This document shows positions 1 to 33,061 of a stretch of DNA of 33,061 nucleotides, piece by piece; position 1 is the stretch's first letter, and each line of letters begins with the position of its first letter. Source of the DNA: Nitratifractor sp. Lineage in GTDB: Bacteria; Campylobacterota; Campylobacteria; Campylobacterales; Sulfurovaceae. The position numbers and the translations under genes are program-made. The DNA lies in contig NZ_WFQN01000062.1 of NCBI RefSeq assembly GCF_015487065.1, positions 1 through 33,061 on the forward strand. Reading direction: 5' to 3'. The notes under the pieces are model-generated. The model was given only the letters and a program-made list of their open reading frames with translations, searched no databases and was not told the origin of the DNA.

Positions 1-137
1 ATGAAATGGTGTCCGGTGGGGTTCCAGGTCCCGGCGGCCAGGGCCATGGCCATAATCATCGAGACCCACCAGCGTAGGTGACGAACCGTTTTGCCATTCT
101 TGGTCGTTGACTTTTTGATCAGAATGTCAGGAAGCAT
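1..137 (-). CDS. Partial membrane protein, N-terminus only
   Basis: A reading frame on the minus strand starts at ATG (complement of 135-137) and runs off the window start without a stop, giving about 45 residues. It opens with a basic stretch (IKKSTTKNGKTVRH), followed by a hydrophobic segment with two tryptophans and the motif WNPTGHHF. This is the shape of the first membrane segment of an inner-membrane protein. The NPTG motif after the first helix recalls small DUF6524-like membrane proteins, but that is a weak guess. A TATAAT-like box (complement of 159-164) lies just upstream, which supports a real divergent gene. The ORF track misses it because of its length. The function is not recognised. 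Confidence 0.55.
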   Translation of the reverse strand, partial: MLPDILIKKSTTKNGKTVRHLRWWVSMIMAMALAAGTWNPTGHHF

Positions 138-158
138 TGTCGAACCTTTTTTGGAGGC

Positions 159-164
159 ATTATA
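159..164 (-). promoter_or_regulatory. -10 box of the divergent partial gene
   Basis: On the minus strand the sequence reads gaaTATAATgcc, 21 bases upstream of the ATG of the partial gene. No good -35 box was seen, which is common in Campylobacterota, where the -10 element dominates. Confidence 0.45.
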
Positions 165-203
165 TTCAAAATTGACGAAGAAACAAATCGGGTTATTCCT
201 TTC

Positions 204-212
204 TGTTATAAT
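204..212 (+). promoter_or_regulatory. Extended -10 promoter of the stator-like operon
   Basis: The sequence TGtTATAAT is a full -10 hexamer with an extended TG. It lies about 50 bases upstream of the chosen start of the MotA/ExbB-like gene. No convincing -35 was found at the right spacing. Confidence 0.5.
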
Positions 213-263
213 GGCCGAAATCGCGATTGAGCCCAGAGATTAAATTAGATGGAGGAAATGCTC

Positions 264-1394
264 ATGGCTGAAGGTCTCACCCACAAAGGGGGCAGCTGCC
301 CCGGTGTCTTTTTGACGATCGTCTCGGTCCCTTTTCTTTTTGTCGCGGCTCTGGCGGCGAGCTTTCTGGGGTATCTGCCCTACGATATCGGGCTCAATAC
401 GCTGATCACCGTCGCTTTCATCTTCGTTGTCTTTCTCTTCTTCATCCCCCACAACGCCAGCTACGCCGCCTGTCGGATCTCCAAAAACTTCGCCCTCATG
501 GAGGAGGCGTTGCAGGAGGGGCTCAAAAAGAACGCTCTGACCATCATGGGCAAGACCAAATCGACTCTGACGGTCCGGGAGTTTGTCGACGACTACTTCA
601 AGGATGTCCGGGACGACAACTATGCCCGGGTCGCCGCTTCGATCTTCCCGATGCTGGGAATCCTGGGGACCTTCCTGGCCATCGCCCTCTCGATGCCCGA
701 TTTCACAGTGCAGAGCAGTGAAAAGCTCGACCGGCAGATCTCCTTGCTTCTGGCGGGGATCGGAACCGCCTTCTACGCCTCGATCTACGGGATTTTCCTT
801 TCGCTGTGGTGGATCTTTTTCGAGCGGCGGGGGCTGGCGAGGATCGAGCGGGAGGTTCTGGCGCTGGAGGCACTCTACAACAGCCGGATCTGGAGCCGGA
901 GCGAACTGGTCAAGCACGAGCATATGGAGAGCGAGCTCAAGGACCAGAAGATCATCCGCACGCTCCAGGAGACCTTCAATCTGGACTTCATCAAGGATAT
1001 GAACGCCCAGTATATGCGCAACTACCAGAAGATCGTCGAAGATACCAGCCGCAGCTTCGCCCTGCTGGCGGAGAAGATGCAGGAGAGTTCCCGGGATCTG
1101 CGCCAGACGCTGGAGCGGCTGGAAGACCGCCGGGAGAGCCTGCGGGCGGAGGAGGCGATGCGCCGGAACATGGAGCGTTTCGTTCAGACCTCCGAGAAGC
1201 TGGAAGCGGGGCTGGAGCATTTCGATGAGAGCGTGGAACGGACCCTGGAGAAGGTCGATTTCGAGCTGGCCTCTGCCGTGGAGCGACTTGGACGGATGAC
1301 GGAGCTGATCGCCCGGGAGCAGGAGCGGATCCGCCGGCAGACACGCCATGCTGCACGGGAGCCTGAGGAGACCGGTCCCGACGGAGAGCGCTGA
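264..1394 (+). CDS. MotA/TolQ/ExbB-like channel with helical tail
   Basis: This is a 376-residue inner-membrane protein of the MotA/TolQ/ExbB proton-channel type. Four hydrophobic segments are visible, near residues 15-37, 45-62, 124-144 and 161-186. The third carries the typical glycine-rich signature IFPMLGILGTFLAIAL. The fourth is followed by about 185 residues of charged, helical, coiled-coil-like sequence predicted to lie in the cytoplasm. ATG 264 was chosen over 249 because GGAGG at 251-255 sits eight bases before it; the 249 start would overlap that site. The stop overlaps the start of the OmpA-like gene (TGATG), so the two are translationally coupled. A MotA-like channel with a long cytoplasmic tail and a MotB-like partner is the arrangement of ZorA/ZorB. 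The specific role is unknown. Confidence 0.85.
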   Translation: MAEGLTHKGGSCPGVFLTIVSVPFLFVAALAASFLGYLPYDIGLNTLITVAFIFVVFLFFIPHNASYAACRISKNFALMEEALQEGLKKNALTIMGKTKSTLTVREFVDDYFKDVRDDNYARVAASIFPMLGILGTFLAIALSMPDFTVQSSEKLDRQISLLLAGIGTAFYASIYGIFLSLWWIFFERRGLARIEREVLALEALYNSRIWSRSELVKHEHMESELKDQKIIRTLQETFNLDFIKDMNAQYMRNYQKIVEDTSRSFALLAEKMQESSRDLRQTLERLEDRRESLRAEEAMRRNMERFVQTSEKLEAGLEHFDESVERTLEKVDFELASAVERLGRMTELIAREQERIRRQTRHAAREPEETGPDGER

Positions 1395-2803
1395 TGTTCC
1401 GAAGAGACCGCCGCCCCGAAGAGAGCCAGAACTTCTGGATCTCCTATGCCGACCTGATGGCCGGGCTGCTCTTTGTCTTTATCCTCCTCATCGGGGCCAT
1501 CGTCTCCAAATCGGTGCTGATGCGGGAGAATCTCCACGAAAAGGAGAAGCGGCTGGAGCAGGCTAGAGTGGAGTTGCAGCACCGGGAAGCCGATCTGAAA
1601 AAGAGCCGGGCCAAGCTGGCACAGATGCGGCGCAGTCTGCAGGAGCGAGAAGCGAAGATCGCCTCGGGCAAAGCGCAGATCAAAAGCCAGCAAAACGTCA
1701 TCGCTCGGCAGAAAGAGCATATCGCCGCCGCCGAGGAGAAGATCCGACTCCAGGCCGAAGAGGTGCGCAAACTCCATCTCCTCCTTCAGGAGCTGAAGCT
1801 CCAGCTCGATCGGGAGCGCAGCGGCAACCAAGTGCTGACCGCACAGGTCCGGGAGATCAACAGCTCCCTCGCCGCCAGCCGAAAAGAGTTGGCAACCCTG
1901 GATAAAAAACTCCGTGAAAAAGAGAACCTGATCACCCTCAGTTCCAAAGACTTGCGCCTCAAAGAGAAGGAGCTCGAACGCCTCAACCAGCTTCTCCTGG
2001 CCCGCAACGCCAAGATCGACGAGCTCAACAAAAAAGTGGTGATCCTCCAGAACCTGGAGCAGGAGAGCAACACGACCCTGGAGCAGAAGCAGAAGAAACT
2101 CCAGGAGTATGTCAACAAGGTGATCGTCCTCTCCGGCAAACTTACCCGGGTACAGGATGAACTGAAGCTCAAAGACGAGAACCTGACCCATCTGCTGGAG
2201 GCCCTGGACAAACAGAAGACCCGCTACGACAATCTGGTGGCGCGTCTGCAGAAGCAGCGAGCCCAGATCAAATCGTTGACCGGTATTCGTCTCAAAGTCA
2301 TCGCGGCGCTCAAAGAGACCTTGGGCCACCGGATCGCCATCGACAAAAAGACCGGTGCCCTGCGGCTCTCCTCCAACATTCTCTTCGACAAAGGGAGTGC
2401 CGAGCTCAAAGAGGAGGCCAAGGCGGAGCTCAAGGATACCTTTGAGAAGTACATCGCCGCCTTGATGAGCAATCGGGCCATCCGTCCCCATCTGGACCGG
2501 ATCATCATCGAAGGGCATACCGACAGCGACGGCGGCTATCTCTACAACCTGGAACTCTCCCAGAAACGGGCCCTCGCGGTCATGAAGTATCTGCTGAGCC
2601 TCCCCATCTCCCAGAAATACCACCTCAAAAAGTACCTGGTCGCCAGCGGACGGGCCTACATGGACCGGATCATCCGCCACGGCAAAGAGGACAAAGAGGC
2701 TTCCCGGCGGATCGAGATCAAATTCACCCTCAAAAACCGGGATGCGATGTATGAGATCGAAAGGATCCTCGATGCGGGAAAGACCCAGCGTCAGCTCTTT
2801 TGA
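1394..2803 (+). CDS. MotB/OmpA-like protein with long coiled coil
   Basis: This 469-residue protein is the likely stator partner of the upstream channel. Residues 13-38 (FWISYADLMAGLLFVF) form a single MotB-like membrane helix, with an aspartate (D20) at the position where MotB and ZorB carry the ion-binding acid. Residues of about 42-305 are an almost uninterrupted charged coiled coil. From about residue 328 an OmpA-type peptidoglycan-binding domain follows (ILFDKGSAEL, then GHTDSD near 374, and SRRIEIKF). The start overlaps the upstream stop by one base. By family knowledge the C-terminal domain binds the cell wall and the helix pairs with the channel. The coiled coil is much longer than in MotB or in ZorB as I know them, which is the odd feature. 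Confidence 0.85.
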   Translation: MFRRDRRPEESQNFWISYADLMAGLLFVFILLIGAIVSKSVLMRENLHEKEKRLEQARVELQHREADLKKSRAKLAQMRRSLQEREAKIASGKAQIKSQQNVIARQKEHIAAAEEKIRLQAEEVRKLHLLLQELKLQLDRERSGNQVLTAQVREINSSLAASRKELATLDKKLREKENLITLSSKDLRLKEKELERLNQLLLARNAKIDELNKKVVILQNLEQESNTTLEQKQKKLQEYVNKVIVLSGKLTRVQDELKLKDENLTHLLEALDKQKTRYDNLVARLQKQRAQIKSLTGIRLKVIAALKETLGHRIAIDKKTGALRLSSNILFDKGSAELKEEAKAELKDTFEKYIAALMSNRAIRPHLDRIIIEGHTDSDGGYLYNLELSQKRALAVMKYLLSLPISQKYHLKKYLVASGRAYMDRIIRHGKEDKEASRRIEIKFTLKNRDAMYEIERILDAGKTQRQLF

Positions 2804-2960
2804 ACCGATCCGTCTCAGGGAGGCGGTGCGGAAGCTGGAACGGCAGCTGCGGGAGATGGAGGGGCAGGGGCGGATGACCCATCCCACCCCTCCGCCAAAG
2901 GTTCATAAAGAACGCCCCGGAATTCTGCGTCGATGGTGGCGCCTCCTTTTCGGGAGCTGA
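2772..2960 (+). CDS. Small basic protein coupled to the OmpA-like gene
   Basis: This 62-residue reading frame starts inside the end of the OmpA-like gene (32-base overlap), with AAGGA a few bases before its ATG. It has a charged helical N-terminal half (LREAVRKLERQLREMEG), a PTPPPK linker and a very basic aromatic tail (RRWWRLLFG). The track's earlier start at 2742 lacks a better ribosome site. The tail could bind a membrane surface or partner with the stator tail, but this is speculation. It matches no family I recognise. Its tight coupling to the two upstream genes is the best sign that it is real. Confidence 0.5.
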   Translation: MRERPSVSSFEPIRLREAVRKLERQLREMEGQGRMTHPTPPPKVHKERPGILRRWWRLLFGS

Positions 2961-2981
2961 GAAAGAGTGAAGAACTCTTTT

Positions 2982-3079
2982 CGTTCCCATCCGTCCTCGG
3001 TGGGAACGCTTACGAGAGTGATTAACCTTTGATGAATCTTCTACATCGGGATATGCATTCCCACCAGGATGGTGGGAAC
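2982..3079. repeat. Two copies of a GTTCCCA/TGGGAAC hairpin repeat
   Basis: Copy one (2982-3008) has CGTTCCCA pairing with TGGGAACG across an 11-base loop. Copy two (3057-3079) has TTCCCACC pairing with GGTGGGAA across a 5-base loop. The two share orientation and core and lie about 50 bases apart in non-coding DNA. REP-like palindromes with this GTTCCCAC core occur in many bacterial genomes. Confidence 0.7.
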
Positions 3080-3112
3080 GAGAGGAAAAACCTAAGAGTT
3101 GCGCTTGCGTCA

Positions 3113-3183
3113 TCCTGAACTTAATTCAGGACCCACGGTTTAATGGGTATTCAAAGCCCTGGATTCCGGGTCAAGCCCGGAAT
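3113..3183. repeat. Composite palindromic intergenic repeat
   Basis: Two stems are visible: TCCTGAA with TTCAGGA (3113-3119 and 3125-3131), and ATTCCGGG with CCCGGAAT (3163-3170 and 3176-3183). The second lies in the widespread phrase ggattccgggtcaagcccgg, known as a dispersed intergenic element in many proteobacteria. It may also serve as a terminator between the convergent genes on either side, although no U tract follows directly. Confidence 0.65.
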
Positions 3184-3208
3184 GACGGTTGTTTTTCAGA
3201 ACACTTAA

Positions 3209-3664
3209 TTACTGTTGCAGATGCAGATCCTTTTGCAACCGTTCAAAGGCATGACGGATGTCGGAAGCTTCCGGTGCATGGGTCAGATCGACGTAGTAGC
3301 TGTAGAGCAGATCCATTCCCCTATGTAGCTCCATCCGCAGATAGGCACTGGGAAAATCGCTGGTGGCTTTCTTGGGAGCGTTGCCGAAGGAGTGGCAGAC
3401 GATCTCCTCTTTGGTGGTGAGGATCAGAGTGTAGGGGCATTGAGCCTTGAAGGGGTAGAGTGCGGTGATGGTTTTTCGGGCCGTTGGATCGGGAGGAGAG
3501 ACCTGTAGAGCCAGACAGGGGATTGGGGTGTGAGTGAGGTTGTGATCGTAGAGGGTGACGAGGGGATGCTCACCGCACCCTGACAGCAGGAGGGCCGTGG
3601 CAAGACTCCATACGCCAAATCGGATCCGTTCCAAAGTGCTTCTTTCTCTTCTTGTCCGGTTCAC
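3209..3664 (-). CDS. Small lipoprotein of unknown function
   Basis: This 151-residue protein starts at GTG. After a basic N-terminus, a hydrophobic run ends in a lipobox (LLLSGC, lipidated Cys near residue 30), so it should be exported and lipid-anchored. The mature part is about 120 residues with three more cysteines (PCLALQV, QCPYTL, VCHSF). The GTG start has a GGGGTGAT stretch just upstream. A start at an internal TTG (residue 11) would leave a more typical signal length and cannot be excluded. It lies between repeat DNA and a divergent gene. The family is not recognised. Confidence 0.65.
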   Translation of the reverse strand: MNRTRRERSTLERIRFGVWSLATALLLSGCGEHPLVTLYDHNLTHTPIPCLALQVSPPDPTARKTITALYPFKAQCPYTLILTTKEEIVCHSFGNAPKKATSDFPSAYLRMELHRGMDLLYSYYVDLTHAPEASDIRHAFERLQKDLHLQQ

Positions 3665-3786
3665 ACATCACCCCGTTGAATGGAATTTATAGGATAGAAT
3701 TATAACTCTTTTCTCTCCGGGGCTCTCTCCGCGCCTTCATTCAGGGGGAGTGTAGTAGAATAGAGTCAAAAATGCAGGAGGGATCC

Positions 3787-4113
3787 ATGCAGCGAATCGT
3801 CTATCTCGCGGACCGCTTTCCCGCGGAACAGGATTTGCACTTCCAATTGAGGGATTTTTTCTCACGGACGCGACGACTGCGCAGCCGACTGGAGCAGACC
3901 CGCAGTCTCAACCGTCTGCAGCGGATGCGCTGTCGCCGAAATCTGCTGCTGCTTGAGAATTTGGAGCGGGAATTCTACGCTATCGACCATCGGGAGGATT
4001 ACCGTCATCTCCATCGGGGACTCTGCCGCTACCTCTACCTCGACGGCAGCGATCTGCTGCAGGTACTGGGGAGAGAAGAGATTCAGCGTTTTTCCCTCTT
4101 TATCCCTGCCTGA
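3787..4113 (+). CDS. Hypothetical arginine-rich helical protein
   Basis: This 108-residue cytoplasmic protein has no membrane segment. It is rich in Arg and Leu with helical repeats (TRRLRSRLEQTRSLNRLQRMRCRRNLLLL). The ATG at 3787 was chosen because AGGAGG (3776-3781) lies five bases before it, whereas the track's ATG at 3772 precedes that site. A TAGAAT -10-like box lies about 30 bases upstream. It ends 13 bases before the thioredoxin-like gene, so the two are probably co-transcribed. The family is not recognised. Confidence 0.6.
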   Translation: MQRIVYLADRFPAEQDLHFQLRDFFSRTRRLRSRLEQTRSLNRLQRMRCRRNLLLLENLEREFYAIDHREDYRHLHRGLCRYLYLDGSDLLQVLGREEIQRFSLFIPA

Positions 4114-4126
4114 AACGAGAAAGCCC

Positions 4127-4447
4127 ATGACCCTGGAAGAAGTACAGAAAATTATCCAAGAGAAGCCCGGTGTCTTGCTCTATTTTTCCGGTGAGAACTG
4201 CAATGTCTGCCACGCGTTGCGTCCCAAGTTTCGGGAAGCCTTTTCGACCCATTTCCCCCTCATCGAGCAGCTCTATCTCGATGCCCACGAGCATCCGGAG
4301 ATCTCGGCCCATTTTCAGGTCTTTTCGGTCCCCACGATGATCGTCTTCCTGGCCGGCAGAGAGTTCGCCCGTGAGGGGAGGGCGGTCAGCTTGCACGCAC
4401 TGGTCGAAAAGCTCCAGCGTCCCTACAGCATCATGACCGGTGAATAA
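4127..4447 (+). CDS. Thioredoxin-like protein
   Basis: This 106-residue single-domain protein has a thioredoxin fold. It shows the active-site motif CNVC (near residue 25) after the strand VLLYFSG, and the cis-proline loop VPTMIVF near residue 65. There is no signal peptide, so it acts in the cytoplasm as a thiol-disulfide reductase or redox chaperone. The long track ORF from 3953 is the same frame read through the preceding gene. The true start at 4127 follows that gene's stop by 13 bases. The CNVC pair differs from CGPC of classical thioredoxin, so a specialised role is likely. Confidence 0.8.
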   Translation: MTLEEVQKIIQEKPGVLLYFSGENCNVCHALRPKFREAFSTHFPLIEQLYLDAHEHPEISAHFQVFSVPTMIVFLAGREFAREGRAVSLHALVEKLQRPYSIMTGE

Positions 4448-4496
4448 CTCCCCGACACTCTGACTAATATTAGAAAATATATAAACTGAGGATGCT

Positions 4497-6371
4497 ATGA
4501 AAAAAGATTACGGCCTCTCGATCTGGGGGGATGACAACTATATCATTGAAGGGGAGACGATCCATCTCAATTACGGGATGCGCCCCTCCCTGACGGAGAT
4601 CACCCGCCAGATCCGGGAGCAGGGCTACAAGGGACCGCTGCTGCTGCGTTTCCCCCATCTGATCCGTAAACAGATCGATACCCTCTTTTCCGCCTTTGAG
4701 CGGGCCCGCAGGGAGTTCAAATACCAGGGCAGATTCCATGCGGTTTTTCCTCTCAAAGTCAATCAGTATCCCAATTTCGTCGAATCGCTTATCGAAGTCT
4801 CCCGCCGCCGCCACTACGGTTTGGAGGCCGGGAGCAAAGCCGAGCTGATCATCGCCATGGCCAAGACCCCGCCGGGGGCCCCTATCACCGTCAACGGTTT
4901 CAAAGACAAGGAGATGATCGCTTTGGCCTTCATCGCCGCCAAAAGCGGTCACAACATCACCGTCACCATCGAGGGGATCAATGAGCTCAAGACCATCCTG
5001 GAGGTTCACCGGGAGTGCAACGCCGACAGCCCCGATCCCGTCGCCCCCAAAATCGGCATGCGGATCCGCCTTCACAGCTCCGGTATCGGTCTCTGGGCCA
5101 AAAGCGGCGGCTACAGCTCCAAATTCGGCCTGACCTCCACGGAGCTGCTGGAGGCCTACGAGATGCTCAGGGAAGCGAAGCTCATCGGCAATCTGGCGAT
5201 GATCCACTTCCACATCGGCTCCCAGATGGGCGAGATCGGTCCCCTCAAAAAGGCGCTGCGTGAAGCAGGCAATATCTACGCCGAGCTCAAGCGCCGAGGG
5301 GCTGATAACCTGCGGGCCATCAATATCGGCGGGGGCCTGGCGGTGGAGTACAGCCAGCACCAGCCCAATGCCAACCGCAACTACTCCATCCGGGAGTTTG
5401 CCAATGACGTGGTCTTTGCCATGCAGGAGATCGCCCGGCAGAAGGGGGTCGAAGAGCCCGATATCTTCACCGAATCGGGGCGTTTCATCGCCGCGCCCCA
5501 CGCGGTGCTCATCGCGCCGGTGCTGGAGCTCTTCAGCCAGGAGTATCACGAACGGAGCCTGCGCCTCAAACCCGAGGGGCAGAACCCGCCCCTGGTTCAG
5601 GAACTCTATGATCTCTACCGGGCCCTCAAGCGCACCAACGCCCGGGAGTATCTCCACGACGCCCTGGACCATATGGAGAGCCTGCTGACCCTCTTCGACC
5701 TGGGGTATATCGACCTGGAGGATCGTTCCAATGCGGAGATTCTGGTCAATCTGATCGTCAAAAAGGCGATTTTGTTGCTGGACCGGGAGGATACCGACGA
5801 GCTCAAACGGCTCCAGAGTCGGATCCAGGAGAAGTATCTGGTCAACTTCTCCATTTTTCAGTCGTTACCCGATTTCTGGGGCCTGGGACAGCACTTTCCC
5901 ATCATGCCGATCCACCGTCTGGACCAGCGCCCCAGCCGTCCGGCGAGCCTCTGGGATATCACCTGTGACAGCGACGGGGAGATTCCCTTCGATCCGGAGC
6001 AGCCGCTGCTGCTTCACGACATCGATGTGGAAGAGGAGGAGTACTTTCTGGGGATCTTCCTCACCGGAGCCTATCAGGAGGTCCTGGGGATGCGGCACAA
6101 CCTCTTCACCCATCCGACGGAGGCGGTGATCGAATTCGACGAGGAGGGGGAGTGGGAGGTGCGCCATATCATCGAAGCTCAGAATCTGATGGATGTCCTG
6201 GAGGACCTTGATTACGATATCGGTCAGATGGACAAGTCCCTCAAAACCCTGATCGAAGATTCGGAACTGATCGATGAGTCAGAGAAACGGGATCTACTGG
6301 GCAAACTCTATCTCTACCTGAGCGAAAACAGCTATCTCAAGACGATTCAGTCACGTATAGGAGCCGAATAA
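4497..6371 (+). CDS. speA: Biosynthetic arginine decarboxylase
   Basis: SpeA converts arginine to agmatine with pyridoxal phosphate, the first step of polyamine synthesis from arginine. At 624 residues it has the usual length. The N-terminus (YGLSIWGDDNY) is characteristic. The PLP lysine lies in VFPLKVNQ (K87), the HFHIGSQ motif near 238, the phosphate-binding INIGGGLAVEYS near 276-286, and the substrate-side cysteine motif TCDSDGEI near 490. GAGGATGCT precedes the ATG. The stop overlaps the start of cysE by one base (TAATG), so the genes are coupled. A TATATAA-like box upstream could be its promoter. Confidence 0.96.
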   Translation: MKKDYGLSIWGDDNYIIEGETIHLNYGMRPSLTEITRQIREQGYKGPLLLRFPHLIRKQIDTLFSAFERARREFKYQGRFHAVFPLKVNQYPNFVESLIEVSRRRHYGLEAGSKAELIIAMAKTPPGAPITVNGFKDKEMIALAFIAAKSGHNITVTIEGINELKTILEVHRECNADSPDPVAPKIGMRIRLHSSGIGLWAKSGGYSSKFGLTSTELLEAYEMLREAKLIGNLAMIHFHIGSQMGEIGPLKKALREAGNIYAELKRRGADNLRAINIGGGLAVEYSQHQPNANRNYSIREFANDVVFAMQEIARQKGVEEPDIFTESGRFIAAPHAVLIAPVLELFSQEYHERSLRLKPEGQNPPLVQELYDLYRALKRTNAREYLHDALDHMESLLTLFDLGYIDLEDRSNAEILVNLIVKKAILLLDREDTDELKRLQSRIQEKYLVNFSIFQSLPDFWGLGQHFPIMPIHRLDQRPSRPASLWDITCDSDGEIPFDPEQPLLLHDIDVEEEEYFLGIFLTGAYQEVLGMRHNLFTHPTEAVIEFDEEGEWEVRHIIEAQNLMDVLEDLDYDIGQMDKSLKTLIEDSELIDESEKRDLLGKLYLYLSENSYLKTIQSRIGAE

Positions 6372-7075
6372 TGGGAGTCTGGCAACTCATCCGAGAAGAT
6401 TTCGCCACGGTCAAAAGAAACGACCCGGCCCTGCGAAGCAACTGTGAACTCTTTTTCAACTATCCGGGGGTCTGGGCCCTCTTTTTCTACCGGATCAGCC
6501 ACGGCCTCTATCGGCGCAATTTTCGACGGCTTGCGCGATTCGTCTCGGCAGTGGGGCAGTTTCTCACGGCGGTGGATATCCACCCGGGCGCGCAGATCGG
6601 GCGGCGGGTCTTTATCGATCACGCCACGGGGGTGGTCATCGGTGAGACGGCCATCGTCGGCAATGACGTCCTGATCTATCAGCAGGTGACCCTGGGAGGT
6701 GTGAGCCTCTCCCGGGGCAAACGCCACCCGACGGTAGAGGACAATGTGATTATCGGCGCCGGGGCCAAGGTCCTGGGGAATATCACCATCGGTCGTGACA
6801 GCAAAATCGGCGCCAACTCGGTAGTGATCCGGGATGTCCCTCCCGGCTGTACCGCCGTAGGGGTTCCGGCCCGGGTTGCCCAGCGGGTCGACGAACGCAA
6901 GCCGCTGAGCCACAACGTCATGCCGGACGTCAACAAAGAGGTCTTCGAATATCTTCTCAAGCGGATCGCCGTTTTGGAGCATACGCTCAAGAGCGGGGAT
7001 CTGGAGACCATGGAAAAGGCCGATCACGAACTCGATGAAGTCTACAAGAACTTCATTGAAGCCATGAAACGCTGA
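6371..7075 (+). CDS. cysE: Serine O-acetyltransferase
   Basis: CysE transfers acetyl from acetyl-CoA to serine, making O-acetylserine for cysteine synthesis. The 234-residue protein has an N-terminal helical part (residues 1-65) and a left-handed beta-helix built of hexapeptide repeats (about 70-190). The catalytic histidine is in IDHATGVVIGET (H84), and the loop VTLGGVSLSRGKRHPT is typical. A C-terminal helical tail (195-234) extends beyond the helix. It is coupled on both sides: its start overlaps the speA stop and its stop overlaps the sfsA start (TGATG). Confidence 0.95.
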   Translation: MGVWQLIREDFATVKRNDPALRSNCELFFNYPGVWALFFYRISHGLYRRNFRRLARFVSAVGQFLTAVDIHPGAQIGRRVFIDHATGVVIGETAIVGNDVLIYQQVTLGGVSLSRGKRHPTVEDNVIIGAGAKVLGNITIGRDSKIGANSVVIRDVPPGCTAVGVPARVAQRVDERKPLSHNVMPDVNKEVFEYLLKRIAVLEHTLKSGDLETMEKADHELDEVYKNFIEAMKR

Positions 7076-7788
7076 TGTCTTTTGTCGGACCGGAGCCCGG
7101 AACGCCTCTTTTTGATCTGAAGGAGTTGGAGGAGCTGGAGGAGGGGATCTTCCTGCACCGTCCCAACCGTTTCGTCGCCCTGGCGGAGGTGAAGGGAAAG
7201 CAGGTGAGGGTGCATGTGGCCGACACGGGACGTCTGGAAGAGATCCTCACCCCGGAACGGCCGCTGCTCCTTCACCCCAATTCCCCCGGAATGAAAACCG
7301 ACTATACCCTCGTCGCCGCTCAGATGGAGGAGGGTTGGGTCCTCATCAACACCCGCCTGCACCCGGTCATCGCCCGCCGCGCCATCGAACAGGGGGTCCT
7401 GGGCTTCATCCCCCGCACGCTCAAGCAGGAGGTCCCCTTAGGCGCCAGCCGCCTGGACTACCTGGCTGACGATACCTATGTGGAGCTCAAGGGCTGCTCT
7501 CTGGTGCGGGAAAATACCTGCCTCTTTCCCAACGCCCCCACCGTCCGCGGCACCCGCCACCTCCGCGAACTCATCGCCGCCCGAGCCGCCGGCCACGGTG
7601 CCGCGATCCTCATCATGGCCCTGCGCCCCTGCCGCTGCTTCGCCCCCCATCCCGAGCGTGACCCCGAGTTTCGCCACACCTTTTACGAAGCGTTGGACAA
7701 TGGTGTGGAGTATCATGGCTTTCACGTGCGCATCGATGAGGCATTGCGGGTGGTCTATGACGGGGAGCTTGGGCTTTGCGGGATATGA
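7075..7788 (+). CDS. sfsA: SfsA family protein
   Basis: This is a 237-residue member of the SfsA family (sugar fermentation stimulation protein). The family has an OB-like N-terminal part and a nuclease-like C-terminal part. Family hallmarks include FLHRPNRF near the N-terminus, HVADTGRLEE, the loop LHPNSPGMKTDYTL, and YVELKGCSLVRENTCLFPNAPTVRGTRHL. The biochemical role is not settled; nucleic-acid binding and nuclease activity have been proposed. The start overlaps the cysE stop. It is the last intact gene before the AT-rich island, and the island begins within a few bases of its stop. Confidence 0.92.
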   Translation: MSFVGPEPGTPLFDLKELEELEEGIFLHRPNRFVALAEVKGKQVRVHVADTGRLEEILTPERPLLLHPNSPGMKTDYTLVAAQMEEGWVLINTRLHPVIARRAIEQGVLGFIPRTLKQEVPLGASRLDYLADDTYVELKGCSLVRENTCLFPNAPTVRGTRHLRELIAARAAGHGAAILIMALRPCRCFAPHPERDPEFRHTFYEALDNGVEYHGFHVRIDEALRVVYDGELGLCGI

Positions 7789-7789
7789 T

Positions 7790-7969
7790 GACACTTTGCC
7801 ATGCCTTGGGGGTTTGAGGGGAAAGTTTGCTAAACTCAAAGAGCGGTACGAGACCTACGAACCGATGCGGGTGGTTTTCCGCGACGGCGGGTTCAAAGAT
7901 GCAGAGGTCAAAACAAACGATATGCAGATACTCAAGCAGGCTGGGATTGAGGATGTGAAGAGTGTGTAG
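7790..7969 (+). pseudogene. Remnant of a DNA-methyltransferase C-terminus
   Basis: In the frame that ends at 7969, the residues after the sfsA stop read KERYETYEPMRVVFRDGGFKDAEVKTNDMQ and end IEDVKSV. The pattern RVVFRD-x-F-x-D-x-x-KTN-x-x-x-LK resembles the C-terminal end of type III Mod-type adenine methyltransferases. No start codon or upstream catalytic motifs (DPPY, FxGxG) exist in this frame, since the upstream part is just a shadow of sfsA. I read it as the tail left by a deletion that joined the island to sfsA. The family assignment is from memory. Confidence 0.5.
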
Positions 7970-7996
7970 TGAAAATAGAGAAAGTATTCATTTGAT

Positions 7997-8748
7997 ATGA
8001 AAAAGAAAATTCTACAAGATCATAGTAAGATTGGGAAAAGACTTGTTCCGCCCTTGAAATCAAGTAATATTCCTCTACGCGAAGGAGATTATACTAAAGA
8101 AATACTTCCAGAAATAATTTGGATAGGATTAATACATGAGAAAATTGGTCTAAAGCGCGGAATAGAACTTGTTTATAGATTTGTCAGTTTTGTAAAAGAA
8201 TCAAGGGGGGAAAAGAATACTTTAATTTTTCCATTGCTAGCAATTTGTATAAATTAACTGATGTTGAAAAGAAAAAAATTATTAAAAAATTAATAGATGG
8301 CGGAGTTTATTTAGAAATTAGTGACTTGCTTTCTCCTCTTATTCATTTTTACAAAAGATCCCCCTTTTCCTTCCTAATTAAAGAGATTGATTATTTAAAA
8401 GATGAAGAGCATATACTATTAAATAGACTTAAAAAATGTATTGGAAATCATTTTGATAGATTTCAAAGTGCTAGCATCCTTGCTATGGCAAATGTATTTT
8501 ATGTGGAGGCTCGAGATGGAAAAATACATTATCCGTCACATATTGAACCACCAGATCTGAATGCATTAATTGAAAACCAAGAATCTGAGGAGGCGAATAG
8601 GGCAGCAGCTCATATTAGAAATCATCTAAAAACTGAATTCATGATGCTTGAATATACAGGCAATTATGATTCTACTTGGGCAAAATCCTTTTGGAATCAG
8701 AGCTATCGGTTGGATAAATGTGAGTTTGATGGGGTAATCTATGACTGA
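7997..8748 (+). pseudogene. Island gene split by a lost base in a G run
   Basis: Two ORFs (7997-8257, 86 residues; and a TTG-started frame 8245-8748, 167 residues) read as one protein of about 250 residues if one base is restored in the run AGGGGGGAAAAG at 8204-8214. Adding one G makes SRGGKEYFNFSIASNLYKLTDVEK continuous. The frame of the second ORF is open from 8179, well before the break, as expected. The first part contains ILPEIIWIGLIHEKIGLKRGIEL, which I recall as a conserved start in proteins that neighbour DUF5677 genes. No catalytic motif is visible. The DNA is strongly AT-rich compared with sfsA, a sign of transfer. Confidence 0.6.
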
Positions 8749-9550
8749 TCAGGAATACAGCCAAAAAATAACTGACTTTATGTCATCATATTGTGAAATG
8801 GTTCGGGAATCTTTGAATGAAAGATGGGATAAGATACCACTTGAATTGTTTGATTCTGAAGTTTATGAAGTGATTGGAGGCTTGTTGGCAAGACAAGCTA
8901 CTCTCACTATTCAGTTGGCGGAAAATCCTGGGATTTGGAATGGGCATATTGCGCCTTTAATTCTTAGATCAATGACTGATGCACATATTACATTGGCTTG
9001 GATAATGGTAGAGGATTTTAAAACAAGAGCGAAGCAATATATCAACTATGGATTAGGTCAGGAAAAGAAACTTATAGATCATTTAAAAAATGAGTCAGAT
9101 GAAAATGAGGACTTGGAAGAGCTAATAAGGATTAAAGAGAAGTGGCTAGAAACTCAGAAATATGCGTTTTAAACTGAAGTAGATTTAGGTAGCTGGTCCG
9201 GAAAAAACACGAGAAAAATGGCAATCGAATCCAATTGTGATGAAATATATAAGTTTGCATATGAACCATTTAGTGCTGTTTCACATAATATGTGGCAACA
9301 TATTAGTATATATAATTTGAAAATATGTCAAAATCCTTTGCATAAATATCACAAAGTTCCGACTATTCCAAGATTGCCATTGAGTGAAGATTATGTTTTT
9401 AGATCTTCAAAATACTTGAGTAAGTCTTTTGAAGTTTTTGATAAAAAATTCAATCTTTCGTTTGAAAGACCATTACCTATGGACTGGTATCTGGAAAATA
9501 TTGAACATGTGTATGAAACAGCAGATAAGGAAAGTCGGGATGAAGTTTAA
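8741..9550 (+). pseudogene. DUF5677-like gene with in-frame TAA
   Basis: The ORFs 8741-9172 (143 residues) and 9218-9550 (110 residues) lie in the same frame and are separated only by one TAA (9170-9172). Reading on gives TEVDLGSWSGKNTRKMAIESNCDEIYKF with no other stop, so an intact gene would encode about 269 residues. The middle part (LILRSMTDAHITLAWIM then FKTRAKQYINYG) resembles the helical DUF5677 family, and the GSWSGKNTRKMA segment also fits. The start overlaps the end of the preceding broken gene by eight bases, so the two formed one operon. DUF5677 proteins often occur in defence or mobile islands; their function is unknown. Confidence 0.65.
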
Positions 9551-9632
9551 GCAAGGATGTGTAATTTATAACCTTCATTGTGCAATGGAAAAATTGATGA
9601 GATTAACATAAATTATTTGGAAATAAAAATAG

Positions 9633-9881
9633 ATGTCCTACATCATCATTTACAGCACCGAAACCGACCAATCCAAACTCGAAGTCATCCTGGATGACGA
9701 AACCACATTGTTCAGGCAGAAGCAGACCTCAGAGCTTTACAACAAATCCGAATCCACCATCAGCGAGTATATCAAGAACATTCTTGATGCAGAGGAGCTT
9801 CATCTGGAAGCATCTATTCGGAAATTCCGTGCAGTTCAACTCGACAAAACACAAACAGTTACGAAGGTTGCTATAAGATGA
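9633..9881 (+). pseudogene. Truncated RhuM-family gene, first copy
   Basis: These 82 residues match the N-terminal part of RhuM-family proteins: a beta-hairpin start (YSTETDQSKLEVILDDETTLF) and a helix-turn-helix-like part (TSELYNKSESTISEYIKNILDAEEL), then SIRKFRAVQ. Intact members are over 300 residues. Here the frame ends at a TGA that overlaps the ATG of the next copy (ATGA). The long C-terminal region is missing. It is probably what remains after a deletion or recombination with the neighbouring paralogue. Confidence 0.65.
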
Positions 9882-10705
9882 ACAATTCAAATACTATCAT
9901 ATTTTACACCACTCCCATCCAGGAGATCAGACTCGAAGTCCACTTCCAGGATGAAACTTTATGGCTGACACAAAAGAAAATGGGAGAGCTTTTGGAGTTG
10001 GGACCAACACTGTCAACTACCACCTCAAAGAGATATATAAATCCGGTGAACTCGATGAAGAGGCAACTATTCGAAAAATTCGAATAGTTCAGAAAGAGGG
10101 CAATAGAGAGGTGGCCCGGTGGCAGACCTTTTACAATCTCGATGCCATCATCTCCGTAGGCTATCGGGTCAATTCCCTCCAGGCAACCCAGTTTCGCATC
10201 TGGGCGACGAAAACCCTCAAAGAGTTCATTATCAAAGGTTTCATCCTCGATGACGAGCGGCTCAAAAACGGTACGCATTTTGGCGAGGACTACTTTGACG
10301 AGCTTCTGGAGAAGATACGGGAAATCCGCGCCAGCGAACGACGCTTTTACCAAAAGATCACCGACATATACAAAGAGTGCAGCGTCGATATGATCCACAG
10401 TCGGAGATTACCCGCAACTTTTTCAAAACGGTCCAGAACAAGCTGGAATTTGCCATTACCGGCATGACGGCTCCGGAGATCATCCACTCCCGGGCGGACA
10501 AAAACAAACCCAACATGGGTCTGACGACCTGGAAAAACGCACCGGACGGCAAAATATTGCAAAGCGATGTGACCGTAGCCAAAAACCATATCCTACGGAA
10601 CAGGCCAAGATCCACTGCGGCAAAGCGCATTTTGAGGCGTTGGAGAGTGAGGTGGGGTTTGTCAAAGCGACAATGCTGAAGGATGTGGAGGATACAATGG
10701 GTTGA
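9878..10705 (+). pseudogene. RhuM-family gene with three frameshifts
   Basis: A RhuM-family protein can be followed through four reading frames. It begins MNNSNTIIFYTTPIQEIRLEV, breaks near 9990 (T run in gagcttttgg), and continues as FGVGTNTVNYHLKEIYKSGEL and YNLDAIISVGYRVNS. It breaks again near 10390 (SVD then YDPQSEITRNFF), continues with QNKLEFAITGMTAPEI and KPNMGLTTWKNAP, and breaks near 10588. It then ends with TEQAKIHCGKAHFEALE before TGA at 10703-10705. Each break is repaired by adding one base. RhuM was first named for a Salmonella pathogenicity-island gene and is often found beside restriction systems; its activity is unclear. Confidence 0.75.
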
Positions 10706-10802
10706 AGTGAATTTTGTTGTCGAAACTGCCGGAATGTAAACAGATTCTCTGAAATTTATACTAAGCCTAACGAAAATAATAATTTTTGGAAGTTTATAGA
10801 AG

Positions 10803-10877
<75 letters not shown>

Positions 10878-10913
10878 ATAGAAGAGACATTCCATCGCTG
10901 AAATGTGAGTGGG

Positions 10914-10942
10914 ATTATAATAAAAAACTCCTGCTATGTCAA
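10914..10942 (-). promoter_or_regulatory. Consensus sigma-70 promoter of tRNA-Asn
   Basis: On the minus strand TTGACA and TATAAT are separated by exactly 17 bases and end 36 bases before the tRNA. Both hexamers are perfect. The promoter lies just after the stop of the radical SAM gene. Confidence 0.9.
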
Positions 10943-10949
10943 TAGTTTT

Positions 10950-11867
10950 TCAGGCAGGAATGAAAAATTTCACTCCGTGGTTTTCCCGGATGTCGATTTG
11001 GCCTTTGCGCTGAAGGGTTTGGAGGCGCTTTTGACTGGGTTCATCGAAGAGAATCGCCACATCTTCGGCGGTGAGGGGACGCTTGGCGAGGGTGTGGAGG
11101 ATCTCTTCGTCGGAGTAGGCGGAGGGGGTAATCTCTGTGATGTCCCGTCGGCTGGCGATGTGAACGCTGAGAGCGGGGTCGAAGAGCAGCGAAAGCTCTC
11201 GGAGCTTCTCATAGGAGACCGGAGCGACCCGGTAGGCGGGAGGGCGGTCGATGCTTCCCAGATCGATACGGTCGGGACGGAGCCGGCGCAGGTAGGCATT
11301 GAGAGCTTCGATCTCGGCGGGCTTGTCGTTGATCCCCTCCACCACGAGGATCTCGACGATCAGGGCGCCGCGGTACTCCTGACGGAAGGCCAGCATTCCT
11401 TCTTTGATCGCTTCCAGATCCACGGAGTCGGCGGGGCGGTCGATCCGTCTGAAGCAGCGGGGCGTGGCACAGTCCAGCGAGAGCTTGACCGTATCGAAGC
11501 GTTGCAGGATGCGGCGGATCTCGGGGCGGTGAATCGTGGAGGCGTTGCTCAGAATCAGCAGACGGGTTGTGCCCCGGATCGCCTCCAAGCCCTCCACCAG
11601 CTCCGCCAGATGGGGATAGAGGGTCGGTTCGCCGTTGGCGGTGACGGTGAGGACGTCGATGTCGGGGTGCTCCTTCAGTCCCGCTTTGACAGCGGAGAGG
11701 ATCGTCTCGACAGGAAGCGCCTCCGCATAGTGATCCATCGGTTTCGCCGGCTTGAGTTCGCAATAGACACAGTCGAAATTGCACTGTTTACGGCCGGGGC
11801 TCAGGTCGATGCCGAGGGATTTGCCGAAGCGGCGGGAGGCGACGGGTCCGAAGATGATGTCATTCAC
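10950..11867 (-). CDS. Radical SAM protein (COG0731-like)
   Basis: This 305-residue protein has the radical SAM cluster motif CNFDCVYC (C29, C33, C36) preceded by GPVASRRFGKSLGIDLSPG, which is typical of the COG0731 group. A GE-type motif follows (VTANGEPTLYP), and then LLILSNAS and VKLSLDC strands of the TIM-barrel. The C-terminal 60 residues look like a small helical add-on domain. The substrate of this group is not established to my knowledge. It lies 16 bases after the exbD stop on the same strand, so it may be read with exbB-exbD. Confidence 0.88.
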   Translation of the reverse strand: MNDIIFGPVASRRFGKSLGIDLSPGRKQCNFDCVYCELKPAKPMDHYAEALPVETILSAVKAGLKEHPDIDVLTVTANGEPTLYPHLAELVEGLEAIRGTTRLLILSNASTIHRPEIRRILQRFDTVKLSLDCATPRCFRRIDRPADSVDLEAIKEGMLAFRQEYRGALIVEILVVEGINDKPAEIEALNAYLRRLRPDRIDLGSIDRPPAYRVAPVSYEKLRELSLLFDPALSVHIASRRDITEITPSAYSDEEILHTLAKRPLTAEDVAILFDEPSQKRLQTLQRKGQIDIRENHGVKFFIPA

Positions 11868-11883
11868 AGGAGACTCCTTGGGT

Positions 11884-12261
11884 TTATTGGGCGGTGACGA
11901 TGGAGATCTTTTTGAAGCCCTTGCGTTTCAGGATATCGATGACGGTGACGAATTTCTGAAATTGGCTTTTTTGATCGGCATTGAGAGTGACAAGATCCTT
12001 GACGGGATCGAGTTTGCCGAGGTGTGTTTTGAGCTCCTCCAGGGTGACGGGACGCTTCTCGAAAAAGTAGTGCCCCGTCTTGTCGATGGTGATGGAGATG
12101 CTTTTGGGTGGGATCTTGGCCTGGCTACCCGATTGGGGCAGATCGACGGGGAGCTCGTTTTTGATGACGAAGGTGGCGGTGGCCAGGACGATGACCAGCA
12201 ACACCAGGACGATGTCGATGAAGGGAACGACATTGATTTCGGTAAAACGGCGTCGTCTCAT
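11884..12261 (-). CDS. exbD: ExbD/TolR biopolymer transport protein
   Basis: The 125-residue protein has a short cytoplasmic N-terminus, one membrane helix (about residues 12-32) carrying the conserved aspartate in VVPFIDIVLVLLVIVL, and a periplasmic domain. It pairs with ExbB to form the proton-driven motor that energises TonB-dependent outer-membrane transport. Its start overlaps the exbB stop by four bases (ATGA). No tonB gene follows; the next gene is a radical SAM enzyme. TolR is the alternative identity; the short length and the partner favour ExbD. Confidence 0.9.
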   Translation of the reverse strand: MRRRRFTEINVVPFIDIVLVLLVIVLATATFVIKNELPVDLPQSGSQAKIPPKSISITIDKTGHYFFEKRPVTLEELKTHLGKLDPVKDLVTLNADQKSQFQKFVTVIDILKRKGFKKISIVTAQ

Positions 12262-12704
12262 CGGTCCCCGTCGCTCTGGTTGAGGATCTCCCAGCGGGTG
12301 AGGAGACGATCGACCCGGTCCATCAGGACATTGTAGAAGATCGAGGCGGGGATGGCGACAATGAGACCGGCGGCGGTGGCTTTGAGGGCCAGAGCGAGGT
12401 TTTTCATGATCTCCCCGGTGTCGATGGCGGTTTTCTGCTCGCCGATGACATAAAAGGTGAGGATGATGGCGATAACGGTCCCCAGCAGGCCGATATAGGG
12501 GGCACTGGAGCCGATGGTGGCCAGGGGTCCCAGATGGCGTCCCAGGTCCAGTTCCAGCATTTTACGGTTGGGATATTGGGCCAGGTCGATCCGGCGGAAG
12601 AAAAGGAACCGCTCGATAGCGTAGGCGAACGTAGCGACACTCATGAGGAGTAGGATGCCGATGATGCCGTAATCGACGATATTTTTGAGGGTTTCGACGG
12701 GCAC
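12258..12704 (-). CDS. exbB: ExbB/TolQ-type energiser, short form
   Basis: This is a 148-residue MotA/TolQ/ExbB family protein with three membrane helices (about residues 11-31, 72-92 and 108-131). The conserved pore regions are IGSSAPYIGLLGTVIAII and LALALKATAAGLIVAIPASIFYN. The GTG at 12704 (MPVETLKNIVDYG) was chosen over the track's ATG at 12761. AGGAA lies six bases upstream of the GTG, and the extra 19 residues of the longer version run into the promoter of the divergent gene. It is a short ExbB of the kind common in Campylobacterota. Confidence 0.9.
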   Translation of the reverse strand: MPVETLKNIVDYGIIGILLLMSVATFAYAIERFLFFRRIDLAQYPNRKMLELDLGRHLGPLATIGSSAPYIGLLGTVIAIILTFYVIGEQKTAIDTGEIMKNLALALKATAAGLIVAIPASIFYNVLMDRVDRLLTRWEILNQSDGDR

Positions 12705-12734
12705 GTGGCGTTCCTTTTTTCCGAAATTATATCG

Positions 12735-12766
12735 TATAATCCGGAGAGTAGCCGATCCCAAGGAGG
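12735..12766 (+). promoter_or_regulatory. Promoter and ribosome site of the DUF234-like gene
   Basis: A perfect TATAAT (12735-12740) is followed 20 bases later by a perfect AGGAGG (12761-12766). The TATAAT lies downstream of the ORF track's ATG at 12685, which argues against that start. Confidence 0.6.
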
Positions 12767-12771
12767 TTCTG

Positions 12772-13671
12772 ATCCGTCAGCTTTTGTGCCGATTCCACCG
12801 CCGTTTTCCCTATCTGCCCATGCAGCCGCTTCTGGAGTATTTTTCGATATTCGGCGGGGTAGAGGAGAAGGTGCATTTTGACTTTTTCGAAGATCTGGAG
12901 CAGAGTGTGGAGCGGATCTTTGCCGAAGAGTTCGAAATGAGTTCTCAGTGGGTGGAACCGGCCTATTTGAGCGAGGATCCCTATCGACGTCTGCTGACAG
13001 CCGTGGCGAGAGGGGACGGCAAGATGCACGGGGTCTTTCGGCGGGCGCATTTGAGTGAGAGCGTGGGAGGTGCGTTGCTGGACGAGATGGTGCGGCGGGG
13101 GGTCCTGCGACTGGAGGAGAGCCGGGAAGCGCCCCTGCGGCCCCAGCCCGGCCGGCCGATCCGCAAAGAGCTTCGCCGTTATCGGATCCAGGGTAGGGTC
13201 CGCTTTTGCCATCCTTTCGATCGCTTCTGGTTCGGTTTCGTCGAACCGTTTCGCCGGGAACTGCAGCGGGGAGAGCCCGCATTGTTTATGGAGAACTATC
13301 GGCAGCATCGGGAGCGGGCTTTTTCTCTGGTTTTTGAGCAGCTCTCCAACGATTTGCTGGAGCTCCATTTTGCCCGCCGGCAGGATCCGCTGCTGAGTAA
13401 GGGGAGCTACTGGGACCGGCACAGCGAATTTGATCTGCTGGCCCACACGCGGAAGGGGCACCTGATCCTGGGGGAGTGTAAATATACCGGCCGTCCGGTG
13501 AGTGCGGGGGAGTTGAAAAAACTTCGGGAGAAGGCCGCAACCTCCGGAATCCGGGCCGATTGTTTCGCCCTCTTTTCCCGCAGCGGCTTCTCCCGGGAGC
13601 TTGGGCAGCGGCAGGAGAAGGATCTGCTGCTTTTCGAGCTGAAAGATTTTGAGGTGCTTTTGGAGAAGTGA
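12772..13671 (+). CDS. DUF234-like protein with nuclease-type motif
   Basis: The open frame (track 12685-13671) encodes a protein whose last 90 residues look like a PD-(D/E)XK nuclease-type fold: EFDLLA, then LILGECKYTG with the E-x-K pair. This is typical of the DUF234 domain found at the C-terminus of archaeal-type ATPases; here it stands without the ATPase. The N-terminal part is helical with winged-helix-like segments (GGALLDEMVRRGVLRLEE). The start is uncertain. AGGAGG at 12761-12766 is followed at ideal spacing by ATC (12772); TTG at 12784, ATG at 12820 and ATG at 12685 are alternatives. From ATC it has 299 residues. It is divergent from exbB. Confidence 0.75.
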   Translation: MRQLLCRFHRRFPYLPMQPLLEYFSIFGGVEEKVHFDFFEDLEQSVERIFAEEFEMSSQWVEPAYLSEDPYRRLLTAVARGDGKMHGVFRRAHLSESVGGALLDEMVRRGVLRLEESREAPLRPQPGRPIRKELRRYRIQGRVRFCHPFDRFWFGFVEPFRRELQRGEPALFMENYRQHRERAFSLVFEQLSNDLLELHFARRQDPLLSKGSYWDRHSEFDLLAHTRKGHLILGECKYTGRPVSAGELKKLREKAATSGIRADCFALFSRSGFSRELGQRQEKDLLLFELKDFEVLLEK

Positions 13672-13693
13672 GGAATCACGGGCATTCCCTTCA

Positions 13694-13749
13694 TTTCTTT
13701 TTCTTTGTTTCGCGACAAAGCAAAAGGAAACGAAGCAAAGAAAAAGAAA
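13694..13749. repeat. Long A/T-rich inverted repeat
   Basis: The arms 13694-13712 (TTTCTTTTTCTTTGTTTCG) and 13731-13749 pair over 19 positions with one mismatch, around an 18-base loop. It lies in the gap between the convergent DUF234-like gene and mltG, where it could act as a bidirectional terminator. Similar CTTTGTTTC/GAAACAAAG intergenic elements are dispersed in other bacterial genomes. Confidence 0.75.
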
Positions 13750-13828
13750 ACGCGAAGGACTGGCGTCTGTTTGATTGTCCCATGTACAGCAGGTGTATAT
13801 TGAGTGAATTTTCACTGATGTGTTTTCT

Positions 13829-13849
13829 AATGACCAAGGACTAATGACC
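13829..13849. repeat. Heptamer array, TAATGAC type, at mltG end
   Basis: Three units with a period of seven: TAATGAC, CAAGGAC, TAATGAC. The mltG stop codon (complement of 13841-13843) lies inside it. Confidence 0.5.
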
Positions 13850-14800
13850 GGTCTTCTTCTCTTTCTTCAGCTCCCGTCGTTTCTTGTGCACCTCTTTGAG
13901 GTGGGCTTTGTAAGTCTTGAAAAAATCGTGGGTTCCCTTGTCATTGCGGAAGAAGTAGAGGTAATCGGTCTTGGCGGGATGCAGGGCGGCGCGGATGGCG
14001 GCGGCGGAGACGTTGCAGACCGGGGCAGCGGGAAGCCCCCGGTGGCGGTAGGTGTTGTAGGTGCTGTTGTCGTCGCGGATGCGCTCGGGGGTGACCCGCA
14101 CGTGGGAGTAGCGACCGTAGTTGAGGGTGCCGTCCATCTGGAGGCGCATTTTTTTTCTGAGTCGATTGTAGATCACCGAGGCGACAATCGGCATTTCCCG
14201 GCGGTTGGCGGCCTCTTTCTGGATGATGGAGGCGACGGTGAGGATCTCCCGCCACTTTTTCGGATTGTAGGGGATACCGGCTTCATCTGCCAATCGACGG
14301 TAACGCTGTTCCGTCAGATTTACCAGATAGTTGATGATATGTCTCTCGTCGTACCGTAGAGGGACATTGTAGCTTTCGGCCAGGATTCCCGCTTCGTGAT
14401 AGGGACTGAGGCTCTCAAAGGCCTGCCGGAGCTTTGTGGCATTGCGATCCAGAGATTTTGCCAGCTGATCGAGGAAGATGAGAGTCGTCTCACCGGGGAT
14501 TAGTGTGACGGGTTTGAAGCGGCTGTCTGGCGAGCTGATTTTGTCTAAGAATTCCAACCGGTTCATCCGGGTTTTACCCAGATAGATCCACCCCTTTTGC
14601 GGTGTGCCGATCGTGTGAAGGAGCCAGGCGTCGATGGGGCCGACATCCACCTTTTTCTGTTGGAGCTTTGCTATAATAGAATCGATAGAAGCGTCGGTCA
14701 AATGGAGATTTTTGGGTGGATGGACCGGCAGCGTAAGATAGTAGAGAAACGAGAGGAGCACAAAGAGCACTATGGTCTCCAGACGGTCGATCCAGCGCAT
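13841..14800 (-). CDS. mltG: Endolytic murein transglycosylase
   Basis: MltG (YceG family) cuts nascent peptidoglycan strands and is thought to set glycan length. The 319-residue protein has one N-terminal membrane helix (about residues 8-24) and a periplasmic domain. The catalytic glutamate is in ASIIQKEA (E196), with PIVASVIYNRL and MRLQMDGTLNY following, and CNVSAAAIRAALHPAKTDYLYF near the end. ATG 14800 was chosen because GGAGG lies seven bases upstream; the track's 14872 start adds 24 residues without need. Its 5' end overlaps the divergent AsmA-like gene by 29 bases. The C-terminal Lys-rich tail ends within a heptamer array. Confidence 0.93.
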   Translation of the reverse strand: MRWIDRLETIVLFVLLSFLYYLTLPVHPPKNLHLTDASIDSIIAKLQQKKVDVGPIDAWLLHTIGTPQKGWIYLGKTRMNRLEFLDKISSPDSRFKPVTLIPGETTLIFLDQLAKSLDRNATKLRQAFESLSPYHEAGILAESYNVPLRYDERHIINYLVNLTEQRYRRLADEAGIPYNPKKWREILTVASIIQKEAANRREMPIVASVIYNRLRKKMRLQMDGTLNYGRYSHVRVTPERIRDDNSTYNTYRHRGLPAAPVCNVSAAAIRAALHPAKTDYLYFFRNDKGTHDFFKTYKAHLKEVHKKRRELKKEKKTGH

Positions 14801-17432
14801 TCTACTCCTCCTTCTTTTTCCTCTGCTGCTACTCCTGGCCCTTTGGGCGGCACTGCGGCACGGTATCTCCATCGATCGGCTCGATCTTATGGGATATCAG
14901 TCGGAAAAATTATATCTTAAACTGAATCAGAGGCTCCATCTGAAAATTCAACGATTGGTGCTTCCGGTCTCTCGGACCGACCAGACGTCGGGGGATCTGA
15001 AAAAAGAGCTCAATCTTCTTCACAATATCCTGCACTATTTTGACGCAATTGAAGCGCGAGAGATTCAGGTGAACGGTCACAGCTATCAGCTCCTCTACCT
15101 GGACAGGATCCTCCGTCTCAAAGGAGGAGACTATGAAGTGACCGGCATGCTCTATGACCGGGGTGATTCCATGGAGATCCAGCTTCCTCAGGTGAAGATA
15201 CTTTCGAAAAAAGTCTCCCTTTCCGGAGAACTTCACTATCGCTATCGGAATGGGGAGCTTCGGGCTTCAGGTTATTATCGGGTCCCGGATCTCAACGGAG
15301 CCTTTCGGATTGAGCGCTTGGGGAATCGTTTCAGCTTTTGGATCAACTCGGAAGCGACCTCTTCGCTGCATCGCCTTTTGGGATTGGTCAAACTGAGTCC
15401 CGATGCCCGGGAGTGGCTTTTACAGCGCCTTTCGGCGCAGCGTTATCGTTTGGAGTATCTTCAGGGGCAGGGGCGTCTGGATCTGAAAGCGGGGAGGATC
15501 GTTCCTGATCTGGCGACACTGCAGGGAGTCGCCCGTCTTCGGAAAGTTCATCTGCGCTTTCACGACCGACTCAAACCCATCGAAGCCCCTTCGGCCAGAG
15601 TTCTGCTGCAGCGAGGTAATCTCTACTTTTTCCTCGACAAGCCCCGGTATGGGAAGCATCCGATCTCCGGAAGCCGCGCCGCACTGCTGAATCTTTTTGC
15701 TCCCCATCGATTGAAACTGTTGCTACGATTGCGCTATCGGGGCCGTGTCGATTGGCAGATCCTAAAAATCCTCAAGACTTACGGGATCAATGTCCTGATA
15801 GGTCAAAAAGAGGGCAAGGCCGATGCCAAAGTCTCTATCGACATTCCCTTGGTGCAGGGCAGGGTACGTCTGCGGGGGATCGCCCGTCTGAGCCCCGGCA
15901 TATTGGAATACCGAAAAAAGCTCCTGCACATCGGGGGAGGGGAACTGGCTTTTACCAGCCGCCGTCTGCGTCTGCGCTCCTTCAAAATCAGGGAGAGATT
16001 TTTCAGGGGATCGATCGACGGAAGTGTCGATCTGAAGCGAAGAAGAGGAAAACTCCGGCTTCTGGTCGAGAGCTTGGGGCAGGGACTCCCTGTGCCGCTG
16101 CTACAGATGAAAAAAGTACAGATCCCCGCCGAGATCTCCTGGGATGAGAAAAAACGGAGCTTGAAACTTCCGACCCTCAAGAGTCTTCTTACCGTGGATG
16201 CCAAAGGCAATCTCCGTTTTCATATCCGTGATCTCACCCCCTGGCAGCCCTATCTACGCGGGATGTTGCGTCTGGCCTCGGGCGGAGACATCACCATAGA
16301 GGGGAGGGCAGGAAAGGGATGGACAATCAGCGGCAGATTGAACTGGGAGGGAAGCCCGTTTTATCTGGGAAGCGGTCCGTTGAGGCGCTTTCCCTTTGTG
16401 ATGCACATCACCCCTGGCGGTCAGGTGGAGATCTCGGCACTGGACGGCCGGTTGAAATACAGTTCCAAAGAGAAGGTCTTGCAGATCAGGGGACTAAACA
16501 TCGATGCCCAAAAACTTCAGATCGAGATGAAAAAGATTGAGGGAGGCAAATCCTCCGGCTCTTTGACCGTCCTGGGCAGAAAGAGTCTGATCCGATACGG
16601 CCCCTATGTGCTGCTCAGTGACAGCTACCGTCTGCGGAAACGGGGTGAAAACCTCGATTTTGTGGGTCAACTGGGACAGGACCGTCTGAACCTCAGCAAA
16701 CGGGGAAAAGCGTTGAAAATCTGGGCCGAGGGGATTGGCGATCGCATGCTGCATGCACTGATCCATTTCAACGGAATTCGCAACGGCCGTTACACTCTTC
16801 ATGTAGAGGGGGATCCGGAAAAAGGCTACTCGGGGGAGATTCTGATCCGTGGCGGAGTCCTGACCGGTTTCAAAGCCTACAACAGTCTGATTGCGATGAT
16901 CAATACAGTCCCGGCACTCATGAGCTTCTCTTCACCGGGCTTCAGTGACAAAGGATTTGAGCTGAAACAGGGCACGATTCTTTTTACCCTCAAGGGGGAC
17001 CGCCTGAAACTGGGACGGATCCTGCTGGTGGGCAAATCCTCCACTATCGCCGGGCAGGGGAACGTGAATCTGGCTGACGGTCGTCTCAATGTAGAGCTGG
17101 CGATCCGCACAGCCCGAGAAGTGGGGAAAGCAATTTCCTCTATTCCTGTCGTTGGCTATATTCTCTTTGGCAAAGATAAGAGTCTCACAGCCGGTGTCAA
17201 AATCACCGGAACCCTCCAGAAGCCCAAGATCCAGACCAACCCGGTGGGAGAGGCGCTGCTCTATCCGCTGGATCTGCTGCGGCGCACGTTGACCGCTCCC
17301 GCCCATCTTTCGGAGCCGAAGCCGGACGAGGAGATGTTGACCACACCGCCGCCTGCTCCGGCCGCACCACTGCCCAAACGGCCTTCGGCAATGGAAAACA
17401 ACAGCAGCACCGGAAACAGCCAGGCTTTCTAA
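14772..17432 (+). CDS. AsmA/DUF3971-like envelope protein
   Basis: This 886-residue protein has an N-terminal signal anchor (SRRSIQRILLLLLFPLLLLLALW) and a long beta-rich periplasmic body. The C-terminal region resembles the AsmA-like/YhdP domain (GILTGFKAYNSLIAMINTVPALMSF, then LKLGRILLVGKSSTIAGQGNVNLADGRLNVEL). Members of this group are long bridge-like proteins implicated in lipid movement between inner and outer membranes. The last 40 residues are a Pro/Ala-rich low-complexity tail. The start at 14772 gives a proper N-in signal anchor, but it overlaps the divergent mltG start. In Campylobacterota this gene often accompanies mltG (from memory). Confidence 0.85.
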   Translation: MVSRRSIQRILLLLLFPLLLLLALWAALRHGISIDRLDLMGYQSEKLYLKLNQRLHLKIQRLVLPVSRTDQTSGDLKKELNLLHNILHYFDAIEAREIQVNGHSYQLLYLDRILRLKGGDYEVTGMLYDRGDSMEIQLPQVKILSKKVSLSGELHYRYRNGELRASGYYRVPDLNGAFRIERLGNRFSFWINSEATSSLHRLLGLVKLSPDAREWLLQRLSAQRYRLEYLQGQGRLDLKAGRIVPDLATLQGVARLRKVHLRFHDRLKPIEAPSARVLLQRGNLYFFLDKPRYGKHPISGSRAALLNLFAPHRLKLLLRLRYRGRVDWQILKILKTYGINVLIGQKEGKADAKVSIDIPLVQGRVRLRGIARLSPGILEYRKKLLHIGGGELAFTSRRLRLRSFKIRERFFRGSIDGSVDLKRRRGKLRLLVESLGQGLPVPLLQMKKVQIPAEISWDEKKRSLKLPTLKSLLTVDAKGNLRFHIRDLTPWQPYLRGMLRLASGGDITIEGRAGKGWTISGRLNWEGSPFYLGSGPLRRFPFVMHITPGGQVEISALDGRLKYSSKEKVLQIRGLNIDAQKLQIEMKKIEGGKSSGSLTVLGRKSLIRYGPYVLLSDSYRLRKRGENLDFVGQLGQDRLNLSKRGKALKIWAEGIGDRMLHALIHFNGIRNGRYTLHVEGDPEKGYSGEILIRGGVLTGFKAYNSLIAMINTVPALMSFSSPGFSDKGFELKQGTILFTLKGDRLKLGRILLVGKSSTIAGQGNVNLADGRLNVELAIRTAREVGKAISSIPVVGYILFGKDKSLTAGVKITGTLQKPKIQTNPVGEALLYPLDLLRRTLTAPAHLSEPKPDEEMLTTPPPAPAAPLPKRPSAMENNSSTGNSQAF

Positions 17433-17480
17433 ACCGGCAGTCTCTGATCCTGACGATACGGGCTCGAGAAGGGAGGTGTG

Positions 17481-18701
17481 CTATTCGTTCCTCAAGACAT
17501 TCAGGGGATCGGTCGATGAGGCTTTGCGGGCGGGATAGAGGGCAGAAAGCAGAACGATGACGGCCGTTCCAATGAGGATCATCGCGAAATCGCTCCAGAG
17601 CAGGTCGACCGGCAGACGGCTGGTGCCGTAGACATCGGCGGGGAGGGTGATGATATTGAAATGGGTCAGCACCCAGATCCCTCCGAAGCCCAGGAGGGTT
17701 CCGGCAAGGATCCCGGCGCTCCCGACGGCGACCCCCAGACGGAAAAAGATCTGGCGAATTTCCCGGCGGGTAGCTCCAAGGGTCCGCAGCAGAGCGATCT
17801 CTCTGCGGCGGCTCATGACGGTCATCAGCAGGGAGCTGATGATATTGAGCGAGGCGACGAGGATGATGAGAAGCAGAACTAGGAAGAGGGCTTTTTTCTC
17901 CATCTGCATGGCGGAGAAGAAGTTGCCGTTTTGCTGCCACCACCCCTCGACATCTGCATCGTCGGGCAGGAGGGTTTTGACCGCTTTGATCTTGCCGAAA
18001 GGGTCGTCGGTATAGAGGTGGAGCCCGTCGTAGCGGTCCGGCGCTTTTTTGAGAACCTTTTGAAAGGCTTCCAGGGTGGTGTACATGATCGCTTTGTCGT
18101 AGGCTTTGAGCCCCGAGTTGAAGGTCCCCCGGAGTCGGAAACGTTTCTGCAGCGGCATCGTCCCCAGGCCTGCCGCCTGGTATTGGGAGAAAAAGAGGGT
18201 GATCTTCTCTCCGACTTTCGCATTCAGTTCCAAAGCCAGGTCGTCTCCGGCGATGAGATCATAGCGGGAAGGGGAGAGTGTTCCGTTTTGTTCCAGTGCT
18301 TTGGCGAAGATCGGATTGAGCGAAGCCTCTTTGGCGAAATCGACCCCATAGAGAATGCCCCCCTGGATCCCGTCACCGTATCGGGCGATCACCTGCGTGC
18401 TGTAGAAGGGGCTGATTTTCATTTCGGGAAATTTTTCGTGAATCTTTTCAAGCGTAGAATGCCGGACTCCTTCGCCGTAACTGACGACGGTGAGAGGATA
18501 GTTCATCACAAAGAGTTTCTTTTCGAACTCCTTCTGGGTCCCGTTCATGATCCCCATGGCGATCATCAGGACCATGACTCCCGCGGCGATTCCCAAAAAA
18601 GCCAGCAGGGCAGAGATGAAAATAAAAGGGTTTTCGGGGTCGTAGCGCAGGTAGTGGCGGACGATGCGTCGGACAACGCGGGGATCGGAGGGGAGGGCCA
18701 T
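17481..18701 (-). CDS. LolC/LolE-type ABC transporter permease
   Basis: This 406-residue permease of the FtsX/MacB superfamily has an N-terminal membrane helix (about 25-50; FIFISALLAFLGIAAGVMVLMIAMGIMNG), a large periplasmic domain (about 50-265), and three C-terminal helices. The MNGTQKEFEKKL region and the SSLLMTVMSRRREIALLRTLGATRREIRQIF cytoplasmic loop are typical of LolC/LolE. With an ATPase (LolD, not in this window) it would release lipoproteins from the inner membrane to LolA. Its start overlaps the secA stop (TGATG). A single permease in place of LolC plus LolE would be expected to work as a homodimer. Confidence 0.9.
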   Translation of the reverse strand: MALPSDPRVVRRIVRHYLRYDPENPFIFISALLAFLGIAAGVMVLMIAMGIMNGTQKEFEKKLFVMNYPLTVVSYGEGVRHSTLEKIHEKFPEMKISPFYSTQVIARYGDGIQGGILYGVDFAKEASLNPIFAKALEQNGTLSPSRYDLIAGDDLALELNAKVGEKITLFFSQYQAAGLGTMPLQKRFRLRGTFNSGLKAYDKAIMYTTLEAFQKVLKKAPDRYDGLHLYTDDPFGKIKAVKTLLPDDADVEGWWQQNGNFFSAMQMEKKALFLVLLLIILVASLNIISSLLMTVMSRRREIALLRTLGATRREIRQIFFRLGVAVGSAGILAGTLLGFGGIWVLTHFNIITLPADVYGTSRLPVDLLWSDFAMILIGTAVIVLLSALYPARKASSTDPLNVLRNE

Positions 18702-21337
18702 CAGGCCAGGAGCCCTTTCTTGGGCCCGCTTTTGCCGCAGCAGTTTTTGTATTTCTTTCCACTGCCGCAGGGGCAGGGGTCATTGCGTTTGGGCTTGTGG
18801 GGAGCCACGTAGGGGGTGTTCTGGGCGTCGGTGGTATCCTGGGGAAGCTCCTGGTACTCGTTGCTGATGAGTTCGTCTTCGTCGATGGCCAGCTCCTCGA
18901 GCATCTTCTCGGCGGCCTCCAGCTCCTCCTCGGGAGCACTGAAGTCGAACTGGACCAGATAGAGCAGTTTGAGGGATTCGAACTTGATCCGGCGTACCAG
19001 TGCTTCGAAGAGGCGGTAGCTCTCCTGCTTGTACTCTACCAGCGGGTCTTTCTGATTGTACCCCCGCAGACCGATTCCGGTCTTGAGGACATCCATCTCG
19101 TAGAGATGCTCCCGCCATTCGGTATCGAGAACCTGCAGCAGCAGGATCTTTTCGATCTCCTTTCGCTGCTCTTCGTCGAAGATGCCGAACTTCTCTTCAT
19201 AGGCATCTTTGAGGATCTTCAGTGTCTCCTCCCGGATTTCGTCGGCTTCTTTTCCCCGGAAGGTCTCGGGGCTGCTCTCCAGGCCGGTATACTCTCTGAT
19301 CAGGGTCGTGTAGCGATCCAGATCGTAGTCTTCGCTGGGTTGTCCGGAGAAGATCTCCGCCTCCTGGAGCAGGTAGTCCACCAGCTCTTCCCGATTCTGT
19401 TCGATCTTGCCTTCGATGTCGTACTCGGGATCGAGGAGCTGGTTGCGGAAGGCGTAGATCGCCTTGCGCTGGTAGTTGGCCACGTCGTCGTACTCCAGGA
19501 TGTTCTTCCGGGATTCGTAGTGCATCGCCTCGACTTTTTTCTGGGCTTTCTCGATGCTCCGGGTGACCAGTTTGGATTCGATGTACTCTCCCTCTTCCAT
19601 CCCCATGGAGTTCATGATCTTCTGGATCCGCTCTCCGCCGAAGATCCGCAGGAGGTTGTCTTCCAGACTCAGGTAGAACTGGCTCTCACCCGGATCGCCC
19701 TGACGACCGGAGCGCCCTCTGAGCTGGTTGTCGATCCGGCGGCTCTCGTGGCGTTCGGTTCCCAGGATCGCCAGACCGCCCAGCTCCCTCACCTCGTCGA
19801 CGATCTTGATGTCGACTCCCCGGCCCGCCATGTTGGTGGCGACGGTGACGGCGCCTTTCTGCCCGGCGTCTTTGATGATCTCCGCCTCCTGCTCGTGGTT
19901 CTTGGCGTTGAGCACGTTGTGGGGGATCTTCTCCTGTTTGAGTCGCTCGTGGATCATTTCACTCTTCTCGATGGAGGCGGTTCCCACCAGGACCGGCTGC
20001 CCTTTGCCATGTAGCTCTTTGATCCGCTTGACAACCGCCTCAACCTTGTCTTTTTCGGTTTTGAAGATCAGGTCAGGCTTGTCGATCCGTCGGACGGGGA
20101 CGTTGGTAGGGATGGAGATGACGTCCAGGCCATAGATCTGGCTGAACTCCGTCGCTTCGGTCTGGGCGGTACCGGTCATGCCGGCGAGTTTCTCATACAT
20201 CCGGAAGTAGTTCTGGTAGGTGATCTCCGCCAGGGTCTGGGACTCCTCCTGGATCTTGACTCCCTCTTTGGCTTCCAGGGCCTGATGGAGCCCTTCGCTG
20301 TAGCGGCGTCCTTCACTGAGACGGCCGGTGAACTCGTCGACGATGACGATCTCGCCGTCGCGTACCACATAGTCCACATCTTTTTCAAAGAGGTTGTGGG
20401 CTTTGAGGGCCTGATCCAGGTGGTGGACCATTGCTGCGTTTTCCAGGCTGAAGAGGTTGTCGACACCGAAGAGCTTCTCGGCCTTCTCCAGCCCCTCCTC
20501 GGTCATGACGATGGTGCGGTTCTTCTCGTCCACTACGAAATCCCCGGTCATCTTCTTGGGCTCACCGGCCTTAGCGGGAAGCTCCTCTCCCCGCACTAGC
20601 TGCCGGGCTACCTCGTCGGCCTTCATGTAGAGGCTCTGGTCCCGCTGGGTCGGCCCCGAGATAATCAGCGGAGTCCGTGCCTCGTCGATGAGGATGGAGT
20701 CCACTTCATCCACGATGGCGTAGTAGTGGTCCCGCTGGACCTTCTCGTCGAGACGGACTTTCATATTGTCCCGCAGGTAGTCGAAACCGAACTCGTTGTT
20801 GGTCCCGTACGTGATGTCGGCGTCGTACTGGGCTTTGCGCTCGAAATCATCCTGGATCTCGCTGGTGATACAGCCGGTACGGTAGCCCAGGAATCCGTAG
20901 ATCCGTCCCATGTCGGCGGCGTCCCGTTTGGCCAGGTAGTCGTTGACGGTGACGACATGGACCCCCCGGCCCAGCATGGCGTTGAGGACTACCGGGAGGG
21001 TAGCGACCAGGGTTTTCCCCTCACCGGTTTTCATCTCGGCGATATTTCCCTCGTGGAGGACCATACCGCCTACCAGCTGCACATCGTAGTGGCGTAGCCC
21101 CAGGACACGTTTACTCACTTCCCGGGTAATGGCAAAGGAGTCGTAGAGCACATCGTCCAGGGTTTTCTCTCCGGCCTGTACGGCCGCTTTGAGCTCATCG
21201 AATGCCGCTTTGAGCTCTTCGTCGCTCATCTTTTCGTATTTTGGTTCCAGTGCGTTGATCTGCCGGGCCCGCTTCATATACTGTTTGACCTTCCGGTCAT
21301 TGGCGGTTCCGAAGACTTTCATTACTGTATTGATCAT
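18701..21337 (-). CDS. secA: Preprotein translocase ATPase SecA
   Basis: SecA drives protein export through SecYEG using ATP. At 878 residues it is of normal length. Motifs seen include [18 protein letters not shown], Walker A MKTGEGKT (about 102-109), [20 protein letters not shown], the helicase part [12 protein letters not shown] and [18 protein letters not shown], and the C-terminal zinc motif [14 protein letters not shown] (about 855-868). It is translationally coupled to the LolC/E-type permease and divergent from lolA, so export and lipoprotein sorting genes sit together. Confidence 0.98.
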
Positions 21338-21460
21338 CGTATTTCTTTTGCCTTCTGATAATGTCGGGTTATTTTATCGAAAAAGGGTTAATCCATTATG
21401 GCTTCACGATCGGGTAATAGAATTCGCTATGATTCCAGAAGAAAAAGGAGTGAAGATCTG

Positions 21461-21985
21461 ATGAGATATTTTTTAATATTAGCCAGCATGTCTGCATTTA
21501 TACTTGCCCGTGGAATCACCTTGAGTCCCGGGATGGAGGCGCAGTTCGTTCAGAAAATCACCAACCCGAAGAAAAAGGTGATCCGCTACGAGGGGCGGGT
21601 GCTGATGGACAATGGATCCCGCTTCAAATGGAGCTATGTCAAACCGACTGAAAAGGAGGTTTGCAGCGACGGGAAGAGGGTGGTCGTCGTCGACCACGAT
21701 CTGGAACAGGTAAGCTACTACCGGATGGATCGGGGATTCGATCTGGGGGCGGTATTGAAAAAGGCGAAGCACTACAAAGACAATCTATATACCGCCCGTT
21801 ACCGGGGCCGAACCTACACCATCGCGGTCGATGCCAAAGGACGGGTCGAGCAGATCGCCTATCGGGACGATATGGATAATGTCGTCAATATTCATCTTTA
21901 TAAGCTCAAAACTTTTTCCCGGCCCCCGGCGGCTTCAGCTTTCCGCTGTCCCTATCCCAAGAGTTACGACATTATCGGAGGCTAG
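21461..21985 (+). CDS. lolA: Outer-membrane lipoprotein carrier protein
   Basis: LolA ferries lipoproteins across the periplasm. The 174-residue protein starts with a signal peptide (MRYFLILASMSAFILARG), then the LolA pattern: MEAQFVQKITNP, IRYEGRVLMDNGSRFKWSYVKPTEKEVCSDGKRVVVVDHDLEQVSYYRM. ATG 21461 was chosen because AAGGAG precedes it and the signal peptide starts there; the track's 21398 start adds a charged leader. It is divergent from secA and followed after three bases by a coiled-coil membrane protein. Confidence 0.9.
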   Translation: MRYFLILASMSAFILARGITLSPGMEAQFVQKITNPKKKVIRYEGRVLMDNGSRFKWSYVKPTEKEVCSDGKRVVVVDHDLEQVSYYRMDRGFDLGAVLKKAKHYKDNLYTARYRGRTYTIAVDAKGRVEQIAYRDDMDNVVNIHLYKLKTFSRPPAASAFRCPYPKSYDIIGG

Positions 21986-21988
21986 CCG

Positions 21989-22516
21989 ATGGAGAAACTC
22001 TTTGCCCAGTTCAATATCGATGCCATGGTCTTCGGGGCGATCGTCGCTTCGGTGTTTCTGGCCTTTGTCCTGGTAGTGGTGATCTTTTCGGTCCGCTACA
22101 AAGGGCAGTATGAAAAGATCGAGGACCTCCGGGACCGCCTCAAGGAACGGGAAGAGAAGATCACCATGCTTGAAGAGAGTCTCCGGGAGGTGCAGATCCT
22201 CAACGCATCACAGCGGCAGGAGATCCAGCAGTTCCAGGATCTGGAAGAGCGCTACAAGGCGGAGAAAAACAAAGTGGAGGAGCAGCTGGCTCTGGCCAAG
22301 GAACGGATCGAAGCCCAGCGGGAGAAGATCGCCGATCTGGAGGGCAAACGCAAAGAGTTGGAAGTGACGCTGGAAAATACCCGGGAGAATCTGGCCAAAG
22401 CCAACGAAGAGATCGAGAATGTTCGCAAACGCAACGAATTCTGGGTGGAACAGCTCTCGGAATTGCGGACCAAACATGAAGCGATCAAATCCCGTCTGCG
22501 CCGATATGAGAGTTGA
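21989..22516 (+). CDS. Membrane-anchored coiled-coil protein
   Basis: This 175-residue protein has one N-terminal membrane helix (about residues 13-35, MVFGAIVASVFLAFVLVVVIFSV) followed by some 135 residues of charged coiled coil (EKIEDLRDRLKEREEKITMLEESL and so on). The layout resembles the N-terminal half of RmuC, but no RmuC nuclease domain follows. GGAGG lies seven bases before the ATG and overlaps the end of lolA, so it is coupled to lolA. The function is unknown. Confidence 0.75.
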   Translation: MEKLFAQFNIDAMVFGAIVASVFLAFVLVVVIFSVRYKGQYEKIEDLRDRLKEREEKITMLEESLREVQILNASQRQEIQQFQDLEERYKAEKNKVEEQLALAKERIEAQREKIADLEGKRKELEVTLENTRENLAKANEEIENVRKRNEFWVEQLSELRTKHEAIKSRLRRYES

Positions 22517-22524
22517 GTTGGGAA

Positions 22525-22554
22525 AGTCGTTAGTCAATAGTCTCTAGTCGATAG

Positions 22555-22559
<5 letters not shown>
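22525..22559. repeat. Heptamer array, AGTCNNN type, at pdxA end
   Basis: Five units: AGTCGTT, AGTCAAT, AGTCTCT, AGTCGAT, AGTCAAG. The pdxA stop codon (complement of 22555-22557) lies in the last unit. Confidence 0.8.
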
Positions 22560-23493
<934 letters not shown>

Positions 23494-23520
23494 AAAAATT
23501 TCCTTGTTTTATAAAACAGA

Positions 23521-23548
23521 GTGGATAGTGGATAGTGGGTAGTGGGTA
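23521..23548. repeat. Heptamer array, GTGGATA type
   Basis: Four units: GTGGATA, GTGGATA, GTGGGTA, GTGGGTA. It begins 28 bases upstream of the pdxA start, so it lies in the pdxA leader or promoter region. Confidence 0.85.
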
Positions 23549-23555
23549 GATTTTG

Positions 23556-23590
23556 GATTGAGAATTGAGGATTGAGAATTGAGAATTGAG
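23556..23590. repeat. Heptamer array, AATTGAG type, upstream of pdxA
   Basis: Five units alternate GATTGAG and AATTGAG. It is the same repeat family as the array inside pdxA, about 730 bases away and in the same orientation. Confidence 0.9.
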
Positions 23591-23603
23591 AATTTTTGGA
23601 AGC

Positions 23604-23640
23604 GGGACTTCAGTTCCGTACGATACAGGGCTGAAGTCCT
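23604..23640. repeat. GGACTTCAG/CTGAAGTCC hairpin
   Basis: GGACTTCAG (23605-23613) pairs perfectly with CTGAAGTCC (23631-23639) around a 17-base loop, flanked by heptamer arrays. It could be a REP-like element or a terminator of the transcript from pdxJ and its neighbour. Confidence 0.65.
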
Positions 23641-23646
23641 GCCCCT

Positions 23647-23674
23647 AATGACCAATGACCAATGACCGATGACT
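23647..23674. repeat. Heptamer array, AATGACC type
   Basis: Four units: AATGACC three times, then GATGACT. Confidence 0.85.
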
Positions 23675-23692
23675 GCGCCAAAGGCGCTCTTG

Positions 23693-23720
23693 CTGCCGAC
23701 TGCCGACTGCCGACTGCCGC
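23693..23720. repeat. Heptamer array, CTGCCGA type
   Basis: Four units: CTGCCGA three times, then CTGCCGC. Confidence 0.9.
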
Positions 23721-23728
23721 CTCCGTTC

Positions 23729-23756
23729 AAACGACAAATGACAAACGACAAACGAC
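23729..23756. repeat. Heptamer array, AAACGAC type
   Basis: Four units: AAACGAC, AAATGAC, AAACGAC, AAACGAC. It lies about 43 bases after the end of the 182-residue orphan gene (on that gene's strand). Confidence 0.9.
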
Positions 23757-23798
23757 GAAAAGCGCCGCAAGCACACACCACACCCAATACCCGAATAT

Positions 23799-24347
23799 CT
23801 ATTTCTCGAAAAGTTTCCATAATGAATTGTAGTCTACTTTTTGGGCATTTTCGCCTTCTGCGGGTAAGTATTGCCGATTGTTTTTGAACCAATAGCTGTC
23901 GTTGAGGTCGTAGGTGCAGTGTTCCGGGTCGATATCGTCATAATCGATGAAGCCCGTGGTGCCGTTTTCGTCAGAGATCAAGTATTTGAAAAAGGTGCCT
24001 CCTTCGAAATCGTAGGTAGAGTAGAGGGCAATAAAACGAAATTGGGTGTAGGGCGGGTAGTTTTTTAGGTGGTCGACGTATCGGGAGTCACCGCAGGTCT
24101 TTTCCAAATAGACGACTCGACTGTCGCGATAGCGGCAACGGATCAGAGGGAAGGGAACTTCGAAGCTTTTCCCGTCACACCGGAAATGATGATAGCGGTA
24201 GGTGGTATCGTCTTTCCAGGCGAAATAGAAAATCATGCCGAAGTAAGCGAGGATCGGCACGACGAAAACGAAAAATCCAATCAGTGTAAGGACCCAAATG
24301 ATTTTCCATATGGTATAGATCGTTTTGTGCTTTTCCCTCTCGGCCAT
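23799..24347 (-). CDS. Orphan membrane-anchored protein between pdxJ and pdxA
   Basis: This 182-residue protein has one long hydrophobic segment near the N-terminus (about residues 14-42, IWKIIWVLTLIGFFVFVVPILAYFGMIFYFAW) and a soluble domain of about 140 residues rich in Tyr, Asp and Phe, with three cysteines (FRCDGK, IRCRYR, KTCGDS). It starts one base after the pdxJ stop (TGAgATG), so it is translated with pdxJ. The family is not recognised. It is somewhat less GC-rich than its neighbours, and the heptamer-rich gap follows it directly, so it may be an insertion that split a pdxJ-pdxA operon. Confidence 0.7.
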   Translation of the reverse strand: MAEREKHKTIYTIWKIIWVLTLIGFFVFVVPILAYFGMIFYFAWKDDTTYRYHHFRCDGKSFEVPFPLIRCRYRDSRVVYLEKTCGDSRYVDHLKNYPPYTQFRFIALYSTYDFEGGTFFKYLISDENGTTGFIDYDDIDPEHCTYDLNDSYWFKNNRQYLPAEGENAQKVDYNSLWKLFEK

Positions 24348-24348
24348 C

Positions 24349-25125
24349 TCAGAGAAGCGCTTTCATCTCCCGAATGGCCGCTTCGAGTCCGGTGAAGACG
24401 GAGCGGGCGATAATGCTCTGACCGATGTTGAGCTCTTCGATCTGGCGGATTTTGGCGATGGGGGCGACGTTTTGGTAGTTGAGGCCGTGGCCGGCGGCGA
24501 CATGCAGTTGGATGTCATGGGCATGTGCTGCCAGTTCATTGAGGGTGGTCAGCTCTTCGTCGAGCATCTTTTTCAGATCTCGGCGTGGAAGCTTCAGGCT
24601 CTCGATGGCGTGATGGGTCCGGGAGAGGTTGGAGTAAAGCATGGCCCAGAGGTTGGCATAGTGTCCGGTATGAAACTCGATCCAGTCGGCTTCCAGTTCC
24701 TTGGCGGCGATTACCGTGTCAGGCTGGGGATCGATGAAGAGAGAGACTTCCACCTCCGCTTCGTGCAATCGACGGATCACCTCTTTCAAAGCCGTCGGAT
24801 CGCCGGTGACGTCGAGCCCCCCTTCGGTGGTGACCTCTTCCCGCTTCTCAGGCACGAGAGTGGCCCGCAGGGGACGATGCTCACAGACGAAGTCGATGAT
24901 TTCAGGGGCCTGAGCGCACTCCAGGTTGACCGGGAGGGGAGAGTGGCGGATGATGGCGGCGGCGTCTTCGTCGTGGATGTGGCGGCGGTCTTCGCGCAGA
25001 TGGATGGTGATCTGATCGGCGCCGGCCCGGGTGCAGATCCCCAGGGCCTGCAGAGGATCGGGATCGTTGATGCGGCGGGCCTCCCGCAAGACGGCGATAT
25101 GATCGATGTTGACTCCCAGTTTCAT
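24349..25125 (-). CDS. pdxJ: Pyridoxine 5'-phosphate synthase
   Basis: PdxJ condenses the PdxA product with deoxyxylulose 5-phosphate to form pyridoxine 5'-phosphate. The 258-residue protein starts [17 protein letters not shown] and shows [73 protein letters not shown] and [17 protein letters not shown], all typical. ATG 25125 was chosen because GGAG lies six bases upstream and family members begin here; the track start is 33 residues too early. It is divergent from argG. Confidence 0.97.
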
Positions 25126-25194
25126 CCGATGCTCCGTTGTATGAAGATTTTCCCGATTATACCACTGTGACACGCCCTCTAAACCCACTTGTGA

Positions 25195-25200
25195 TAAAAT
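25195..25200 (+). promoter_or_regulatory. -10 box of argG
   Basis: TGATAAAAT lies 33 bases before the argG start. The TAAAAT hexamer matches the AT-rich -10 common in Campylobacterota; no -35 is clear. Confidence 0.4.
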
Positions 25201-25232
25201 CCCTTTCAAAATTAATCTATTCAAGGATTATT

Positions 25233-26483
25233 ATGGCGAAACGTGAGATCAAAAAAGCGGTTCTGGCTTACTCCGGCGGACTGGATACCAGTATCATTCT
25301 CAAATGGCTGCAGGACGAGTACGGTTGTGAAGTGGTGACCTTCACCGCGGACCTGGGGCAGGGTGAAGAGGTGGAGCCTGCTCGCCAGAAGGCGCTGAAA
25401 CTGGGGATCAAACCCGAAAACATCTATATCCTGGACCTCAGAGAAGAGTTCGTGCGGGATTTTGTCTTCCCCATGTTCCGGGCCAATGCCATCTACGAGG
25501 GGGAGTATCTGCTCGGCACCTCCATCGCCCGGCCGCTGATCGCCAAGAAGCAGATCGAGATCGCTCACGAGACCGGGGCCGACGCTGTCGCCCACGGTGC
25601 CACGGGCAAGGGGAACGACCAGGTACGCTTCGAGTTGGGCTATCTGAGCCTCGATCCCGAGATCGCCGTCATCGCCCCCTGGAGGGAGTGGGATCTCAAC
25701 AGCCGGGAGAAGCTGCTGGCCTATGCCGAAGAGCATGGCATCGAGATCGAGAAGAAGGGCAAAAAATCTCCCTACAGCATGGATGCCAACCTGCTGCATA
25801 TCTCTTACGAAGGCCAGATCCTCGAAGACCCTGCCGCCGAGCCCGAGGAGGATATGTGGCTTTGGACCAACTCTCCCGAAGAAGCCCCCGATGAGCCCGA
25901 GTACATTACCATCGGCTACAAAAAGGGTGATCCCGTCTCTATCAACGGCGTGGAGATGTCCCCGGCGACGCTGCTCAAGACCCTCAACGACTACGGCAAC
26001 AAGCACGGCATTGGCCGGATCGACATCGTGGAGAACCGCTATGTGGGCATGAAGGCCCGTGGCTGCTACGAAACCCCGGGCGGCACCATCATGCTCAAAG
26101 CCCACCGCGCCATCGAGTCCATCACTCTGGACCGGGAAGAGGCCCATATGAAAGACGAGTTGATGCCTCGCTACGCCAGCCTGATCTACAACGGCTACTG
26201 GTGGTCCCCCGAGCGCCAGATGCTCCAGGCCGCTATCGACCGGACTCAGCGATTCGTCGAGGGTGAAGTGCGTCTCAAACTCTACAAGGGCAACGTCATC
26301 GTCGTCGGCCGTCAGTCTCCCAAATCACTCTATTCTCCCGCCCACAGCACCTTCGAAGAGGATGAGGTCTACAACCAGAAAGACGCCGAAGGCTTCATCC
26401 GTCTCAACGCCCTTCGCTTCATCATCGAAGGGGAGCGTCAGCCCGAACGTCACGAGGATATCCTCTCCGACGAAGAAAAGTAA
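25233..26483 (+). CDS. argG: Argininosuccinate synthase
   Basis: ArgG joins citrulline and aspartate, using ATP, to make argininosuccinate in arginine synthesis. The 416-residue protein begins [26 protein letters not shown] with the ATP-binding P-loop AYSGGLDTS (12-20). Further motifs are [60 protein letters not shown] and [19 protein letters not shown] 25233 was chosen because AAGGA lies five bases upstream; the track start is 32 residues too early. Its product arginine is the substrate of SpeA, encoded 19 kb away. Confidence 0.98.
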
Positions 26484-26493
26484 AACTTCCCCG

Positions 26494-26512
26494 GCGGGTA
26501 ATTCCAACCCGC
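26494..26512 (+). terminator. Weak hairpin after argG
   Basis: GCGGGT (26494-26499) pairs with ACCCGC (26507-26512) in the 41-base gap between argG and the RlpA-like gene. No T tract follows, so it may only attenuate. Confidence 0.3.
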
Positions 26513-26524
26513 TACCATCTCCTT

Positions 26525-26908
26525 ATGAAATCTATTTCTCTCTTTTCTCTTTTCGCTATCCTGGCACTTACACTGATGCTTGGCGCTTGCGGGGTAGATC
26601 CGCAGCCCGGGAACGAGCGGCACTTTGTCGGTCTGGCTTCCCATTACGGGCCGGAGTGGGACGGCCGGCGTACCGCCAGCGGAGAGATCTTTTACAACCG
26701 CAAGCTCACCGCCGCCCACAAAAGCCTCCCTTTCGGGACCCGGGTGCGCGTCACGCTACTTTCCAGTGGCAAAAGCGTCGTCGTGAGGATCAACGACCGG
26801 GGCCCTTTCGTCAGAGGGCGGGTGATCGACCTGAGTGATGAAGCGGCGAGGCGGATCGGCTTGGATCGCTATGGAGTGGCCAGGGTGAGGGTGGATGTTT
26901 TGCAATAA
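26525..26908 (+). CDS. RlpA-like septal-ring lipoprotein
   Basis: This 127-residue protein has a signal peptide with lipobox (LMLGAC, Cys22), followed directly by a double-psi beta-barrel domain. The domain is shown by GLASHYGPEWDGRRTASGEIFYN, LTAAHKSLPFGTRVRV and VVRINDRGPFVRGRVIDLSDEAARRIGL, with the RlpA-type catalytic Asp region INDRGPF. RlpA proteins are lytic transglycosylases acting on stripped glycan strands. It lacks the SPOR domain of longer RlpA forms, so septal targeting must come from elsewhere. The ribosome site is weak. Confidence 0.88.
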   Translation: MKSISLFSLFAILALTLMLGACGVDPQPGNERHFVGLASHYGPEWDGRRTASGEIFYNRKLTAAHKSLPFGTRVRVTLLSSGKSVVVRINDRGPFVRGRVIDLSDEAARRIGLDRYGVARVRVDVLQ

Positions 26909-26920
26909 TCAGCAGAAGGG

Positions 26921-27214
26921 TCAAATTTCAAGTTTGATTTCGCCGGAAGCGTATTTGCGTAGCAACGCCTGAATGATGTTTTGATACGGAATACTTACGG
27001 CGCGTGCTCTCAAACGAATGCGATTGAGATCACGTTCACTCAGATTAATGGAGATCTGTCGTTTTTTGTCGAGCTCTTCCAGCGTTTCGGCCGCCGCCCT
27101 TTTCAAGGACTTTTTCCTTTTGGAGTCTATCGGTGACGGAGTGTAGTTTTCATCCTCGGTCATTTCAAGGAGTTCCGTTTCGTAGTCCAAATCTTTTTTC
27201 TCGATGTTTTTCAT
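26921..27214 (-). CDS. Ribbon-helix-helix antitoxin, BrnA/CopG-like
   Basis: This 97-residue protein has an acidic N-terminal half and a C-terminal DNA-binding part. The segment RQISINLSERDLNRIRLRARAVSIPYQNIIQALLRKYASG matches the ribbon-helix-helix antitoxins that accompany BrnT-like toxins. Its ATG overlaps the toxin stop by four bases (ATGA), with the toxin first. By family knowledge it neutralises the toxin and represses their common promoter. Confidence 0.8.
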   Translation of the reverse strand: MKNIEKKDLDYETELLEMTEDENYTPSPIDSKRKKSLKRAAAETLEELDKKRQISINLSERDLNRIRLRARAVSIPYQNIIQALLRKYASGEIKLEI

Positions 27215-27486
27215 CTTTTATCTCCTAAAAAGAGTTTTGTCATTTTCCGACTCGGGATCATTGTCTTCAGAAAAATTTTCCCGGAATCTTCCACATAAGG
27301 CAGAAGGTAGCAGTAGTCGTGTAATTCGATAACCATAATCCTTTGACCGGGATATTTTTCCTGATTGGGATGAGCTTCGTCCGAAAAGATTTTTCCTGCG
27401 GCAATGGCTTCTACTGCCTCTTCAAAGGAAACTCCGCGTTCTTCGATCAGCCAGAGGTTCTTTTCACTGTTCCAGTCAAATTTCAC
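27211..27486 (-). CDS. BrnT-like toxin
   Basis: This 91-residue protein starts at GTG. It begins KFDWNSEKNLWLIEERGVSFEEAVEAI, the typical BrnT-like opening (F-W-x-x-EKN, then RGVSFEEA), and ends FLKTMIPSRKMTKLFLG. BrnT toxins are ribonucleases that block translation. Toxin-first gene order and the four-base overlap with the antitoxin fit the type II module. It lies downstream of an AT-rich promoter with a palindrome. Divergence from the reference BrnT is considerable, so activity is inferred. Confidence 0.75.
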   Translation of the reverse strand: MKFDWNSEKNLWLIEERGVSFEEAVEAIAAGKIFSDEAHPNQEKYPGQRIMVIELHDYCYLLPYVEDSGKIFLKTMIPSRKMTKLFLGDKR

Positions 27487-27501
27487 TACCTAAGCCTTTT
27501 A

Positions 27502-27546
27502 TTATATATCCATAATATATATACCACATATATAAAACATTGTCAA
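27502..27546 (-). promoter_or_regulatory. Toxin-antitoxin promoter with palindromic operator
   Basis: On the minus strand TTGACA and TATATA are separated by 17 bases. TTATATAT (27502-27509) and ATATATAA (27528-27535) form an inverted repeat that covers the -10 region, a good place for the antitoxin to bind. Confidence 0.6.
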
Positions 27547-27589
27547 TATGGCTTATGAAGATGCTAAAAAGAGTTTCTTTTTTCCGGAA

Positions 27590-28180
27590 TCAGGAAATGA
27601 TTTTTTTGGCGATCAGCGCCGCTTTGCGCATCCGGTACATTTCGTATCCCTCGTTCCAGAACTCTTCATAGTGTAGCGTTTCGAATCCCTCTCCCGGCAG
27701 TCGGGGGAGTTCCTCCGCCTGGAGGAGATAATCGGGATTGGAGTCTTTTTTCTCGTTTTCGGGGTGTTGCATATAGGTTTCGACGATCAGCACACCTCCT
27801 GTCTTGAGAGCCGACGCGACACGGCGGATCAACTCCCGGTCCAGGTAGTTGGCGATGAGGATCAGGTCGTAACGCTCTTTGGGGGCTTCGTAACGGTCCA
27901 GATCGATCAGCCCCGTGCGGATCAATTCCCGGACACCGGCCGCTTCCGCCGCTTCGGTAAGGATCTGCAGTGCGACGGGAGAAAGGTCGAGGGCATCGAC
28001 TTTCCATCCCTTTTGGGCCAGGGCGACGGCGTTGCGTCCCGTACCGCAGGCCAGGTCGAGGGCCAGGCCCGGTGCAGGAAGCCGGGGATCCTCCAGCCAC
28101 TGCAGGGGCGGACGTGCTTCTCTCAGCCTGGGATTTTCCAGATATTTTCGGTCCCATTTCTCCTGATCTTTCTGTGACAT
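27590..28180 (-). CDS. Class I SAM-dependent methyltransferase
   Basis: This 196-residue methyltransferase has the SAM-binding motif LALDLACGTGRNAVALA (about residues 40-56), the acidic loop VDALDLSPVAL, and YDLILIANYLDRELI in the fourth strand. The order and size resemble TehB-like methyltransferases. The substrate cannot be told from the sequence. It stands alone, between the toxin-antitoxin promoter and repeat DNA. Confidence 0.85.
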   Translation of the reverse strand: MSQKDQEKWDRKYLENPRLREARPPLQWLEDPRLPAPGLALDLACGTGRNAVALAQKGWKVDALDLSPVALQILTEAAEAAGVRELIRTGLIDLDRYEAPKERYDLILIANYLDRELIRRVASALKTGGVLIVETYMQHPENEKKDSNPDYLLQAEELPRLPGEGFETLHYEEFWNEGYEMYRMRKAALIAKKIIS

Positions 28181-28268
28181 GGTCCACTCCGTTTTTTTCT
28201 CCGGAGCATAACATATTGACTCGGAATGTATAAATTATTGTGGAAGTATAGTTTCAACCTTGCCCATT

Positions 28269-28286
28269 GCGGGAATGAATTCCCGC
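28269..28286. repeat. GCGGGAA/TTCCCGC palindrome
   Basis: A perfect 7-base stem with a 4-base loop lies in the gap upstream of xth, just before a heptamer array. It looks like a REP-type element. Confidence 0.65.
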
Positions 28287-28311
28287 CTCCAATAAGCTGC
28301 GTCGCAACGTT

Positions 28312-28353
28312 GTTACTCGTTACTGGTTTCTCGTTACTAGTTTCTCGTTTTTC
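28312..28353. repeat. Heptamer array, GTTACTC type
   Basis: Six units: GTTACTC, GTTACTG, GTTTCTC, GTTACTA, GTTTCTC, GTTTTTC. It ends ten bases before the TATAAT of the next gene and so covers its -35 region. Confidence 0.85.
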
Positions 28354-28362
28354 CTTTCCGGG

Positions 28363-28368
28363 TATAAT
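28363..28368 (+). promoter_or_regulatory. -10 box of xth
   Basis: A perfect TATAAT lies 22 bases before the exodeoxyribonuclease start; the heptamer array lies just upstream. Confidence 0.55.
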
Positions 28369-28390
28369 ATCCCAAAAAACGGAGCAGAGA

Positions 28391-29170
28391 ATGCAGGATC
28401 ACTACTACTTCGTCTCCTGGAACGTCAACGGTATCCGTGCCGTCGCCAAAAAAGGTGCCCTCAAGTGGATCGACAAAGAGCCGCCTCATATCCTGGGGCT
28501 TCAGGAGGTCAAGGCCGAGGAGGATCAGTTCCCCAAAGATCTTTTCGAACATCAATACGCCCATCTCTATGTGAGCAGCTCCCACAAAAAGGGGCAGTCG
28601 GGGGTGGCGCTCTTTACCGATCTGGAGCCCGAGAGCTACTCCCCCTGCTACGAGGTGGATATCCTGCACGAAGGACGGATCAACGAGATCCAGTTCGACA
28701 ACATCGCCTTTTTCAACGTCTATTTCCCCAACGGCAAGCGCAGCGAAGAGCGGCTGGCTTACAAGCTGGAGTTCTACGACCGCTTCTTCGAGACTATCGA
28801 GGCACGGCGCAAGGCGGGGATGTCGGTGATCTTCTGCGGAGATGTCAACACCGCTCACCGCCCCATCGACCTGGCCCGCCCCAAGGAGAACGAGGAGATC
28901 TCCGGATTTCTGCCGGTGGAGCGGGCCTGGATCGACAAGGTGATCGCTGCCGGCTACATCGATACTTTTCGCCATGTCCACGGGGACGAACCGGAACGCT
29001 ACAGCTGGTGGTCCATGCGCACCCGGGCCCGTGAGAGAAACGTGGGCTGGAGGATCGACTACTTCTTCGTCTCGGAGGATCTCAAGGATCGGATTCTCGA
29101 TGCGGATATCCTGGCGGATATTACCGGCAGTGATCACGCACCGATAAGCCTCAGACTGGCGAAAAAGTAG
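28391..29170 (+). CDS. xth: Exodeoxyribonuclease III
   Basis: This 259-residue enzyme of the ExoIII/APE family repairs abasic sites and trims 3' ends. Motifs: SWNVNGIRA (N11), HILGLQEVKAEE (metal-binding E39), IFCGDVNTAHRPIDL, SWWSMRTRARERNVGWRIDYFFVS, and ITGSDHAPISL with the catalytic histidine near the end. ATG 28391 was chosen because GGAG lies six bases upstream and the family starts here; the track's start 165 bases earlier runs through the repeats. Confidence 0.95.
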   Translation: MQDHYYFVSWNVNGIRAVAKKGALKWIDKEPPHILGLQEVKAEEDQFPKDLFEHQYAHLYVSSSHKKGQSGVALFTDLEPESYSPCYEVDILHEGRINEIQFDNIAFFNVYFPNGKRSEERLAYKLEFYDRFFETIEARRKAGMSVIFCGDVNTAHRPIDLARPKENEEISGFLPVERAWIDKVIAAGYIDTFRHVHGDEPERYSWWSMRTRARERNVGWRIDYFFVSEDLKDRILDADILADITGSDHAPISLRLAKK

Positions 29171-29186
29171 TACCCGTAATAAAAAA

Positions 29187-29192
29187 TATGAT
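29187..29192 (+). promoter_or_regulatory. -10 box of nadK
   Basis: TATGAT after an A tract, 63 bases before the nadK start. No other strong candidate lies in the 85-base gap. Confidence 0.35.
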
Positions 29193-29255
29193 ACCCTCTC
29201 TCTAGAAAAACCTCACGAGGTTTGGTTGAGATATTAAAAAATATAAAGGGGCCAA

Positions 29256-30134
29256 ATGAGCCAGGAGAAGCTTCAAAAAATCGAAACCGCCGGCTTCATT
29301 CTCAAACCCGATTCACCCGAGATCAAACCGATCTTCGAGGAGGTGCGCCATCGTTTCGAAAGCCGGGGAATCCGAGTGTTGCTGGCGGAGCGATCCGCCG
29401 CCATGATCGCAGAGGAGGGGATTCCTTTCGAGACCATGTGTGCCCAGAGCGATTTTCTGGTCTCCCTGGGCGGAGACGGGACGCTGCTCTCCCTGGTGCG
29501 GCGCAGCTATGCCTGGCACAAACCGGTGGTGGGGATCAATGCCGGAAATCTGGGGTTTCTGGCCGACGTGACCATCGAGGAGGTGGAGAGCTTTCTGGAA
29601 CAGCTCTTTGACGGGCGCTACCGGATCGACCGGCGGCTGATGATTGCCGGGCACATTCAGAAATCCTCCGGAGCGAAGATCGAGTTTTTTGCCCTCAACG
29701 ATGTGGTCATCAGCAGCCCCATTCCTTCGAAAATGGTTATCGTCAACGCCTCCATCGAAGGAGAGCGCTTCAATACCTACCGGGGCGACGGGCTCATCAT
29801 CTCCACCCCCACCGGCTCCACGGCCTACAATCTGGCCGCAGGCGGACCGGTGGTCTATCCCCTGACCCGGGCGTTTATCCTCACCCCGGTCCTGGCCCAC
29901 TCTCTGACCAACCAGCGCCCTCTCGTGGTCCCCGCCGACTTCGCCATCGAACTTGATACTGAAAAATATGAAGCCATCGCCACCATCGATGGGCAGGAGC
30001 GTTACGAGATCGAAGAGGGGGATCAGGTTTTCATCAGCGTAGCCAAAGAGGACGCAAGACTTTTGCACCGCCAGGAGCGCAACTACTTCGCCGTGCTGCG
30101 GGACAAACTCCACTGGGGAGACAGGGATTGGTGA
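29256..30134 (+). CDS. nadK: NAD kinase
   Basis: NadK phosphorylates NAD to NADP. The 292-residue protein has the GGDGT motif (LVSLGGDGTLLS, about 72-76), VVGINAGNLGFLADV, ALNDVVISSPIPSKM, YRGDGLIISTPTGSTAYNLAAGGPVVYP and LTNQRPLVVP, all typical. AAAGGGG precedes the ATG. The stop codon abuts a heptamer array. recN follows after 302 bases of repeat DNA, an order (nadK then recN) that is frequent in bacteria. Confidence 0.96.
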   Translation: MSQEKLQKIETAGFILKPDSPEIKPIFEEVRHRFESRGIRVLLAERSAAMIAEEGIPFETMCAQSDFLVSLGGDGTLLSLVRRSYAWHKPVVGINAGNLGFLADVTIEEVESFLEQLFDGRYRIDRRLMIAGHIQKSSGAKIEFFALNDVVISSPIPSKMVIVNASIEGERFNTYRGDGLIISTPTGSTAYNLAAGGPVVYPLTRAFILTPVLAHSLTNQRPLVVPADFAIELDTEKYEAIATIDGQERYEIEEGDQVFISVAKEDARLLHRQERNYFAVLRDKLHWGDRDW

Positions 30135-30170
30135 ATGGGGAGTGAGGAGTGAAGAGTGAGGAGTGAAGAG
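30134..30170. repeat. Heptamer array, AGTGARG type, at nadK end
   Basis: Four clean units, AGTGAGG, AGTGAAG, AGTGAGG, AGTGAAG (30141-30168), are preceded by one degenerate unit that shares its first base with the nadK stop codon. Confidence 0.85.
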
Positions 30171-30179
30171 CTTTGGATT

Positions 30180-30201
30180 GCGTTGCCAGGCAACGCTTTT
30201 T
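30180..30201 (+). terminator. Hairpin with T run after nadK
   Basis: GCGTTGC (30180-30186) pairs with GCAACGC (30190-30196) around CAG and is followed by TTTTT. It is short but shaped like an intrinsic terminator. Confidence 0.55.
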
Positions 30202-30214
30202 ATCTAATTGAGTG

Positions 30215-30335
30215 CTCTGAAAAACAACCGGTTTCACTCGATAGCTCTGGCAGTCGCGAACGCAAGCGCCCGTTTCACGGGTTGAGCGCTCCTTTGTCGC
30301 CATCGAGTGAAACCTCTCTTGAACGATTTTCAGAG
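30215..30335. repeat. Nested 121-base inverted repeat
   Basis: The outer arms CTCTGAAAA (30215-30223) and TTTTCAGAG (30327-30335) are perfect, as are the next arms GGTTTCACTCGAT (30230-30242) and ATCGAGTGAAACC (30302-30314). A small hairpin (CCCGT/ACGGG) lies inside. No ORF of note is in it. It may be a MITE-like element or a structured RNA. Confidence 0.7.
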
Positions 30336-30395
30336 GGTTCAATTACAAAGAGGGACGAAGCTCCGTTCATCAAACGTCCAACGACGGCAAACTTC

Positions 30396-30424
30396 CCAAT
30401 AACCAATAACCAATACACCAATAA
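30396..30424. repeat. Heptamer array, CCAATAA type, upstream of recN
   Basis: Units CCAATAA, CCAATAA, CCAATAC and, shifted by one base, CCAATAA. It ends 12 bases before the recN start. Confidence 0.75.
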
Positions 30425-30436
30425 CAAGAGAAAAGC

Positions 30437-31999
30437 ATGATCCAGCGTCTCTATCTCAAAGATCTTTTGAGTTTCGAAGAGGTGAATCTCGAGTTTGCGC
30501 AGGGATTGGTGGTCTTTACCGGGCCCAGCGGAGCGGGAAAATCGCTGCTGATGCAGGCACTTCTGGCCAATCTGGGGATCGGTAGCAGCGAAGCGAAGCT
30601 CTGCGAGACGGAGCTGGCGAAGCCCGCATCGATGGAGAGTGAGGATCTGTTGCTGGAGGATCCGCTGGTGGTACGGGTCCTTCGCAAGGATCGCACCCGT
30701 TTCTATCTCAATGACCAGCAGATCTCCAAGCGCCGTCTGGGGGAACTTTTCGCTCCCTATCTCTCCTATCTGAGCGTTCGGGATCGTGGGGGATTCGAGA
30801 GTGAGCGACTTCTGGCGATCTTGGATGCGGCGGCTGCCGAGCGGGATTCCGAAGCGGAGAAGCTGAGAGAAGAGTATCGCCGCCGTTATCGGATCTATCG
30901 GGAGCGCCGGGAGGAGCTGGAGCGGCTGCGGGAGGATGAGAAACGATTGGCGGAGCTGATCGAGTTCGCCCGTTTCGAGATCGACAAGATCGCCTCCATC
31001 GATCCCCGGGAAGGGGAGTATGAGGAGCTGCTGCAGATCAAACAGCGTCTCTCCCGACTGGATCGGATCCGGGAGGCGATGGAGCGGGCTTCGGCGATCT
31101 TCGAGTTGGAGGAGAGTGTCCAGGAAGTCTTTCGCCTCATGGAAAAGGAGGGGGAGTACTTCAGTGAAGCGATGAACCGCCTGCGGGCCGACTTCGAGGA
31201 CACGGAGACTCTGGCGGAGGAGCTGGCGGAAGTGGATGTAGAGGAAGTGCTGGACCGTCTGGAACAGCTCTCCAACCTGATCCGCCGTTACGGCTCCATC
31301 GCCGAAGCCCTGGAGTATCGCCGGGCCAAGGAGGAGGAACTGGCGGGCTACGAGCATATCGAAGAGGATCGCAGTGAACTGGAGCGTTTCGTCCGGGAGG
31401 AGGAGACGGCGTTGCAGGAACTGGCGGGAAAAATTTCGGAGCACCGTCATGCCGCTGCCAAAACCCTGGAAGAGAAGCTGACCGGGATCCTCGATCGGCT
31501 CAAACTCCCGGCGGTGCTTTTCGAGCTGGAACCGGCGGAACTCTCGGAGTGGGGCGCCGACCGGGCCGACCTCTCTTTGCAGGGCTCGACCACGGCGACG
31601 CTGAGCGGCGGGGAGTTCAACCGTCTGCGTCTGGCGCTCATGAGTGTGGCGCTACCGGAGGATGGGGAGGAACGCGGCGTGGTCTTTCTGGACGAGATCG
31701 ACGCCAATGTCAGCGGCGACGAGTCCATCGCCATTGCCGAGATGATCGGAGAACTGGCCAAAAAGCGCCAGGTTTTTGCCATCAGCCACCAGCCCCATCT
31801 TAGCGCCCGGGCCGATCAGCATATCCTCGTGCGCAAAGAGGGAGATCGGAGCCTCGCCCTCTCGCTGGAAGAGCCGGAGCGCTTGCAGGAGCTCTCCCGG
31901 ATCGTCGCGGGCGAGGGAGCGGACGAAGAGGTCCTGGCCTTTGTACGCAAACTCCGACCCGCTGACCAGGGCCCCCAAAAGAGAAAGGAGCATCGATGA
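30437..31999 (+). CDS. recN: DNA repair protein RecN
   Basis: RecN is an SMC-like ATPase for double-strand break repair. The 520-residue protein has Walker A GPSGAGKS (29-36), a long coiled-coil middle (about 135-360), the signature LSGGEFNRLRLAL (about 395) and Walker B VVFLDEIDANVSGDES followed by a switch histidine (FAISHQPHLSA). It is slightly shorter than the usual 550 residues, fitting the small epsilonproteobacterial form. The ribosome site is weak (AAGAG) because the leader is made of a heptamer array. Its stop overlaps the next start by four bases (ATGA). Confidence 0.94.
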   Translation: MIQRLYLKDLLSFEEVNLEFAQGLVVFTGPSGAGKSLLMQALLANLGIGSSEAKLCETELAKPASMESEDLLLEDPLVVRVLRKDRTRFYLNDQQISKRRLGELFAPYLSYLSVRDRGGFESERLLAILDAAAAERDSEAEKLREEYRRRYRIYRERREELERLREDEKRLAELIEFARFEIDKIASIDPREGEYEELLQIKQRLSRLDRIREAMERASAIFELEESVQEVFRLMEKEGEYFSEAMNRLRADFEDTETLAEELAEVDVEEVLDRLEQLSNLIRRYGSIAEALEYRRAKEEELAGYEHIEEDRSELERFVREEETALQELAGKISEHRHAAAKTLEEKLTGILDRLKLPAVLFELEPAELSEWGADRADLSLQGSTTATLSGGEFNRLRLALMSVALPEDGEERGVVFLDEIDANVSGDESIAIAEMIGELAKKRQVFAISHQPHLSARADQHILVRKEGDRSLALSLEEPERLQELSRIVAGEGADEEVLAFVRKLRPADQGPQKRKEHR

Positions 32000-32466
32000 T
32001 CGATCTGGAGATCCCCGGCTACGGGCGGCTCTATCTGGAGCACCTGCTGCTGGACTACAACGGCACCCTGGCTTTGGACGGCCGCCTGCTGCCCGAAGCA
32101 AAGGAGCGGCTGGGAGCTCTCGCCGAGCTCCTGGAGATTCGGGTGGTGACTGCCGATACCTTCGGGACGGTAGCCGGAGAGCTGGAGGGAACCGGTGTGG
32201 AGACCGTCATCCTGACAAGCAGTAATCATACGGCGGAAAAGCAGAAGATTCTTGAAGAATTGGGAGCTGAGAAGACCGCGGCCGTGGGTAACGGCAACAA
32301 CGACAGGGCGATGCTGGAGCGGGCGGCTCTGGGAATCGCGGTCCTGGGCGGGGAGGGGTGTGCGACGGCGACGCTCCAGGCGGCACAGCTCGTCGTCCCC
32401 TCCATCGCTGCTGCCCTGGATCTGCTGCTCAAACCGGGGCGGCTCACCGCCACACTGCGCCGTTAG
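31996..32466 (+). CDS. HAD-family phosphatase, P-type ATPase-like
   Basis: This 156-residue protein has a HAD motif I of the form DYNGT (residues 20-24), motif II VVTADTF, and motif IV GNGNNDRAMLERAALGIAVLG. This matches the soluble P-type-ATPase-like HAD group (COG4087), which lacks membrane domains. Motif I has Asn in place of the second Asp of classical HAD phosphatases, which is known in this group. The substrate is unknown. It is coupled to recN by a four-base overlap. Confidence 0.85.
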   Translation: MIDLEIPGYGRLYLEHLLLDYNGTLALDGRLLPEAKERLGALAELLEIRVVTADTFGTVAGELEGTGVETVILTSSNHTAEKQKILEELGAEKTAAVGNGNNDRAMLERAALGIAVLGGEGCATATLQAAQLVVPSIAAALDLLLKPGRLTATLRR

Positions 32467-32471
32467 GTCGG

Positions 32472-32482
32472 TATGATAAAAT
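32472..32482 (+). promoter_or_regulatory. -10 region of fabI
   Basis: TATGATAAAAT lies six bases after the HAD gene stop and about 35 bases before the fabI start; it contains two overlapping -10-like hexamers. Confidence 0.45.
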
Positions 32483-32515
32483 ATCGGAATTTATTTCAAT
32501 CATAGGAGTCAATCA

Positions 32516-33061
32516 ATGCTGATGCAGGGAAAAAGAGGGGTCGTCCTCGGGATCGCCAACAAAAAGTCCATCGCCTACGGGATCGCCAAAGCGTGCCGGG
32601 ACCAGGGGGCGGAGCTGGCCATCACCTATCTCAACGAACGCTTCGAGAAAAAGCTCGCTCCCATCGCCGAAGAGCTGGGATGCGCCGAGCGTCTCTACCC
32701 CTGTGACGTGAGCAAGCCCGAGGAGATCCGGGCGCTGCGGGAATCCCTGGAGAAGGACTTCGGCCAGATCGATTTCATTGTCCACTCCATCGCCTTCGCC
32801 CCCAAAGAGGGGCTCAGCGGCCACTTCAGCGACATCTCCAAAGAGGCCTTCAACGTGGCCATGGATATCTCTGTCTACTCTCTGATCGAGGTCACCCGCG
32901 AGCTCAAGCCGATCCTCAGCGACAACAGTTCCATCGTGACCCTGAGCTACTACGGCGGTGTCAAATATATCCCCAACTACAACCTCATGGGCGTCGCCAA
33001 AGCGGCCCTGGAGATGAGCGTCAAGTATCTGGCGGAGGAGATGGGGCGTACCGGTACCCGG
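32516..33061 (+). CDS. fabI: Enoyl-ACP reductase, partial
   Basis: FabI reduces enoyl-ACP with NAD(P)H in the last step of fatty-acid elongation. The first 182 residues are present and the gene runs off the window end. The N-terminal nucleotide-binding segment GKRGVVLGIANKKSIAYGIAKA is typical of FabI, with VHSIAFAPKEGLSG and the catalytic region SYYGGVKYIPNYNLMGVAKAALE (the Y-x6-K pattern). AGGAG lies seven bases before ATG 32516; ATG 32522 is possible. Confidence 0.95.
   Translation, partial: MLMQGKRGVVLGIANKKSIAYGIAKACRDQGAELAITYLNERFEKKLAPIAEELGCAERLYPCDVSKPEEIRALRESLEKDFGQIDFIVHSIAFAPKEGLSGHFSDISKEAFNVAMDISVYSLIEVTRELKPILSDNSSIVTLSYYGGVKYIPNYNLMGVAKAALEMSVKYLAEEMGRTGTR

Follow-up and report, generated by a model that had tools for sequence, protein, structure and literature searches.

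Three overlapping genes at the locus

The window, by which we mean the whole stretch of Nitratifractor sp. DNA analysed here (33,061 nucleotides), carries on its forward strand three overlapping open reading frames, here called A, B and C, all of which are present at the coordinates below together with the features recognized in their products.

264..1394, forward strand: gene A, 376 aa, a MotA/TolQ/ExbB/ZorA-type channel subunit (PF01618, E 8e-9, over the cut-off)
1394..2803, forward strand: gene B, 469 aa, a MotB/ZorB-type subunit (OmpA, PF00691, over the cut-off)
1433..1501, forward strand: transmembrane helix of B, residues 14-36, with the invariant Asp20 in the motif FWISYADLMAGLLF (23 homologues aligned)
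1502..2299, forward strand: periplasmic coiled coil of B, residues 37-302, in one unbroken heptad register (heptad phase)
2381..2698, forward strand: OmpA-like peptidoglycan-binding domain of B, residues 330-435, with GHTDSDG...N..LSQ.R conserved (Pfam)
2772..2960, forward strand: gene C, 62 aa, basic, with no transmembrane segment (HMM, selection, charge and moment)

Gene A, whose ATG at 264 is preceded by a GGAGG site, encodes a protein with transmembrane helices predicted at residues ~13-35, 44-63, 118-142 and 152-188 and a long helical cytoplasmic tail at 241-365. Its AF2 model (mean pLDDT 79) comprises a pair of N-terminal helices, a pair of pore helices and one long helix in the cytoplasm, and among the polar residues of the pore the alignment gives T136 as invariant and T168 as conserved at more than 90%. 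Gene B overlaps A by a single base (TGATG). In its product, Asp20 and the flanking residues are invariant in the 23 homologues, the MotB_plug profile is weakly matched, and T376, N385, S389 and R392 are invariant in the homologue alignment of the wall-binding domain; the AF2 model (pLDDT 77) consists of a long helix and the OmpA domain. At the profile level, A matches the PADLOC ZorA (E 1e-12) and B the PADLOC ZorB1 model PDLC00609 (204 bits, E 7e-61), and the top Foldseek matches are ZorA for A (8qyh/8qyd/8qyk/8vvn, E ~1e-5 to 1e-4) and ZorB for B (8vvi/8qyd/8vvn, E ~1e-10 to 1e-9). The initial annotation had described A as a MotA/ExbB-like channel with a helical tail, B as a MotB/OmpA-like protein and the pair as ZorA/ZorB-like in architecture, a description borne out by the two Pfam assignments, the model of A and the profile, sequence and fold matches. 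The architecture of the unit is, in our view, well supported.

Gene C, preceded by AAAGGA, starts at 2772 inside B, whose final 32 bases it shares. The small basic third protein of the initial annotation proved to be conserved, and it is C that the survey of neighbouring genes returned as a common third member: a small open reading frame overlaps the stop codon of B in 78 of the 80 named loci, its ATG lying mostly at -11. An HMM trained on loci outside the window's clade was run against 13,426 six-frame segments, some of which share genomes with the training set while those of the window's group do not; the top 28 matches were all the frame directly behind B, the window's C being found at E 5e-4 and the first false match at E 0.03. 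Beyond the stretch shared with B, each of the 30 independent pairs shows amino-acid changes at a lower frequency than silent ones (mean pN/pS 0.39). We conclude that C is a genuine third gene under purifying selection; its position, the HMM and selection rule out a chance reading frame. Across the loci its products measure 42-71 aa, with a median charge of +6, no membrane-spanning stretch and a strongly amphipathic C-terminal helix; the window's C has an N-terminal FxPxxLxxA helix motif and, at its C terminus, a basic amphipathic helix (ILRRWWRLLF). Among representatives of other families, which we take to be Arcobacter-, Campylobacter- and Sulfurospirillum-like from their gene context and general knowledge and not from their names, C was not found in the Campylobacter- and Sulfurospirillum-like genomes examined; the Arcobacter-like genomes seem to carry a C of 46-49 aa, as judged by position and motif, its score being non-significant. 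Besides C, no third gene conserved throughout the order was met in the family loci surveyed. Behind C, the intergenic stretch 2960-3200 contains palindrome-like repeats of the GTTCCCACC...GGTGGGAAC type and of the TCATCCTGAA / CCGGAATGACG type.

Relation to Zorya and to other envelope systems

The tree of the A pore region groups the family with ZorA1/ZorA2, apart from TolQ and ExbB (91/100), and that of the B wall domain groups it with ZorB (88/94), in a group to which the genome's OmpA paralogues belong as well and from which one divergent ZorB1 is missing. Both trees (the MotA of G206 being left out of the first and famC_L172 out of the second) rest on alignments that are short and branches that are long, and within the Zor-like group the branching order is poorly settled. 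A clade of B with ZorB is not rejected (p 0.30), and a clade with MotB is (AU p 0.009). To speak of a new class of motor, as the initial annotation suggested one might, goes too far, since sequence, fold and trees all lead to the ZorAB neighbourhood of the known 5:2 stator superfamily.

The pair shares with ZorA/ZorB of Zorya types I and II (8qyd, 8qyk, 8vvn, 8vvi) the channel with its OmpA-anchored subunit, the Asp motif of the ion path and the cytoplasmic helical tail, in addition to being its closest match in sequence and fold and its neighbour in the trees. It differs from them by a shorter A tail, the added gene C, a vertical core-genome distribution, the lack of effectors and the coil of B, which alone spans 123-298 residues in the family whereas the ZorB proteins compared here measure 217-248 aa in total. 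Indeed, ZorC, ZorD and ZorE gave no match in 129 family loci (the window and 128 others, 1.59 Mb), the search controls being detected (a divergent ZorD pair at E 3e-78, for instance), so that the absence of effectors stated in the initial annotation extends to the whole set and a Zorya operon with overlooked ZorC, ZorD or ZorE is rejected. The pair could still be a phage-defence sensor whose effector is encoded elsewhere, ZorAB sensing envelope perturbation and signalling through the A tail: its nearest characterized relatives by profile and fold are ZorA and ZorB, and its tail resembles that of ZorA. We regard this reading as improbable, given the lack of ZorC, ZorD and ZorE in the loci, a vertical and, in the family, near-universal distribution unlike the patchy one of defence islands, scores well below the NCBIfam cut-offs (41 of 500 bits for ZorA_4, 32 of 100 for ZorA_2 and 69 of 400 for ZorB1) and a relative, G058, in which a true Zorya I with ZorC and ZorD stands separately. 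Lone ZorA2/ZorB2-like pairs with no ZorE in view were seen in two relatives, at L150 6806-10224 (G048) and L152 4459-6256 (G037), the former adjoining ppiC-fba-type genes, as the family pair does in Campylobacter-like genomes.

A force transducer of the Tol/Ton kind, or a plain ion channel, acting at the outer membrane or the division site would also be compatible with the common channel superfamily (PF01618) and with the weak likeness of the AF2 model of A to TolQ/ExbB. The partner's periplasmic domain is nevertheless different from that of TolQR/ExbBD, since B carries a coil and an OmpA domain (Pfam) and no ExbD/TolR domain. Furthermore, no conserved TolA/TonB-like gene adjoins the pair, the A tree separates the family from TolQ/ExbB, and the genome has three further PF01618 genes, one of them in a separate ExbB/ExbD-type pair of the window (11884-12761, minus strand). 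The Tol/Ton reading is accordingly given a low probability.

Long B-type proteins with a terminal OmpA domain are also known under PRK09039, 'peptidoglycan-binding protein' (NCBIfam NF006542-NF006546, ~340-627 positions), to which B is related by a weak match (E ~1e-20, 73 bits against a curated cut-off of 305); the NF006542 cut-off was passed by none of 60 relatives' genomes. On the other hand, the window's genome and two others of its genus encode a second OmpA-ended coiled-coil protein of 571-632 aa with a cytoplasmic N-terminal part (L057, G000:C1, 6549-8264; L058 2523-4421; L063 7165-9063), flanked on one side by a helical 185-aa protein and on the other by a Ras-like small GTPase (PF00071) followed by a GGDEF-type protein. 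We know of no description of such a protein with a Ras-like GTPase as its neighbour. The 571-aa protein of L057 was considered as a member of the same system and set aside on account of its cytoplasmic N-terminal part and of the GTPase.

In the case of the flagellar stators MotAB/PomAB, the superfamily and the OmpA anchoring are shared, and the MotB-like motif and OmpA domain of B could suggest a relict or alternative flagellar stator. FliG is, however, absent from all the pair-bearing genomes of the window's family (f1), and the only genome of that family with FliG is without the pair, from which it follows that the pair is not a flagellar stator there. The rejection of the MotB clade and the separate MotAB of flagellated relatives point the same way, and we consider a flagellar role very improbable indeed.

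Register and length of the B coiled coil

When B residues 41-300 are scanned in 28-residue windows, a single heptad phase scores best in 33 of 34, a share that did not exceed 62% in any of 2,000 shuffles. A wider phase table extends this phase from residue 37 to 302. The coil contains no proline and, before its end, glycine only at 92, 144 and 248. Its 266 residues, at 0.1485 nm each, would measure ~39.5 nm if straight, in agreement with the ~260 residues and ~39 nm first estimated. The AF2 monomer model has low confidence at residues 184-227, where by structure prediction a local break could still be accommodated; the heptad phase runs unchanged through this segment, and we take the dip to be a limit of the monomer model and not a break. 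A hairpin or hinge at this point was considered and rejected for the same lack of a phase shift, and the break in the coil that would restore ordinary dimensions was not found by heptad phase.

The length of the coil was measured between fixed anchors in 79 B sequences, the window's own and those of 78 named loci, and it is 4 mod 7 in 70 of them, 1 mod 7 in eight (a 4-residue stutter) and 0 mod 7 in one. Out of 39 independent nearest pairs, 19 differ in coil length, 16 of these by exact multiples of 7, where equally likely remainders would give ~2.7 of the 19. The other-family representatives follow the same rule, nine of ten coils (the tenth missing the anchor motif) being 4 mod 7, down to 123 residues. 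Across homologues the coil spans 123-298 residues, mostly 123-193; the window's group is marked by the long form (mostly 253-298), and lengths of 221-249 arose separately in other lineages. The unusual length noticed at first is genuine for the window and is a lineage trait. Changes by odd numbers of heptads are common, and sister species with 98% identical wall domains have coils differing by up to 28 residues (~4 nm). The regularity could partly stem from slippage between heptad-coding repeats, in which case the register is kept all the same. The best reading of these observations is that the register of the coil is under constraint and its length is not.

The initial annotation had held that such a coil must fold back, slant or measure something. 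An unbroken register combined with odd and even heptad changes disfavours a coil folding back as a two-arm hairpin, and the differences between sister species make a fixed-length ruler unlikely; the single register and the whole-heptad steps together argue against hinge, hairpin and ruler alike. The usual periplasm being ~20-30 nm wide, the window's rod of ~38-40 nm would have to be tilted, or the periplasm would have to be wide. A search of the literature returned no measured periplasm width for Sulfurovaceae. The pair might alternatively act as a strut, the coil length fixing the width of the periplasm in each species. A rigid in-register rod does join the inner membrane to the wall-binding domain, the 123-298-residue coils form a natural length series, and what sets the distance from inner membrane to wall has been stated as unknown (PMC5771553). 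We nonetheless find the strut unlikely, in view of the sister species whose coils differ while their wall domains hardly do, of a rod in the window longer than the usual periplasm and of complete genomes that do without the pair.

Distribution, gene context and possible role

A or B was found in 32 of the 37 searched genomes of the window's family and is scattered through other families of the order, and B is present in 125 of 248 good genomes of the phylum (E 1e-30). Among the records in which the pair appears are ones named Sulfurovum, Nitratifractor and Sulfurimonas and many MAGs. Some complete genomes do without it. The A-B pair belongs to the core of Campylobacterales, where it is inherited vertically, and is not the isolated oddity that the initial annotation implied.

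The pair of Campylobacter-like genomes lies after nth, peb4 and fba, names that we read from the translations. By synteny with the C. jejuni map (nth-peb4-fba-A-B), the Campylobacter members are probably Cj0598/Cj0599. They belong to the same family as the window's pair, from which they differ by a shorter B (~316 aa), the lack of gene C and a different gene after B. Cj0598 is listed as a hypothetical protein of unknown function (PMC5841378). No functional study of Cj0598 or Cj0599 was met in the open literature, and a mention of Cj0599 under the name of major outer membrane protein is at odds with this gene.

The neighbours of the pair differ between genera. In the window they are speA, cysE, sfsA and other ordinary genes, named from their translations, in accordance with the housekeeping surroundings first described; as the window is an entire contig, what lies upstream of A was taken from a near-identical relative. 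In L085 and ~17 other loci, a gene for a DUF2201 VWA-like/putative metallopeptidase precedes A on the same strand, often by less than 100 nt. At L026 (8479-10321), two genes upstream of A on the opposite strand run divergently from it, one for a DUF6524 protein and the other for a 419-aa membrane protein that matches no Pfam family; seen only in the window's group, they were not retained as members of the unit. In 19 loci, A lies directly downstream of mreC, in the order mreB-mreC-A-B-C, the two genes overlapping by 4 nt at the closest and standing 64 nt apart at the farthest. A convergent mltG lies close behind B-C in 18 others. Against a role read from this context, only one group shows the mreBC link, the mltG link is a convergent one, and neither mreBC nor mltG adjoins the pair in the window's genus. 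Complete genomes of genera g3 and g8 retain mreC without A-B, so that the link is not obligatory and is to be taken as a hint rather than a proof.

The model we propose is that A-B-C is a wall-anchored stator of the ZorAB class serving wall growth or shape and not defence, a proposal on which we are about evenly poised. By homology, five A would surround two B in an ion-driven stator, the ions passing Asp20 of B and the polar residues of A, and, as in ZorAB and MotAB, the A ring with its helical cytoplasmic tail would turn relative to B. The membrane helices of the two B would run unbroken into a parallel two-stranded coiled coil leading to the peptidoglycan-binding OmpA domains, and this coil would be a torsion-stiff shaft by which B is kept fixed against the wall. 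C would be a small partner in the cytoplasm, probably attached to the inner membrane face by its amphipathic helix and in contact with the A tail, as gene overlap, charge and helix pattern suggest. The unit would move the wall-synthesis machinery or report the state of the wall to the cytoplasm. It is the mreBC operon and the mltG context that make wall growth or shape the most likely use, and this cellular role is put forward tentatively, at clearly less than even confidence. A wider possibility is that Campylobacterales, Campylobacter included, conserve a third envelope motor powered by the ion-motive force, next to Tol-Pal and Ton. In it, a stator of the ZorAB class would drive or sense wall elongation through a torsion-stiff shaft varying by heptad steps, and C would couple the rotating tail to the membrane or to MreBC. 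We judge so wide a proposal to be unlikely.

The elements that are new here are C as a third gene, the heptad-step length of the coil and the mreBC/mltG context, the link to the mreBC operon providing a concrete starting hypothesis. Our observations suggest that stators of the ZorAB type are not only parts of defence systems, a related pair being core equipment in much of an order, Campylobacter included. They also bring to light a natural series of shafts, from ~18 to 44 nm, in which the register is fixed and the length is free. Such a series separates anchoring against torque from the measuring of a distance, two ideas that are usually mixed, and helps to make the question of the spacing between inner membrane and wall testable.
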